From Epsilonproteobacteria bacterium tcs-49 (lineage in GTDB: Bacteria; Campylobacterota; Campylobacteria; Campylobacterales; Sulfurovaceae), in contig LLYS01000002.1 of the NCBI GenBank assembly GCA_002049495.1, forward strand, positions 62,001 through 126,000: a DNA stretch of 64,000 bases, written 5' to 3'. The stretch's first letter is position 1, and every line of letters starts with the position of its first letter. The position numbers were made by a program, and so were the translations under genes. The notes under the pieces were generated by a model that was not told where the DNA came from, searched no databases, and saw only the letters and a program-made list of their open reading frames with translations. Below, one piece after another: positions 1 through 64,000 of the stretch.

Positions 1-358
1 CTTTGAGCCCCGCTTTTCTGGGGTTGCTGCCGGTGCATACGAGCACGCTTTTGGCTTCGACCGTTTCGCTGCCGGTGTCGAGCAAAAAGGTATCGCCGTC
101 TTTGGAAATCTTCTGGATCTCGACCATCTCATGCTTCAAGCCGAATCTCTGGCACTGCTCGGGCCATTTTTCCATCAGTTCGATCCCGCTGACCACGTCG
201 CTGACGCCGGGGTAGTTTTCGATTTCGCTGCTTTGGGTGATCTGGCCGCCGGGCATCCCCTTTTCAAACATAACTACGTTTTTTAAACCGCCGCGCGTGG
301 CATAGAGTCCCGCGGTCAAGCCTGCCGGCCCGCCGCCTACGATTGCTAAATCTAACAT
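1..358 (-). CDS. trxB: Thioredoxin reductase, N-terminal part (cut by window edge)
   Basis: FAD/NADPH-dependent thioredoxin reductase, which reduces thioredoxin in the cytoplasm. About 119 residues from the start are visible; the rest lies beyond the left edge. The N-terminus holds the FAD dinucleotide-binding motif GGGPAG (residues 8-13) in a beta-alpha-beta setting, followed by the GMPGGQI segment typical of TrxB and a VLVCTGS strand. The redox CxxC would lie beyond the visible part. The ATG at 358-356 is preceded by an AGGAGA ribosome binding site that overlaps the end of the upstream gene, so it is translated in an operon behind trxA and the thioredoxin-like gene. The identification is firm from the motifs and from the trxA neighbour. 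Confidence 0.93.
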
Positions 359-367
359 CTGTCTCTC

Positions 368-817
368 CTAGTTCAGGGTGTATAGCTGGCTGTCCTGCTT
401 ATACAGCCCCTGATCGTTGATTTTTTTGATTAGAAAAAAAGTTGGAACTTCCCTGACGGCAAACCTATGGATAAGTTTAAGCATCGTATTAGTGCCTGCC
501 GTCAAGAAAGTGACATCTCCCTCTTTGCCGCGTTTTTGCAAAAAGATATCGATGGCGATCACGGGGACGCCGATCTCTCTTTTTTCCAGAATTTTATCAA
601 AATTTTTCATTTTTGAACTATAGATGATCACTCCGTACCGCTGCTTATGCGGAATAAAGATATCATTTTTGCCGTACAGGACGGTTTTTTTAAAGTCGAA
701 AAAATTATATTGAGAAAATTTGAAATTATAGTAAGCAAAGGCCGATGCGATCATCGCAGCCCCGAAAAAAGAGGAGAAAACCAGAGAAAGAGAAAATCTG
801 CCGTTTCTCCTTCTCAT
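368..817 (-). CDS. Membrane-anchored thioredoxin-fold-like protein between trxA and trxB
   Basis: Unrecognised 149-residue protein. It begins with a basic stretch (MRRRNGR) and one hydrophobic segment (about residues 9-29), which suggests a signal anchor with the rest outside the cytoplasm. The C-terminal part reads like the second half of a thioredoxin fold: residues near VREVPTFFLIKK resemble the cis-proline strand (VPT) of thioredoxins. No CxxC redox motif is present, so ordinary disulfide reductase activity is not expected. It lies 7 bases after trxA and 9 bases before trxB, on the same strand, so it is almost certainly co-transcribed. The fold assignment is inference from a short motif and context; a scaffold or binding role is possible but not shown. 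Confidence 0.7.
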   Translation of the reverse strand: MRRRNGRFSLSLVFSSFFGAAMIASAFAYYNFKFSQYNFFDFKKTVLYGKNDIFIPHKQRYGVIIYSSKMKNFDKILEKREIGVPVIAIDIFLQKRGKEGDVTFLTAGTNTMLKLIHRFAVREVPTFFLIKKINDQGLYKQDSQLYTLN

Positions 818-824
818 CGGCTGT

Positions 825-1145
825 TTAGCCTAGCAATGCGTCGATTTTTTCGGCAAGTGCCTGTTTGGAGGACGCTCCCACCATCTGATCGGCAACTTCG
901 CCATCTTTCATGAAGATGATCGTAGGGATACTTCTGACGCCGAACTTGACCGCCAATTCCTGCTCTTCGTCGGTGTTGACTTTACAAATTTTCGCTTTTC
1001 CTTCGTAATCGGCCGCCAACTCTTCGATTACCGGTGAAAGCATTCTACAAGGTCCGCACCACGGTGCCCAGAAATCTACCAGTGCGACACCCTCTTTTGT
1101 GGTATCTTCGAAATTTGCTGCAGTTAAATCGATATATTTACCCAT
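825..1145 (-). CDS. trxA: Thioredoxin 1
   Basis: Cytoplasmic thioredoxin, 106 residues, the normal length for the family. The active site WCGPC places the redox cysteines at residues 30 and 33, and the cis-proline loop (RSIPTI) is present. It donates electrons from TrxB to reductases and peroxiredoxins. It is the first gene of a trxA / thioredoxin-like / trxB operon on the minus strand. The ATG at 1145-1143 has an AAGGA-type site a few bases upstream on that strand. A 200-base divergent intergenic region separates it from the [2Fe-2S] protein gene and must hold both promoters. Confidence 0.97.
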   Translation of the reverse strand: MGKYIDLTAANFEDTTKEGVALVDFWAPWCGPCRMLSPVIEELAADYEGKAKICKVNTDEEQELAVKFGVRSIPTIIFMKDGEVADQMVGASSKQALAEKIDALLG

Positions 1146-1345
1146 CTTTGAAATCCTTTTTTTGTTAGATATGCCAAATTATACTCCGTATAAACTTAAA
1201 CTGACGTTAGATAAAGAAGTATTTAGGACTAATTTTATCTTAAATATTTTTCTGCTACAATTTTTCCGAAGCACGGCCAGATTGAGCCGCTGCGACCTAT
1301 TAAAGTTTTAGCAAACGGGTAAGATCAATTATAAAAGGATAAACC

Positions 1346-1717
1346 ATGATGATGGAACAGATGCCGCAACCGGCATATTACATTTTTAAGTGCCAGCAGT
1401 CGGCTCCTCCGGGGATGCCCAAACCAAGCTGTGTGACCCCTGAAAGCCAGGACCTTTTCCAGTATATGGCGGGCAAACTGATGGAAAAAGGGATTGTGCA
1501 AACGGTGCAGCCGGTACAGACAAGCTGTCTGAACAGATGCCAGCAGGGACCGGTCATGCTTATAGAACCGGGTCACCATATGTATGTAAATTTAGATAAA
1601 GAAAAAATTGATAAAATTATAGATCAACATTTAATAGGCGGAGAGCCTGTAAGCGAATACCTGATTTCCGAGCAGATGTGGGGCGAACCCATCGATCCCA
1701 AAGAGGTCGCTCGGTAA
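1346..1717 (+). CDS. Thioredoxin-like [2Fe-2S] ferredoxin
   Basis: Small iron-sulfur protein of 123 residues. The cysteine pattern C16-x12-C29 followed by C61-x3-C65 is the signature of the thioredoxin-fold [2Fe-2S] ferredoxin family (as in the NuoE C-terminal domain and the Azotobacter and Aquifex shethna-type proteins). The PVQTSCLNRC and GPVMLIEPG segments fit the cluster loop and the following strand. It probably acts as a soluble electron carrier; the partner cannot be told from the sequence. Start ATG 1346 follows AAAAGGATAAACC. It is the first of four closely packed plus-strand genes leading to panD, 42 bases away. Confidence 0.85.
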   Translation: MMMEQMPQPAYYIFKCQQSAPPGMPKPSCVTPESQDLFQYMAGKLMEKGIVQTVQPVQTSCLNRCQQGPVMLIEPGHHMYVNLDKEKIDKIIDQHLIGGEPVSEYLISEQMWGEPIDPKEVAR

Positions 1718-1759
1718 GGTACGCAATAAAGATGAAGCAGGAATAAAGGAAATACAATC

Positions 1760-2146
1760 ATGACAGTCGAGATGCTATACAGCAAGATCCACAGAGCCAC
1801 CGTAACCGATGCGAATCTCAATTACGTCGGCTCTATTACCGTAGATGAAGAGCTGCTAGAAGCATCGAAGCTGCGAGTCGGGCAGAAAGTAGAGATTGTA
1901 AATATCAACAACGGGGAGCGCTTTAGTACCTATACGATCAAAGGTCCCCGCGGCAATAAAGATATCTGTCTCAACGGCGCTGCGGCCAGAAAGGTGCAGC
2001 CCGGAGACCGGATCATCATTATCGCCTACGCTACCTACAGCGAACAGGAACTGCAAAACTATAAACCCACGATCGTGTTGATCGGAGAGGATAACGAGAT
2101 CGACGAGATCACGGATGTCTTGGAAGGCGGTGAATTCGATGTTTGA
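1760..2146 (+). CDS. panD: Aspartate 1-decarboxylase proenzyme
   Basis: Converts L-aspartate to beta-alanine for pantothenate and coenzyme A synthesis. The protein is made as a proenzyme that cleaves itself between Gly24 and Ser25 (YVGS here), turning the serine into the catalytic pyruvoyl group. The N-terminus KIHRATVT and the later NGAAAR segment are family signatures. Length 128 is typical. RBS AAAGGAAA lies before ATG 1760. The 3' end overlaps the ybaB start by 8 bases, so the two genes are probably translationally coupled. The pathway partner panE is elsewhere in this window (24549). Confidence 0.96.
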
Positions 2147-2447
2147 TAACCTCGGTGATATGGGCAAAATGTTTGAACAGCTGCAATCGCAGATGAGTGA
2201 GATGGAAGCCAAGCAAGAAAGCGTGGAACTCAGTGCCAAAAGCGGCGGCGGGATGGTCGAGGTCAAAGCCAACGGCAAAGGTGAAATCATCGATATCGAG
2301 ATCGACGATTCCCTGCTGGAGGATAAGGAATCCTTGCAAATCCTGCTCATCAGCGCCGTCAACGATATCAATAAGATGGTCGAAGACAATAAAAAGTCCC
2401 AGGCTATGAGTATGATGGGCGGCATGAACCCCTTCGGACAGCAGTAA
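2139..2447 (+). CDS. ybaB: YbaB/EbfC family nucleoid-associated protein
   Basis: Small (102 residues) DNA-binding protein of the YbaB/EbfC family, usually a dimer that binds the nucleoid. Visible family features are the N-terminal helix rich in Met, Gln and Glu ([13 protein letters not shown]), the [15 protein letters not shown] beta segment and a Met/Gly-rich tail ([11 protein letters not shown]). I chose ATG 2139, inside the panD stop region (gATGTTTGA), because it gives the usual MF(D/G)N start; a GTG-type start further upstream would add eight unlikely residues. In many bacteria ybaB sits beside dnaX and recR; here it follows panD, an arrangement known in Campylobacterota. Confidence 0.92.
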
Positions 2448-2915
2448 ATGAGTCTGATCGGCGCGATCAACGCACAAAACCCCCTGGAAACAAAACAACT
2501 TCTTTTACGGGGCGCCTCTTTGGATGAAAAGGATGAGGAGGGCCGCTCCGCGTTTATCCTCGCGATCAAAAACCATATGGATATGGAGATTATCGACCTT
2601 TTCGTGCAAAAGGGCATAGACCCCTTAAGCGTTAACGAAGAGGGTGTGGGCGCTATCGATATCGCCATCGAATCCAAACGTCTCGACGTGGTAAAGTATC
2701 TCCATGAAAAGGGGCTTGACCTCAACTCCAGCAAGCGTACCAGCGGCATGACTCCGTTGATGATCGCGGCGTGTTACAACAGTGTCGAAATCGCGAAATA
2801 TCTTATTTTAGAAGATGTGGATCCCGAGTGCACGGACAACTACGGGATGCGCGCGGTAGATTATGCGACCAAGCTGGGGCAAACGTCGATCAAAGAGTTT
2901 TTGCAGCGCGTCTAA
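2448..2915 (+). CDS. Ankyrin repeat protein
   Basis: Protein of 155 residues built of about four ankyrin repeats; the repeat signatures include GRSAFILAIKN, GVGAIDIAIES, GMTPLMIAACYN and GMRAVDYATKLG, spaced at roughly 33-35 residues. No signal peptide or catalytic domain is present, so it is likely a cytoplasmic protein-binding scaffold with an unknown partner. It starts on the base after the ybaB stop codon (TAA then ATG), which implies coupled translation. Its 3' end is one base from the convergent holA gene, leaving no room for a separate terminator. Confidence 0.85.
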   Translation: MSLIGAINAQNPLETKQLLLRGASLDEKDEEGRSAFILAIKNHMDMEIIDLFVQKGIDPLSVNEEGVGAIDIAIESKRLDVVKYLHEKGLDLNSSKRTSGMTPLMIAACYNSVEIAKYLILEDVDPECTDNYGMRAVDYATKLGQTSIKEFLQRV

Positions 2916-2916
2916 G

Positions 2917-3888
2917 CTACAGGATCGATTGTATCTTGATCAGCCCCGAGATCAGGATCGCTTCACGCTGCAGCGCAGAAGCGTTTTTAAGCTGCAGCTC
3001 CATGGAGTTTATATACTCAAACACTTCCAAAAATTTCGGCAGCGAAAGCTTTGCCGCGTACCCCGCCTTTTTCTCCTCGATAAACCGGGGCAGTTTATAA
3101 CCCAGAATCGCCTTTGAATCCACCTGACCGTAGAGGTTGATATAGCTGCGGAAGAGAAAAAGCTGGTGGAAAAAGTACTGCGCCATCCGCGTGATTTTAA
3201 ACTCGTCGTCTCCGATTTCGATGAGTTGGTGCAGATGATCGACAAGCGGCTTTTTATCGATGATATCGAAAAAGAGGTTTTCCAGCTTGATGGCGTTGGT
3301 GGCGTATACCAGGTTGTCGATCTCCTTTTGGGTTACGGGGCCCTCCAGGATAGAGAGTTTCTCCAACTCGTTTATCGCCAGCTGCAGGTTCATATTCAGC
3401 ACCATATAGAGGTGGTGCAGGGCGTAGCGGTCGATCTGCAGCTTCAGCTGTGCCGCCCGCTGCCCCAGCTCGGTCATCGCCGTTTGCATGTTGGGTTCGA
3501 AAAAGCGTACGTGCGCGGCGTGCAGCTTGGGCGTAAACAGCGGAGCGATCGATTTGAAATTGTTCCCGAAGAGGGCGTAGATGAGGTAACTGTTTTCATT
3601 TTTCGCACAGATTTCGATCAACTCTTTGAGTTCGTTTTTGGGCAGGTTTTTCTCCCCTTTGTAGACAAAAAGGTTGGTATCCCCAAAAAGCGAACCCTGC
3701 GAAAGGGTCCCCTTGGCCGTGTCGAAGCGGTACTCCTCCTGGTATGCCGTCACCGTTTGCGAAGGGTCGATCGCCGCACCGAGGCGTTGGGTATAGCTGT
3801 CGATGAAGTAGGGGCTTTCGCCGTAAAGCATGACCGATTTAAAGCGTGTCCCCTGCGCTAACTGTTTGTCAAATTCCTGTTTATACAT
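2917..3888 (-). CDS. holA: DNA polymerase III subunit delta
   Basis: Delta subunit of the clamp loader, which opens the beta sliding clamp during replication. The 323-residue length fits. The N-terminal LYGESPYFIDSYTQRL segment matches the HolA domain that replaces a true P-loop, and the middle part (NLQLAINELEKLSIL, PVTQKEIDNLV) is characteristic of delta subunits. Campylobacterota HolA proteins are divergent, so the call rests on these segments and the whole-protein look. It lies at the 3' end of a minus-strand group after the two DUF2393 genes; the ATG at 3888 has an AGGA site overlapping the neighbouring gene's end. Confidence 0.88.
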   Translation of the reverse strand: MYKQEFDKQLAQGTRFKSVMLYGESPYFIDSYTQRLGAAIDPSQTVTAYQEEYRFDTAKGTLSQGSLFGDTNLFVYKGEKNLPKNELKELIEICAKNENSYLIYALFGNNFKSIAPLFTPKLHAAHVRFFEPNMQTAMTELGQRAAQLKLQIDRYALHHLYMVLNMNLQLAINELEKLSILEGPVTQKEIDNLVYATNAIKLENLFFDIIDKKPLVDHLHQLIEIGDDEFKITRMAQYFFHQLFLFRSYINLYGQVDSKAILGYKLPRFIEEKKAGYAAKLSLPKFLEVFEYINSMELQLKNASALQREAILISGLIKIQSIL

Positions 3889-3894
3889 AGTATC

Positions 3895-4440
3895 CTAGTG
3901 GCAATAGAGTTTGGGATCGATCATCATCACGTTGCTAAAGTGGGGCGGATAATCAAAGCGCAGGGAGAAGTTGCGCAGCTCGTTGGGTTTTAAACTTTTC
4001 GCAATCACCTCTTTGATCTCCAAAACGTTGGATTTTTTATCCTTGTCGCTCTTGCCCAGATCCAAACCGCTTCGGGGGGTAAAAACGTTGCTGCCGGACA
4101 GCTTGCTGCCTGTACCCAGGGCGTTGTTTACAAAGCGCAGTTTGATTTTGCACTGCCCGATGGTGAACTTTCCGGTGTTTTTGATCTGGCCCTTGACGAT
4201 CATCTCTTCGCTGTTGAGCAGACGGGAAGTTTTCACCCCGTAGAGGGCGGCTTTTTTCGTGTATTTATCCAACACAAACATGGCAAAAACGGTTGAGCCG
4301 AGGATGACCAGCGTGGAGGCAAACACCATCGACCAGAAGATCTTTGGCTTCTGCTCTCTGCGCGCGAGATAGATCAGCAGGATATAAAGCAGGATGAAAA
4401 AAGCTATGGTCAGCCAGTGTAAAACGGTAAAATAGATCAT
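3895..4440 (-). CDS. DUF2393 family membrane protein (second of pair)
   Basis: Campylobacterota protein of the DUF2393 family, 181 residues from the chosen start. Two hydrophobic segments (about residues 5-24 and 34-57) are followed by a soluble domain with several beta-like stretches (KGQIKNTGKFTIGQCKIKL) that resembles the FxLyD-type beta-sandwich. Function unknown. A GTG at 4449 could extend it by three residues, but ATG 4440 forms an ATGA overlap with the stop of the upstream gene and has GGGAG eight bases before it, so 4440 is preferred. It is a paralogue of the next gene upstream, with the same topology and the shared motif KG-(Q/K)-(I/L)-K-N-(T/S)-GK. Confidence 0.82.
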   Translation of the reverse strand: MIYFTVLHWLTIAFFILLYILLIYLARREQKPKIFWSMVFASTLVILGSTVFAMFVLDKYTKKAALYGVKTSRLLNSEEMIVKGQIKNTGKFTIGQCKIKLRFVNNALGTGSKLSGSNVFTPRSGLDLGKSDKDKKSNVLEIKEVIAKSLKPNELRNFSLRFDYPPHFSNVMMIDPKLYCH

Positions 4441-4973
4441 GGGTAGCACTCCCCTTTTGCAGTGACGTTAAAATCGTTTTGATACGTAAAGTTATCTATA
4501 ATGACATCAAAGGATATATCGTCCCCTTTTGCCAAAGCTTTATCGAGCGGTTGGGTTTTCGTCGCCACGGGGCGCAGCCGGTTGAGGTAGTTCATATACT
4601 TGTTATCCGAGACCTTGAGTACCCGGACGTGGAGTTTGCAGCGGGAAAAGTCGATTTTACCGCTGTTTTTGAGCTTTCCCTTGACTACCAGCGCGTTGGA
4701 GTAGTTGAGCTTTTTGTATTCGCTGATCGTCGTATCGGTTTTTCTGATCAATTCGTCAAACCCCTCTTTAACCCCGAAGGGACCCGCCAGCAGCGTGACA
4801 AAAGCCAGGAGCGAAAAAAAGATCGCCGCTGCCGTCTTTTGGCGCAAAGAAACCGCCAGGACGATAAAAAAGATAAAAAACAGCACCAAAAGGGCCATCC
4901 CCAGGTAATCATAAAGCGTCATGGCGGATACAAAGTCGTTGAAGTAGTCGGTAATGAGCTTTTGAAAATCCAC
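4437..4973 (-). CDS. DUF2393 family membrane protein (first of pair)
   Basis: A 178-residue protein with the same plan as its downstream neighbour: two membrane segments (about residues 21-42 and 50-67) and a C-terminal beta-rich domain containing VVKGKLKNSGKIDFSRCKLHVRV. The start is GTG at 4973, preceded by AAGGA about eight bases upstream. The two DUF2393 genes overlap by four bases (ATGA), so their products are likely made in equal amounts and may form a complex in the inner membrane. No function is known to me. Confidence 0.82.
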   Translation of the reverse strand: MDFQKLITDYFNDFVSAMTLYDYLGMALLVLFFIFFIVLAVSLRQKTAAAIFFSLLAFVTLLAGPFGVKEGFDELIRKTDTTISEYKKLNYSNALVVKGKLKNSGKIDFSRCKLHVRVLKVSDNKYMNYLNRLRPVATKTQPLDKALAKGDDISFDVIIDNFTYQNDFNVTAKGECYP

Positions 4974-4994
4974 CGTTGCGTTTCCTTGATCTGT

Positions 4995-5672
4995 TTATTT
5001 TTGGGTTCTGCTGTTCTTTTCCTCGATGCCGCTGATGCCGAATCGGCGCTTGAGTTCACTTTTGATACGGTCGGGATTGATCTCTTTATATCCCAGTCCG
5101 ACGAGACAGTGATATACTAAATCGGCAGCTTCGTAGATGATTTCATCCTCGTTGCCGTCTTTGATGGCAAAGCACAGCTCCCCCGCTTCCTCGACGATCT
5201 TTTTAAGGATGGAGTTTTCCCCCTTGTGCAGCAGCGATGCGGTGTAGGAGCTTTGCGGATCGGCGCTTTTGCGCTCCAAGATCGTGTGATAAAGCGTATC
5301 GACTACGGAGTAGATCTGCGCGGTATCGATCTGCTGCTTTTCAACCTGCTCATTGTATACGTCGGTAAAGAAGCAGCTTTTGCGTCCCGTATGGCACGCT
5401 ACGCCCTCTTGCTCCACCTCCAAAAGGATCGTATCCTGATCGCAGTCGATCTTGACCGCTTTGATCTTTTGCGTGTGGCCGCTGGATTCGCCCTTTTTCC
5501 AGATACGGCGCTTACTGCGCGAAAAGTAGTGGGCATAGCCCGTCTCCATCGTCAGTTCGTAAGCGTGCTCGTTTTGGTACGCAAGCATCAGTACCTCTTT
5601 TGTCTGTGCATCCTGGGCGATGACGGGCAGCAGCGGATTTTTATTCCAATCGATCTGTTGTAGTTGACTCAT
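4995..5672 (-). CDS. hisI: Bifunctional phosphoribosyl-AMP cyclohydrolase / phosphoribosyl-ATP pyrophosphatase
   Basis: HisIE fusion that carries out steps 2 and 3 of histidine synthesis. The HisI domain (about residues 1-115) shows the zinc/magnesium site: CDQD at 77-80, C93 and C100 (VACHTGRKSC) and the SRSKRRIWKKGESSGH signature. The HisE domain (about 125-215) shows the MazG-like helices with E161, E162 and E165 (KIVEEAGE) and E181/D184 (YEAADLVYH). Length 225 is usual for the fusion. It sits alone from other his genes, between an SPFH gene and the DUF2393 pair, all on the minus strand. Confidence 0.96.
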   Translation of the reverse strand: MSQLQQIDWNKNPLLPVIAQDAQTKEVLMLAYQNEHAYELTMETGYAHYFSRSKRRIWKKGESSGHTQKIKAVKIDCDQDTILLEVEQEGVACHTGRKSCFFTDVYNEQVEKQQIDTAQIYSVVDTLYHTILERKSADPQSSYTASLLHKGENSILKKIVEEAGELCFAIKDGNEDEIIYEAADLVYHCLVGLGYKEINPDRIKSELKRRFGISGIEEKNSRTQK

Positions 5673-5722
5673 ATGATCATTTCCGTATTACGAGATTGCG
5701 GCGGCAAGGAGCCGCCGGAGAA

Positions 5723-6817
5723 TTAATTGTTTACCGAGCTTCGGGTTTGCTTGCCGTTTTTCATATCCACCCAGATATTTGGCGTGGAACCGCCGGGGGT
5801 GAGGAAAATTTTGGCATCTTTGTTCTCTTTAAGCGCGTCGTTGAAGCGGCCCTGAACCTTGACCTGTTCCAAGTGTAAAAGATCGTCGGTCAAACTCTTT
5901 GCGATGATCTTATTGGCTTCGGATTGGGCTCTTGCTTCGATGGTGATCGCGTCGGCCTGCCCCTGCGCTTCGATCTTTTTGGCTTCGGCGTTACCCTGGG
6001 CAAGTGCGGCTTTTTTCTCCGCTTCCTGCTTGGCGCGTTCTACCTCGTACTTGGCACGTTCGGCTTCCTGTCTGGCGATCTGTACCCGCTCGATCTGGTC
6101 TTTGATCTTCGGCGGCAGGATGATTTCACGCAACTGTACCGAAAGCAGCGATACGGGCTGGTTATCCAGCGCGTCGATATTTTTTACAAGCTCCGCGCGG
6201 ATCTGTTTGGAGATCTCTCCCCGTCTGGTAGGCAGCTCCTCGGCCGCGATACTGCCCACGACGCTTCGCACCACGTCACGGACTACGGGGTTGATGATCT
6301 TATCCTCCCAGTTCAAGCCCCAGTTGGCGATGGTTTGCGGCGCGCTTTGCGCTTTGAGCCGGTACTGGACGGTCATTTCGATGCCCACGGGAAGCCCTCT
6401 GGAGTCAAGGACCGTAATGGCGGGGTTGTTCTGCACCCCCTCCTTGTTTGCTTGCAGATTGGTCATCTGCTCCTGGGATTTGTAGTTGACGATACGTACT
6501 TTCGTATCCATCACGATCACGTCCTGCACCCCGGGGATAAAGAAGTGAAAGCCCGGTTGCAGCGGCATGGGGTCGAATTTACCCGCTGTTTTTTTGATCC
6601 CCACTTCCCCCGAGTTGATCACGACGTAGGGTTTGGAGATCACCATAATCGCGACGATGATGATAAGCGCGTAGATCCAGATCGCTTTTTTACCCATATC
6701 GCCGAAATTGGGCGGTTCGGGCATACGCGGCCCGCCGCCGCCACTGCCTCCGGACCCGCCGGAGTTTTTGTTCTGGTTTACTTTCTTTTTAAAGTAATCG
6801 TTCATATCTGCTGGCAT
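5723..6817 (-). CDS. SPFH/Band 7 (prohibitin/HflK-like) membrane protein
   Basis: 364 residues. The N-terminus is a cytoplasmic Gly/Ser-rich tract (about 19-29), followed by one membrane segment (about 44-62), an SPFH/Band 7 domain (about 63-230, with GEVGIKKTAGKF and the LREIILPPKIKDQIERV end) and an alanine/glutamate-rich coiled coil (about 230-310). This is the plan of prohibitin and HflK proteins, which form ring or cage oligomers on the membrane and often modulate FtsH. Only one copy is present, not the hflKC pair. ATG 6817 has AAGGAAA before it; ATG 6805 is an alternative. The 50-base gap to hisIE suggests a shared transcript. Confidence 0.88.
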   Translation of the reverse strand: MPADMNDYFKKKVNQNKNSGGSGGSGGGGPRMPEPPNFGDMGKKAIWIYALIIIVAIMVISKPYVVINSGEVGIKKTAGKFDPMPLQPGFHFFIPGVQDVIVMDTKVRIVNYKSQEQMTNLQANKEGVQNNPAITVLDSRGLPVGIEMTVQYRLKAQSAPQTIANWGLNWEDKIINPVVRDVVRSVVGSIAAEELPTRRGEISKQIRAELVKNIDALDNQPVSLLSVQLREIILPPKIKDQIERVQIARQEAERAKYEVERAKQEAEKKAALAQGNAEAKKIEAQGQADAITIEARAQSEANKIIAKSLTDDLLHLEQVKVQGRFNDALKENKDAKIFLTPGGSTPNIWVDMKNGKQTRSSVNN

Positions 6818-6860
6818 TATAGTTTCCTTTACCGTTTATACGTACTTTAGTGCAATGGTA

Positions 6861-7775
6861 CTAAATATACGTTAAATAGTGCTTATATTTTTCATTTCTG
6901 CCGTAAACCACGTCAAAGTACGCACTTTGCAGTTTCTCGGTTACGGGGCCTCGTTTGCCGTCGCCGATGGTGCGGCGATCCAGGGAGTTTATCGGGGTGA
7001 CTTCCGCGGCCGTTCCTGTAAAGAACGCTTCGTCACAGATGAAAATTTCGTCTCTGGTGACCCGTCTTCGCTCGATGGTCAATCCCATGTCACGGGCCAG
7101 TTCCAATACCGTATCCTGGGTAATCGATTCCAGAGAATTGTCGTTTGGCGGCGAAATCAGCTTGCCGTCTCTGACGATAAAGAGACACTCCCCGCTGCCC
7201 TCGGCGACGAAACCGCTGTCATCAAGCAGCAGCGCCTCTTCATATCCGCCCTCGATCGCTTCAAATTTTGCCATCTGAGAATTGAGGTAGTTTGCCACCG
7301 CCTTGGCTTTGCCGAAGTTGGATTTTACCGAGTTGCGTACGATGGAGGAGGTGCACACTTTGATCCCCTTTTCAAGACCCTCTTCCCCCAGATACGCGCC
7401 CCATTCCCACGCGGCGATGGAGGTGTGTACCGGAGCGTTGACGTGGTGCAGCCCCATAACGCCGTATCCCAGATAGATCAGCGGCCGCAGGTAAACGTTG
7501 CCCGCAAAACTGTTTTGGCGCAGCAGTTCCACCTGTGCTTCTTCGAGGGTTTTTTGGTCAAAGTTGGGCGTAATCGCCGTAATCTTCGCGGAATTGAGCA
7601 GCCGTTTGGTGTGTTCACCGAGTTTGAAAATAGCCAATCCCTCCTCCGTCTGGTATGCACGGGTACCTTCGAAAACCCCGTTCCCGTAATGCAGGGTGTG
7701 CGTCAAAACGTGAACTTTGGCTTCCGCCCAGGGGACGAGTTCCCCGTCCATCCAGATATATTTTGCTTCTTTCAT
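6861..7775 (-). CDS. ilvE: Branched-chain amino acid aminotransferase
   Basis: PLP fold-type IV aminotransferase that makes leucine, isoleucine and valine from their 2-oxo acids. Family features: the MDGELVPW start, HYGNGVFEGTRAY, the PLP lysine region SNFGKAKAVANYLNSQ, EGSGECLFIV, the GLTIERRRVTRDE segment and the AFFTGTAAEVTPI phosphate-binding loop. Length 304 is normal. AGGAG stands just before ATG 7775. It is the first gene of the minus-strand group (ilvE, SPFH, hisIE, DUF2393 pair, holA), divergent from the cytochrome c gene across 168 bases. Confidence 0.96.
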   Translation of the reverse strand: MKEAKYIWMDGELVPWAEAKVHVLTHTLHYGNGVFEGTRAYQTEEGLAIFKLGEHTKRLLNSAKITAITPNFDQKTLEEAQVELLRQNSFAGNVYLRPLIYLGYGVMGLHHVNAPVHTSIAAWEWGAYLGEEGLEKGIKVCTSSIVRNSVKSNFGKAKAVANYLNSQMAKFEAIEGGYEEALLLDDSGFVAEGSGECLFIVRDGKLISPPNDNSLESITQDTVLELARDMGLTIERRRVTRDEIFICDEAFFTGTAAEVTPINSLDRRTIGDGKRGPVTEKLQSAYFDVVYGRNEKYKHYLTYI

Positions 7776-7886
7776 GTACCTATTCTCCTGGCAACTATCA
7801 ATAGCTCTTTATGTTACTTAATAGTTACGGTTTTTTGAAAAATTTTATCCAAAAGGTTGTTAAATATAGGTTAAGGCTATTTTTCA

Positions 7887-7892
7887 TATAAT
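7887..7892 (+). promoter_or_regulatory. Candidate -10 element for the cytochrome c / luxS operon
   Basis: A perfect TATAAT lies 52 bases before the ATG at 7944, in an AT-rich stretch of the ilvE/cytochrome divergent region. No good -35 hexamer is seen at normal spacing, which is common for sigma-70 promoters in Campylobacterota. The assignment is by motif and position only. Confidence 0.5.
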
Positions 7893-7943
7893 GCAGCAAA
7901 ATCAAACCGCCCAAGCAGCGGTTCTAGTAAAGGTATCGCTATT

Positions 7944-8537
7944 ATGAAGATCAAACACATTATCGCGGCATGCGTGCTGGGTGCTACTTTGGGATTCGCG
8001 CAGGAGGGAGACTGTATCTGCTTCGAACTCAAAGGGGAGATGGGCAAAGAGTTAAAAGCCCTGATCGAAAAGTATCACGGAGAGATCGCGGAAGCCAAGA
8101 TCCGCAGCGTACGCGGCGGCTATGATCGCGGCTACGGCAGAACCCAGCAGGGGGATTTTTCCATGTTCACCCTCGAAGAAAAAGAAGCCATGCAGAACAA
8201 ACACTTGATCGCAGAGGGCAAACCGCTGTATGAGCGAAAGTGTAAAAGTTGCCACGGGGAAAACGCCGAAAAAAGAGCATACGGAAAATCCAGACCGCTG
8301 AAAGATTTGAGCAAGGAGCAGATGCTTAACGCCATCATCGGGTATACAAACAATACCTATGACAGGGGGATGGCATTTATTATGCGACCCCACGCGGCTT
8401 CCGTTACCGAAAGCCAGATGGAATCGATCGCGGCGTATATCAAAAGTTTGAACCCCGAAGAGCCCAAAGAGGAAAAGACCGATAAAAAGAAAAAGCCCAC
8501 CGTACCCAAAGGGGGCGGGCTGAATATTGAGCAGTAA
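7944..8537 (+). CDS. Periplasmic c-type cytochrome with charged tail
   Basis: 197 residues with a signal peptide (about 1-19, cleavage after GFA), so the protein is periplasmic. One haem attachment site CKSCH (C100, C103, H104) lies in a cytochrome c class I domain (about 85-170), with M143 or M147 as the likely sixth ligand. Before it is a 60-residue helical region with an early CIC pair (C24, C26). The C-terminus is a Lys/Glu/Pro-rich tail ending in a GGG-containing segment. The redox partner is unknown. It is 9 bases upstream of luxS and shares its strand, but a functional link is not evident. Confidence 0.85.
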   Translation: MKIKHIIAACVLGATLGFAQEGDCICFELKGEMGKELKALIEKYHGEIAEAKIRSVRGGYDRGYGRTQQGDFSMFTLEEKEAMQNKHLIAEGKPLYERKCKSCHGENAEKRAYGKSRPLKDLSKEQMLNAIIGYTNNTYDRGMAFIMRPHAASVTESQMESIAAYIKSLNPEEPKEEKTDKKKKPTVPKGGGLNIEQ

Positions 8538-8546
8538 GGAGAATTT

Positions 8547-9053
8547 ATGCCGTTATTGGAAAGTTTTTGCGTCGACCATACCAAGATGACCGCACCGGCG
8601 GTGCGCGTAGCCAAAACGATGGATACCCCGAGCAAGGATATCATCACCGTTTTCGATCTGCGCTTTTGCCGCCCCAACCGTGAGATCATGGATGAGAAGG
8701 GGACGCATACCCTGGAGCACCTGTTCGCGGGCTTTATGCGTGATCATCTCAACGGGGAGAAGGTGGAGATCATCGATATCTCCCCCATGGGCTGCCGTAC
8801 GGGCTTTTATATGAGTCTGCTGGGTACGCCGGCGGAGGAGACGGTGGCCAAAGCGTGGGAAGCGTCCATGCACGACGTCCTGAACGTCAAAAGCGAAAGC
8901 GACATCCCCGAACTCAACGAGTACCAGTGCGGTACCTACACCATGCACTCGCTTAAAAATGCGCAAAAGATCGCAAAAAGCGTCTTGGACCGCGGCGTCG
9001 GTGTGATGAAAAACGAGGATTTGGCACTGGATGAGGCAAAGGTGTCATGCTGA
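8547..9053 (+). CDS. luxS: S-ribosylhomocysteine lyase
   Basis: Splits S-ribosylhomocysteine to homocysteine and 4,5-dihydroxypentane-2,3-dione, the precursor of autoinducer 2, as part of the activated methyl cycle. The metal ligands are visible: H54 and H58 in HTLEH, and C128 in EYQCGTY; the catalytic C83 is in the GCRTGFY motif. Length 168 is typical. RBS AAGGAG precedes ATG 8547. The final bases overlap the next gene (9047) by seven. No pfs or metabolism partner lies in the window. Confidence 0.98.
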
Positions 9054-9331
9054 TTTTGCTGCCGGTCAAAGATGAGTGCCTGTGCAAGCAGGAAGAGGCG
9101 CAACAATGGGCGCTGATCGAGTTTGAAAACGGCGAGCGTAAAGTCAGTTACCACGGGGACAGAGACTCCATAGACGAATGGATCGACGCGGTGGTACTGA
9201 TCGATGAGAGCGAGTACTACTGGCCCTTTATCGAAGAGAATATGATGGTACTCACCGCCCCGACGCAGCGCACCGTCGATGAGGTGATGGAAGCGTTTAT
9301 CTTCAAAGAGTTGCGGGAAGTGAGCTTTTAG
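9047..9331 (+). CDS. Conserved small protein of unknown function, overlapping luxS
   Basis: 94-residue acidic protein, cytoplasmic by the absence of signal or membrane segments. The N-terminus ([27 protein letters not shown]) has a CxC pair and a beta-rich look slightly reminiscent of the NifX/NifB-type (dinitrogenase iron-molybdenum cofactor) fold, where the second half ([12 protein letters not shown]) would be the core strand; this is only a hint. It overlaps the luxS stop by seven bases and is followed by another unknown gene after one base, so it belongs to the luxS transcript. Confidence 0.72.
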
Positions 9332-9332
9332 C

Positions 9333-9809
9333 ATGGAGCGCCTGCTCGAACTGTTTGAGTTCACCCCCGGGTACCGCTTGCTGCATATCACCGATGACGC
9401 TGCCAAAGCGGCGACCCCCTTTCTAAATCCTTTGAAGGAGTGCGAAGGGCAGCTTGATATCATCCAGTACGGGCAGCGGGAGCACTTTTTTCCCGAGCAC
9501 GTGAAGCTACGCACGGTGGCAAGCGTACAAAAGCCCTTCAAAGCCGCGGCGCGCGATTATGAGAGTATGCTCGTCGTCGATATGCTGCACCAAACGCCCC
9601 ATCCCCACAAGTTTTTAAAACACTGCTACACCTGCTTGGAAAACTCCGCGCTGATTTTGGTGCTGCAAAAAAAGGGAACTATGGAGACAGAGCGCATCAA
9701 AGAGTTGCTTGATAGCGTGGATTTTCAAGCGGCCAACGGTATCGATATCATCGAAGGCTATGAACTGGTGGTGGCAAAAAAGATGCATATGTGGTGCAAT
9801 GGATTATAA
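9333..9809 (+). CDS. Methyltransferase-like protein with degenerate SAM motif
   Basis: 158 residues. The second half (ESMLVVDMLHQTPHPHKFLKHCYTCLENSALILVLQKKG) resembles motifs 4-5 of class I SAM-dependent methyltransferases, but the first half lacks the glycine-rich motif I, so SAM binding is doubtful. It starts one base after the preceding stop and overlaps the following MnmD-like gene by 11 bases. The position next to a tRNA-modifying methyltransferase allows a helper role, which is conjecture. Confidence 0.7.
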   Translation: MERLLELFEFTPGYRLLHITDDAAKAATPFLNPLKECEGQLDIIQYGQREHFFPEHVKLRTVASVQKPFKAAARDYESMLVVDMLHQTPHPHKFLKHCYTCLENSALILVLQKKGTMETERIKELLDSVDFQAANGIDIIEGYELVVAKKMHMWCNGL

Positions 9810-10536
9810 AAAGGTAGCCACGGGTGACGGCACCTATACCCTGCACTCAAAGCGTTTTGACGAGTGCTACCACTCCACCAAAGACGGTGCGTTGCAAGAA
9901 TCGCTGCAAAAGCACGTAATCCCCGCGTTTACCCACAATACACAGGCGGAGTTGACCATCTTGGATATCTGCTTCGGCCTTGGCTACAACACCTTTGCTA
10001 CCATCTACCATATACTGCGCAACGGGTTGGATATTAAAGTGCGCATCATCGCTCCGGAGTTTGACGAAAAGTTGCTTGAAAGCCTGCGGGGATTTACATA
10101 TCCGGAGGAGTTTGCCCCCTTTAGCCACATCATCGATGAACTGCTGCGAAACCACCGCTACAAGGATGAGCGCTTCGATCTGCGCATCGCCGTGGGTGAT
10201 GCCAGGGAGGTCGTAAAAAACCTGCGGGGCATCGATATCGTGTACCAAGACGCCTTCAGCCCCAAAAAAAACCCGCTGCTGTGGACAAAGGAGTATTTCG
10301 CCGATATCAAAAAAGCCGTTTCAAACAAGATGGTGCTGACCACCTACTCCGTGGCGACGGGGGTGCGCATGGGGCTGTATGAAAACGGGTTTTTTATCTA
10401 TGAGGCCAGGGGCGAAGGGGTGCGCACGGGTACGATCGCGTCCAACTTCGCTCTGGAGCTGCCGGCAGTGGATATGGAGTTAAAAAAGCGGCGCAACCCC
10501 GCCGCCGCGCCGCTGCTTGATCGGGAGTTTAGCTAA
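9799..10536 (+). CDS. MnmD-like SAM-dependent methyltransferase (MnmC N-domain family)
   Basis: 245 residues from ATG 9799, which overlaps the end of the preceding gene; a longer reading has a tryptophan- and cysteine-rich start that looks spurious. It shows a class I methyltransferase core: motif I DICFGLGYNTF, an acidic strand end APEFD, and the family segment IDIVYQDAFSPKKNPLLWT, matching the DUF752/MnmD group that methylates aminomethyl-2-thiouridine at tRNA position 34. The FAD-dependent MnmC2 domain of the E. coli enzyme is absent. The 3' end overlaps the convergent rsmE gene by eight bases. Confidence 0.82.
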   Translation: MDYKKVATGDGTYTLHSKRFDECYHSTKDGALQESLQKHVIPAFTHNTQAELTILDICFGLGYNTFATIYHILRNGLDIKVRIIAPEFDEKLLESLRGFTYPEEFAPFSHIIDELLRNHRYKDERFDLRIAVGDAREVVKNLRGIDIVYQDAFSPKKNPLLWTKEYFADIKKAVSNKMVLTTYSVATGVRMGLYENGFFIYEARGEGVRTGTIASNFALELPAVDMELKKRRNPAAAPLLDREFS

Positions 10537-11188
10537 GCAGTTTCGCCGCGGCGGCAACCGCCGCCGTTTCGCTGCGCAGGATGCTGGGTGTGGCAAAGCC
10601 CGCCCTTGGCAGTTTTAAGTCCCGCTCACACCGGCTAAGACCCCCCTCGGGACCGATGATGAGGGTCTCTATCCCCAGCGATTTTTCCAAAGGCGTGTCG
10701 CAAAAATCGCATAGGTAACTGTGCGGATAGGTTTTGATAAAAGCTTCGATGCTTTCACAGCTGTCCAGTTCGATCAAGCCGTCTCTGCCGCACTGCTGTG
10801 AAGAGCCGATATTGATGCGTTTGAGGCGATCAAAGTTGAGTTTGAAGTTGCGCTGGCTTTTGTCGCAGTAGATGAAGGTGATTTTAGCCACGCCCAGCTC
10901 GTTTAAAAAGGGCAGGGATTTCTCCACCGATTTGGCGTCCACGACGCACCAGCCAAGGTGCAGCCGCGGACGCGACTGTTCGCTTTTCTCACTCCCAAGC
11001 AGCTGCAGGTGCAAGCGCCGTTTTTCGATCTTGGCCACTTCGTAGGTATAAAGCACGCCGTCTTCGAGGTTGCGCAGGGCGATCTTTTCGCCGGGTTTGA
11101 CGTGGCGGACTTTGGAGAGGTATTTGAAGTTCTCCCCCTCGATCTGCAGTTGCGGGGTTTTCGCGTCGGGGTCGTAGAGGTACTGCAT
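10529..11188 (-). CDS. rsmE: 16S rRNA (uracil-1498-N3)-methyltransferase
   Basis: SPOUT-class methyltransferase that modifies U1498 of 16S rRNA. The N-terminal PUA-like RNA-binding part (HVKPGEKIALRNLEDG) is followed by the knotted SAM-binding domain: CDKSQRN, SSQQCGR, LIIGPEGGLS and the final LPRAGFATPSILRSETA loop. Length 219 is slightly short but usual for Campylobacterota. Its start shares one base with the stop of the upstream membrane protein gene (TGATG), and its end overlaps the convergent MnmD-like gene. Confidence 0.93.
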   Translation of the reverse strand: MQYLYDPDAKTPQLQIEGENFKYLSKVRHVKPGEKIALRNLEDGVLYTYEVAKIEKRRLHLQLLGSEKSEQSRPRLHLGWCVVDAKSVEKSLPFLNELGVAKITFIYCDKSQRNFKLNFDRLKRINIGSSQQCGRDGLIELDSCESIEAFIKTYPHSYLCDFCDTPLEKSLGIETLIIGPEGGLSRCERDLKLPRAGFATPSILRSETAAVAAAAKLLS

Positions 11189-11592
11189 CAGAGGTTCATC
11201 GTCACCAGCGTGGTCGAAAGCAGCAGGATCAGTTCGATAAGGATGATCTTTGGGACGCGGTTTTTAAACTGCGTAAAGATATCGTCCTTTTTCGGGTTGG
11301 CCCACTTCAGCGCCTTGTTGATCGCGATATGCAGTCCGATCAGCGCGACCGTGGCGATGATCATCAAAGCGTATTTGAAGTTCACGGCCAGATTGTTCAA
11401 TGCCATGACGATCAAACCCGTAAAGATATTGGCCGCGACGAAAACGTGAAAGATGGGCAGGAAGTAGCGTACCCAGCGGCGCACCTTGTAGGGATTTTCA
11501 AAACGCAGAAAAAGCAGATTGGCGCTGCTTGTCAGAGCGATTAAAATAATTAAGTAGATATGGATATCCACAGATAGTGATATTGTCGTCAT
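11188..11592 (-). CDS. Small four-helix membrane protein
   Basis: 134-residue protein with four hydrophobic segments (about 10-29, 43-66, 74-92 and 114-131) and short basic loops (RFENPYKVRRW). No recognised motif; I cannot assign a function. It is translationally coupled to rsmE through a TGATG overlap and starts the two-gene minus-strand group, divergent from moeA. Confidence 0.75.
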   Translation of the reverse strand: MTTISLSVDIHIYLIILIALTSSANLLFLRFENPYKVRRWVRYFLPIFHVFVAANIFTGLIVMALNNLAVNFKYALMIIATVALIGLHIAINKALKWANPKKDDIFTQFKNRVPKIILIELILLLSTTLVTMNL

Positions 11593-11637
11593 AAAACCTC
11601 TTTGATCGAAATTAATTCCTGGGTTGTAATTATACGA

Positions 11638-11643
11638 TATAAT
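11638..11643 (+). promoter_or_regulatory. Candidate -10 element upstream of moeA
   Basis: TATAAT at 11638-11643, 58 bases before the chosen moeA ATG; a second hexamer TACAAT stands at 11665-11670. No clear -35. One of these is the likely start of the moeA transcript. Motif and position only. Confidence 0.4.
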
Positions 11644-11700
11644 CTCTTATTTGCCATTGAATGGTACAATTACGCAGATAAATCCCACACAGGAGCAAGG

Positions 11701-12930
11701 ATGGTATCGCTGCTAGAAGCGCTGGAGAAGATCGACTCCCTAGAAGCGCAGGAATATAAAGAGGTCATTCCCGTAGAACGGGCTTTGGATCGAGTCGCCG
11801 CACGGGAGTATACCGCGCAGTTTGATCTGCCGCGTTTTGATAATTCGGCGATGGACGGCTATGCGGTTAAAACGGCCGATGCGGGAAAAACGGTGCGCGT
11901 GAGCGAAGTGGTATACGCCGGGGAGGATAAAGACGGAGCCGTCCAATCCGGCTGCGCGGTGAAGATCATGACCGGGGCGGTGCTGCCTGCGGGGTGTGAA
12001 GCGGTCGTCCCGGAGGAGCACGTTACCGCCGGGGGCGAGTCGATCACACTGCCCGAAGGGCTAAAGCCGCAGGCTAACATGCGCTTTCGGGGCGAGGATG
12101 TGGCAAAGGGCAGCGTGGTTTTGAAACGGGGAGCGGAATGCGGAGCGTATGATATCGCGATGCTGACCTCCCAAGGGATTTCGCACATTACGGTATACAA
12201 ACGGTTAAAAACCGCGGTATTCGCTTCGGGCGAAGAGCTCAAACCCCACTATGAAAACGTTGCCGGCCATCAGCTGTATAACTCCAACTCTCCGACTATA
12301 GCGGCGATGCTGGAAAAGCTCGGGTGCGACGTGACTTATCTGAACTCCGCAAAGGATAACAAAGAAGCACTCCGGGCGATGGTGCAAAACTGCCTCGATG
12401 CGCAGTTGATCGTCACGACCGGAGGTGCGAGCGTAGGGGATCGGGATTACACCAAGGAGGTGCTGCTTGATCTGGGGGCAAAGCCCGTGTTTGAAAAGAT
12501 CGCGATCAAGCCGGGAAAACCCACAACACTCTATATGCTGGGACAAAGCTATGTTTTGGTACTTCCGGGCAACCCTTTGGCGGCGATGGTGAATTTTGAA
12601 GTGGTGGGCAAAGCGCTGGTCAAGCGCCTGCAGCATCGCACGAAGCGCTATTTCCAACCGCTGTATACGAAGTTGGCTACGGGGTATCAAAAGAAACCCG
12701 GGCGCGATACGCTGGTTTTCGGAACCTTTGACGGCAGAGCCTTCACCCCCCTTGACAAGCAGCTTCCCGGGATGGTCGGTCCGCTGCAAAAAGCCCAGGC
12801 GCTTGCGGTCATGGAAGCGCAGATAGAAAAGCTGGATTGCGGCGAGAAGATCAAAATCATCCCTTTGCAGGGGGAAAGTTTTAGCGCAACAAAGAGCGAT
12901 ATCTTTAACAGGGAGAATGTAAGTAGATGA
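11701..12930 (+). CDS. moeA: Molybdopterin molybdenumtransferase
   Basis: Inserts molybdate into adenylylated molybdopterin in the last step of molybdenum cofactor synthesis. 409 residues from ATG 11701, which follows AGGAGCAAGG; a longer reading starts at an unsupported codon in the promoter region. Family motifs: PRFDNSAMDGYAV, IMTGAVLPAG, RFRGEDV, FASGEEL, NSNSP, TTGGASVGDRD, KPGKPT and LPGNPLAA. It ends in an ATGA overlap with the next gene. No other moa/mob genes are in the window. Confidence 0.97.
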   Translation: MVSLLEALEKIDSLEAQEYKEVIPVERALDRVAAREYTAQFDLPRFDNSAMDGYAVKTADAGKTVRVSEVVYAGEDKDGAVQSGCAVKIMTGAVLPAGCEAVVPEEHVTAGGESITLPEGLKPQANMRFRGEDVAKGSVVLKRGAECGAYDIAMLTSQGISHITVYKRLKTAVFASGEELKPHYENVAGHQLYNSNSPTIAAMLEKLGCDVTYLNSAKDNKEALRAMVQNCLDAQLIVTTGGASVGDRDYTKEVLLDLGAKPVFEKIAIKPGKPTTLYMLGQSYVLVLPGNPLAAMVNFEVVGKALVKRLQHRTKRYFQPLYTKLATGYQKKPGRDTLVFGTFDGRAFTPLDKQLPGMVGPLQKAQALAVMEAQIEKLDCGEKIKIIPLQGESFSATKSDIFNRENVSR

Positions 12931-13784
12931 AACTGTATTACTATATACATACGGGACACCGGTTCGGCCTGGACCGCCTGCGCCGGGGAGCGGCGTTTTA
13001 CAAACAGCTTCAAAAACACGGTTTCGAACCGGAGGTACTGCTCAACGATTACCGGGCGACGATGGTGGCAAAGGAGTTGGGCATAGAAGCAAGTACGGCG
13101 ATCGATTCCATGTACAATATCGCGACCATGGCAGAGGCCGGAGACGGTTTGATTATCGACACGCCCGAGCTGACCGAAGCGCTGCTGCAGCAGATGTGCG
13201 CATATTTTCGCGTGGTGGTGAATTTCAGCAACGAAAAGCGGCGCTTTAGCGAAAAGATCGTTTCGCAGATCAGAGAGGATAGCGACACGGTACAGTTGCT
13301 TCCGGTGGATGCAAACTATTTTGAAAGCGGGAAGAAAAAAGCGGCAAGTCTGCTGTTTTACGGGGATGAGGATTATGAAAAGAATCTATTGCACCACCTG
13401 GATCGCTTCAAGGGAGTGGATGATCTGCTGCTGGGGCACTACTTCTTTTTACAGTATGAGCGGCAGCTGGAACCGCACTTTAAACATATAAGAGAAGATT
13501 ATGATTACATAAAAGATTATGAAATAGTTTATTCAAAATCCTTTCAAAGTGCATTGGAAGCGGGTGCAAGCGGAGCGCAGGTACTCTGCTTTGATTGTGA
13601 AATGTTAAGTTTGGTAACAGTTTGCAAAGAGTTGGGATTGCCTGTAGAAAAAATGTCGGAAATGGGAAATGAAGGGGTTTTGCCCGGGTTTATCAACCGT
13701 GAAAGATTGCGGGAATTGAGCGTTGATATCGATTATGAACAAGTTTTTAACAAACTTGATTTAGGTCAATTTAGGTTTAATTAA
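12927..13784 (+). CDS. Conserved protein of unknown function between moeA and petA
   Basis: 285 residues, no signal peptide or membrane segments. The first 60 residues (YIHTGHRFGLDRLRRGAAFYKQL, then GFEPEVLLNDY) resemble the start of PseG/SpsG-type nucleotide-sugar enzymes of the glycosyltransferase-B fold, where a G-H-x(n)-R-L-x-R-G-x-x-L pattern binds the sugar nucleotide. The rest is not recognised. It overlaps the moeA stop by four bases (ATGA) and precedes petA by 49 bases. The 3' third is more AT-rich than the 5' part. Function unknown. Confidence 0.75.
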   Translation: MKLYYYIHTGHRFGLDRLRRGAAFYKQLQKHGFEPEVLLNDYRATMVAKELGIEASTAIDSMYNIATMAEAGDGLIIDTPELTEALLQQMCAYFRVVVNFSNEKRRFSEKIVSQIREDSDTVQLLPVDANYFESGKKKAASLLFYGDEDYEKNLLHHLDRFKGVDDLLLGHYFFLQYERQLEPHFKHIREDYDYIKDYEIVYSKSFQSALEAGASGAQVLCFDCEMLSLVTVCKELGLPVEKMSEMGNEGVLPGFINRERLRELSVDIDYEQVFNKLDLGQFRFN

Positions 13785-13833
13785 AGTTATTGTATCATTG
13801 CTAGATTCAAAATATTCTTGAAAGGACAGCTTC

Positions 13834-14337
13834 ATGAACGAAGAAAGAAGAGACTTTCTTGGTAAAGCACTGGGTGGCGTTGCCGGTATCGGCGGTATCG
13901 CCGCGCTTTATGCTGCCAAGCGTTCGTGGGATCCCCTCCCCAGCGTTAAAGCAGCCGGTTTTACGACCATCGACCTCAGTGCTGCCGAGGAAAACGTATT
14001 ACACGTAGATAAATGGAGAGGTAAACCCATTTTCGTATTGAAAAAAAGTGCAGATATGGAACCTAACGATAGAGATATCGTCATCGGGGAAGATAGATTC
14101 CATGTTTCCATCGGATTGTGTACACACCTTGGATGTATCCCTGCCTACCTGCCGGGCGAGGAAAAGTTTAAATGTGCATGTCACGGTGGCGAATTCGACA
14201 CCAGCGGTCAGCAGACTTTCGGTCCTCCGCCAAGCCCGCTCGTAGTCCCTCCTTTTAAGATCGACGGAACAAAAGTCGTTCTCGGTGAAGCGGGACCCGA
14301 ATATGAGCAGATGAAATCTGCCGGAATTACGGCATAA
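13834..14337 (+). CDS. petA: Ubiquinol-cytochrome c reductase, Rieske iron-sulfur subunit
   Basis: Rieske protein of the cytochrome bc1 complex, 167 residues. The N-terminus has a Tat-type signal anchor (ERRDFLGKALGG then a hydrophobic stretch to about residue 27). The cluster-binding boxes are CTHLGC (C96, H98, C101) and CACHGG (C114, C116, H117), with C101 and C116 forming the usual stabilising disulfide. AAAGGA stands before ATG 13834. First gene of petABC; the GPPPSPL proline loop is present. Electron transfer runs from quinol to cytochrome c in the periplasm. Confidence 0.97.
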   Translation: MNEERRDFLGKALGGVAGIGGIAALYAAKRSWDPLPSVKAAGFTTIDLSAAEENVLHVDKWRGKPIFVLKKSADMEPNDRDIVIGEDRFHVSIGLCTHLGCIPAYLPGEEKFKCACHGGEFDTSGQQTFGPPPSPLVVPPFKIDGTKVVLGEAGPEYEQMKSAGITA

Positions 14338-14347
14338 GGAGTAGCGG

Positions 14348-15565
14348 ATGGCGAAATTTGAAAAAGCTAACTCTGTAGAGGAGTGGTTGGACCAGCGGCT
14401 TGCGATCAACAAAGTCAAAAAAGTGATGGCTTACGAATACTGGATCCCGAAAGATATCAACTTCTTGTGGGCGATGGGGATGATCCTGGCGATGACTTTC
14501 GGTGTGTTGACGATCTCGGGGATCTTCTTGTTAATGTATTACAAGCCCGATGTGAACCTGGCGTTTGACAGTGTAAACTACACGATTATGAGCGAAGTGG
14601 GATACGGATGGCTTTGGAGACATATGCACGGTGTTGCGGCGTCTTTGGTCTTTTTGATCATCTATATCCACATGTTTACCGGTATCTACTACGGCTCTTA
14701 TAAAAAAGGTCGTGAAATGATCTGGCTTTCGGGGATGCTGCTGTTCGTGACGTTCAGTGCCGAAGCGTTCAGCGGTTATATGCTGCCCTGGGGACAGATG
14801 AGTTACTGGGCGGGGATGGTAATTACCAACCTTTTCAGTGCCGGGTCTTTGGAGCTTAACGGACTTGTCGAGTGGATCAGAGGGGATTACGTTCCCGGCG
14901 ATGCGTTCCTAACCAGATTTTTCATGCTTCACGTACTGCTTCTTCCATTGGTTATTATGGGTGTTATCGGATTGCACTTCGCATCTTTGAGAATCCCCCA
15001 CGTAAACAACCAAGAGGGTGAAGATTTCGATTTTGACGAGGAAGCGGAAAAATACAAAGCGGGGAAAAAGAAAGAATCCAAAGTGATCCCTTTCCAACCT
15101 GTTTTCTTGAGTAAAGACGTTTTCGTAATGGGCGTATTTATGATCTTTTACTTCTATCTGGTTTTCTACCACTATCAGTTTGCGCTCGATCCGGTGAACT
15201 TTGATCCGGCGGACGGGTTGAAAACACCTGCGCACATCTATCCCGAGTGGTACTTCCTCTGGAGTTACGAGATCCTCAGACCGTTCTCTAAAGATATCGG
15301 TTTAGTGGCGTTTGGTTTTGCGCAGGTTGCGTTCTTCTTGCTTCCGTTTTTAGACAAGAGCCCCAACACGAAGCCTGCCCACAAAAGAGGAAAAGCGTTT
15401 GTTGCTTGGTTTTGGATCATGATCGTAGATATGATCGTGCTTACCGTTATGGGTAAAGTTCCCCCGGTAAGTCCGTTCAACGAGATCGGTCTTGTAGCGG
15501 CATTGGTATTTATCGGTCTGTTTGTAGCGTTACCGATAATCACGAAAAAAGAAAAAGCGGTGTAA
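14348..15565 (+). CDS. petB: Ubiquinol-cytochrome c reductase, cytochrome b subunit
   Basis: Membrane subunit that holds both b haems and the quinone sites; 405 residues with about eight membrane helices. Visible features are the haem-ligand region WRHMHGVAASLVF, the SGYMLPWGQMSYWA quinol-site helix and the PEWYFLW (PEWY) motif in the C-terminal part. A charged insert around residues 222-242 (EEAEKYKAGKKKE) separates the helix groups. RBS AAGGAG precedes ATG 14348, ten bases after petA. Arginine is coded mainly by AGA here, unlike in many neighbours. Confidence 0.97.
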   Translation: MAKFEKANSVEEWLDQRLAINKVKKVMAYEYWIPKDINFLWAMGMILAMTFGVLTISGIFLLMYYKPDVNLAFDSVNYTIMSEVGYGWLWRHMHGVAASLVFLIIYIHMFTGIYYGSYKKGREMIWLSGMLLFVTFSAEAFSGYMLPWGQMSYWAGMVITNLFSAGSLELNGLVEWIRGDYVPGDAFLTRFFMLHVLLLPLVIMGVIGLHFASLRIPHVNNQEGEDFDFDEEAEKYKAGKKKESKVIPFQPVFLSKDVFVMGVFMIFYFYLVFYHYQFALDPVNFDPADGLKTPAHIYPEWYFLWSYEILRPFSKDIGLVAFGFAQVAFFLLPFLDKSPNTKPAHKRGKAFVAWFWIMIVDMIVLTVMGKVPPVSPFNEIGLVAALVFIGLFVALPIITKKEKAV

Positions 15566-15572
15566 GGAGTAC

Positions 15573-16508
15573 ATGATGAGAGAATTTAAAATTTTAGCAG
15601 TAGTTGTATTCTTTTCACTGGTAACATACTGGGGAGTTGAGCCCTTTGCCCACTCACAGATGCACAAGCATGTGGAAGGGGACAACTTTCAATACAGCGA
15701 TCTGGAAGATAGCGGAAAAGTCGGTGACGCACAAAGAGGTGCCAACACGTTTATGTCAGCGGGTTGTATCGGGTGTCACAGCGTAGAATCACAGGGGATG
15801 GCAGCGCCTATGGACCCCGTGATGGCAGCGGGAGCATACGGGGTAAACCCACCTGATTTGAGTACGGCGGGTGCGCTCTATGACGAAAAGTTCCTTGCCG
15901 AACTGATCAAGAACCCTGCGCACGCACTTAACGTTGAGCACAAGTTCGACCCTGCAAAGGGTAAAGTTCACCCAATGCCCGGTTTTTACGGCCTTGGCGG
16001 GGATAGAGATCAGGAAGTTGCGGATATCGTAGCGTACCTCAAATCTATCGCTCCCGCGGAAGTCGAGCCCAAGCAAGCGTTCCAGGACGCGTGCGGCAGA
16101 TGTCACGAAATGCGGTACGCCGACTGGACGCAGATCGGGGAAACACCCAAGTTTGATTCCAAACAGGAGAGTTTGAAACACCAGCTCAAAGTAGCAAACT
16201 ATCAAGACAAACTCAAGGACTATATGGGGAAAACGCCTCCTGATCTTTCTATGATGATCCGATCAAGAAGCGAGCACTTCCTCTCAACCTTTATCGAAGA
16301 TCCCCAGTCACAACTGCCCGGCACTTCCATGCCTAGAGTCGGTTTGACGGAGGAAGGAAAAGATAAAGTACTTGCGTATATGACCGAGATCGGTGATCCA
16401 AGTAAAGAGAAAAGAGAAGCGGTAGGGCCGTGGGTGATCGGATTCTTCGTTCTATTCACAATCCTTGCATACTTCTGGAAGAAATCCATGTGGAGAGATC
16501 TACACTAA
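15573..16508 (+). CDS. petC: Ubiquinol-cytochrome c reductase, di-haem cytochrome c subunit
   Basis: Third subunit of the Campylobacterota bc1 complex. Two haem sites are visible: CIGCH (C65, C68, H69) and CGRCH (C174, C177, H178), so it is a fused di-haem cytochrome rather than the mono-haem cytochrome c1 of alphaproteobacteria. A short hydrophobic signal-like stretch (about 6-20) starts the protein, and a C-terminal membrane helix (about 288-305, WVIGFFVLFTILAYFW) anchors it. 311 residues from ATG 15573; ATG 15576 is equally possible. AAGGAG lies just upstream. Seven bases separate it from petB. Confidence 0.95.
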   Translation: MMREFKILAVVVFFSLVTYWGVEPFAHSQMHKHVEGDNFQYSDLEDSGKVGDAQRGANTFMSAGCIGCHSVESQGMAAPMDPVMAAGAYGVNPPDLSTAGALYDEKFLAELIKNPAHALNVEHKFDPAKGKVHPMPGFYGLGGDRDQEVADIVAYLKSIAPAEVEPKQAFQDACGRCHEMRYADWTQIGETPKFDSKQESLKHQLKVANYQDKLKDYMGKTPPDLSMMIRSRSEHFLSTFIEDPQSQLPGTSMPRVGLTEEGKDKVLAYMTEIGDPSKEKREAVGPWVIGFFVLFTILAYFWKKSMWRDLH

Positions 16509-16519
16509 GATCTTTCCCG

Positions 16520-16542
16520 CTACACCGGGCCCTCCGGTGTAG
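16520..16542 (+). terminator. Hairpin after petC
   Basis: A perfect 9-base inverted repeat (CTACACCGG at 16520-16528 and CCGGTGTAG at 16534-16542) with a 5-base loop follows the petC stop by 12 bases. The downstream run is only moderately T-rich (TTCCTTGT), so termination may be partial. It probably ends or stabilises the petABC message before queD. Confidence 0.7.
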
Positions 16543-16562
16543 TTCCTTGTCAAAGGATATAT

Positions 16563-17144
16563 TTGCTTATACGAAAACTCTTCAAATTTGAAAACGCCCA
16601 TATCGTTCGCGGGTGTTCCACAAAGCGTTGCAGCCAGAATCTTCACGGACACAGTTACAAAGTCGAAGTCATTTTGCAATCAAACTTTCTCGATGACGGG
16701 GATATGGTGTATGATTTTGGATTGATGAAACTGCATATCAAAGACGTGATCGATAGTTTCGACCACGCAATCACCCTGTGCAGCGGCGATGAAAAGAGTT
16801 ATCTGCATGATATGAAAAAGCACTCAAAACGCTGGATAGAACTTCCTGTTAGCCCCTCCGCGGAGCAGTTTAGCAGGGTGTTCTTCCTTTTGATCGAGCG
16901 CATTATCGCCCAGACGGAGATGCGAAATAACGAAAAAGAGGTGATCCTGCACAGCGTGATCGTCCATGAAACGGAGACGGGGTACGCCCAGTGCTTTCAA
17001 GCGGATGCGCACAGTGAGCTGATGGGTGGGATCGAGATAGAAAAGATCGTTTTTTCGCCGCAGGTACAGCGGGAGTGGAGCGATCCCAAACTCTTTGATA
17101 AAATAGTGGCGAAAGAGCGTTTTATCAATCCCAAAGAGGTGTGA
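16563..17144 (+). CDS. queD: 6-carboxy-5,6,7,8-tetrahydropterin synthase (QueD/PTPS family)
   Basis: Enzyme of queuosine/7-deazaguanine synthesis, 193 residues, longer than the 120-residue E. coli QueD. Zinc ligands are in FENAHIVRG (His) and LHGHSYKVEV (two His); the catalytic cysteine is in the CSTKRCSQN segment and the pterin-anchoring glutamate in VHETETGYAQC. The FDHAITL segment corresponds to the family's catalytic histidine region. The only suitable start is TTG 16563, placed five bases after AAGGA; no ATG or GTG precedes the conserved region. It follows petC and a hairpin and leads into the response-regulator-like gene. Confidence 0.88.
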   Translation: MLIRKLFKFENAHIVRGCSTKRCSQNLHGHSYKVEVILQSNFLDDGDMVYDFGLMKLHIKDVIDSFDHAITLCSGDEKSYLHDMKKHSKRWIELPVSPSAEQFSRVFFLLIERIIAQTEMRNNEKEVILHSVIVHETETGYAQCFQADAHSELMGGIEIEKIVFSPQVQREWSDPKLFDKIVAKERFINPKEV

Positions 17145-17146
17145 AG

Positions 17147-18007
17147 ATGAATATTGTTATCGCCGCTACCCACGACAGCGTAGTGAAAAATATAATCAAA
17201 GAGTATTTGAGTGAATTTTACCACCTGATTTTTACCGAAGATATCGCCTCTACCATGCCCGAAGAGGGGTTGGACGAATCCACTTTCGTCGCCCTGATCG
17301 ATACGCGCATTCCCAAAGTGGAGCGGATGATAGGAAAGATAAAGAGCGATTTTTCCATCCCCGTTATCCTGATTTTGGAGGATGAAAGCGGTATCAAGAA
17401 GTTTCTTTCACTGGGTTTTGACGATTTTATGATTCTCCCCCTTGTCAAGGAGGAGCTGCTTTTCCGCGTTCAGAAGGAGGTGCAGGTTACCCAGCTGATC
17501 AAAGATCACGAAAGCAAGGAGCAGCGGCTGCTGCGGATCGCCACCAAAGACAGCGTCACCAACCTCTATAACAGGATGTATCTGGACAACTTTTTAAACC
17601 TGCAGATTGAAAAGATGCAAAAGGGCCACCTCAACGTTTCGGTGATCTACGTCAAGATCGATCGCATGGAACATATCGCTTTGAACCACTCTTTGGAGGT
17701 GGAACAGAAGGTGATCCGGGACTTTGGCCGCTTACTGCAGAAAAAAGCGCACCGGGGCGATCTTGTGGGGCGCATCACCGGGGGGAATTATCTGATCATC
17801 TGCCCCAAGGTCTCTTCGCAAACGGCAAAGATCCTTATTTCCCAGCTGCAAGAAGCGCTGCGCAAAGTAACTTTCGCGGGATTGAGCGTAACGGCGAGTT
17901 TCGTATTGACCAAGCTGGAAAAAAGGGATTCCAAGGAGGCGGTTTATCGGCGCATATTTAAAAAGATGCAGGGAGCCGGACATATCAACGCCGTAGAGTA
18001 TGTTTAA
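17147..18007 (+). CDS. Receiver-like protein with degenerate GGDEF domain
   Basis: 286 residues. The first 120 look like a CheY-type receiver with D52 (ALIDTR) at the phosphorylation position, but the conserved lysine before the last strand is replaced (MILPLVK). The second half has the DSVTNLYNRMYLDNFL start of a GGDEF domain, while the active-site loop reads GGNYL instead of GG(D/E)EF and the I-site RxxD is HRGD. It is therefore expected to be inactive as a diguanylate cyclase and may bind a nucleotide or protein instead. I prefer ATG 17147 because GAGG stands seven bases before it; GTG 17141 overlapping the queD stop is the alternative. Confidence 0.8.
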   Translation: MNIVIAATHDSVVKNIIKEYLSEFYHLIFTEDIASTMPEEGLDESTFVALIDTRIPKVERMIGKIKSDFSIPVILILEDESGIKKFLSLGFDDFMILPLVKEELLFRVQKEVQVTQLIKDHESKEQRLLRIATKDSVTNLYNRMYLDNFLNLQIEKMQKGHLNVSVIYVKIDRMEHIALNHSLEVEQKVIRDFGRLLQKKAHRGDLVGRITGGNYLIICPKVSSQTAKILISQLQEALRKVTFAGLSVTASFVLTKLEKRDSKEAVYRRIFKKMQGAGHINAVEYV

Positions 18008-18058
18008 TAACCGCTTCCATTAGCAAAATCCCTTCGATTTTTGATAAAATACCCTTTC

Positions 18059-18103
18059 AACTTTTTGCAAGACCATAATCTTGCTATGTTTTTGCAAAAA
18101 GTT
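18059..18103 (+). promoter_or_regulatory. Inverted-repeat leader upstream of alaS
   Basis: A perfect 12-base inverted repeat (18059-18070 and 18092-18103) flanks a 21-base interval, and a second repeat, GCAAGA at 18067-18072 with TCTTGC at 18079-18084, overlaps the first arm. The two hairpins cannot form together. The site lies between a TGATAAAAT -10-like sequence (18042-18050) and the alaS ATG at 18127. This fits an operator or an RNA switch; which one cannot be told. Confidence 0.45.
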
Positions 18104-18126
18104 AATTATGTTACAGGACGATTTAA

Positions 18127-20670
<2,544 letters not shown>

Positions 20671-21219
20671 ATGATACGGCTGTGCTCGGGCTCTGAGACC
20701 AGGGCAAACCTCCTCAAGGATTTCGGGGTAGCGTTTGAGCAGGCAGGGTGTGATTTCGATGAGGAGCGGTTGCCGCACATTACGCCCAAGCAGTTCGTTT
20801 ACGACGCGGCGCAGGGTAAATTCACGTGCTGCAAGCGCAAATACGGGTTGGAGCTGCCGCTACTTGCGGCGGATACGGTGGTTACCGCAGGCGGCCATCT
20901 GCTGCGCAAAGCCAAAGATGAAGAGGATGCGCGACATATTTTGCAGCTGCAAAGTGGCGGCGAAATCGCTATCATCACCGCCACCCTTTTACAAAGCAAA
21001 GCGCTGTTTCTCAGCGACATCTCCGCGACCTATTACCGCTTTGACACCTTTGACCCTCAGGATGTGGAGCGCTATCTGCAAAGCGGCCTTTGGCGGGGCA
21101 AAGCGGGGGCGTGCATGGTCGAAGGCTTTTGCAAAAAATATATCCGATCGGTCCGGGGGCTGCAAAGCAACGCCATGGGCCTTCCCGTCGAGAAGCTGAT
21201 CCCGTTTATAAAACAGTAG
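20671..21219 (+). CDS. maf: Maf-family nucleotide pyrophosphatase
   Basis: Hydrolyses non-canonical or specific nucleoside triphosphates to monophosphates; 182 residues. Features are the start IRLCSGSETRANLL (family S-x-S-x-x-R), LAADTVV with the catalytic aspartate, and the C-terminal GKAGACMVEG and SNAMGLPVEKL segments. ATG 20671 follows the alaS stop codon directly, so translation is probably coupled. The GSETRANLLK start varies slightly from the classic SxSPRR motif but fits the Campylobacterota branch. Confidence 0.9.
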   Translation: MIRLCSGSETRANLLKDFGVAFEQAGCDFDEERLPHITPKQFVYDAAQGKFTCCKRKYGLELPLLAADTVVTAGGHLLRKAKDEEDARHILQLQSGGEIAIITATLLQSKALFLSDISATYYRFDTFDPQDVERYLQSGLWRGKAGACMVEGFCKKYIRSVRGLQSNAMGLPVEKLIPFIKQ

Positions 21220-21228
21220 GAGCGATCC

Positions 21229-22338
21229 GTGTATGAAAAACAGCTGCAAGCGCTCAAGCGTGCCGGACGTTTGCGAAAACGCGATATCTTCAATACCAGC
21301 TACACCGATCTGGCATCCAACGATTACCTGGATTTGGCGGCAAATAAGAAGACGCTGGCCCAAACCTGCGAACTGCTGCACTCTTTAACTTACCACGCCC
21401 CCAAAGCTTCCCAGCTGGTCAACGGTTACCACCCGATCCATGAGGAGTTTGAAAGGGCACTTTGCTTTAAAAACGGCTTTGAAAAGGGGATGATCGTAGG
21501 CAGCGGCTATCTGGCGAATCTGGCGCTGCTGGAGAGTTTGGTGCGCAAAGAGGATACACTGCTTTTGGATGAAAAATACCATGCCAGTGGCGTCATGGCA
21601 AGCCGTCTGGCACAGGGGCGGGTGGAGTTTTTCAAACACAACGATTGTGCCGATTTAGAGAAGCGACTCAAAGCGGTACAAAAGGGGCGTAGAATTATCG
21701 CCGTGGAGGGGGTGTACTCCATGGACGGCGACGTGATGGAGAAGGCTATCTTTGCTTTGGCAGCGCGCTACGATGCGCTTTTGATCGTGGATGAAGCCCA
21801 CAGCAGCGGGGTCTTGGGCAGAAATTTAAACGGGGTGTTCGACCACTACGGTATCCGGCCCGAAGCCAACCATGTCAAGATGGGGACGCTGGGCAAAGCC
21901 TACGGCAGCTACGGGGCGTATATCCTGGCTTCGAAGCAGTTGATCGCCTATCTGGAAAACAGGGCGAAATCGGTCATCTATACCACCGCCCCCTCCCTGT
22001 TTGATACGGCACAGGGGTACTATAATTTCCACTATATCCAAAAAAACAGCAAAAAACTGCGGAAAAAACTGGATAAGAGGATGGCGTTTTTCGGTTCCCA
22101 AAGTTTGATCGTCCCGATTCCCTGCCGTGACAACCAAACCCTGCTCGCGCTGCAGGAAAAACTCAAAAGCGAGGGGATCATCGTAGGCGCCATACGCAAG
22201 CCTACGGTAAAACACCCCATGATCCGTCTGATTCCGAAGCTGGGCGTTAAGATGAAGATCGTCAAAAAAGCGGTCGGGATCATAGAACAAAGCGATGAGC
22301 ACCTTTGCGGGGCGACCCCCCGCAAAAAGGAGAGATAG
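21229..22338 (+). CDS. bioF: 8-amino-7-oxononanoate synthase-like aminotransferase
   Basis: PLP-dependent fold-type I alpha-oxoamine synthase of 369 residues. It has LASNDYLDLA, the glycine-rich GSGYLANLALL, DEKYHASG, EGVYSMDGD, the PLP-binding aspartate in DEAHSSGVLG and the PLP lysine in MGTLGKAYGSYGAY. These match BioF, which joins pimeloyl thioester and alanine in biotin synthesis, though related alpha-oxoamine synthases share the motifs. No other bio gene is nearby. The start is GTG 21229 with AGGAG six bases before it. Packed between maf and the PBP gene. Confidence 0.87.
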   Translation: MYEKQLQALKRAGRLRKRDIFNTSYTDLASNDYLDLAANKKTLAQTCELLHSLTYHAPKASQLVNGYHPIHEEFERALCFKNGFEKGMIVGSGYLANLALLESLVRKEDTLLLDEKYHASGVMASRLAQGRVEFFKHNDCADLEKRLKAVQKGRRIIAVEGVYSMDGDVMEKAIFALAARYDALLIVDEAHSSGVLGRNLNGVFDHYGIRPEANHVKMGTLGKAYGSYGAYILASKQLIAYLENRAKSVIYTTAPSLFDTAQGYYNFHYIQKNSKKLRKKLDKRMAFFGSQSLIVPIPCRDNQTLLALQEKLKSEGIIVGAIRKPTVKHPMIRLIPKLGVKMKIVKKAVGIIEQSDEHLCGATPRKKER

Positions 22339-22341
22339 AAA

Positions 22342-24246
22342 ATGATAAAAATATTGATGGGGATAGCGCTTGTCCTGTTTTTGGGACTTGGCGGCTATCT
22401 GGTGCATCTGTATGATCAGATCCGTTTTGAAGTGGATAAAATTGTGCATTACGACCCTAAACTCACCACCACCATCTACGACCGCCACGGCGACCTGATC
22501 GCGAACCTGTTTAAAGAGCACCGTCTCTACGCACCTATCGAAGAGATCCCCGGACGCGTAGTCGAAGCACTCGTAGCGATCGAGGATACCAAATTTTACG
22601 AACACTCCGGCATCAACCTTGACGCGATTATCCGGGCTATCATCAAAGATATCCAGGCAGGCGCGTTTGTGGAGGGAGCCAGCACCCTGACCCAGCAGCT
22701 GGTCAAAACCAAGGTGCTCAGCCGCGAAAAGAAGATTATGCGCAAGATCAAAGAGGTATTGCTGGCTTTGCGGCTCGAAACCCTGCTGAGCAAAGACGAG
22801 ATTTTGGAGCGCTACCTCAACGAAGTCTATTTCGGGCACGGCTACTACGGGATCAAAACGGCGGCACGGGGATATTTCCGTAAAGCGCTTGACGAACTCA
22901 CCCTCAAAGAGATCGCCATGCTTGTCGGTTTGCCCCGGGCACCGAGCTACTACGATCCCACCAAACGCTACGATACCAATTTAAAGCGGGCCAACCGCGT
23001 CGTTTCGCGGATGAAGGAGCTTGGCTGGATCGATGAGCGCCAATATATGGCAAGCATTCAGGAATCTCCCAAGGTCTACGATGATACGCTTACGCAGAAT
23101 AAAGCCCCCTACGTGGTGGATGAAGTGCTGCGCAGGCTGGATTTGAAAGATATCAAAACCGCCGGGTACCGCATCCAGACTACGGTGGATCTCTATGCGC
23201 AGGATCTGGCGAGAGAGTCGCTGGATCACGCGTACAAGAAGATTTTGCAGCGCGACGTGAACGCTTCGCAGCTCAACGGGGCGATGGTGGTGACGCAAAA
23301 GGGTACCGGGGATATTTTGGCGATGGTCGGCGGCATCGATTATAAAAAGAGCAATTTCAACCGCGCAACCCAGTCGCTGCGCCAGCCCGGGTCGAGCTTT
23401 AAACCCTTTATCTACCAAACGGCCCTTGATCTGGGATATAACCCGGCGACCAAGCTCCACGACGTGGCCAGGACCTATGAGTACAAAAACGAGGATGAGA
23501 ACCTCACGTGGCAGCCGCAAAACTACGAGGAGGATTTTCTGGGGCTGATCCCGCTTAAAGAGGCGATGGTGCATTCGCGCAATCTGGCGACGATCAATCT
23601 GGTGCAAAGTATCGGCTTTAACAATATTTACAAAAAGTTGGGGGTATTTGATATCAAACTGCCCAAAAACCTCTCTCTGGCGCTGGGGAACGTGGGGGCT
23701 TCGCCCATGCAGATGGTGAAATTTTACTCCATCTTTACCAACTACGGGCAGATGATCGAACCGCGGCTGGTGACACAGGTGACCAAGCGGGGGGAAACCG
23801 TATACGCCAACGGGGTGCAAAAGCGCAACTTTACCTCCCCCGAGCAAGCTTTTTTGATGGTGGATATCCTGCGGGACGTGGTCAAACGGGGAACGGGCCG
23901 TCGGGTGCGCACTCCCGGGATCGAATTGGCGGGCAAAACGGGAACGACCAACGACAACGTCGATGCGTGGTTCTGCGGCTTTTCGCCGACGATGCAAAGC
24001 GTGGTGTGGTTCGGCCGCGACGACAACAAGCCCATGGGCAAGCGTGAGACCGGCGGGCGTACGGCGGGACCGGCATTTGCGTATTTTTACAAACACTATT
24101 TAAAAGAGCACCCCGAGATCCAGCGGACGTTTGAGAAGCCCAAAGGGGTGTATACGGGCAAAGTGGACGGCAAGGAGGTGTTTTTTACCAACATTTCCAA
24201 GCTCCCGGTGGAAAAAGAGAGTGTTGGGGAAGAGTTGATATTTTGA
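22342..24246 (+). CDS. mrcA: Class A penicillin-binding protein (PBP1A family)
   Basis: Bifunctional peptidoglycan synthase, 634 residues. One N-terminal membrane helix (about 4-25) is followed by the GT51 glycosyltransferase domain, with the EDTKFYEHSG catalytic motif near residue 81 and the STLTQQLVK and RKIKEVLLALRLE motifs. The transpeptidase domain has the serine motif SSFK near residue 352, the HSRN motif and KTGTT near residue 532. It is shorter than E. coli PBP1A and lacks the extra OB insert. It starts three bases after the bioF stop and lies in the long plus-strand run. Confidence 0.96.
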   Translation: MIKILMGIALVLFLGLGGYLVHLYDQIRFEVDKIVHYDPKLTTTIYDRHGDLIANLFKEHRLYAPIEEIPGRVVEALVAIEDTKFYEHSGINLDAIIRAIIKDIQAGAFVEGASTLTQQLVKTKVLSREKKIMRKIKEVLLALRLETLLSKDEILERYLNEVYFGHGYYGIKTAARGYFRKALDELTLKEIAMLVGLPRAPSYYDPTKRYDTNLKRANRVVSRMKELGWIDERQYMASIQESPKVYDDTLTQNKAPYVVDEVLRRLDLKDIKTAGYRIQTTVDLYAQDLARESLDHAYKKILQRDVNASQLNGAMVVTQKGTGDILAMVGGIDYKKSNFNRATQSLRQPGSSFKPFIYQTALDLGYNPATKLHDVARTYEYKNEDENLTWQPQNYEEDFLGLIPLKEAMVHSRNLATINLVQSIGFNNIYKKLGVFDIKLPKNLSLALGNVGASPMQMVKFYSIFTNYGQMIEPRLVTQVTKRGETVYANGVQKRNFTSPEQAFLMVDILRDVVKRGTGRRVRTPGIELAGKTGTTNDNVDAWFCGFSPTMQSVVWFGRDDNKPMGKRETGGRTAGPAFAYFYKHYLKEHPEIQRTFEKPKGVYTGKVDGKEVFFTNISKLPVEKESVGEELIF

Positions 24247-24252
24247 TATAAT
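24224..24252 (+). promoter_or_regulatory. Candidate internal promoter at the end of the PBP gene
   Basis: TTGGGG (24224-24229) and TATAAT (24247-24252) are separated by 17 bases. The site overlaps the last codons of the PBP gene and stands 60 bases before the next start codon (24312), so it may drive the 24312-panE-aroK group separately. Motif evidence only. Confidence 0.45.
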
Positions 24253-24311
24253 AAGGTATGAATATATGCCATGAACCGCAGAAAGACAACGGTTTCAAAA
24301 AAGGAGTTTCA

Positions 24312-24545
24312 ATGGCAAAAAAGACTAACGCACAGCGAATAGAAAAGATTTACGAAATGGCCAAAGCCCACTTCGGCGAGGTACGGTTCGTGGGGATCAA
24401 GTTCCACGACAAGATCGGTTGGGTCGCAAAGATCCAGTTTGACAATTACGACAGCCTGATCGAAGAGGGCGAGAGTGCCGAAGATGCGCTTCGCAGTTTA
24501 AAAAAGCGCGTGAAAAAGATCATCAACCGCTACAACAGAGTATAA
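24312..24545 (+). CDS. Small basic protein of unknown function
   Basis: 77 residues from ATG 24312, which has AAGGAG seven bases upstream; a longer reading from 24258 lacks a ribosome binding site and covers the promoter-like region. The sequence has FVGIKFHDKIGWVAKIQFDNYDSLIEEGESAEDALRSLKKR-like order: two strands, then an amphipathic helix ending in a strongly basic KKRVKK segment. It could bind nucleic acid, but nothing identifies it. Three bases separate it from panE. Confidence 0.78.
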   Translation: MAKKTNAQRIEKIYEMAKAHFGEVRFVGIKFHDKIGWVAKIQFDNYDSLIEEGESAEDALRSLKKRVKKIINRYNRV

Positions 24546-24548
24546 ACG

Positions 24549-25406
24549 GTGAAGATCGCCGTAGTCGGTTCCGGCGGAGTGGGCGGATATATCTACTTTG
24601 CCCTGCATAAGGCGGGCATGGAGGTAACGCTGCTGGCAACGCCGAAGAGTTGTGATATCCTGCAAAAGGATGGACTTACCCTCGTAACACCCGCAGAAAC
24701 AACAACGCTCACCCCAAACATCGCCACAGTTTTGACCCGGCCTTACGATCTGATCATCGTAGCGGTCAAAAGTTACGATTACGAAGCTATAATCCCGGGT
24801 ATAGCAAAAGGAATCGGTCCAGAGACTACGATTTTGCCCGTAAGCAACGGTTTGGATAACGGAAAAAAACTTGCAAAGCTGCTGGGCGTACCCTGCGAAG
24901 AGGGGGCGGTTTATATCGTGGCACACAAACAGGCCCCGGGGGTGATCGAGAAGCAAAACGATACGTTTTACCTGCTGCATACGGGCGATGAACGGATCAA
25001 AGCCGTTTTTGACCGGGCGGGGTTGAAAAATAAAAACGGTGCGGGTGTGGAGTTTTCCATCTTTAAAAAGTATCTTTTTATTGCCGCCTTTGCTTCGTTG
25101 ACCAGCTTTTACGGTTGCGATATGCCGACGGTGGCGACCGAGCATGAAAAGCTGCTGCGGGAAGTGTTGGCCGAAATCTGCGCGCTGCATCAAGGGTGCG
25201 GGCAGGAGCAGATTGATAAAACGGTAGCGCAGGCGAAAAAGCTTCCTTCGGGGGCAAAAACATCGATGCAGCGAGATTTTGAGCAGGGAGATAAAACGGA
25301 GCTCGAAGCGCTGTGCGGGTATGTGGCAAAGCAAAACCCCGAAGCGAGACAGATGCGCCGCATCTACGAGGCCCTATCGAAAAAAGGAGAGCAAAAGCAT
25401 GGCTGA
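24549..25406 (+). CDS. panE: 2-dehydropantoate 2-reductase
   Basis: NADPH-dependent ketopantoate reductase of the ApbA/PanE family, 285 residues, which makes pantoate for coenzyme A. The N-terminal Rossmann motif is GSGGVGGYIYFAL, followed by the IIVAVKSYD lysine segment (catalytic lysine family position) and SNGLDN; the C-terminal part has the MQRDFEQGDKTELEAL motif typical of the family. The start is GTG 24549. The end overlaps aroK by eight bases. Together with panD (1760) this supports de novo pantothenate synthesis. Confidence 0.9.
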   Translation: MKIAVVGSGGVGGYIYFALHKAGMEVTLLATPKSCDILQKDGLTLVTPAETTTLTPNIATVLTRPYDLIIVAVKSYDYEAIIPGIAKGIGPETTILPVSNGLDNGKKLAKLLGVPCEEGAVYIVAHKQAPGVIEKQNDTFYLLHTGDERIKAVFDRAGLKNKNGAGVEFSIFKKYLFIAAFASLTSFYGCDMPTVATEHEKLLREVLAEICALHQGCGQEQIDKTVAQAKKLPSGAKTSMQRDFEQGDKTELEALCGYVAKQNPEARQMRRIYEALSKKGEQKHG

Positions 25407-25905
25407 AAATATCGTACTGATCGGATTTATGGGGGTGGGCAAGGGCGCCATCGCCAGAGAGCTGGTCAGACAGACCGATCTGTTCGCACTGGATACGGAC
25501 GATCTGATCGAGAGTATGGAAAACAGAAAGATCAAAAAGATTTTCAAGGAGGAGGGGGAGGAGTATTTCCGAAAACTGGAACAAAAGTGCGCAAACTGGC
25601 TGTGTAAAAACGTCTCCTCCTCCATCATCTCCACCGGCGGCGGATTTTACAAGGTGGAAAATCTGGAAAAAATCGGTACAATTATACTTTTAGACGCGTC
25701 CTTTGATTGGATCTACAATCGGATCGTCAATGCGGAAAATGCACAAAAGAAGTTGAAGAAACGTCCGCTTTTCAATTCGTATGACCAGGCCAAAGCGCTG
25801 TACGATTCGCGCCAAAAGGCGTATAAAAAAGCGGCTAAAACGGTTATCGACGTGGAAAACAGCTCGCCGGAGGAAGCGGTCAAAACGATACTGAAAAGTT
25901 TATAA
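25399..25905 (+). CDS. aroK: Shikimate kinase with atypical P-loop
   Basis: 168 residues. Phosphorylates shikimate in aromatic amino acid synthesis. Shikimate-binding features are DTDD (D34), the FRKLE arginine (R58) and the STGGGF loop (G80-G82); the LID arginine is in KKRPLF. The P-loop reads GFMGVGKGA (residues 9-17): the Ser or Thr that normally follows the lysine and holds magnesium is glycine here. The rest is intact, so it may still be active. ATG 25399 overlaps the panE stop region; a longer reading upstream lies in another gene's frame and is rejected. Confidence 0.88.
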   Translation: MAENIVLIGFMGVGKGAIARELVRQTDLFALDTDDLIESMENRKIKKIFKEEGEEYFRKLEQKCANWLCKNVSSSIISTGGGFYKVENLEKIGTIILLDASFDWIYNRIVNAENAQKKLKKRPLFNSYDQAKALYDSRQKAYKKAAKTVIDVENSSPEEAVKTILKSL

Positions 25906-25921
25906 TACAAAAGGATCAACC

Positions 25922-26881
25922 ATGGTGCGAGGGGTTGCGGGTTTCTTGCTGGCTGTAGCGGTGCTGTGGGCGCAGAACGATTGCTCCCACTGTGATCGTA
26001 AATACGATAACGCGGCGTTTATGATCGGCAAGGACCGGGCGATCTCGGTGGGCGGCGATCGCGCTTTGATGATCAATAAGCCCGAAAACCTTTCGGTGAT
26101 CGCATACAACCGGTTTTTAAACCTTTATCTGATCCAAAGCAAAGACCGCAAAAACCTGGTGGAGTTCAAATACCCCTTTACGGAAAAGCAGATGACGCTG
26201 TTTAACGAAAAGGGGTTTAAGGATGTCGAGCTGATCAAACGCCAGTGCGGTTTGCGCAGTTTCGGCGAGATCGATCAAAAGGTGAAGGATTTCTCTATCC
26301 TCAGCGGGATGTGCTGCAAAAGCTTCGGCCTGGTTTCCACCAACGGCAAAGTGATCGATTCGGAGTATATCAAGGATTTTCTCAAACGGCAGGATGCACT
26401 GTACGGCGATATCGGGTTGCGCTTTGACGATAAGATGCGCGTGGAGTATATCGATCCCTATATCGCGCCGCAAATCGAAAAGGGAGCGAAGATTCAAGGT
26501 TTTGAAACCCTGCGGGATCTGGAGGACAGGATCCTTTTTGCCAAACCCGGCAGCAGCGTGAAGCTGCGCTATGAAGACAGCAGCGGTAAAATCCGTACCA
26601 CGCATTTCAGTGTGAAGCAGCGCTTTGGTGGAGGGATGGTCAGCGACAGCTTTTTGGAGCGTTTCGGGATCCTTTTTTCCGACGATCTGCGCATCGTTTG
26701 GATCAATCCCGAATCAAAGGCACGCAAAGCGGGGTTGAAAGTGGGGGATCTTTTGAAAAATATCGATCTGCACGAGGTATCTACCCCGGAGGAGGTAAAA
26801 ACCTTTTTAACGGATACGCCCAAAGATCGATACAACTATATGTGGGAGCGCAAAGGGTTTTATTTCTTTGTCGCCCTGTAA
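25922..26881 (+). CDS. Exported PDZ-domain protein
   Basis: 319 residues. A signal peptide (about 1-17, ending LWAQ) suggests a periplasmic location. The mature N-terminus has a CSHC pair and two more cysteines further on (GMCCKS). The C-terminal part (about 245-315) is a PDZ domain with RIVWINPESKARKAGLKVGDLLKNID, the GL-x-V-GD core. A middle region (about 165-235) may be a second, degenerate PDZ-like repeat (DKMRVEYIDPYIAP, GAKIQGFETLRDLED). No protease triad is visible. Known as a Campylobacterota conserved PDZ protein; client unknown. RBS AAAGGATC before ATG 25922. Confidence 0.85.
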   Translation: MVRGVAGFLLAVAVLWAQNDCSHCDRKYDNAAFMIGKDRAISVGGDRALMINKPENLSVIAYNRFLNLYLIQSKDRKNLVEFKYPFTEKQMTLFNEKGFKDVELIKRQCGLRSFGEIDQKVKDFSILSGMCCKSFGLVSTNGKVIDSEYIKDFLKRQDALYGDIGLRFDDKMRVEYIDPYIAPQIEKGAKIQGFETLRDLEDRILFAKPGSSVKLRYEDSSGKIRTTHFSVKQRFGGGMVSDSFLERFGILFSDDLRIVWINPESKARKAGLKVGDLLKNIDLHEVSTPEEVKTFLTDTPKDRYNYMWERKGFYFFVAL

Positions 26882-26906
26882 AACCTGAAAAACAAAAGGA
26901 GATACT

Positions 26907-28499
26907 ATTTTATCAACGGTTAATATTACGCAACGTTACGGAAAACGTGTACTGTTTGACAAGATCAATATTACGCTCGATCCGGGCAAGCGCTACGGAC
27001 TTATCGGTGCCAACGGTGCGGGGAAGAGTACCTTTTTAAAGATTTTGTCGGGTCAGCTTGAACCCAGCGAGGGCGAAGTACAGCTCCAGCCCGGGGTGAA
27101 GCTCGGCGTCCTGGGACAAAACCAGTTTGAATTTGAGCAAAACACCCTTATCGAAACGGTTATGATGGGCAACAAGCGCTTTTACGACGCTTACAGCGAA
27201 AAGCAAAAGCTCTATATGGAGGGCGACTTTGAAAGCGATGAGGTCAACAACCGCTTGGCGGAGTTGGAGATGGTGTGCGCCGAAGAGGATCCCACCTACG
27301 AAGCGGAGGTCAAGATCGAAAAGCTGCTCAGTGCTCTGGGCTTTGACGTCGGTGTCCACAACAACCTCATGAGTTCGCTTACCGGCGGCGACAAGTTTAA
27401 GGTTCTGCTGGCACAGGTGCTTTTCCCAAAACCCGATATTTTGCTGCTGGACGAGCCCACGAACAACCTGGATATGGACACCATCGCGTGGCTGGAGGAG
27501 GAGCTTAAGCGCCACGAGGGGACACTGGTGGTGATTTCGCACGATAGACACTTCCTCAACAACGTCGTTACGCATATTCTGGATCTGGATTTTCAAAATA
27601 TCCGTGAATTCACGGGCAATTACGACGATTGGTATATCGCCGCGACGGTGATCCAGCGGCAAAAGGAGGCGGATAAAGCCAAAGCCGAAGACAAGAAAAA
27701 GGATCTGCAGCGCTTTATCGAACGCTTCAGCGCCAACGCAAGCAAAGCCAAACAGGCGACCAGCCGCCAAAAGCAGCTTGAGCAGCTGGACGTGGGAGAG
27801 ATCGAAACCTCCAGCCGCCGTGACCCGAGCATCGTGTTTAAACCCAACCGCGAGATCGGTTCGGAGGTGCTGGATCTGGAGGGTGTTTCCAAAAGCTACG
27901 GCGAACATACCGTGTTTGAAAATCTCGATCTCAAGATCAAACCCGGCGACAAGATCGCGCTGATCGGGACCAACGGGGTGGGTAAAACCACGCTGCTTGA
28001 GCTGATGATGGAAAATCTGCAGCCAGACGGCGGTACGGTAAAGTGGGGACAGACGGTACATCCAAGCTACTTTCCTCAAAATACCACCGATATCATCACC
28101 GGCGATATGAAGCTGTATGATTGGCTGCAAAGCATCGACGCCAAGTGGCATATCGACGAGATCCGCAAATGCCTGGGACGGATGCTGTTCAGCGGCGAAG
28201 AGCAGGAGAAAAGCGTCAAAGATATCAGCGGGGGCGAAAAGCATAGGATGATGCTTTCGAAGATGATGATGGAAAGCGCGAACTTCCTCATGCTGGACGA
28301 GCCGGACAACCACCTGGACCTTGAAGCGATCATCGCCCTGGGCGAAGCGCTGTATAACTATCCGGGCAACGTGATCTGCGTTTCCCACGACCGGGAGCTT
28401 ATCGACGCCTTTGCCAACCGTATCATCGATATCAAACCCGACGGGCAGATTATCGATTTTGAGGGCAACTACGAAGAGTACGTGGCGTCAAAATCCTAG
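26907..28499 (+). CDS. ABC-F family ATPase (YbiT-like) with ATT start codon
   Basis: Soluble tandem ABC ATPase of the ABC-F type, 530 residues, acting on the ribosome. Both nucleotide domains are complete: Walker A GANGAGKST and GTNGVGKTT, signatures SLTGGDKFK and DISGGEKHR, Walker B ILLLDEPTNNLD and LMLDEPDNHLD. The inter-domain linker contains ANASKAKQATSRQKQL, as in YbiT. The reading frame before the first Walker A has no ATG, GTG or TTG: a stop at 26886-26888 limits it, and AAGGAG (26896-26901) stands five bases before ATT 26907, followed by LSTVNIT-like residues matching the start of YbiT. ATT is thus the apparent start; a single-base error for ATG is the alternative. Starting at TTG 27045 would delete Walker A. 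Confidence 0.9.
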   Translation: MLSTVNITQRYGKRVLFDKINITLDPGKRYGLIGANGAGKSTFLKILSGQLEPSEGEVQLQPGVKLGVLGQNQFEFEQNTLIETVMMGNKRFYDAYSEKQKLYMEGDFESDEVNNRLAELEMVCAEEDPTYEAEVKIEKLLSALGFDVGVHNNLMSSLTGGDKFKVLLAQVLFPKPDILLLDEPTNNLDMDTIAWLEEELKRHEGTLVVISHDRHFLNNVVTHILDLDFQNIREFTGNYDDWYIAATVIQRQKEADKAKAEDKKKDLQRFIERFSANASKAKQATSRQKQLEQLDVGEIETSSRRDPSIVFKPNREIGSEVLDLEGVSKSYGEHTVFENLDLKIKPGDKIALIGTNGVGKTTLLELMMENLQPDGGTVKWGQTVHPSYFPQNTTDIITGDMKLYDWLQSIDAKWHIDEIRKCLGRMLFSGEEQEKSVKDISGGEKHRMMLSKMMMESANFLMLDEPDNHLDLEAIIALGEALYNYPGNVICVSHDRELIDAFANRIIDIKPDGQIIDFEGNYEEYVASKS

Positions 28500-28564
28500 G
28501 ACAAAACGGTTTGTAATGCAAAATTAGGTACAATTTAAAAAATTTATGTAATACGGGGGAGCGT

Positions 28565-29344
28565 GTGCGTTGTATCTGGGTATCTTTACTGCTTTGCAAC
28601 TGTCTGTTTGCCGCAAGCTCCGATTTGGACGCTTTCGTGCTTGACGGGACGAAAAAATCGGAGCTGCACAACGGGGATGCTTTGATGCAAAGCTTCGACG
28701 CGGAGTTCTCCGAACCCGAGGAGGACTTTGATCCGCTGCAAGGCTACAACGAAGTGATGACGCAGATTAACGACAGGATCTACGTGTATGCGTTCAACCC
28801 CCTCGCACGGACGTATAAAAAGGTGATGCCCAAAAGGGTGCGCGGTTTTGTGAACAACTTTTTTCACAATATCTATTTCCCCATCCGTTTTACCAACAAC
28901 GCTTTTCAGGGCAAAGCGCAAAACTGCGTGGAGGAAACGGGGCGTTTTTTCCTCAATACCACCCTCGGTCTGGGCGGTTTGTTTGATCCCGCTTCCAACG
29001 AGGGGCTTATACGCCACGACGAGGATTTCGGGCAGACGCTGGGATATTACGGCGTGGGAAGCGGTTTCCACATCGTTTTGCCCGTACTGGGGCCGAGTAA
29101 TCTGCGCGATTTCAGCGCCTCCTTTGTCGACGGCGTCCTATCGCCGATCGGCACCAACGACGATTTGAACTACCGTATCCCCGAAAGCGACAGGGCTTCC
29201 GGGGCGTGGCAGGGTGCGAAGGCGTTGAGTGATTACTCCTACTACGTGGATGATTATGAAAAGATGAAAAAAGAAGCGATAGACCTGTACCATTTTTATA
29301 AAAACGTTTATGAACAAAGAAGAGAGCGGCTGATCGCCGAGTAA
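28565..29344 (+). CDS. mlaA: MlaA/VacJ-family outer-membrane lipid transport protein
   Basis: 259 residues with a signal peptide (about 1-17). MlaA removes phospholipids from the outer leaflet of the outer membrane. Features are DPLQGYNEVMTQIND, VYAFNPLARTYKKVMP, NNFFHNIYFPIRFTNN, and GLGGLFDPAS and GYYGVGSGFHIVLPVLGPS, all in MlaA order. The cysteines in LLLCNC do not make a good lipobox, so it may not be lipidated as in E. coli. The start is GTG 28565 after GGGGGAG. Followed by mlaC and an RND exporter. Confidence 0.94.
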   Translation: MRCIWVSLLLCNCLFAASSDLDAFVLDGTKKSELHNGDALMQSFDAEFSEPEEDFDPLQGYNEVMTQINDRIYVYAFNPLARTYKKVMPKRVRGFVNNFFHNIYFPIRFTNNAFQGKAQNCVEETGRFFLNTTLGLGGLFDPASNEGLIRHDEDFGQTLGYYGVGSGFHIVLPVLGPSNLRDFSASFVDGVLSPIGTNDDLNYRIPESDRASGAWQGAKALSDYSYYVDDYEKMKKEAIDLYHFYKNVYEQRRERLIAE

Positions 29345-29353
29345 GGGGAGAAG

Positions 29354-29932
29354 ATGACGGGCATTGTACGAGTAGCGGTTTTGACGGTTGCGGCGGCGGT
29401 GGGGCTTTTTGCCATTGAAGCGGAGAAGATCAAACCAACCATGCGGGAAAATATCGACCGGGCGTTGGAACTTTTGAAAAAGGAGCAGCTCGATACCAAA
29501 CAGCAGGCGACAAAGATTTATGCGATGTTTGACGGGATGTTTGATTACTCCCTGATGGCGCGGCTGAGCCTGGGCAAGCACTGGAGCCGTTTAACCCCCG
29601 AACAGCAGGAAATATTTACCGAAAAGTTCGTGGCCAAGTTGAAAAAATCCTATATGGATGAACTTAGCTCCTACAGCGGAGAGAAGATCGAGTTGAAAGA
29701 TATGGAGCAAAATAAAAGCCGGCTCCACCTGCTGACGCATATCGTCGCCGAAAACGACGTTTATGAGATTACGTACAAATTTTACCGCGCGGGTGAAAAT
29801 GACTGGTATATCTACGATATCGATATCCTGGGCGTAAGCATCGTGCAAACGTATCGCAACCAGTTTTCCGGTTTGCTCGAAGAGGATTCCTTTGACAAAC
29901 TGCTTGCGCTTTTGGAAAAACACTCCATCTAA
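29354..29932 (+). CDS. mlaC: MlaC-family periplasmic phospholipid-binding protein
   Basis: 192 residues with a signal peptide (about 1-20). It belongs to the MlaC/Ttg2D family that shuttles phospholipids between the inner and outer membranes. The MFDYSLMARLSLGKHW, LTPEQQEIFTEKFVAKLKKSY and YKFYRAGENDWYIYDIDILGVSIVQTYRNQF segments are diagnostic. It starts nine bases after mlaA. The MlaFEDB ABC transporter that normally receives its cargo is not in this operon; an RND protein follows instead after three bases. Confidence 0.94.
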   Translation: MTGIVRVAVLTVAAAVGLFAIEAEKIKPTMRENIDRALELLKKEQLDTKQQATKIYAMFDGMFDYSLMARLSLGKHWSRLTPEQQEIFTEKFVAKLKKSYMDELSSYSGEKIELKDMEQNKSRLHLLTHIVAENDVYEITYKFYRAGENDWYIYDIDILGVSIVQTYRNQFSGLLEEDSFDKLLALLEKHSI

Positions 29933-29935
29933 CCG

Positions 29936-32401
29936 ATGCTACTGCGCTTTTATACCCGTTTTCTTTTCCGCTATCCCAAATGGCTGCTGGCTATGCTGGT
30001 GCTGTTTTTGGCTTTTGCGGGATACTACTCCACCAAGCTTGAGATCGACGCTTCCTCCAATACGCTGCTGCTGGAGGGAGATAAAGATTTGGCGTTTACT
30101 AGGCAGATAAGTAAGCGCTACGGCGGTTCAAACTTCCTGCTGGTTGCTTTTACCCCCAAGCAAAGCTTGCTGGATACGAAAACGCTGCAAACGATTAAAT
30201 CCCTCAGCGACGAGCTGCGCAAACTTCCCGAAGTTACAAGTATCACCTCCATCCGAACCGTTCCGCTGCTGTTGAGTTCAGGCGGAGGGCTGAGCGGCTT
30301 GAGTGAGGGGATCGATACCCTGGCGACGGTGAAAAACCCCGATAAAGAGAAGATCAAAGAGGAGTTTTTGACCAATCCCCTCTATAAAGACGGTTTGGTC
30401 AGCAAAGATTTTCAAACCACGGCGATCATGGTGCACCTCAAAGATGATCCCAGACACCGCGAACTGGTGGAGCGCAGAAACGGGTTGCAGGAGCGGTTGG
30501 AAAACGGAGCGAACGGCGAAGTGAGCGAGGAGCTTGCGAAGGTAGAACAGGAGCTAAAGATCCACCGGGATAAGCGGCGCGAAATCGACAGCCGCAACAT
30601 CGAGCAGGTACGGGCGATTCTAAGCGCTTACGAAGATGAGGGGCAGCTGTTTCTCGGGGGCGTGAATATGATCGCCAATGATATCATCGGCTTTATCAAA
30701 GATGATCTGCGCATCTACGGCTCCATTCTGGCGCTGCTTTTAGTGACGATCCTGTGGCTCGTGTTCAGGCAGTGGCAGTGGGTGGCGATGCCCGTGGTCA
30801 TCTGTATCGCCGCAGTGATCGCCGCAACGGGGAGTCTGGGCTTTTTCGGCTGGGAAGTGACGGTGATCTCATCAAATTTCATCTCCTTGCAGCTGATCAT
30901 CACCATCTCCCTGGTGCTGCACCTGATCGTACGCTACCGCGAACTGCAGCGCCGCTATCCAGGAGCCGATAAACATAAACTGATCCTCGTAGCGACCCTT
31001 TCAAAGATCAAACCCTCCTTTTTCGCCATCATCACCACCGTCGCGGGCTTTGGGTCGCTGATCTTTTCCAAGATCCAACCCGTGATCGGTTTGGGGCTGA
31101 TGATGAGCGTGGCGATTACGCTCTCACTGATTCTGGTATTTCTACTCTTTCCCGCGCTGTTGGTGCTGGGGCGCAAAATCCCCCCTCCCCATGCCGCGGC
31201 GGCAAAACGTGAAGTGATGACCAAAGTCGCCGCCCAGGCGCAAAAACGAAAGCATATGATCTTTGCCGTGAGCATCGCAGCCCTTGTGTTCAGCGCCAGC
31301 GGGGCGAGCCGATTGATCGTGGAGAACAGTTTTATCGGGTATTTCAAAGAAAGCACCGAAATCTACCAAGGGATGGAGATCATCGACGAGAAGCTCGGCG
31401 GTACCACGCCGCTGGACGTGATCGTGCGCTTCAAAGAGGCGCCAAAGCCCGAGCCAAAACCCGCGCAGGATGACTTCTTTGCCAGCTTTGAATCGGAGTT
31501 TGCCCGGGAAAGCCAGAGCGAAGAGTACTGGTTTACGCAGCAGCGGATGAAAGCGATCGAAAAGATCCACGACTACTTGACAAGCATAGACGCCCTTGGC
31601 GACGTGCAGTCGCTGGGTACACTTTTGAAGGTGGGGCGAAAGCTCAACGGCGGAAAGGATCTGGACAGTTTTCAGTTGGCTTTGATGTATAAGGAGTTGC
31701 CCAAAGAGTATAAAAAAACGATTCTCGATCCCTATATCAGTATCGAACACAACGAGGTGCGCTTTGCGATCCGGGTGATCGATTCCACGGAGGGGCTGCG
31801 TAGAAACGCGCTGCTAAAGCGCATCAAAACCGACCTGGAGCAGATGGAGCTTGAAGCGGTGCAAAGCGTGCGGCTTTCCAATTTGATGGTGCTGTATAAC
31901 AATATGCTCCAGTCGCTGTTTCATTCTCAGATTTTGACGCTGGGGTTGGTGGCGCTGGTGCTGTTTACCATGTTTATGGTGCTGTTTCGCTCCTTCACCC
32001 TTTCCTTCATCGCCCTTTCGATCAACATCGTACCCATCACCGTGGTGTTTGGGATCATGGGCTGGGCGGGGATACCGCTGGATATCATGACCATCACCAT
32101 CGCCGCGATCAGTATCGGCATCGGCGTGGATGATACGATCCACTATATCGACCGCTACCGCATCGAGTACAAAAAAGACGGCGACTATCTGGGGGCGATG
32201 TATCGCTCCCACGAAAGTGTGGGCTACGCCATGTACTATACGACGTTGACGGTGATGGTGGGCTTTTCGATCCTGCTGTTTTCGAATTTCATCCCCACCA
32301 TCTACTTCGGGTTGCTGACCGTGCTGGTGATGGCGCTGCTGCTAAGCTCGGCACTGCTGCTGCTGCCGCGGATGCTACTGAGTATGCGCCCTGCGCTATG
32401 A
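29936..32401 (+). CDS. RND/MMPL superfamily exporter
   Basis: 821 residues. A membrane helix (about 13-30) is followed by a periplasmic domain (about 31-255, with a charged coiled coil near 165-220), a block of five helices (about 260-410), a second periplasmic domain (about 450-650) and five more helices (about 660-815). This is the RND plan, with the GxxD-containing helix IGIGVDDTIHYIDRY. The closest recognised type is the MMPL/HpnN group, which moves hydrophobic lipids. Being in one operon with mlaA and mlaC suggests a role in outer-membrane lipid traffic; the direction of transport is unknown. Confidence 0.9.
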   Translation: MLLRFYTRFLFRYPKWLLAMLVLFLAFAGYYSTKLEIDASSNTLLLEGDKDLAFTRQISKRYGGSNFLLVAFTPKQSLLDTKTLQTIKSLSDELRKLPEVTSITSIRTVPLLLSSGGGLSGLSEGIDTLATVKNPDKEKIKEEFLTNPLYKDGLVSKDFQTTAIMVHLKDDPRHRELVERRNGLQERLENGANGEVSEELAKVEQELKIHRDKRREIDSRNIEQVRAILSAYEDEGQLFLGGVNMIANDIIGFIKDDLRIYGSILALLLVTILWLVFRQWQWVAMPVVICIAAVIAATGSLGFFGWEVTVISSNFISLQLIITISLVLHLIVRYRELQRRYPGADKHKLILVATLSKIKPSFFAIITTVAGFGSLIFSKIQPVIGLGLMMSVAITLSLILVFLLFPALLVLGRKIPPPHAAAAKREVMTKVAAQAQKRKHMIFAVSIAALVFSASGASRLIVENSFIGYFKESTEIYQGMEIIDEKLGGTTPLDVIVRFKEAPKPEPKPAQDDFFASFESEFARESQSEEYWFTQQRMKAIEKIHDYLTSIDALGDVQSLGTLLKVGRKLNGGKDLDSFQLALMYKELPKEYKKTILDPYISIEHNEVRFAIRVIDSTEGLRRNALLKRIKTDLEQMELEAVQSVRLSNLMVLYNNMLQSLFHSQILTLGLVALVLFTMFMVLFRSFTLSFIALSINIVPITVVFGIMGWAGIPLDIMTITIAAISIGIGVDDTIHYIDRYRIEYKKDGDYLGAMYRSHESVGYAMYYTTLTVMVGFSILLFSNFIPTIYFGLLTVLVMALLLSSALLLLPRMLLSMRPAL

Positions 32402-33530
32402 CCCGCTGCGGTAGGCGACAACGCGGTTGCGCCCCTGTTCTTTGGCTTCATACAGGGCTTTGTCGGCTTGCGCTATAAGCTCTTGCAAAGAGGGGCAAGA
32501 AGCGGTGTCATACTGGACGGTACCTATGCTGACACTCAGGCGAATAGGGGTGTCTTTGTAAAAAAAGATATGTTCACTGATAGCGGTTCTAAGCTTTTCA
32601 AGGAGATTTAAACCCTCCCTGAGCGTAGCGCCGTTGAGGGAGAGTAAAAACTCCTCTCCCCCGTAGCGGATGACCGAATCACTTTTTCGCAGATGTGATT
32701 GCAGGATTGAAGCGGTTTGTTCAAGCACCATATCACCCGCAAGGTGACCGTGCGTATCGTTTATCTTTTTAAAATAATCCAGATCGATCATGGCTATGCA
32801 AAAGGGCATATCGTATCCATCGGCGTAGTATTTGAGCTTTTGCAGAATTTTCTTCAGGCGCTTGCGGTTGGGAAGCCCGGTAAGCGAATCGGTTTCACTG
32901 GCGTGGATCAAATCCTTTTGGGTTACGAGCTGGTTGAGTTCGAAGTTGATATGCTGGGAGTGGCGCACCAAAAAGATATAATCCAGCAGCAGGGAGTGGT
33001 AATCCTCCTTTGCAAGCGCATCATACACGCTATGGGCGGTGCTGTGGATCTTGTTCGATCCAGAGCAGGTGTTCATTGACAAACTCTTCGGCGATGGAAT
33101 CTTTGAGCAGTTTTTGGATAACCTGCGTATCATACTCCAGCATCTGCTGCAGATAACCCAATGCGGACCCTTCGATAGCGTGGTCAAAGAACTGCTGGAT
33201 CTTCTCGACCAGCCAGAGGGTATCCTCTTGAACGGTCACCTGGGAGTAGATACTTTTAAGCAGGGTTTGAAAACTTTTGATATAGCGGCTGTAGGGCAGT
33301 CCCATCTCATAATGCATCTTTCCCAGCTTGGCAAAGCGCTGTAAAATCTCCTCTTTGCTTTCCTGCAGTGCCGCAGTAAAGTTGTCACACTGCTTTTGCT
33401 GCAACTCTTTCATATCCACTTTTTCAAAAAAGCGAAGCAGGTAGGGGTCATTTCGCAACTCCCGGTAAAAAAGTTCAAATGCACTGCTGATAAGATTGTG
33501 CAGCCGTTTTGTGCTTCCCGTCACTTCCAT
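32396..33530 (-). pseudogene. Globin-sensor-like diguanylate cyclase, broken by a single-base frameshift
   Basis: Two overlapping reading frames (33530-33030 and from about 33030 to 32396) are the halves of one protein. The first half (166 residues) contains KLGKMHYEMGLPYSRYIKSF, resembling the proximal-histidine helix of globin-coupled sensors (H73). The second half is a complete GGDEF domain with DSLTGLPNRKRLKKI, the I-site RKSD and the active site GGEEF. Total length is 1135 bases, i.e. 378 codons plus one base. Removing one G from the GGG at 33034-33036 (CCC on the coding strand) joins the halves across QH-RH-SVYDALAKEDYHS. ATG 33530 has AAAGGAG before it. It is either a natural null mutation or a sequence error; a +1 recoding event at CCA-TAG is less likely. 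Confidence 0.85.
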
Positions 33531-33566
33531 GCAACTCCTTTATAGCAACAGTATAGCATAGTGACA

Positions 33567-33596
33567 TTGAAGTGTGGTACAATTAAGAAATATAAT
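33567..33596 (+). promoter_or_regulatory. Candidate sigma-70 promoter for the PAS-GGDEF-EAL gene
   Basis: TTGAAG (33567-33572) and TATAAT (33591-33596) with an 18-base spacer, 28 bases before the start codon at 33624. It lies in the 93-base divergent region between the two c-di-GMP genes. Confidence 0.55.
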
Positions 33597-33623
33597 CTAC
33601 GGCAGCTTTGGGCAGGGGAGAAG

Positions 33624-35546
33624 ATGGACAAAATATCAAGCAGTAATAAAAGTGCCATATTGATTGCGGCAAGCTATTGCGTATTTGGTGTTTTGTGGAT
33701 CTTTTTATCTGATTATGCGGTAGAAACGCTCGCTCAGAGTACACACCAGCTCACAGTGCTGCAAACCTACAAGGGGTGGTTTTTTATCTTTGTCACCACC
33801 ATGCTGCTCTATTTGCTGAGTAAACGGCTTTTTCAAAGCGCCGATGATGAGGTGCAAGCCCACCGCAAAACGACCCAAAAGCTGCGGCGCAATACGGCAC
33901 TGCTTGATAGGATTATTAGCGCTTCCCCCGATGCGGTGTATATCAAAGATATGCAGGGACGTTATCTGCTGTTTAACGGCGGTGCGGAGCGGGTCACGGG
34001 TAAAAAGCGCTCCGAGGTGATCGGAAAAACGGACAATGAGGTCTTCAGCCCGGAAAATGCGCAAAAGATCCGGGCCAGGGATCGCGGGATTTTGAAAGAG
34101 GGCAAAGTGGTCAATGAGGAGGAGGAACTCTTCATCGAGGGCAAGAGGCGGTTTTTTTGGTTGACCAAAGGGCCCGTATACGATGAGCAGGGCGAACCCT
34201 TTGGACTCTTTGGGATCGCGAGGGAGATGACGCGGCAAAAGATGTATGAACAGACACTTGCCAAGGCGAAAGAGCGCTACTACAACCTGGCGCACTACGA
34301 CACGTTGACAAAGTTGCCAAACCGGCTGGATGTGCTTGAAGTGCTGCGAAAAAAGTGCGATGCGGGAGATCCCTTTGCTCTGTTTTTACTGGATCTGGAT
34401 GCTTTTAAAGTGATCAACGACTCCTACGGGCACCGCTTTGGGGATCTGTTGCTGGTACAGGTAGGGGATCTGCTGCAGCAGGTGTTCGGTACCGAAGAAA
34501 ACGTTTTTCGCATGGGCGGGGATGAGTTTGCGATGATCGTCAACAGCAGTGACCGGGTGCTGCTGCAAGAGCTCATCGACCGCTTTACGCAGCGGATGGA
34601 TCAGCCCGTGCAGATCGAAGAGGTGGATGTGTATATCACCGCAAGTATCGGGGTCGCGCTGTATGACGAGGATGCCAAGGACGTGGACGGGTTGCTGCAA
34701 AACAGCGACGCGGCGCTGAGCAACGCCAAAAAGATAGGGAAAAATACCTTCAGTTTTTACCGCTACAGTTTCACCGAAAGCGCGCAGCAGCACGCGCAAA
34801 TCGCCAGCCGTTTGAAAATGGCTTTGCAAAACGGCGAGTTGCAACTGCACTACCAGGGGCAGTACGATACGCAAACACGGCAGCCTGTGGGAGCGGAAGC
34901 TTTGATGCGCTGGAACCGGGAGGGAGAGACGGTCTCTCCGGGGGTGTTCATCCCCGTTGCCGAGGAGAGCGGTCTGATCCATGAATTGGGAATTTTCACG
35001 CTGTACGAAGGGTTTAGCACGGCGGCGACGCTGGCGCAGCGGGGGCGCTTGAGAGGCAAGATCGCCCTGAACGTTTCCGCGCGGCAGCTGGGGCACAGGG
35101 AGTTTGTCAAAACCATGGAGCGTATCGCGGACAATACGAAGTGCGACCCTGCCCATATCGAGCTTGAAATTACGGAAACCTCCATTTTAAATAATCCAAG
35201 GGTCACGACGGAGATACTGCACAGATTGCGCCAAAACGGCTACAGTATAGCGATGGATGATTTCGGGACGGGGTACTCCTCCCTCTCCTATCTCAAGGAT
35301 CTGCCCATCGACAAGCTCAAGATCGATCGCTCCTTTATCCAAAACATCCACACCGAACCCAAAAACCAGTCAATCGTTCGGACCATGCTCTATATGGCAA
35401 AGGAGCTTGGGATCGTGACCCTGGCAGAAGGGGTGGAGACCAAAGAGGAGTTGGAGTTTTTACGCGAGCAGGGCGTTGATATGATCCAGGGCTTTTACTA
35501 CCACAGACCCGCTCCCAAGGAGGCGTTGGAGCGCCTGTTTGCCTAA
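33624..35546 (+). CDS. PAS-GGDEF-EAL c-di-GMP synthase/phosphodiesterase
   Basis: 640 residues from ATG 33624 (GGGGAG before it). Two N-terminal membrane helices (about 11-29 and 51-66) enclose a short periplasmic loop. A PAS domain (about 88-205, SPDAVYIKDMQGRYLLFN) is followed by a GGDEF domain (about 212-370, active site GGDEF, no clear I-site) and an EAL domain (about 380-638). The EAL part keeps its catalytic set: EALMRW, NVSARQ, EITET, DDFGTGYSS, DKLKIDRSF, EGVET and QGFYY. Both making and breaking c-di-GMP are possible. It faces the frameshifted cyclase and ends overlapping the flavoprotein gene by four bases. Confidence 0.95.
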   Translation: MDKISSSNKSAILIAASYCVFGVLWIFLSDYAVETLAQSTHQLTVLQTYKGWFFIFVTTMLLYLLSKRLFQSADDEVQAHRKTTQKLRRNTALLDRIISASPDAVYIKDMQGRYLLFNGGAERVTGKKRSEVIGKTDNEVFSPENAQKIRARDRGILKEGKVVNEEEELFIEGKRRFFWLTKGPVYDEQGEPFGLFGIAREMTRQKMYEQTLAKAKERYYNLAHYDTLTKLPNRLDVLEVLRKKCDAGDPFALFLLDLDAFKVINDSYGHRFGDLLLVQVGDLLQQVFGTEENVFRMGGDEFAMIVNSSDRVLLQELIDRFTQRMDQPVQIEEVDVYITASIGVALYDEDAKDVDGLLQNSDAALSNAKKIGKNTFSFYRYSFTESAQQHAQIASRLKMALQNGELQLHYQGQYDTQTRQPVGAEALMRWNREGETVSPGVFIPVAEESGLIHELGIFTLYEGFSTAATLAQRGRLRGKIALNVSARQLGHREFVKTMERIADNTKCDPAHIELEITETSILNNPRVTTEILHRLRQNGYSIAMDDFGTGYSSLSYLKDLPIDKLKIDRSFIQNIHTEPKNQSIVRTMLYMAKELGIVTLAEGVETKEELEFLREQGVDMIQGFYYHRPAPKEALERLFA

Positions 35547-36748
35547 GTGCCCATCGCCCGCCCGGCGATAAAGCCGCCGGCCCAGGCAAAGTGCAGATTG
35601 TACCCGCCTCTTTTGCCCGCCACGTCAAGCATCTCCCCGCACAGGTAAAGCCCCTTTTGCTTTTTTGACTCCATGGTGGTTTTTTCCACCTCCGTTACGT
35701 CGATGCCCCCGCCGCTGATTTCGGCGTGGGCGAAGCCGTGGGTATCGGCTACGGCAAACTCCCAGTTTTTCGCGCTGAAGCAGAGCTTTTTGATCTTTTT
35801 GCGATCCAGTGTTCCCTCTATGCCGCAGTGGCGCAGCAGCGCTTTGGCGACCTTGGAGTGCAGCAGGGCATTAAGCAGGGCCAAAGCGTCGTAGTGTTTA
35901 TTGGCTTTGTAGAGTTTAAGCAGCAGGTTTTCCAACTCCTCTACGGAGTGTTCGGGAAACAGATCCAGTCCAAGCGAAACCTTTTTGCCCTGCTGCAGGG
36001 CTTTGGCTCCGAGATAGCTGCTATCAAGCACCGCCAAGCCTGAGAGACCGTATTTGGTAAAAAGCAGGTCGTTACGGGTTTCGTAATGTTTCCGCCCCTC
36101 CACCAGCAGCGTCAGCCCGGCCTCCGTCTTGACCCCGGCGGCTATGGCGAAGGGCCCGCTTTGGAGCTCATACTGCACCAATGCGGGGAAGGTGGGGCGG
36201 CACTCGTGGCCGAAGCTTTGGGCCAGCGCGTAGCCTCCCGCGCTCCCGCCCAGCCCCGGCGCGGCTTGGGAACCCGCCGCAAGCAGGACTTTGTCAAAGC
36301 CTTCAAAACTTTGCTTTTCGCCGTGCAGGGTAAAGGTTCGGTCTTTATCTATGGCGGTGATTTTACACCCCGTGCGCAGGGTTACGCCCAGATCCCCGAG
36401 CTTGCGCACAAAAGCACTCACAACCGCTTTGCCCTCCAGGCTTGCGGGGTATGCTTTGCCCCCGTCTCTTTGCAGCAGCGGCAAGCCCAGCCCGAAACAG
36501 AACTTTTCAAAGCGGGGAAAGTTAAACTCGTTGATGAGGTAGTTGATAAACTTTTTGTCCTCACAGTGGTAGTGCTTCGCATCCAGTTTGGCGTTGGAGA
36601 TGTTGCACTTGCCGTTGCCCGCGATGCGCAGTTTTTTGCCCGGGGCGTCGTTTTGCTCGAACAGTTGGACGTGTGCTCCGGCGCGCGCCGCGGTGATCGC
36701 GGCGATCATACCGCCCGCGCCCGCTCCGATGATGGCGATCTTTTGCAT
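35543..36748 (-). CDS. HI0933/YhiN-family FAD-dependent oxidoreductase
   Basis: 401-residue flavoprotein. The N-terminal FAD motif is IIGAGAGGMIAAI (GAGAGG at 8-13), followed by GKKLRIAGNGKCNISNA, the hallmark of the HI0933/BaiN family. The C-terminus has the HAEISGGGIDVTEV and GLYLCGEMLDVAGKRGGYNLHFAWAGG segments that close the FAD site. The natural substrate of this family is poorly known. ATG 36748 follows GGAG. It is monocistronic on the minus strand, with 3' overlap to the c-di-GMP gene and divergent from ispA. Confidence 0.93.
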   Translation of the reverse strand: MQKIAIIGAGAGGMIAAITAARAGAHVQLFEQNDAPGKKLRIAGNGKCNISNAKLDAKHYHCEDKKFINYLINEFNFPRFEKFCFGLGLPLLQRDGGKAYPASLEGKAVVSAFVRKLGDLGVTLRTGCKITAIDKDRTFTLHGEKQSFEGFDKVLLAAGSQAAPGLGGSAGGYALAQSFGHECRPTFPALVQYELQSGPFAIAAGVKTEAGLTLLVEGRKHYETRNDLLFTKYGLSGLAVLDSSYLGAKALQQGKKVSLGLDLFPEHSVEELENLLLKLYKANKHYDALALLNALLHSKVAKALLRHCGIEGTLDRKKIKKLCFSAKNWEFAVADTHGFAHAEISGGGIDVTEVEKTTMESKKQKGLYLCGEMLDVAGKRGGYNLHFAWAGGFIAGRAMGT

Positions 36749-36863
36749 GGTGCTCCGTTTTTTACGGGGATTATACCATTTTCGGTTTGGGTTGTATATT
36801 TTCCGCAGGGAAAAACTTTTTGTTATAATGTCATTTCATTTAAATTCAACGAACCGGATCGCA

Positions 36864-37724
36864 ATGGACAGATTTGAACGCTATATACAGGACAATCCCC
36901 TTCATATCGAAAGTTTCCACCCCACGTTTAACACAGCGTTAAATGAGATGGTACTCGCCGGCGGCAAGCGGTTTCGTCCGCAGCTGCTCTTAAGCATCGT
37001 ACACGAGTACGCGCCGCTTTTGGAAGATTCGGCGATGCGGGTGGCGTACGCGCTGGAGATTTTTCACACCTATTCGCTGGTGCATGATGATCTGCCCAGT
37101 ATGGATGACGCGGCGCTGCGCCGGGGGCATCCGACCCTGCATACCACCTTCGATGAGGTGACGGCTACGCTGGTGGGCGATGCGCTCAATACCGAAGCGT
37201 TCGGCCTCATCGCCGGGGCGGCCTTTGCAGATGGTGTCAAGGTGGAGCTGATACAAAGCCTCGCAAAAAACGGCGGGATCGACGGGATGATCATCGGGCA
37301 GGCGATAGATTGCTACTTTGAAAATACGCCGCTGGAGCTGGAGCAGGTGAAGTTTCTGCATATCCACAAAACCGCCAAGCTCATCGCCGCGTCTTTGCAG
37401 ATGGGAGCGATCATCGTGGGGCTGGAGCAAACCCAGCAGCAAAAGCTGTACGATCTGGGCATCGACCTGGGGCTGCTGTTTCAGATACAAGATGATATCA
37501 TCGACGAAACCTGCAGCAGCGAAGAAGCGGGAAAAACCACGCAAAACGACGGGGATAAGAACAGTTTCGTCAACATCGTGGGTCTGGAGCGTACCTATGA
37601 GGAAGCGGACACGCTCGCAGGCGCGATCGAGCAAAATTTCAAAGAGTTGGATGAGAAGTTGCAATCGGCGTTGCAGCCTCTGATGCAAAAATACTTATAC
37701 AGACACAAAGGAAAAGTTCAATGA
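36864..37724 (+). CDS. ispA: Polyprenyl (farnesyl/geranyl) diphosphate synthase
   Basis: 286-residue trans-isoprenyl diphosphate synthase. The two aspartate-rich motifs are DDLPSMDDAALRRG (from about residue 75) and DDIIDE (about 210); GGKRFRPQLLL and TKA-type lysines (HKTAKLI) are also present. It elongates dimethylallyl to geranyl/farnesyl diphosphate. I use ATG 36864; ATG 36828 is possible but would add an AT-rich promoter-like stretch. The end forms an ATGA overlap with tkt. Confidence 0.94.
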   Translation: MDRFERYIQDNPLHIESFHPTFNTALNEMVLAGGKRFRPQLLLSIVHEYAPLLEDSAMRVAYALEIFHTYSLVHDDLPSMDDAALRRGHPTLHTTFDEVTATLVGDALNTEAFGLIAGAAFADGVKVELIQSLAKNGGIDGMIIGQAIDCYFENTPLELEQVKFLHIHKTAKLIAASLQMGAIIVGLEQTQQQKLYDLGIDLGLLFQIQDDIIDETCSSEEAGKTTQNDGDKNSFVNIVGLERTYEEADTLAGAIEQNFKELDEKLQSALQPLMQKYLYRHKGKVQ

Positions 37725-39643
37725 GACAAAAGATGGCAGATACCATACGATTTTTAAGCGCGGATATGATCCAGAAGGCAAACAGCGGCCACCCGGGCGC
37801 ACCCATGGGCTTGGCGGATATCGCGACGGTGCTGAGCGAACACCTCAGACACAACCCTAAAGACCCCAACTGGCTCAACCGCGACCGTTTGGTTTTTAGC
37901 GGCGGACACGCTACGGGGCTCGTGTACTCGCTTTTGCACCTGTGGGGCTATGACGTGAGCATGGAGGATCTCAAAAACTTCCGCCAGCTTGATTCCAAAA
38001 CTCCCGGCCACCCCGAGTACGGCCATACGCAGGGCGTAGAGATCACCACCGGACCGTTGGGGCAGGGGATCGCCAACGCCGTGGGCTTTGCCATGGGCGC
38101 GAAATATACCGCGAGCAAAGTTAACAGCGACACTTCCAAACTGATCGATCACAAAGTGTACTGTCTTTGCGGCGACGGGGACCTGCAAGAGGGGATCAGC
38201 TACGAAGCGTGCGCCTTGGCGGGGCACCAGCGGCTGGATAATCTCGTCGTTATCTACGATAGCAACGCCATCACCATCGAGGGCAAAACCGACCTGGCGT
38301 GGAGCGAAGACGTCAAGGGGCGCTTTGAAGCGCAGAAGTGGGAAGTGATCCAAATCGACGGGCACGATTTCGAACAGATCGATGAAGCGTTTACCAAAGC
38401 CAAGGCCGCGGACAAACCCGTGCTCATCATCGCCGATACCACCATCGCCAAGGGCGCGGACAAGATGGAGGGCAGCCACAAAAGCCACGGCGCGCCTTTG
38501 GGTGAGGAGGAGATCGCCACTGCGAAAAAGAAAGCGGGCTTTGACCCCGAGAAACGCTTCTACGTCCCCGAGGACGTGCTTGAACGTTTCCGCTGTGCGG
38601 TAGAGAAGGGCGATTTGGCGCAAAAAGAGTGGAACCACGCCATCAAGCAAGCGCCCCTGCTGGAGCAAAACGAAGCGCTTAAGGCGCTGATGGAGCCGGA
38701 TTATGCCAAGATCGAGTGGCCGGGCTTTGAAGCGGGAGCGAAGGAAGCCACCAGAGGCAGCAACGGCAAAATTCTCAACGCCATCTCCAAAGCGATCCCC
38801 GGGTTTATCGGCGGCAGTGCCGACCTGGCGCCTTCAAACAAAACGGAGCTAAGCGGTATGGGCGATTTTCCAAACGGCAAAAATATCCGCTTCGGTATCC
38901 GCGAGCACGCCATGGCGGCGGTCACCAACGCCATCAATCTCTACGGACCGCTGCGGGCGTTTAGCGCGACCTTTTTCGTCTTTAGCGACTACCTCAAACC
39001 CGCCGTGCGGATCGCCGCGCTTTCGGGCATAGAGCACCACTTCATCTGGACGCACGACAGTATCGGCGTGGGTGAGGACGGCCCTACGCACCAGCCCATC
39101 GAGCACCTCAGTCAGTTCCGTGCGCTGCCCAACTTCTACGTTTTCCGTCCGGCGGACGCCAATGAAAACGTCGAAGCGTGGAAAACGGCGCTGCGGATCA
39201 AAAACGCGCCCACGGGCTTCGTACTGAGCCGTCAGGGCTTGACCGTACGCGAGTACGCGCCGCTTGCCGGCAGCGTGGCGCAGGGGGCGTATCTGCTCGA
39301 GCGTGACGAAAACGCACAGATCACGCTGATCGCCAGCGGCAGCGAAGTGGACCTGGCGCTAGAGAGTGCGAAGCTGCTGCGCCAAAGCGGCAAAAAGGTC
39401 AACGTCGTCAGCGCGCCGTGCTACGACCTGCTGGTCGAGCAGGACAAAGCGACCGTGGAGAGTATCATCGATCCAAACACCGCAACCGTCGCCATCGAAG
39501 CGGGCAGCGCCAACGAATGGTACCGCTTCGCCGATACGGTGATCGGGATGGATAGCTTCGGCGCCAGCGGCCCAGCGGCGGACGTCTTTGAAAAGTTCGG
39601 CTTCACCGCCCAAGCCGTAGCGCAGAAAGTGCAGGGGTTGTAA
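37721..39643 (+). CDS. tkt: Transketolase
   Basis: 640-residue thiamine-diphosphate enzyme of the pentose phosphate pathway. Motifs: ANSGHPGAPMGLADI at the start, GPLGQGIANAVGFA, the TPP/Mg motif GDGDLQEGISYEA (about 150), KSHGAPLG, GSADLAPSNKT, RFGIREHAMAA, THDSIGVGEDGPTHQP and SRQGL. Shorter than the 660-residue E. coli enzyme but complete. GGAAAAG stands before ATG 37721, which overlaps the ispA stop (ATGA). A hairpin terminator follows. Confidence 0.98.
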   Translation: MRQKMADTIRFLSADMIQKANSGHPGAPMGLADIATVLSEHLRHNPKDPNWLNRDRLVFSGGHATGLVYSLLHLWGYDVSMEDLKNFRQLDSKTPGHPEYGHTQGVEITTGPLGQGIANAVGFAMGAKYTASKVNSDTSKLIDHKVYCLCGDGDLQEGISYEACALAGHQRLDNLVVIYDSNAITIEGKTDLAWSEDVKGRFEAQKWEVIQIDGHDFEQIDEAFTKAKAADKPVLIIADTTIAKGADKMEGSHKSHGAPLGEEEIATAKKKAGFDPEKRFYVPEDVLERFRCAVEKGDLAQKEWNHAIKQAPLLEQNEALKALMEPDYAKIEWPGFEAGAKEATRGSNGKILNAISKAIPGFIGGSADLAPSNKTELSGMGDFPNGKNIRFGIREHAMAAVTNAINLYGPLRAFSATFFVFSDYLKPAVRIAALSGIEHHFIWTHDSIGVGEDGPTHQPIEHLSQFRALPNFYVFRPADANENVEAWKTALRIKNAPTGFVLSRQGLTVREYAPLAGSVAQGAYLLERDENAQITLIASGSEVDLALESAKLLRQSGKKVNVVSAPCYDLLVEQDKATVESIIDPNTATVAIEAGSANEWYRFADTVIGMDSFGASGPAADVFEKFGFTAQAVAQKVQGL

Positions 39644-39657
39644 AATACCAGCTTTGA

Positions 39658-39690
39658 GAAAACGGGTTTATTCCCGTTTTCTGTTTAGTA
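39658..39690 (+). terminator. Terminator after tkt
   Basis: A perfect 9-base stem (GAAAACGGG at 39658-39666, CCCGTTTTC at 39673-39681) with a six-base loop lies 15 bases after the tkt stop and is followed by a T-rich stretch (TGTTTAGT). Because the 5' side is A-rich it could work in both directions. Confidence 0.8.
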
Positions 39691-39835
39691 TAGAGCAAAT
39701 GCACATTATCGGTGATTTTACAATCTGTACTCCAATCTAACAAACTGAAAAACGGAAAATGTATGATGAGATGCCACAGCTTTTGGAGATAATGATTTAA
39801 CGCCAGAGGTATAAAAAGCAGGCAAAGGAGAAGCG

Positions 39836-40237
39836 GTGCCGGTGAGTGTGATGATCAAAGCATTTGTTATCTGGCTGTGCATTCTGGCGTTGGCCGTGGG
39901 TAACGGTATCTTGCGTGAAGCCGTACTCATGCCGCATCTTGCGCAGAGCGCTGCTTACGTGCTAAGCGGCCTGCTGCTGTGTGCCGTTGTCATCGCTGCG
40001 GCGTACGTGTGGCTTCCGTGGCTGCGGGTTGACTCCCCCTTCCGGCTGTGGCTTGTGGGACTGTTTTGGCTGATGTTGACGCTGGTTTTTGAGTTTGGCT
40101 TTGGGCTTTGGCAGGGCAAGTCATGGGCCGTACTGATGCAAGCGTATACCTTCAAAGGCGGCAATCTCTGGCCCCTCGTGCTGGCGGTGACGGCCGCGGC
40201 GCCCTATATAGCGGCCCGGCTCAGGGGGCTTGTGTAG
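39836..40237 (+). CDS. Four-helix membrane protein of unknown function
   Basis: 133 residues, four hydrophobic segments (about 5-22, 35-58, 68-88 and 108-128). No recognised family; the sequence KGGNLWPLVLAVTAAAPYIAARL is typical of small integral membrane proteins. GTG 39836 is five bases after AAGGAG; ATG 39851 is an alternative. Its end overlaps the convergent yaaA gene by 17 bases. It follows a 192-base gap containing the tkt terminator. Confidence 0.72.
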   Translation: MPVSVMIKAFVIWLCILALAVGNGILREAVLMPHLAQSAAYVLSGLLLCAVVIAAAYVWLPWLRVDSPFRLWLVGLFWLMLTLVFEFGFGLWQGKSWAVLMQAYTFKGGNLWPLVLAVTAAAPYIAARLRGLV

Positions 40238-41000
40238 CCCGCAGAGCGTGCGGGGACCAGTCTACGATTTTGTATACCAGCTCCGTTTTGTTTTTGATCG
40301 TTTTGATCTCTTCGATCATCAGCCCCTCGATCTCCATCGCCTCAAGCTGCCGGATGCTCTCTATACCCTCCTGAGCCATGCGCCGCAGTACCGTTCCCCG
40401 GTACGCTTTGGCCCAGTGGCTGACGCTTTTGCCGTTTTTGAGAAACTTCATGGTGGTATAGGGCTTGGAAATCTTGTAGAATTTATCGTAAAACCCCGCG
40501 CGCAGATCCAGCACCTCCTCCTTTGCCAAGTAGGCATCCAGCGCTTTGGTAAAGTGCTCCTTGTAAAACTTCTCCGGCGCGAGATCGCCGACCTTTTCGC
40601 CCTGTTTGAGTTTGTATTCGGGCAAGCCTTCGTCGCCTGCGAGGATCGGGCCGAAGAGGTTGGAAAAGATCACGAGGTTGGTATCGACGTAGGCTTGGGC
40701 GTCGCTTGCCAGCGAGGGGTAGTCCAGGTGGTCAAAAGCCACGCCGTCGTAGCGGTTGATCGCTTTTTTCGTGGGCGCGGCAAACAGATCGTGCGTGTAG
40801 CGCGCTACCAGTTCGGGTTTTTTGGTGCCAAAAAGCTTTTGCAGCTGTTCATTATCGGCGCCATCTATATAGTGCTGGTAGTGGCGGATAAACTCTTTGC
40901 GCTTGTCGAAAAGCTCGGGGAAAAGAAAGCTCTCCTTGCCAAAAGGCGCCCCCTCTCCTGCGGGATGTTTGGCTTCGCTGGGGGCGAAAAGTATCTTCAT
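40221..41000 (-). CDS. yaaA: Peroxide stress protein YaaA
   Basis: 259-residue member of the YaaA (UPF0246/DUF328) family, which lowers free iron damage during peroxide stress in E. coli. Signatures: the MKILFAPSEAKH start (family KxxxSPSKxx-type), YDGVAFDHLDY, FSNLFGPILAGD and the basic LKNGKSVSHWAKAYRG. Length is typical. RBS AAGGAG precedes ATG 41000. Convergent with the small membrane protein, divergent from the tRNA operon. Confidence 0.9.
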   Translation of the reverse strand: MKILFAPSEAKHPAGEGAPFGKESFLFPELFDKRKEFIRHYQHYIDGADNEQLQKLFGTKKPELVARYTHDLFAAPTKKAINRYDGVAFDHLDYPSLASDAQAYVDTNLVIFSNLFGPILAGDEGLPEYKLKQGEKVGDLAPEKFYKEHFTKALDAYLAKEEVLDLRAGFYDKFYKISKPYTTMKFLKNGKSVSHWAKAYRGTVLRRMAQEGIESIRQLEAMEIEGLMIEEIKTIKNKTELVYKIVDWSPHALRATQAP

Positions 41001-41078
41001 GGGTATCTCCTTTTGCGGGGGTGGGCAGGGGTGTTTTCTGCAATTTGGGGAAATTTTAACAATTTTTTCATAAAACTC

Positions 41079-41107
41079 TTGACACCACAGAAAAAAATAG
41101 ATACAAT
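41079..41107 (+). promoter_or_regulatory. Strong sigma-70 promoter of the tRNA-tuf operon
   Basis: TTGACA (41079-41084) and TACAAT (41102-41107) with a 17-base spacer, a near-consensus promoter, 20 bases before the first tRNA. The best promoter in the window, fitting stable-RNA and EF-Tu expression. Confidence 0.8.
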
Positions 41108-41126
41108 TCCACCACTAAATTTGATT

Positions 41127-41202
41127 GCTGGCGTAGCTCAGTTGGTAGAGCAGCTGATTTGTAATCAGCAGGTCGGGGGTTCGAGTCCCTTTGCCAGCTC
41201 CA
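41127..41202 (+). tRNA. tRNA-Thr (anticodon TGT)
   Basis: 76 bases including encoded CCA. The acceptor stem GCTGGCG pairs with TGCCAGC (one G-T pair), the D arm contains AGCTCAGTTGGTAGAGC, the anticodon loop TTTGTAA gives TGT, and the T arm has TTCGAGT. First of a four-tRNA series upstream of tuf. Confidence 0.96.
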
Positions 41203-41245
41203 TTTTTAGTATCTTTATAATATCAGTGTTAATACCAGTTATCGT

Positions 41246-41330
41246 GGTGAGATACTCAAGCGGTCAACGAGGGCAGACTGTAAATCTGCTGGCTATGCCT
41301 TCGAAGGTTCGAATCCTTCTCTCACCACCA
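41246..41330 (+). tRNA. tRNA-Tyr (anticodon GTA)
   Basis: 85 bases with encoded CCA, a class II tRNA with the long variable arm expected for tyrosine. Acceptor GGTGAGA pairs with TCTCACC; the loop CTGTAAA gives anticodon GTA; the T loop is TTCGAAT. Second in the series. Confidence 0.95.
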
Positions 41331-41334
41331 CGAC

Positions 41335-41411
41335 GCGGGAATAGCTCAGTTGGCTAGAGCGTCAGCCTTCCAAGCTGAGGGTCGCCGGTTCGAGTCCGGT
41401 TTCCCGCTCCA
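41335..41411 (+). tRNA. tRNA-Gly (anticodon TCC)
   Basis: 77 bases with encoded CCA. Acceptor GCGGGAA pairs with TTCCCGC; the loop CTTCCAA gives TCC; the T loop is TTCGAGT. Begins four bases after the tyrosine tRNA, so both come from one precursor. Confidence 0.96.
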
Positions 41412-41522
41412 TTTGATCTGGGAGCTGAAGAGATTACTCCTTAAATGTATGATTCTCAATAGTCTCCATACAGTATACATTTCTTAAGTAACCCTGATAT
41501 TAGGCACACGATAGGTACATAC

Positions 41523-41597
41523 GCCCAGATAGCTCAGTGGTAGAGCACTTCCTTGGTAGGGAAGAGGTCGGCGGTTCAAGTCCGCTTCTGGGCTCCA
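41523..41597 (+). tRNA. tRNA-Thr (anticodon GGT)
   Basis: 75 bases with encoded CCA. Acceptor GCCCAGA pairs with TCTGGGC; the loop CTTGGTA gives GGT; the T loop is TTCAAGT. It lies 111 bases after tRNA-Gly and about 100 before tuf. Confidence 0.96.
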
Positions 41598-41664
41598 TGT
41601 GGATTAAGTTTCGTAAAGTAAACTTAAACTTTTGGAGTCTAAGAAAAAATTGAGTAAATTATGA

Positions 41665-41670
41665 TATAAT
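41665..41670 (+). promoter_or_regulatory. Candidate -10 element for tuf
   Basis: TATAAT 31 bases before the tuf ATG, in an AT-rich stretch after the last tRNA. No -35 at normal spacing; it would give tuf expression beyond that from the tRNA promoter. Confidence 0.5.
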
Positions 41671-41700
41671 CACCCGATAAATTTTCGATGGAGGAATAAA

Positions 41701-42900
41701 ATGGCTAAAGAAAAATTCGACAGAAGTAAGCCACACGTAAACATTGGTACTATTGGTCACGTTGACCACGGTAAAACTACATTGACTGCTGCAATTACAG
41801 CCGTACTTGCTACAAAACAAAGCGCTGAGCTTATGGATTATGACGCGATTGACAACGCTCCCGAAGAGAGAGAAAGAGGGATCACGATCGCAACTTCTCA
41901 CGTTGAGTATGAAACTGAAACAAGACACTATGCTCACGTAGACTGCCCGGGTCACGCCGACTACGTTAAAAACATGATTACAGGTGCTGCGCAAATGGAC
42001 GGTGCGATCCTCGTTTGTTCTGCGGCTGATGGTCCAATGCCACAAACAAGAGAGCACATCCTTCTTTCAAGACAGGTTGGTGTACCTTACATCGTTGTTT
42101 TCCTAAACAAGATGGATATGGTAGACGACGAAGAGCTTGTAGAGCTAGTTGAGATGGAAGTTAGAGAACTTCTTGAAGAGTATGACTTCCCAGGTGACGA
42201 TACTCCTATCGTAGCAGGTTCAGCACTTCAAGCGCTTAACGAAGCAAAAGAAGGTAAAGTCGGCGAGTGGGGCGAAAAGATTCTTGAGCTCATGGAAGCC
42301 GTAGATAGCTACATCCCCGAGCCTCAAAGAGACACTGATAAAGATTTCTTGATGCCTATCGAAGATATCTTCTCCATTCCCGGACGTGGTACGGTTGTAA
42401 CAGGTAGAGTTGAAAAAGGTACCGTTACTGTTGGTGACGACATCGAAATCGTTGGTATTAAAGATACACAGGCGACAAAAGTTACCGGTGTTGAAATGTT
42501 TAGAAAAGAGATGGAATCCGGTGAAGCCGGTGACAACGTTGGTATCTTGCTTAGAGGTACGAAGAAAGAGGACGTTGAAAGAGGTATGGTACTTTGTAAA
42601 CCAGGTTCTATTACTCCTCACACCAAGTTCGAAGCGGAAGTTTACGTACTAAGCAAAGACGAGGGTGGTAGACACACGCCTTTCTTCGCTGGATATAGAC
42701 CTCAGTTCTACGTAAGAACCACTGACGTAACAGGTGACGTTGAGCTACCTGCAGACGTAGAGATGGTAATGCCCGGTGATAACGTTAAAATGACCGTTAC
42801 ACTGATCAACCCGATCGCACTTGAAGACGGTACGAGATTCGCAATTAGAGAAGGTGGTAGAACAGTAGGTTCTGGTGTTATCTCTAAAATTATCGAGTAG
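41701..42900 (+). CDS. tuf: Elongation factor Tu
   Basis: 399-residue GTPase that brings aminoacyl-tRNA to the ribosome. G-motifs: GHVDHGKTT, the RGITI switch [10 protein letters not shown] and NKMD, then domains 2 and 3 ([26 protein letters not shown]). Codon use is strongly biased: arginine is nearly always AGA and many third positions are A or T, unlike most genes in the window. RBS GGAGG precedes ATG 41701. The operon continues with rpmG. Confidence 0.99.
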
Positions 42901-42926
42901 TAGATAGAGGGCTTCCCCTCTGTCTA
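42901..42926 (+). promoter_or_regulatory. Hairpin directly after the tuf stop codon
   Basis: An 11-base stem (42901-42911 with 42916-42926, one T-G pair) with a four-base CTTC loop begins on the base after the tuf stop. There is no T-run, so it is more likely a processing or message-stability structure than a terminator. It ends four bases before the rpmG ribosome binding site AAGGA. Confidence 0.6.
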
Positions 42927-42939
42927 GATAAGGAAAGAC

Positions 42940-43092
42940 ATGAGAGAAACAATTCACTTAGCGTGTGAAAAGTGTAAAAGACGCAACTATCACACCTCTA
43001 AGAATAAGAAAAATACAACTGAAAAGTTAAGTTTGAAAAAGTACTGCAAGTTCTGTAAAGAGCACACGGTACACAAAGAAGCAAAACTGTAA
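42940..43092 (+). CDS. rpmG: 50S ribosomal protein L33
   Basis: 50-residue ribosomal protein of the zinc-binding (C+) type: two CxxC pairs, CEKC near the start and CKFC near the end. Basic, with [17 protein letters not shown] in the middle. AAGGA precedes ATG 42940. It has the fixed Campylobacterota position between tuf and tRNA-Trp. Confidence 0.96.
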
Positions 43093-43104
43093 GCTCACTG
43101 CATG

Positions 43105-43140
43105 AAAGTTTTGGGGCTTTCGGGTCTCAAAACTTTTTTT
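43105..43140 (+). terminator. Intrinsic terminator between rpmG and tRNA-Trp
   Basis: Stem AAAGTTTTG (43105-43113) and CAAAACTTT (43128-43136), followed by a run of Ts to 43140. Only ten bases remain before tRNA-Trp and no promoter is evident there, so it probably acts as a partial terminator that lowers expression of the secE-rpoBC genes relative to tuf. Confidence 0.75.
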
Positions 43141-43150
43141 GTTTAAGCAA

Positions 43151-43226
43151 AGGCCAATAGCTCAGTTGGTAGAGCATCGGTCTCCAAAACCGAGTGCCGG
43201 GGGTTCGAGTCCCTCTTGGCCTGCCA
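43151..43226 (+). tRNA. tRNA-Trp (anticodon CCA)
   Basis: 76 bases with encoded CCA. Acceptor AGGCCAA pairs with TTGGCCT; the loop CTCCAAA gives anticodon CCA; the T loop is TTCGAGT. It stands between rpmG and secE, 13 bases before the secE ATG. Confidence 0.96.
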
Positions 43227-43239
43227 TTAAAGGGTAAGT

Positions 43240-43419
43240 ATGCAAAAGTTAATTAACTATTTTAAACTTTCAAAACTAGAATTAGATAAAGTAATTTTTC
43301 CAACGAAAGAGCAGATCAGACAAGCGTTTATTGCAGTTTTTGTCGTTGTTACAATAATTTCACTATTCTTGGCTTTAGTCGACTTTATTATGTCATTAGT
43401 TGTATCATCAGCAGTATAA
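43240..43419 (+). CDS. secE: Preprotein translocase subunit SecE
   Basis: 59-residue membrane protein that stabilises SecY in the inner membrane. Single C-terminal membrane helix (about 31-54: FIAVFVVVTIISLFLALVDF) preceded by the amphipathic helix with the LDKVIFPTKEQIRQA motif (WP-type loop in other species). Length is normal for the short bacterial SecE. Followed 10 bases later by nusG, as in most bacteria. Confidence 0.95.
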   Translation: MQKLINYFKLSKLELDKVIFPTKEQIRQAFIAVFVVVTIISLFLALVDFIMSLVVSSAV

Positions 43420-43429
43420 AAGGATTTTT

Positions 43430-43960
43430 ATGGCGTTACAGTGGTATGCGATCCAGGCTTATGCCGGAAGCGAACAAGCCGTTAAAAAAGCGATACAGCA
43501 GCTTGTCGTAGATAACGGGATCGAAGAGAAGCTCGGTGACATTATTGTTCCAACGGAGGATGTTATCGATATCAAAGAGGGAAAAAAGAGAATCAGCGAA
43601 CGCTCTTTATACCCCGGATACGTTTTTGTCAATATCGATCTTGATACGGCACTTTGGCACAAGATCCAATCTCTGCCCAGAGTATCGAGATTTATCGGGG
43701 AGCAGAAAAAGCCCACCCCGTTGACAAAAGCCGATATCGACCTGATCTTGGAAAAGGTGAGCAAAAAATCTGCGCCTAAACCGAAAGTTGAGTATGACAA
43801 AGGGGAGATGGTGCGTATCATCGACGGTCCCTTTGCCAACTTCAACGGTATGGTTGAAGAGTATGATTTAGAACACGGCAAGTTGAAATTGAACGTCTCT
43901 ATCTTCGGCAGAAACACGCCGGTGGAGATTCAATATACGCAAGTAGAAAAAATTATATAA
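43430..43960 (+). CDS. nusG: Transcription termination/antitermination protein NusG
   Basis: 176 residues from ATG 43430 (AAAAGGA before it; a longer reading overlaps secE and is rejected). N-terminal NGN domain with WYAIQAYAGSEQAVKK and LYPGYVFVNIDLD, then a KOW domain with KGEMVRIIDGPFANFNGMVEEYD. It binds RNA polymerase and links it with Rho and ribosomal protein S10. Confidence 0.98.
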   Translation: MALQWYAIQAYAGSEQAVKKAIQQLVVDNGIEEKLGDIIVPTEDVIDIKEGKKRISERSLYPGYVFVNIDLDTALWHKIQSLPRVSRFIGEQKKPTPLTKADIDLILEKVSKKSAPKPKVEYDKGEMVRIIDGPFANFNGMVEEYDLEHGKLKLNVSIFGRNTPVEIQYTQVEKII

Positions 43961-43985
43961 ATAAATCACATACAAAGGAAAGAAG

Positions 43986-44411
43986 ATGGCAAAGAAAATT
44001 GCAGATAAATTTAAATTGATGATTCCTGCAGGCCAAGCAAATCCATCACCTCCCGTTGGTCCCGCTTTGGGTCAAAGAGGTATCAACATTATGGAATTTT
44101 GTAAAGCCTTCAACGAAAAGACAAAAGACAAGATGGGCTTCAATATTCCCGTTGAGATCACGGCATACAGTGACAGAAGCTTTAGCTTTATCACAAAACA
44201 GCCTCCGGCGACGGACCTTATCAAAAAGGCTGCCGGGATCAAAAAAGGTACGGACAATCCTATCCAGAACAAAGTAGGGAAGATCACGCAGGCACAGCTT
44301 GACGAGATCGTAGAGCAAAAGATCGCGGATCTAAACACCGACGACAAAGAGATGGCCGGACGCATTATCGCGGGTAGCTGCCGAAGCATGGGTGTGGAGA
44401 TCGTAGACTAA
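43986..44411 (+). CDS. rplK: 50S ribosomal protein L11
   Basis: 141-residue L11 of the GTPase-associated centre. Features: [32 protein letters not shown] at the N-terminus and the RNA-binding [13 protein letters not shown] at the C-terminus. AAAGGAAAGAAG stands before ATG 43986. Part of the nusG-rplK-rplA run. Confidence 0.99.
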
Positions 44412-44462
44412 TACAACTACCACTGAAGGTGGGAGCAAAATTTTTATTGCGGAGATATATAG

Positions 44463-45155
44463 ATGAGTAAAAGAATTAAACAATTAAGAGAAAAAATCGA
44501 CTTTGAAAAAACATACAGCCTCGATGACGCTGCCAAGATGGTAGCTGATTTGAAAACGGCTAAATTTGATGAAACGGTAGAGTTGGCGCTGAACCTCAAC
44601 GTCGACCCCAGACACGCCGACCAGATGGTACGCGGCGCTATCGTTTTGCCAAACGGTACGGGCAAAAGCGTAAAAGTAGCGGTTTTGGCAAAAGACGATA
44701 AAGCGGACGCGGCAAAAGCAGCCGGTGCGGATATCGTAGGAAGCGACGACCTGGTAGAGGATATCCAGGCGGGCAACATCAACTTCGACACGCTTATCGC
44801 AACCCCTGACATGATGGGCGTAGCGGGGAAAGTAGCGCGTGTTCTCGGGCCGAAAGGTTTGATGCCTAACCCTAAAAACGGTACGGTAACCCCCGACGTT
44901 GAAAAAGCGGTTAAAGAAGCAAAAGCGGGGAAAGTGAACTTTAGAGTCGACAAAAAAGGCAACATCCACGCCGGTGTGGGCAAAGCGAGCTTCAGCGCAG
45001 ACGCTATCAAAGAAAACTTGACGACGCTTTTGGCGGAAGTCAACAAGAAAAAACCCGCTGCCGCAAAGGGAAGATATATCACAAACGCCGCATTGTCTTT
45101 GACGATGAGCCCCTCTTTGCAACTTGACGCAGTGGAGCTACTCGACGTAAACTAG
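44463..45155 (+). CDS. rplA: 50S ribosomal protein L1
   Basis: 230-residue L1, stalk protein and likely autoregulator of the L11-L1 genes. Markers are [45 protein letters not shown] and [17 protein letters not shown]-type site before ATG 44463. The following 122 bases contain a leader for rplJ. Confidence 0.99.
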
Positions 45156-45277
45156 TCCCGTAAAGGACTTCATCTTAGACTTAAGAAAACGGGGGCAAGC
45201 GCTTAATCAGATCGGTTTTTTTCCGAAGCCGTGTGCCCTTTGGGACTGCCCTGTTTGAAGTCGGAAAGGAGAAACTG
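45156..45277 (+). promoter_or_regulatory. L10 leader (ribosomal protein autoregulatory region)
   Basis: The 122-base rplA-rplJ gap can form several stems: CCCGT at 45157-45161 pairs with ACGGG at 45189-45193, followed by GC-rich segments and a short CGG-T7-CCG element. Its position is that of the L10 leader, to which the L10/L12 complex binds to control rplJL translation. The call is by location and folding potential, not by a covariance search. Confidence 0.6.
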
Positions 45278-45793
45278 ATGACAAGAAGCGAAAAGGTTCA
45301 ATTAGTTGAAACCCTGACCGAAGAGTTCAGCGCGTCAAACGGTATCGTCGTTGCCGATTATAAAGGCATGACCGTTGCCGAGATGGAAGCGATGAGAAAG
45401 TTGGCCAGAGAAGCCGACGTGAAGGTTCGGGTTTTAAACAACAGATTGACCAAAATTGCTCTTGAAAATGCAGAAAAACCCGGTCTTGAACTTACGGGGA
45501 CCAACATCGCCCTTTGGGGTGAAGATCTCGTAAGCGTCGCCAAGGCTGCGGTAAAAGCTGCTGAAGAGAGTGATGACAAGTTAACGCTTAAAGCCGGACA
45601 CATCGAAGGTGAAGCGGTTGATGTCAAAGAGATCGTGGCTTACTCCAAACTGCCTGGCAGAGAAGAGCTTTTGGGAATGCTGCTTTCTACATGGACTGCA
45701 CCTGCGAGAGATATGGCTGGTGTGCTTAACGCGGTACCGAACAATTTCGTAACAGTGCTTGAGAATATCAGACAAAGCAAAGAGTCTGCGTAA
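45278..45793 (+). CDS. rplJ: 50S ribosomal protein L10
   Basis: 171 residues from ATG 45278 after AAAGGAG; a longer reading lies in the leader and is rejected. N-terminal rRNA-binding part (SNGIVVADYKGMTVAEMEAMRKLAREADVKVRVLNNRL order) and the C-terminal helix that carries L12 dimers (ARDMAGVLNAVPNNFVTVLENIRQ). Controlled by the preceding leader; followed by a terminator-like hairpin. Confidence 0.98.
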   Translation: MTRSEKVQLVETLTEEFSASNGIVVADYKGMTVAEMEAMRKLAREADVKVRVLNNRLTKIALENAEKPGLELTGTNIALWGEDLVSVAKAAVKAAEESDDKLTLKAGHIEGEAVDVKEIVAYSKLPGREELLGMLLSTWTAPARDMAGVLNAVPNNFVTVLENIRQSKESA

Positions 45794-45818
45794 TTAGCGT
45801 CAAGTATTGAGTAGAGTT

Positions 45819-45840
45819 GAGCACATCAGTGCTCTTTTTT
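45819..45840 (+). terminator. Terminator-like hairpin between rplJ and rplL
   Basis: GAGCAC (45819-45824) pairs with GTGCTC (45829-45834) around an ATCA loop, followed by six Ts. It looks like a weak intrinsic terminator or attenuator 25 bases after rplJ. A TATAAC -10-like motif after it (about 45847-45852) could start a separate rplL message. Confidence 0.65.
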
Positions 45841-45885
45841 AAATACGTATAACAAAAACAGAAAATATTTGAAAAAGGAAATAAA

Positions 45886-46266
45886 ATGGCAATCACAAAA
45901 GAAGATGTAATTGAATATATCTCAAACATGTCCGTATTGGAGCTTTCTGAGCTAGTAAAAGAATTTGAAGAAAAATTCGGTGTATCTGCGCAGCCTACAG
46001 TTGTAGCTGGCGGTGCTGCTGCCGGCGGTGAAGCTGGTGGAGCTGCTGAAGAGCAAACTGAATTCGATGTTGTTCTTACAGACGCCGGCGCGAAAAAGAT
46101 CAACACGATTAAAGTCGTAAGAGCCGTAACCGGTCTTGGACTTAAAGAAGCGAAAGCTGCAGTTGAAGAACTTCCCCACACACTTAAAGAGGGTGCTGAA
46201 AAAGAAGAAGCTGAAGAGATCAAAAAGCAGATCGAAGAAGCTGGCGCAAAGTGCGAACTTAAGTAA
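45886..46266 (+). CDS. rplL: 50S ribosomal protein L7/L12
   Basis: 126-residue stalk protein. N-terminal dimerisation part ([26 protein letters not shown] order), an Ala/Gly-rich hinge (about 37-52), and the C-terminal factor-binding domain with [37 protein letters not shown] before ATG 45886. Strong AT-ending codon use. Confidence 0.99.
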
Positions 46267-46276
46267 TTTAGTTTTT

Positions 46277-46299
46277 GTCCGGGGGATTCACCCCCGGGC
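46277..46299 (+). terminator. GC-rich hairpin after rplL
   Basis: A nine-base stem (46277-46285 with 46291-46299, one T-G pair) and five-base ATTCA loop, ten bases after rplL. No T-run follows, so it may be an RNA-processing or 3'-end stabilising structure rather than a full terminator. Confidence 0.55.
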
Positions 46300-46332
46300 T
46301 ATCCCTACACATTTATTTACCAAAATAATTTG

Positions 46333-46377
46333 AAACCATTGCATTGCAATCGCTTCGATTGTATCGTGCAATGGTTT
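46333..46377 (+). promoter_or_regulatory. Large hairpin in the rpoB leader
   Basis: An 11-base perfect outer stem (46333-46343 with 46367-46377) encloses an inner 6-base stem (CAATCG 46347-46352 with CGATTG 46356-46361). It ends 32 bases before the rpoB ATG and is followed by TTTTAC-type sequence. It could be an attenuator or processing site that adjusts rpoBC output relative to rplL. Confidence 0.6.
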
Positions 46378-46397
46378 TACCATTTACCCCAAAATAA

Positions 46398-55083
<8,686 letters not shown>

Positions 55084-55150
55084 GAAGAGGAGGGAGCGTT
55101 CAAGCTTCCTTCCCGTATGCGTAGAAAAATAAACTCTGTGGGGTAAGCCG

Positions 55151-55666
55151 CTAAAAGCTGTAGCTGACCCCCATCATCCCGATGTCGATACCGTCATTGG
55201 GCTCTTTTAAGCCTGCATTGGAGTAGTGCATATAGCGCAGGTGCAGATCAAAATCCCCCCGTTTTACCCCGATACCGAATCTATCTTCAAATTGAAATGC
55301 CGAGGACATATTGCGCCCGTCGATCATCGTATCCGAAATCAAAGCGGCCCCGATCCCCGCCTCAAGGTAGGGTTTGTAAGCGACATCGGTGTGAAAGTTC
55401 ATGGTAAAGACCGGAGAGTAGGCGATCCCGGTGATGTCGTCGTGATCTCCGTCCCAGTAGTTGAGAGAAAGCTCATGGTATCCGGAGATGTCAAAAATGC
55501 CGTTTTGGTACAAAGGGGTTTGAAAATCTTTTCTCAGCCCCACGCGAAGGATTTTGATATCGTCGTTACTTTGACCCCCGTCGATCACGACCGAAGAGAT
55601 ATCGGAAGCAAAAAGCGGTGTGTGGCTCAGTGCAAGCAGGCCCGTTAGCAGTAGTTTTTTATACAT
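55151..55666 (-). CDS. pagL: PagL-like lipid A 3-O-deacylase (acyloxyacyl hydrolase family)
   Basis: 171-residue outer-membrane beta-barrel with a signal peptide (about 1-20, cleavage LFA/SD). PagL enzymes remove the 3-O acyl chain from lipid A. The active-site stretch is HYSNAGLKEPNDGID with H147, S149 and N150; the position of the catalytic glutamate of Pseudomonas PagL appears to be D161 here. Alternating hydrophobic strands fill the rest, ending in a terminal aromatic (SYSF). Convergent with rpoC across 67 bases, monocistronic. Confidence 0.85.
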   Translation of the reverse strand: MYKKLLLTGLLALSHTPLFASDISSVVIDGGQSNDDIKILRVGLRKDFQTPLYQNGIFDISGYHELSLNYWDGDHDDITGIAYSPVFTMNFHTDVAYKPYLEAGIGAALISDTMIDGRNMSSAFQFEDRFGIGVKRGDFDLHLRYMHYSNAGLKEPNDGIDIGMMGVSYSF

Positions 55667-55756
55667 GAGTTCATCCCCGTTAACTTTTTATTAATTATTA
55701 TAATATATTTTGGTAAGAGTAGGCTTGTAAAGGAGGGTCCCAAAGGAGAGGAGGGG

Positions 55757-56377
55757 TTAAACGACCCGTTTCTCCTCACCTTTTATCACCCGGACGAGAT
55801 TGGGGATATGTTTATAAAAGACGATAAAGCTGATCAGCCAGATCGGGGCATGGGAGTTGATCTCGGGCACTTGGGGATGGATGATGTAACTTGCCGCGAT
55901 AAACGCCGCCAGTCCGATCAGGGAGGAAAGCGAAGAGATGCGCAGGGTTTTCCCCGCGACGACCCAGGCTATAAGGGCGATCACTGCTTCGATCGGTAAC
56001 ATCAGGGCAAAAACGCCCAGTCCCGTGGCGACCCCTTTGCCCCCTTCGAATTTCAAATAGGGGCTGAAGCAGTGGCCGACGACGGCGAGAAAGCCGATCA
56101 TCCACAATTCGTGAGCGCCCAATCCCATAAGCATCGCAACGACCATAACCGAAACCCCTTTCAGGGCGTCAAGAACCACGGTAGCGATGGCAAGCTTTTT
56201 GGCCAGATCGGGGTTTTGTTCCTTGACCACGCGTAAAACGTTGGTGGCACCGATGCTTTTACTCCCGCTTTTGGAGATGTCTGTTTTGGCGAAGGTGCGT
56301 GCAAGCAGCAGCCCGAAGGGGATAGCCCCTACCAGGTAGCCGACAAGATAGAAAACGATATTGATATGAAGCTCCAC
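55757..56377 (-). CDS. plsY: Glycerol-3-phosphate acyltransferase PlsY
   Basis: 206-residue inner-membrane enzyme that moves an acyl group from acyl-phosphate to glycerol-3-phosphate, the first step of phospholipid synthesis. Motifs: VGAIPFGLLLAR, the SGSKSIGATNVLR motif, GHCFSPYLKFEGGKGVATGLG and the last-helix basic end. About five to seven membrane helices. ATG 56377 follows a GGA-type site. It is divergent from nadA. Confidence 0.97.
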   Translation of the reverse strand: MELHINIVFYLVGYLVGAIPFGLLLARTFAKTDISKSGSKSIGATNVLRVVKEQNPDLAKKLAIATVVLDALKGVSVMVVAMLMGLGAHELWMIGFLAVVGHCFSPYLKFEGGKGVATGLGVFALMLPIEAVIALIAWVVAGKTLRISSLSSLIGLAAFIAASYIIHPQVPEINSHAPIWLISFIVFYKHIPNLVRVIKGEEKRVV

Positions 56378-56449
56378 ATAGATCCTTTCTTGTGTTTCAT
56401 TGTGTAACGTCGGGTTTATCAGAGTGTACCATTTTATCTAATTTTATGT

Positions 56450-56455
56450 TAAAAT
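56450..56455 (+). promoter_or_regulatory. Candidate extended -10 element upstream of nadA
   Basis: TAAAAT with a TG dinucleotide just upstream (TGTTAAAAT), 84 bases before nadA in the 161-base plsY/nadA divergent region. Motif evidence only; the remaining sequence of the gap shows no other clear signal. Confidence 0.35.
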
Positions 56456-56538
56456 TAGAGATTGTACAAAGCACAAAACAACTAAATTGCAGGTATTAAA
56501 GTTTTTGTAAGATATCTATTGAAAAAGCAGGAAAGAGT

Positions 56539-57525
56539 ATGGATTACGTTAAAGAGATTGAAAAATTAAAAAAAGAGCTCGATGTCACCGTCGTAGGCCA
56601 CTTTTACCAAAAGGACGAAGTGTTTGCCATGGCCGATATCACCGGTGACTCTTTGGAACTTGCCAAAAAGTGCAAAGCGGACAAAGCGCAAAACGTGGTG
56701 TTTTGCGGTGTCGGGTTTATGGGACAAAGCGTTAAGATCATCGCCCCTGAAAAGCGGGTTTTTATGCCGCGCGTGGCGTGCTGTTCCATGGCGAAGATGA
56801 TCGATAAAACCTATTTTGACGCCAGCATGGATTTTATGCAAAAGCACGGAATCGAAAAAGAGGGTATTCTGCCCATTACCTACATCAATTCCGACGCTTC
56901 GGTCAAAAGCGAAGTGGGCAAGATGGGCGGGCTGGTCTGTACCAGTTCCAACGCGTACAAGATTATCGAACGGGGATTGAAAAGCGGGAAGAAGATCTTT
57001 TTTATGCCCGATCGCTGTCTGGGGCAGAATTTTGCCAATGAGATGGGGCTTCGCTCCTGCGTTATCGGCGACGGGCAGGACCCCAAAGAGTGTGACGTGA
57101 TCTGTTTCGACGGCTTCTGTTCGGTGCACCAGCTTTTTACCCCCGATGACGTGGCGTTCTACCGTAACAAATACCCAGAGATCAGGATCGCCGTTCACCC
57201 CGAATGCGATCCTGAGGTATGCAAACTGGCGGATTTCGTGGGATCGACGAGCCAGTTGATCAAATATGTCCAGGCGCTGCCAAAGGAGCAAAAGGTCGCC
57301 GTGGGTACGGAGTATAACCTTGTCAATCGGATGCGGGAAAGCAACACGTACGTTCTTTCGGCGACGAAACCGGAGTGCCCGACGATGAACGAAACGACGC
57401 TGCAGGATCTTTATGAGTGTCTGGCGGCGATCAAGGCGGAAAAACCGATCAATGAAATCTTTGTGGACGAGGAAACGGCCAAATACGCCAACCTCGCCCT
57501 AGAGCGTATGCTCGAGGTCGTGTAA
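56539..57525 (+). CDS. nadA: Quinolinate synthase A
   Basis: 328-residue [4Fe-4S] enzyme that joins iminoaspartate and dihydroxyacetone phosphate into quinolinate for NAD synthesis. Likely cluster ligands are the cysteines in FCGVGFMGQS, GLVCTSSNA and KPECPTMNE. VVGHFYQKDEV at the start and RIAVHPECDPEV are family markers. It shares one base with nadC (TAATG), so the two are translated together. The GGAAAGAG site precedes ATG 56539. Confidence 0.97.
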   Translation: MDYVKEIEKLKKELDVTVVGHFYQKDEVFAMADITGDSLELAKKCKADKAQNVVFCGVGFMGQSVKIIAPEKRVFMPRVACCSMAKMIDKTYFDASMDFMQKHGIEKEGILPITYINSDASVKSEVGKMGGLVCTSSNAYKIIERGLKSGKKIFFMPDRCLGQNFANEMGLRSCVIGDGQDPKECDVICFDGFCSVHQLFTPDDVAFYRNKYPEIRIAVHPECDPEVCKLADFVGSTSQLIKYVQALPKEQKVAVGTEYNLVNRMRESNTYVLSATKPECPTMNETTLQDLYECLAAIKAEKPINEIFVDEETAKYANLALERMLEVV

Positions 57526-58343
57526 TGCAAAAATTGGAGTTTGTCAAAGCCGTGCTGCGGGAGGATCTGGGCAGGGGCGATCTTTTTGCCAGAGTGATGC
57601 CCTCCTCCCCCGCCAAAGCGTATATTCTCGCTAAAAGCGACGGCGTACTGGCGGGCAGGGAGTATGTGCAGGCGTTGGCCACACTGTATGAGCTTCAGCT
57701 GCAGTGGAACAAAACAGACGGCGAAAGTTTTCAAAAGGGGGAAAAACTGCTGGAGCTGCAAAGCGACTCCCACACCCTCATGGCCGTAGAGCGGACTTTG
57801 CTCAACATACTGCTGCACGCCAGTTCTATCGCTACGCTAACGCATAAATATGTCCAGAAACTTGCCGAGTACGATACCCTGCTGCTGGATACGCGCAAAA
57901 CCCGTCCGGGGTTGAGGGAGTTTGAAAAGTACGCCACCCGCATGGGGGGCGGGGTGAACCACCGGATGGGCCTGGATGATTCGCTGATGCTTAAAGATAC
58001 CCATCTCAAAACGATCCACGATTTGGAAGCTTTTATCAAGCAGGCCCGCAAACAGATCCCCTTTACCGCAAAGATCGAGGTGGAGTGTGAGGATTTGGCT
58101 CAGGTACAAAACGCTTTTGCCGCGGGAGCGGATGTGGTGATGTGTGACAATATGAGTATAGAACAGATGCAAGCGGCGGTAGCACTGCGCAACGAGCACT
58201 ATCCCAAAGTTTTGCTCGAAGCCAGCGGCAACGTCACCCTGGATCGCCTTGAGGAGATTGCGCAAACGGGGATCGACGCCATCAGTACAGGGGCGACGGT
58301 GCATCAGGCAAACTGGATCGACCTTTCCATGAAGGTGGAGTAA
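57525..58343 (+). CDS. nadC: Nicotinate-nucleotide pyrophosphorylase (carboxylating)
   Basis: 272 residues. Converts quinolinate and PRPP to nicotinate mononucleotide. Markers: REDLGRGDLFARV, VERTLLNILLHASSIATLT, DTRKTRPGLREFEKYATRMGGGVNHRMGL order, KIEVECEDL and the LLEASGNVTLDRL end. Starts on the last base of the nadA stop. nadB is not in the window. flhB follows after 71 bases. Confidence 0.97.
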   Translation: MQKLEFVKAVLREDLGRGDLFARVMPSSPAKAYILAKSDGVLAGREYVQALATLYELQLQWNKTDGESFQKGEKLLELQSDSHTLMAVERTLLNILLHASSIATLTHKYVQKLAEYDTLLLDTRKTRPGLREFEKYATRMGGGVNHRMGLDDSLMLKDTHLKTIHDLEAFIKQARKQIPFTAKIEVECEDLAQVQNAFAAGADVVMCDNMSIEQMQAAVALRNEHYPKVLLEASGNVTLDRLEEIAQTGIDAISTGATVHQANWIDLSMKVE

Positions 58344-58414
58344 ACCGCTAATTTTCAGGAGCCCGAGGGGGGAAGTCAACCGCCCGGGGCCTACGCACAT
58401 AGAGAGGCAGATAG

Positions 58415-59482
58415 ATGGCAGACGAAGAGGAAAAGACCGAAGAACCCACCCCAAAGAAACTCGAGGACGCCAAAAAAGAGGGAAACGTTCCCAAAAGCCA
58501 GGATACCAGCGGGGTGGTGACGCTTTTGATGGCGATCGGGATGATGTATCTGTTTTTAGACGATATGATGCGTGAAATGGGCAAGATGATCAAATACTAT
58601 TTCTCCTTCATCGGCCAGGATATGACCCTCGATACCCTCCAAAACTTTATCCTTTTCACGATCAAGGAGTTGACCCTGATCATTCTGCCCGTAGCCCTGC
58701 CCATCGCTTTTGCCGGCCTTGTGGGCGGCTGGCTGCAGTTTGGTTTTGTCTACACCACCAAACCCCTGGTACCGGATTTAAAAAAGATCGATCCCATCAA
58801 GGGGTTGAAAAATCTGATTTCGCTAAAAAAGCTGGTGGAGGGGTTGAAGATCATTTTGAAAGTGGGGTCGGTTTTCGGCGTCGCCACTTACGTGGCCTGG
58901 GGGTTGATCGAAGAGTTGCCCACCGTAACGCTGTTTCATCTGCCCGAGCAGCTCAAATGGCTGGCCGAAAATATCCTGATCATCGTACTGATCATGGCGG
59001 CGCTGCTGTTTGTACTGGCCGTAATCGATCTGATCTTTGTGCGCTACAACTATTTCAAACAGTTGCGCATGAGCCAAAAAGAGGTCAAAGATGAGCATAA
59101 AAATATGGAGGGGGATCCCCAGATCAAAGCCAAGATTCGCGAAACGCAGATGAAGATGGCGCGGGGGCGGATGCTCGCTGACGTAGCGGATGCGGATGTG
59201 GTCGTCACCAACCCCACCCACTACGCGGTAGCCCTGCGCTACAAAGAGGGTGCCGACAGTGCCCCCAAGGTGTTGGCAAAGGGTGCGGACCACCTGGCGT
59301 TTAAAATCCGTGAAGTCGCCATTGAGAATCAGGTGCAGATCGTGGAGAACCCGCCCCTTGCCAGGGAGCTGTACCGCGTAACCGAAGTGGGTGAGAGTAT
59401 TCCCGACGAACTCTACCAGGCGGTTGCGGAAGTCTTGGCGTACGTATATAAAATCAATCAGAAAAAGCTGCAGCAGAGTTAA
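58415..59482 (+). CDS. flhB: Flagellar biosynthesis protein FlhB
   Basis: 355-residue inner-membrane component of the flagellar type III export gate that switches substrate from rod/hook to filament. The acidic/basic N-terminus ([22 protein letters not shown]) and four membrane segments are followed by the cytoplasmic domain with the self-cleaving NPTH motif (around residue 266, [10 protein letters not shown]). Full length with no deviations. It indicates a motile organism. Isolated from other flagellar genes, beside nadAC. Confidence 0.98.
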
Positions 59483-59483
59483 C

Positions 59484-59855
59484 TTAAAACAGGTCGCGGA
59501 TGCGCGCTTTCAACCCCTCGTCGATGCGGGCGAGCCCGGCGTCTTTGAGGTATGCCAGGGTGACCTCGGCGCTAAAGAGCAGCTGCTGCTTTCTAAAGAT
59601 CTCCTGCTTGATGGCAAAGGAGCTGTTTTTCATCCAAAGCAGCTTGCTCTTCACCTCAAGCAGGTCTCCCAGTTTTGCACTGGCTTTAAAATCGGCATTG
59701 AGCTTTTTGACCACAAACCCCTCCCTCTCTCCGCCTGGCATCAGACCCCTGGAAAAGAAGCGCTCGCTGCGGGCCCGTTCGCAAAAGTTGATATACTGCG
59801 AATGGTAAACGATCCCGCCGCAATCGGTATCTTCGTAATAGATTCGTATCTGCAT
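59484..59855 (-). CDS. ybgC: YbgC-type acyl-CoA thioesterase
   Basis: 123-residue hot-dog-fold thioesterase, from ATG 59855 with GGGAG before it; a longer start adds 13 residues without support. The active-site segment YYEDTDCGGIVYHSQYINFCERAR contains the catalytic D11 and H18. The family acts on short-chain acyl-CoA or acyl carrier protein and is linked to the Tol-Pal system in E. coli; no tol genes are near. Convergent with flhB with only one base between the ends. Confidence 0.93.
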   Translation of the reverse strand: MQIRIYYEDTDCGGIVYHSQYINFCERARSERFFSRGLMPGGEREGFVVKKLNADFKASAKLGDLLEVKSKLLWMKNSSFAIKQEIFRKQQLLFSAEVTLAYLKDAGLARIDEGLKARIRDLF

Positions 59856-59978
59856 GATCTCCCTTTGATCGGTTTTGCAAATTATACTGCGCAACCCTTT
59901 AAGATCAGGTAGTTGTAACCGTTAAATTTTTTTTACATAAAATTTTGCTATAGTAAGGAAAAATTTTATCTAATAGTA

Positions 59979-60715
59979 ATGGATATGGATAGACGACACT
60001 TTTTACGCAATGCAACAGTTTCCTTAGCAGCACTTTCCGGTCCCGCATGGGCATCTACGGAACCCAGAGACAGCGGTATGCAGCTTATCGCCGATATCGA
60101 CAACCGCCTGAAGCGGTTGCGGTCGGTGGTGGGCTTTGGCAATTTCAACGTTATCGGGTTTGACCGGGCTTTGCAGTATGCCCGTACCTACTCCAGCATC
60201 GGGGCGTTTACAAAAGAGGAGTTGCAGTTTATCGAAATTCTTTTTTACGCCGATCCGGGACAGTTCGGCTTTTACGGAAAGCGCACCTGCAACTCCCTGA
60301 CCCAGCAGATCCCCATGAAAGAGGTGACCAAAGTTCCCTATACGGGGCACTACGTCTACAAGGATTTTCACGCCACCTATGAAAAGATTTGCCGCGACGT
60401 GGGAAAGAGTTTGATCCTTACCTCCGGGGTGCGCAGCGTCGTCAAGCAGCTAAGCCTCTTTTTGAGCAAGGTGCGCAAATGTGACGGCAGTATCGCCCTG
60501 GCGGCACACTCCATCGCCCCTCCGGGGTACTCCTACCACTCCATAGGCGATTTCGACGTGGGCAAAGTGGCTTTGGCTGGGCAAACTTTACCAGCCGTTT
60601 TGCGCAAACGGAGGAGTTTAAAAAGTTGATCCGGTTAAACTATATCGATATCCGCTACCGGCAAAACAACCGCGACGGAGTCCGGTACGAACCCTGGCAC
60701 GTCAAGATGATTTAA
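59979..60715 (+). pseudogene. Tat-exported VanY-like D-alanyl-D-alanine carboxypeptidase, frameshifted
   Basis: Peptidoglycan-type M15 carboxypeptidase with a Tat signal (RRHFLRN, residues 5-11, then a hydrophobic stretch to AWAS). The first frame (216 residues) has the zinc-ligand motif SYHSIGDFD (H187, D193) and then runs into an unrelated tail. The correct continuation (FGWANFTSRFAQTEEFKKL and the last zinc ligand in EPWHVK) is in another frame ending at 60715. The total is 737 bases, one short of 246 codons; adding one G in GTGG at about 60568-60570 restores an intact 245-residue enzyme. As read, it lacks its final zinc ligand. Either a true mutation or a sequence error. Confidence 0.85.
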
Positions 60716-60716
60716 A

Positions 60717-61502
60717 TTAGCGTTTCTTTTTACGCTTTCTTTTTTTCTTGTTGCGCTTGCTAAAGAGGATAAGCTCCTCCACCGTTTCCACATCTTTAGG
60801 CAGCTTTGACAGAATAATCTGCAGCAGTTTCGCCGTGGCTTTGGCATCGCTGAGCGCGCGGTGGTGGGCATCGTTTTCTAGGTTGAGCTGCTCATTGAGG
60901 TAACTCAATCCGTATTTGGCGCTTTCGATCGTCTTTTTAGCCAGATCGATGGTACAGACTTTGCGGTTGGCAAGCTCTCCCAGCCCGTAGCGCTTGAGTG
61001 ACTTGGAGAGAAACTTATAATCAAAATCCACGTTGTGGGCGACAAAGACCGCATCCCCCAAAAACTGTTTAAACTCGTGAAGCACGGTTTTGAGTTTCGG
61101 GGCATCGAGCAGCTGCAGCGCTTCGATGCCGGTGATTTTGGTGATATATTTGGGGATGTAGCTGCAGTGGATCAAGCTTTCGAAGGTATCGATCACTTCG
61201 CCGTCTTGCATCTTGACCGCACCGATTTCGATGATTTGCGAACTGTCGGGCTTGCCACCGTTGGTTTCTAGATCCACGATACAGAAGGTGGCGTCCTCGA
61301 TCCGCTGGTACTGGGTGGTCAGAAAGTAGCGGTTTTCCTTTTCATTTTTTTCGATGGGGAAGCCCGAAGCCTGCAGCAGCATGCAGATCGCGTCGCTGCT
61401 TTCCTGTACGCTGCTGTGTTTTTTGACGATGGAGTTGAACTTTTCCTGGGTCAACTCTCCCCGTTCCAGGGCGTGTTCGAGAATTTCAGCGGTTTTTTGC
61501 AT
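60717..61502 (-). CDS. DnaQ-like 3'-5' exonuclease
   Basis: 261 residues from ATG 61502; a longer reading adds a basic stretch from within trpF and is rejected. An N-terminal helical part (about 1-65) precedes an RNase T/DnaQ exonuclease domain with CIVDLETNG (ExoI), HNVDFDYKFL (ExoII) and HHRALSDAKAT (ExoIII), keeping D, E, D, H and D. It may be the proofreading epsilon subunit or a PolC-type exonuclease. The C-terminus is a basic tail (NKKKRKRKKKR). It overlaps the trpF end by 17 bases. Confidence 0.88.
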   Translation of the reverse strand: MQKTAEILEHALERGELTQEKFNSIVKKHSSVQESSDAICMLLQASGFPIEKNEKENRYFLTTQYQRIEDATFCIVDLETNGGKPDSSQIIEIGAVKMQDGEVIDTFESLIHCSYIPKYITKITGIEALQLLDAPKLKTVLHEFKQFLGDAVFVAHNVDFDYKFLSKSLKRYGLGELANRKVCTIDLAKKTIESAKYGLSYLNEQLNLENDAHHRALSDAKATAKLLQIILSKLPKDVETVEELILFSKRNKKKRKRKKKR

Positions 61503-62079
61503 TATCGATAAACTTTTGTACCCGTTGCAGGTCTTTTTTTCCCTTGTACGCTTCCACGCCGCTGCTGACGTCCACCCCGTAAAATCCGTGGGATAAAACC
61601 TGCGGAAGGTTATCGGGGTCAAGTCCCCCCGCAAGGATCGTTTTGGAGTTGTCGCGATCTGCAAACCACTCCAGGTTCAGCCGCTTTCCGCTGCCCCCGT
61701 AGCATTCGCAGTAACTGTCCACGATACGGTAGCGTGAGGCGAAGCGCTCCAAATCTTCGGGTTTGCGCGCACGTATCACGGGAAGGGCGGGGAAGGCTAT
61801 TTTGCCCAGAAAGGCTTCATCGATCTCAAAGTGCAGCTGGGCCCGGTCCAGGCGGCACAGACGCATCGTCTGGTTGATGCGATCGGCAGTTTCGTTGACA
61901 AACAGGCCCACGGTGGTGACAAAGGGGGGCAGCTGCGAAATGATCCTCGCCGTCTCCTCGGGCGTGATAAAGCGGGGGGAATTTTCGTAAAAAACGAACC
62001 CCAGCGCGTCCGCACCGCAGCTGGCGGCAAACAGGGCGTCCTCAAGGTTGGTGATGCCGCAGATTTTGACGGAGGGCAT
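61486..62079 (-). CDS. trpF: Phosphoribosylanthranilate isomerase
   Basis: 197-residue TIM-barrel enzyme, step 3 of tryptophan synthesis. Markers: MPSVKICGITNLEDAL with the catalytic cysteine, ADALGFVFYENSPRFI, the VGLFVNET strand, and LAGGLDPDN followed by GVDVSSGVE. It starts one base after the rpe stop. No other trp genes here. The sequence is slightly shorter than usual at the N-terminus but complete. Confidence 0.97.
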   Translation of the reverse strand: MPSVKICGITNLEDALFAASCGADALGFVFYENSPRFITPEETARIISQLPPFVTTVGLFVNETADRINQTMRLCRLDRAQLHFEIDEAFLGKIAFPALPVIRARKPEDLERFASRYRIVDSYCECYGGSGKRLNLEWFADRDNSKTILAGGLDPDNLPQVLSHGFYGVDVSSGVEAYKGKKDLQRVQKFIDNAKNR

Positions 62080-62080
62080 A

Positions 62081-62719
62081 CTAAACTTTTAAACTCTCGA
62101 TCGCTTTGGCGTAATCGTTTTTGAAAACGTAGCTTCCGGCCACGACCACATCCACGCCGGCGTCTTTGAGGGTGTGGATATTGGCGTCGCTGACGCCGCC
62201 GTCGACCTGGATGAGGCACTCGGGGTTGCGTTTTTCGATCAGGGCTTTAAGCTTTTGCGCTTTCTCCACGACGCTTGGGATAAACTTCTGTCCCCCGAAA
62301 CCGGGATTGACGCTCATAAGCAGCACCATATCCAGCGATTCTAGCAGGTATTCGATACTTTCGGGAGGTGTATGGGGATTGAGTACAATCGCGGGGCGGA
62401 TCCCTAAAGAGCGGATCTTTTGGATCAACCGGTGGGGGTGTTTCTCCTCCTCGATGTGAAAGGAGATGAACTCGGGCTTAAGCGGTGCGAAAAGATCCAC
62501 GAAAAAGGTGTTGTTTTCCACCATGAGGTGGATATCCATGGGTTTTGTCGCCGCTTTGGCGACCGCTTCGACCACGACCGGTCCGATGGTCATATTGGGG
62601 ACGAAGTGTCCGTCCATCACGTCTACGTGGATATAATCGCAACCCGCTTTGCAGATCGCGTCGATCTCCAGGGAAAGTTTTCCAAAATCGGCTGAAAGAA
62701 TACTCGGTGCTACTAACAT
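62081..62719 (-). CDS. rpe: Ribulose-phosphate 3-epimerase
   Basis: 212-residue TIM-barrel epimerase of the pentose phosphate pathway. Features: LVAPSILSADFGKL, DYIHVDVMDGHFVPNMTIGP, LMVENN with a PxxxxxF helix, VNPGFGGQKFIPSV and IQVDGGVSDAN. AAGGAAA about ten bases before ATG 62719. Together with tkt (37721) it covers the non-oxidative pentose phosphate branch. Confidence 0.98.
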   Translation of the reverse strand: MLVAPSILSADFGKLSLEIDAICKAGCDYIHVDVMDGHFVPNMTIGPVVVEAVAKAATKPMDIHLMVENNTFFVDLFAPLKPEFISFHIEEEKHPHRLIQKIRSLGIRPAIVLNPHTPPESIEYLLESLDMVLLMSVNPGFGGQKFIPSVVEKAQKLKALIEKRNPECLIQVDGGVSDANIHTLKDAGVDVVVAGSYVFKNDYAKAIESLKV

Positions 62720-62736
62720 AATTATCTATTTCCTTT

Positions 62737-64000
62737 TTAACTGCTGAGAAAGAAGGTGAAGGGTTGATCTTCAAAGGTAAAGTTGATCTGGATCCCCTTT
62801 TTCGGTCCTACCGTTTTATGGACATCCTCCAGGTTGTCGAAATTTCTGGGGATCGTGATGTTGATCGAAACGTTTTCATCGCTTAGGAGGGATTTGGACT
62901 TTCCGGTGATGACGTTGACGATTTCGCTCAAGCCGTCTTGAAGCATCTCGTCGCTGTTGACATCACCGAGCAAAATTTCGCAAGCGCGGGTGACGAGGCT
63001 TTTCTCCATCACGATGGTGATCATCCCCTCCAACTCGCCGTAGATGGCGATGGAGCTGGCCATATACTGCTTATCTTCATCCTCGATGGTCAAAGGTTGT
63101 ACCTTCACATCGTGCTTTTTGGGAATAATGCTGGTCATCACCTGCAGGGTATGGACCGTCGCTTCGGTAAACTGAGCGATATGCGATACCAGGTTTTTGG
63201 AAAGTTTTTTTCCTTTTTTCCCGGCGGTGGCTTCCTTTTCTACCGCTTTGACATCCTCATCGTTGTAAAAATCCTCTTCCCGTTCGAAAAAGAGGTAGCC
63301 CGCGTCCTCAAGCTCCTGAATAAAGCTGGGGGGAACTTTGCTCGTATCCAACCCCACGAAGGCAAACAGCGCTCCGTACTCCGCCCCCTCCGCGGAGAGT
63401 TTGAAAAAGAAGTTCGAAGCGTGGATATTGAACGACGAAACCCGCATCGCGTTGAACATGAAGGTTTTAAACCCGATTTTGAGGCAGTTTTGGTGATAGG
63501 TCAAATCAAACTGTTCCAAGATATCGCCGTCGAGGTAATCTTTGAGATAGTAGATGACGGTGTTGCGCACCTTTTGCGCGGCGATCATGTTGGTGGTAAG
63601 ACCGAAGTGGATCTTGTCCAGAATCGCCAGGTAGGTATCTTCGTTTTTCTTCAGGGAAAGATAGTCGTTATAGGTTTGGGCGACGACGGGGTTGTAGCCG
63701 CGGTCAAAGAGTTCGATGGCGATGATGCTGCGCTGGGAAGAGTCCTCCTTCCAGATCAAAACGGAGTTGTTGTTTTGCTTCTGGGTTCCCTCCCTGGTAA
63801 AAAGCAGGGCGTTGTCTTCGGTATCAAACAGGGAGAAGGGAACGTCGTCGTTGAAAAAGTATTTGATCTGGTCGTAGTGCTGCTTGTTCAAGTCGCAGAT
63901 ACCGATATCGCATTTGATCTTGGCGTGGAGATCGCGCAGCACCTTTTCAAAAAAGGCTATCCCGTTTTTATTGAAAGAGATCACCTTTTTAAAAGAGATC
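62737..64000 (-). CDS. CheX-domain chemotaxis-related protein (5' end beyond window)
   Basis: At least 421 residues; the frame stays open to the right edge, and GTG 63984 may be only an internal codon, so the true start probably lies outside. The C-terminal 150 residues are a CheC/CheX-like phosphatase domain (MASSIAIYGELEGMITIVME and the DGLSEIVNVITGKSKS helix, with the E-x2-N pattern needed for phospho-CheY hydrolysis). The N-terminal 280 residues are not recognised; they include LLF and EFDL-type alpha/beta repeats and a charged linker (EKEATAGKKGKK). It could link chemotaxis to another signal. It lies 17 bases upstream of rpe on the same strand. Confidence 0.8.
   Translation of the reverse strand, partial: ISFKKVISFNKNGIAFFEKVLRDLHAKIKCDIGICDLNKQHYDQIKYFFNDDVPFSLFDTEDNALLFTREGTQKQNNNSVLIWKEDSSQRSIIAIELFDRGYNPVVAQTYNDYLSLKKNEDTYLAILDKIHFGLTTNMIAAQKVRNTVIYYLKDYLDGDILEQFDLTYHQNCLKIGFKTFMFNAMRVSSFNIHASNFFFKLSAEGAEYGALFAFVGLDTSKVPPSFIQELEDAGYLFFEREEDFYNDEDVKAVEKEATAGKKGKKLSKNLVSHIAQFTEATVHTLQVMTSIIPKKHDVKVQPLTIEDEDKQYMASSIAIYGELEGMITIVMEKSLVTRACEILLGDVNSDEMLQDGLSEIVNVITGKSKSLLSDENVSINITIPRNFDNLEDVHKTVGPKKGIQINFTFEDQPFTFFLSS

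Follow-up and report, generated by a model that had tools for sequence, protein, structure and literature searches.

Our analysis indicates that the gene on the minus strand at 32396-33530 of the window (the whole 64,000-nt stretch of DNA from Epsilonproteobacteria bacterium tcs-49 that was analysed) encodes the two halves of a globin-coupled diguanylate cyclase and is most probably, at roughly 0.72, a recent deletion pseudogene. The proposed deletion would have removed about 149-152 nt, that is the core of the middle domain, from the latter half of the first helix up to the beginning of the last, and, its length not being a multiple of three, would have left the two ends out of frame. By homology, the gene is shown to lack this domain core and to change frame relative to 24 aligned relatives. 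We infer that the loss is present in the living genome rather than in the assembly, and take it to be recent because neither half has lost a strongly conserved position. The broken gene is real and its kind is ordinary, with an assembly artefact as the main rival explanation. The cause of the break, which a sequence-only reading had placed in one extra base, is thus corrected to a domain loss beyond repair by a one-base edit; related enzymes need their middle domain.

A cyclase gene in two frames

The gene is 1135 nt long, in other words 3n+1, and lies between two neighbours on the opposite strand:

33624-35546, plus strand: PAS-GGDEF-EAL protein, intact, divergent neighbour
33535-33540, minus strand: AAGGAG, Shine-Dalgarno-like, 4 nt ahead of the ATG at 33530
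33030-33530, minus strand: first frame, globin half, 166 aa, ATG start, stop TAG at 33030-33032
32396-33187, minus strand: second frame as an open reading frame, 263 aa, stop TAG at 32396-32398
32423-32896, minus strand: GGDEF domain (GGEEF, with RxxD upstream), Pfam PF00990, E 1.9e-41
29936-32401, plus strand: MMPL-family transporter, convergent neighbour, 6-nt overlap with the end of the cyclase gene

The two frames overlap out of register and, as had been proposed from the sequence, carry the sensor and GGDEF halves of one gene, with matches to Protoglobin and GGDEF, respectively; the total length of one base over a multiple of three was also read correctly. The AAGGAG and the ATG at 33530 would together make a good start signal for the 166-residue globin frame. 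A promoter and terminator scan of 32300-33700 found nothing above chance. The GC content of the cyclase gene is lower than that of its neighbours (0.47-0.49 versus 0.53), and it is possible that the gene arrived horizontally.

Elsewhere in the window, an N-terminal truncation of the ABC-F ATPase gene (26882-28499, plus strand) at 27045 was considered and rejected, as its frame is open upstream without a usual start codon. It continues beyond the first ATG/GTG/TTG (27045), in the upstream direction, as far as 'ILSTVNITQRYGKR', which follows an AAGGAG, and the start codon is probably ATT.

The sensor and output halves

The first half matches the Pfam Protoglobin family (PF11563) with an E-value of 1.8e-7 and 31.8 bits, above the cut-off of 25, which bears out its proposed similarity to globin sensors. 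An AlphaFold2 model of this half, built with 16 relatives (mean pLDDT 84.2), predicts a globin fold, and its best structural matches in VIA-align are to globin domains, chiefly those of globin-coupled sensors, with Z scores of 13-14, for example 8h17 (Z 14.3, rmsd 2.4, 129 aligned) and DosC 4zvb (Z 14.0, rmsd 2.2, 120 aligned). Foldseek with the same model gave no row at an E-value of 0.001 or better. A profile search with alignment A3 returned truncated haemoglobins, aligned over a short segment, together with some chance matches and no DosC row, and tblastn against plasmids with the first half as query gave no match. The proximal-histidine helix that had been noticed is also present: alignment to DosC identifies His73 (codon 33312-33314, minus strand) as the proximal haem ligand, pairing it, in a weak sequence match (E 0.07), with the histidine in 'aevHarigip', which we take to be H98. 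H98 is named as the proximal histidine of DosC in the accessible part of PMC5549716. A histidine occupies the equivalent column in 13 of the 24 aligned relatives described below, and all five of the columns conserved in at least 90% of these relatives are kept in the first half.

The identification of the second half as a diguanylate cyclase stands as well. The features of a GGDEF diguanylate cyclase, the GG[DE]EF active-site motif and the conserved core, are present, and the second frame keeps 29 of 29 columns conserved in at least 90% of the same relatives. These kept positions (5/5 and 29/29) fit a recent loss, and they would fit an assembly artefact or retained function as well.

Intact relatives and their middle domain

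Relatives were sought in four overlapping genome sets, with a match in 3 of 60 related genomes (source genome included), 10 of 397 genomes of the class, 22 of 200 genomes of the family of one match and 11 of 397 genomes of the phylum. There are 26 distinct relatives, 25 with a single open frame of 416-454 aa and one (L023) itself truncated; duplicate loci (L018-L021, L027, L029-L031, L042 and L043) were not counted. Our counts refer to 24 aligned relatives (L007-L017, L022, L024-L026, L028 and L032-L039), which form few groups, and are not counts of independent events. The two left out are the truncated L023 and L040, the latter because the motif filter required GG[DE][DE]F and L040 has GGDEI; by eye it is of haem type, without zinc ligands. 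The truncated copy, in genome G458, is about 94% identical to the L018 region over 1.9 kb, with the match breaking off where the globin domain ends, and is either a deletion or a chimeric contig.

No close orthologue of the gene was found in the genome sets searched, and its ancestral middle domain is therefore deduced from distant relatives; the nearest globin halves are only 34% identical to its first half. Among 36 genomes of the same family one has a match, of haem type, and the source genome itself carries a full-length and intact paralogue of haem type (L009). With the intact relative L010 as query, tblastn against plasmids matched 3653 records; the best 10 full-length places listed are 25.7% identical and lie on E. 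coli plasmids, and one of these 10 (L056) is without zinc ligands.

The intact relatives have a helical middle domain between the globin and the GGDEF domain. In the predicted structure of L010 (pLDDT 89.1), residues 144-422, which comprise the middle and GGDEF domains, match the CZB-regulated cyclase DgcZ (4h54; Z 21.8, rmsd 4.3, 257 aligned). Comparison of the L010 middle domain with PDB sequences gave nothing useful, and the link to DgcZ is based on NCBIfam, structure and alignment. All four zinc ligands of DgcZ (H22, C52, H79 and H83) and its Trp (W25) have equivalents in 16 of the 24 aligned relatives. At an E-value of up to 1, the Pfam CZB family matches 16 of the 24 (in L010 with 21.6 bits, below the curated cut-off of 29.4), and PF21118, the DosC middle domain, which Pfam describes as CZB-like, matches six; Protoglobin matches only 12. 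The N-terminal alignment of the group with zinc ligands only is supported by hhalign (98.5%, for 8 of its 11 members). H22, C52, H83 and the Trp of DgcZ are named in the accessible part of PMC8262984.

The proposed deletion junction

Alignment with these relatives places the frame switch between 33059 and 33050, and the following features surround it:

33069-33071, minus strand: His154 codon, equivalent of DgcZ zinc ligand His22, first frame
33050-33059, minus strand: candidate deletion junction, 10 nt from the Trp157 codon to the Ile-His pair in the last zinc-ligand motif
33044-33046, minus strand: His codon, equivalent of DgcZ zinc ligand His83, second frame
32396-33052, minus strand: second frame from the resumption of homology, with the last middle-domain helix, the stalk and the GGDEF domain

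Homology extends through the first half as far as Trp157 (codon 33060-33062) and resumes in the second half with codon 33052-33050. The 10 nt that separate this Trp from the subsequent Ile-His compare with 53-54 residues (159-162 nt) in the relatives of zinc type and 45-48 residues in those of haem type, so that the domain that links sensor to output is missing here; with the change of frame, sensor and GGDEF domain are not on one polypeptide. Relative to the zinc-type enzymes the net coding loss is about 149-152 nt, which is 2 modulo 3 and therefore looks like one base too many. The equivalents of H22 and W25 of DgcZ are kept in the first frame and that of H83 in the second, and those of C52 and H79 are absent, leaving the site of three His and one Cys with two of its four ligands, in separate frames. 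Likewise, the NCBIfam DgcZ-like family NF007380 (PRK09894) is matched over profile positions 18-285 by the intact L010 and only over 80-287 by the second half of the broken gene, and Pfam CZB (PF13682) gave no row for either half at an E-value of up to 1.

Haem and zinc ligands across the relatives

Of the 24 aligned relatives, five have both the proximal histidine and the zinc ligands, eight the proximal histidine only, 11 the zinc ligands only and none lacks both. From this distribution we tentatively suggest, at somewhat less than even odds, that what is broken here belongs to a globin-coupled cyclase subfamily with two inputs, in which the middle domain both binds zinc and relays the haem signal, that the DosC-type middle domain arose from a zinc sensor, and that lineages dropped the haem or the zinc ligands, never both. 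The intact ancestor of the gene most likely had the haem-ligating histidine together with the zinc ligands. Alternate ligand loss of this kind would offer a way to test where the DosC middle domain came from. A figure legend of PMC8262984 includes globin in its list of domains that occur in CZB proteins, and, judged by titles and the openings of abstracts, the literature search found no globin-CZB-GGDEF enzyme with both ligand sets.

Alternative explanations

The explanation that competes best with a deletion in the living genome is that this genome is intact and that about 150 nt were dropped in the draft assembly. The draft consists of 17 contigs, neither half shows decay and there is no other clear broken gene in the rest of the window, all of which would suit such an artefact. 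On the other hand, the locus is far from the ends of its 239-kb contig, and it is unusual for an assembly to drop 150 nt cleanly from unique sequence. The missing piece has, moreover, left no trace elsewhere in the genome: a genome-wide CZB search gave 10 matches, none at the cyclase locus and all in open frames of 263-815 aa. We consider an artefact unlikely, at about one chance in six.

It is considerably less probable that the gene now makes two working proteins, a free 166-aa globin and a separately started stalk-GGDEF protein freed of haem and zinc control. Every strongly conserved position is kept in both frames, and the GTG at 33028, separated by a single base from the first frame's TAG, offers a restart that is possible in principle. 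This GTG, however, has no ribosome-binding site: in the second frame, from 33187 to 32968, no ATG, GTG or TTG was found to follow a Shine-Dalgarno sequence, and the sole strong AAGGAGG sits 11 nt ahead of a CTG. The known enzymes also argue against it: in the accessible part of PMC5549716, the diguanylate cyclase (DGC) domain of EcGReg (DosC) alone is described as monomeric and, for that reason, without detectable activity, and the globin of BpeGReg alone as giving no response.

The sequence-only reading had located the lesion in an extra G at 33034-33036, whose removal was to restore an enzyme of 377 residues. The total length of 3n+1 fits an insertion or base-calling error there, but that one base can close a frame does not show that one base was in error. 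The stretch 33052-33034 is already in the second frame, where it encodes KIHSTA in alignment with the relatives, and for the second half the best-ranked alignments begin at query residues 3-5 (about 33055-33047), upstream of the proposed base, which thus sits at least 14 nt into the second frame and downstream of the true break. The repaired product would also still be without the middle domain, with the window's 10 nt standing against 45-54 residues in the 24 aligned relatives, and would be shorter than any of the 25 relatives with open frames (416-454 aa). An error of this kind is therefore very improbable. Programmed frameshifting, for which the overlap of the two frames might speak, can practically be dismissed, since the joined product would still be without the middle domain, all 25 full-length relatives are encoded in one open frame and no slippery sequence is seen by eye at the junction.

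Consequences for c-di-GMP signalling

As a deletion pseudogene, the gene would most likely yield a 166-residue globin and no regulated cyclase. A working cyclase is not expected because c-di-GMP synthesis is beyond the globin on its own, and the GGDEF domain of DosC, when it lacks its middle domain, is reported to be an inactive monomer. The genome holds 61 GGDEF matches in 2.22 Mb, in addition to the 10 CZB matches, and the loss of one input is therefore unlikely to be severe. The source genome has a dense c-di-GMP and chemotaxis repertoire. One of the 61 GGDEF matches is another short remnant, in a frame of 68 aa (L052 1513-1716; G000:C13:77012-77182), and the genome also contains a protein that is CheW-like by eye with a CZB-like stretch (L053 532-1320, G000:C1; 26.4 bits, below the cut-off).

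Comparison with known systems

The gene shares with DosC/YddV (EcGReg) and BpeGReg the arrangement of a globin-coupled-sensor globin first and a GGDEF domain last; it differs from them in that the core of its middle domain is deleted and its frame broken. The middle domain of DosC is the one that Pfam names CZB-like (PF21118), and the nearest intact relatives of the gene have zinc ligands in theirs, whereas neither 'zinc' nor 'CZB' appears as a word in the accessible parts of PMC5549716 and PMC7033309. According to the same part of PMC5549716, the middle domain is essential in EcGReg and BpeGReg, and in that of PMC7033309 the globin of PccGCS exerted no O2-dependent effect when the middle-domain link was missing. 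DgcZ (YdeH), the CZB-regulated diguanylate cyclase of E. coli, has a CZB followed by a GGDEF domain as in the relatives, but no globin, and the broken gene keeps two of its four zinc ligands, in different frames. L010-L013 and L022, from genomes of the same order, have a globin with the proximal histidine, and are about 41% identical to its second half and 28-34% to its first; unlike it, they are intact and their zinc site is complete. Finally, a Protoglobin-GGDEF-EAL-CZB protein of Acidithiobacillus, described in the accessible part of PMC6416229, also unites a globin and a CZB domain in a single c-di-GMP protein, with a different domain order and an EAL domain.
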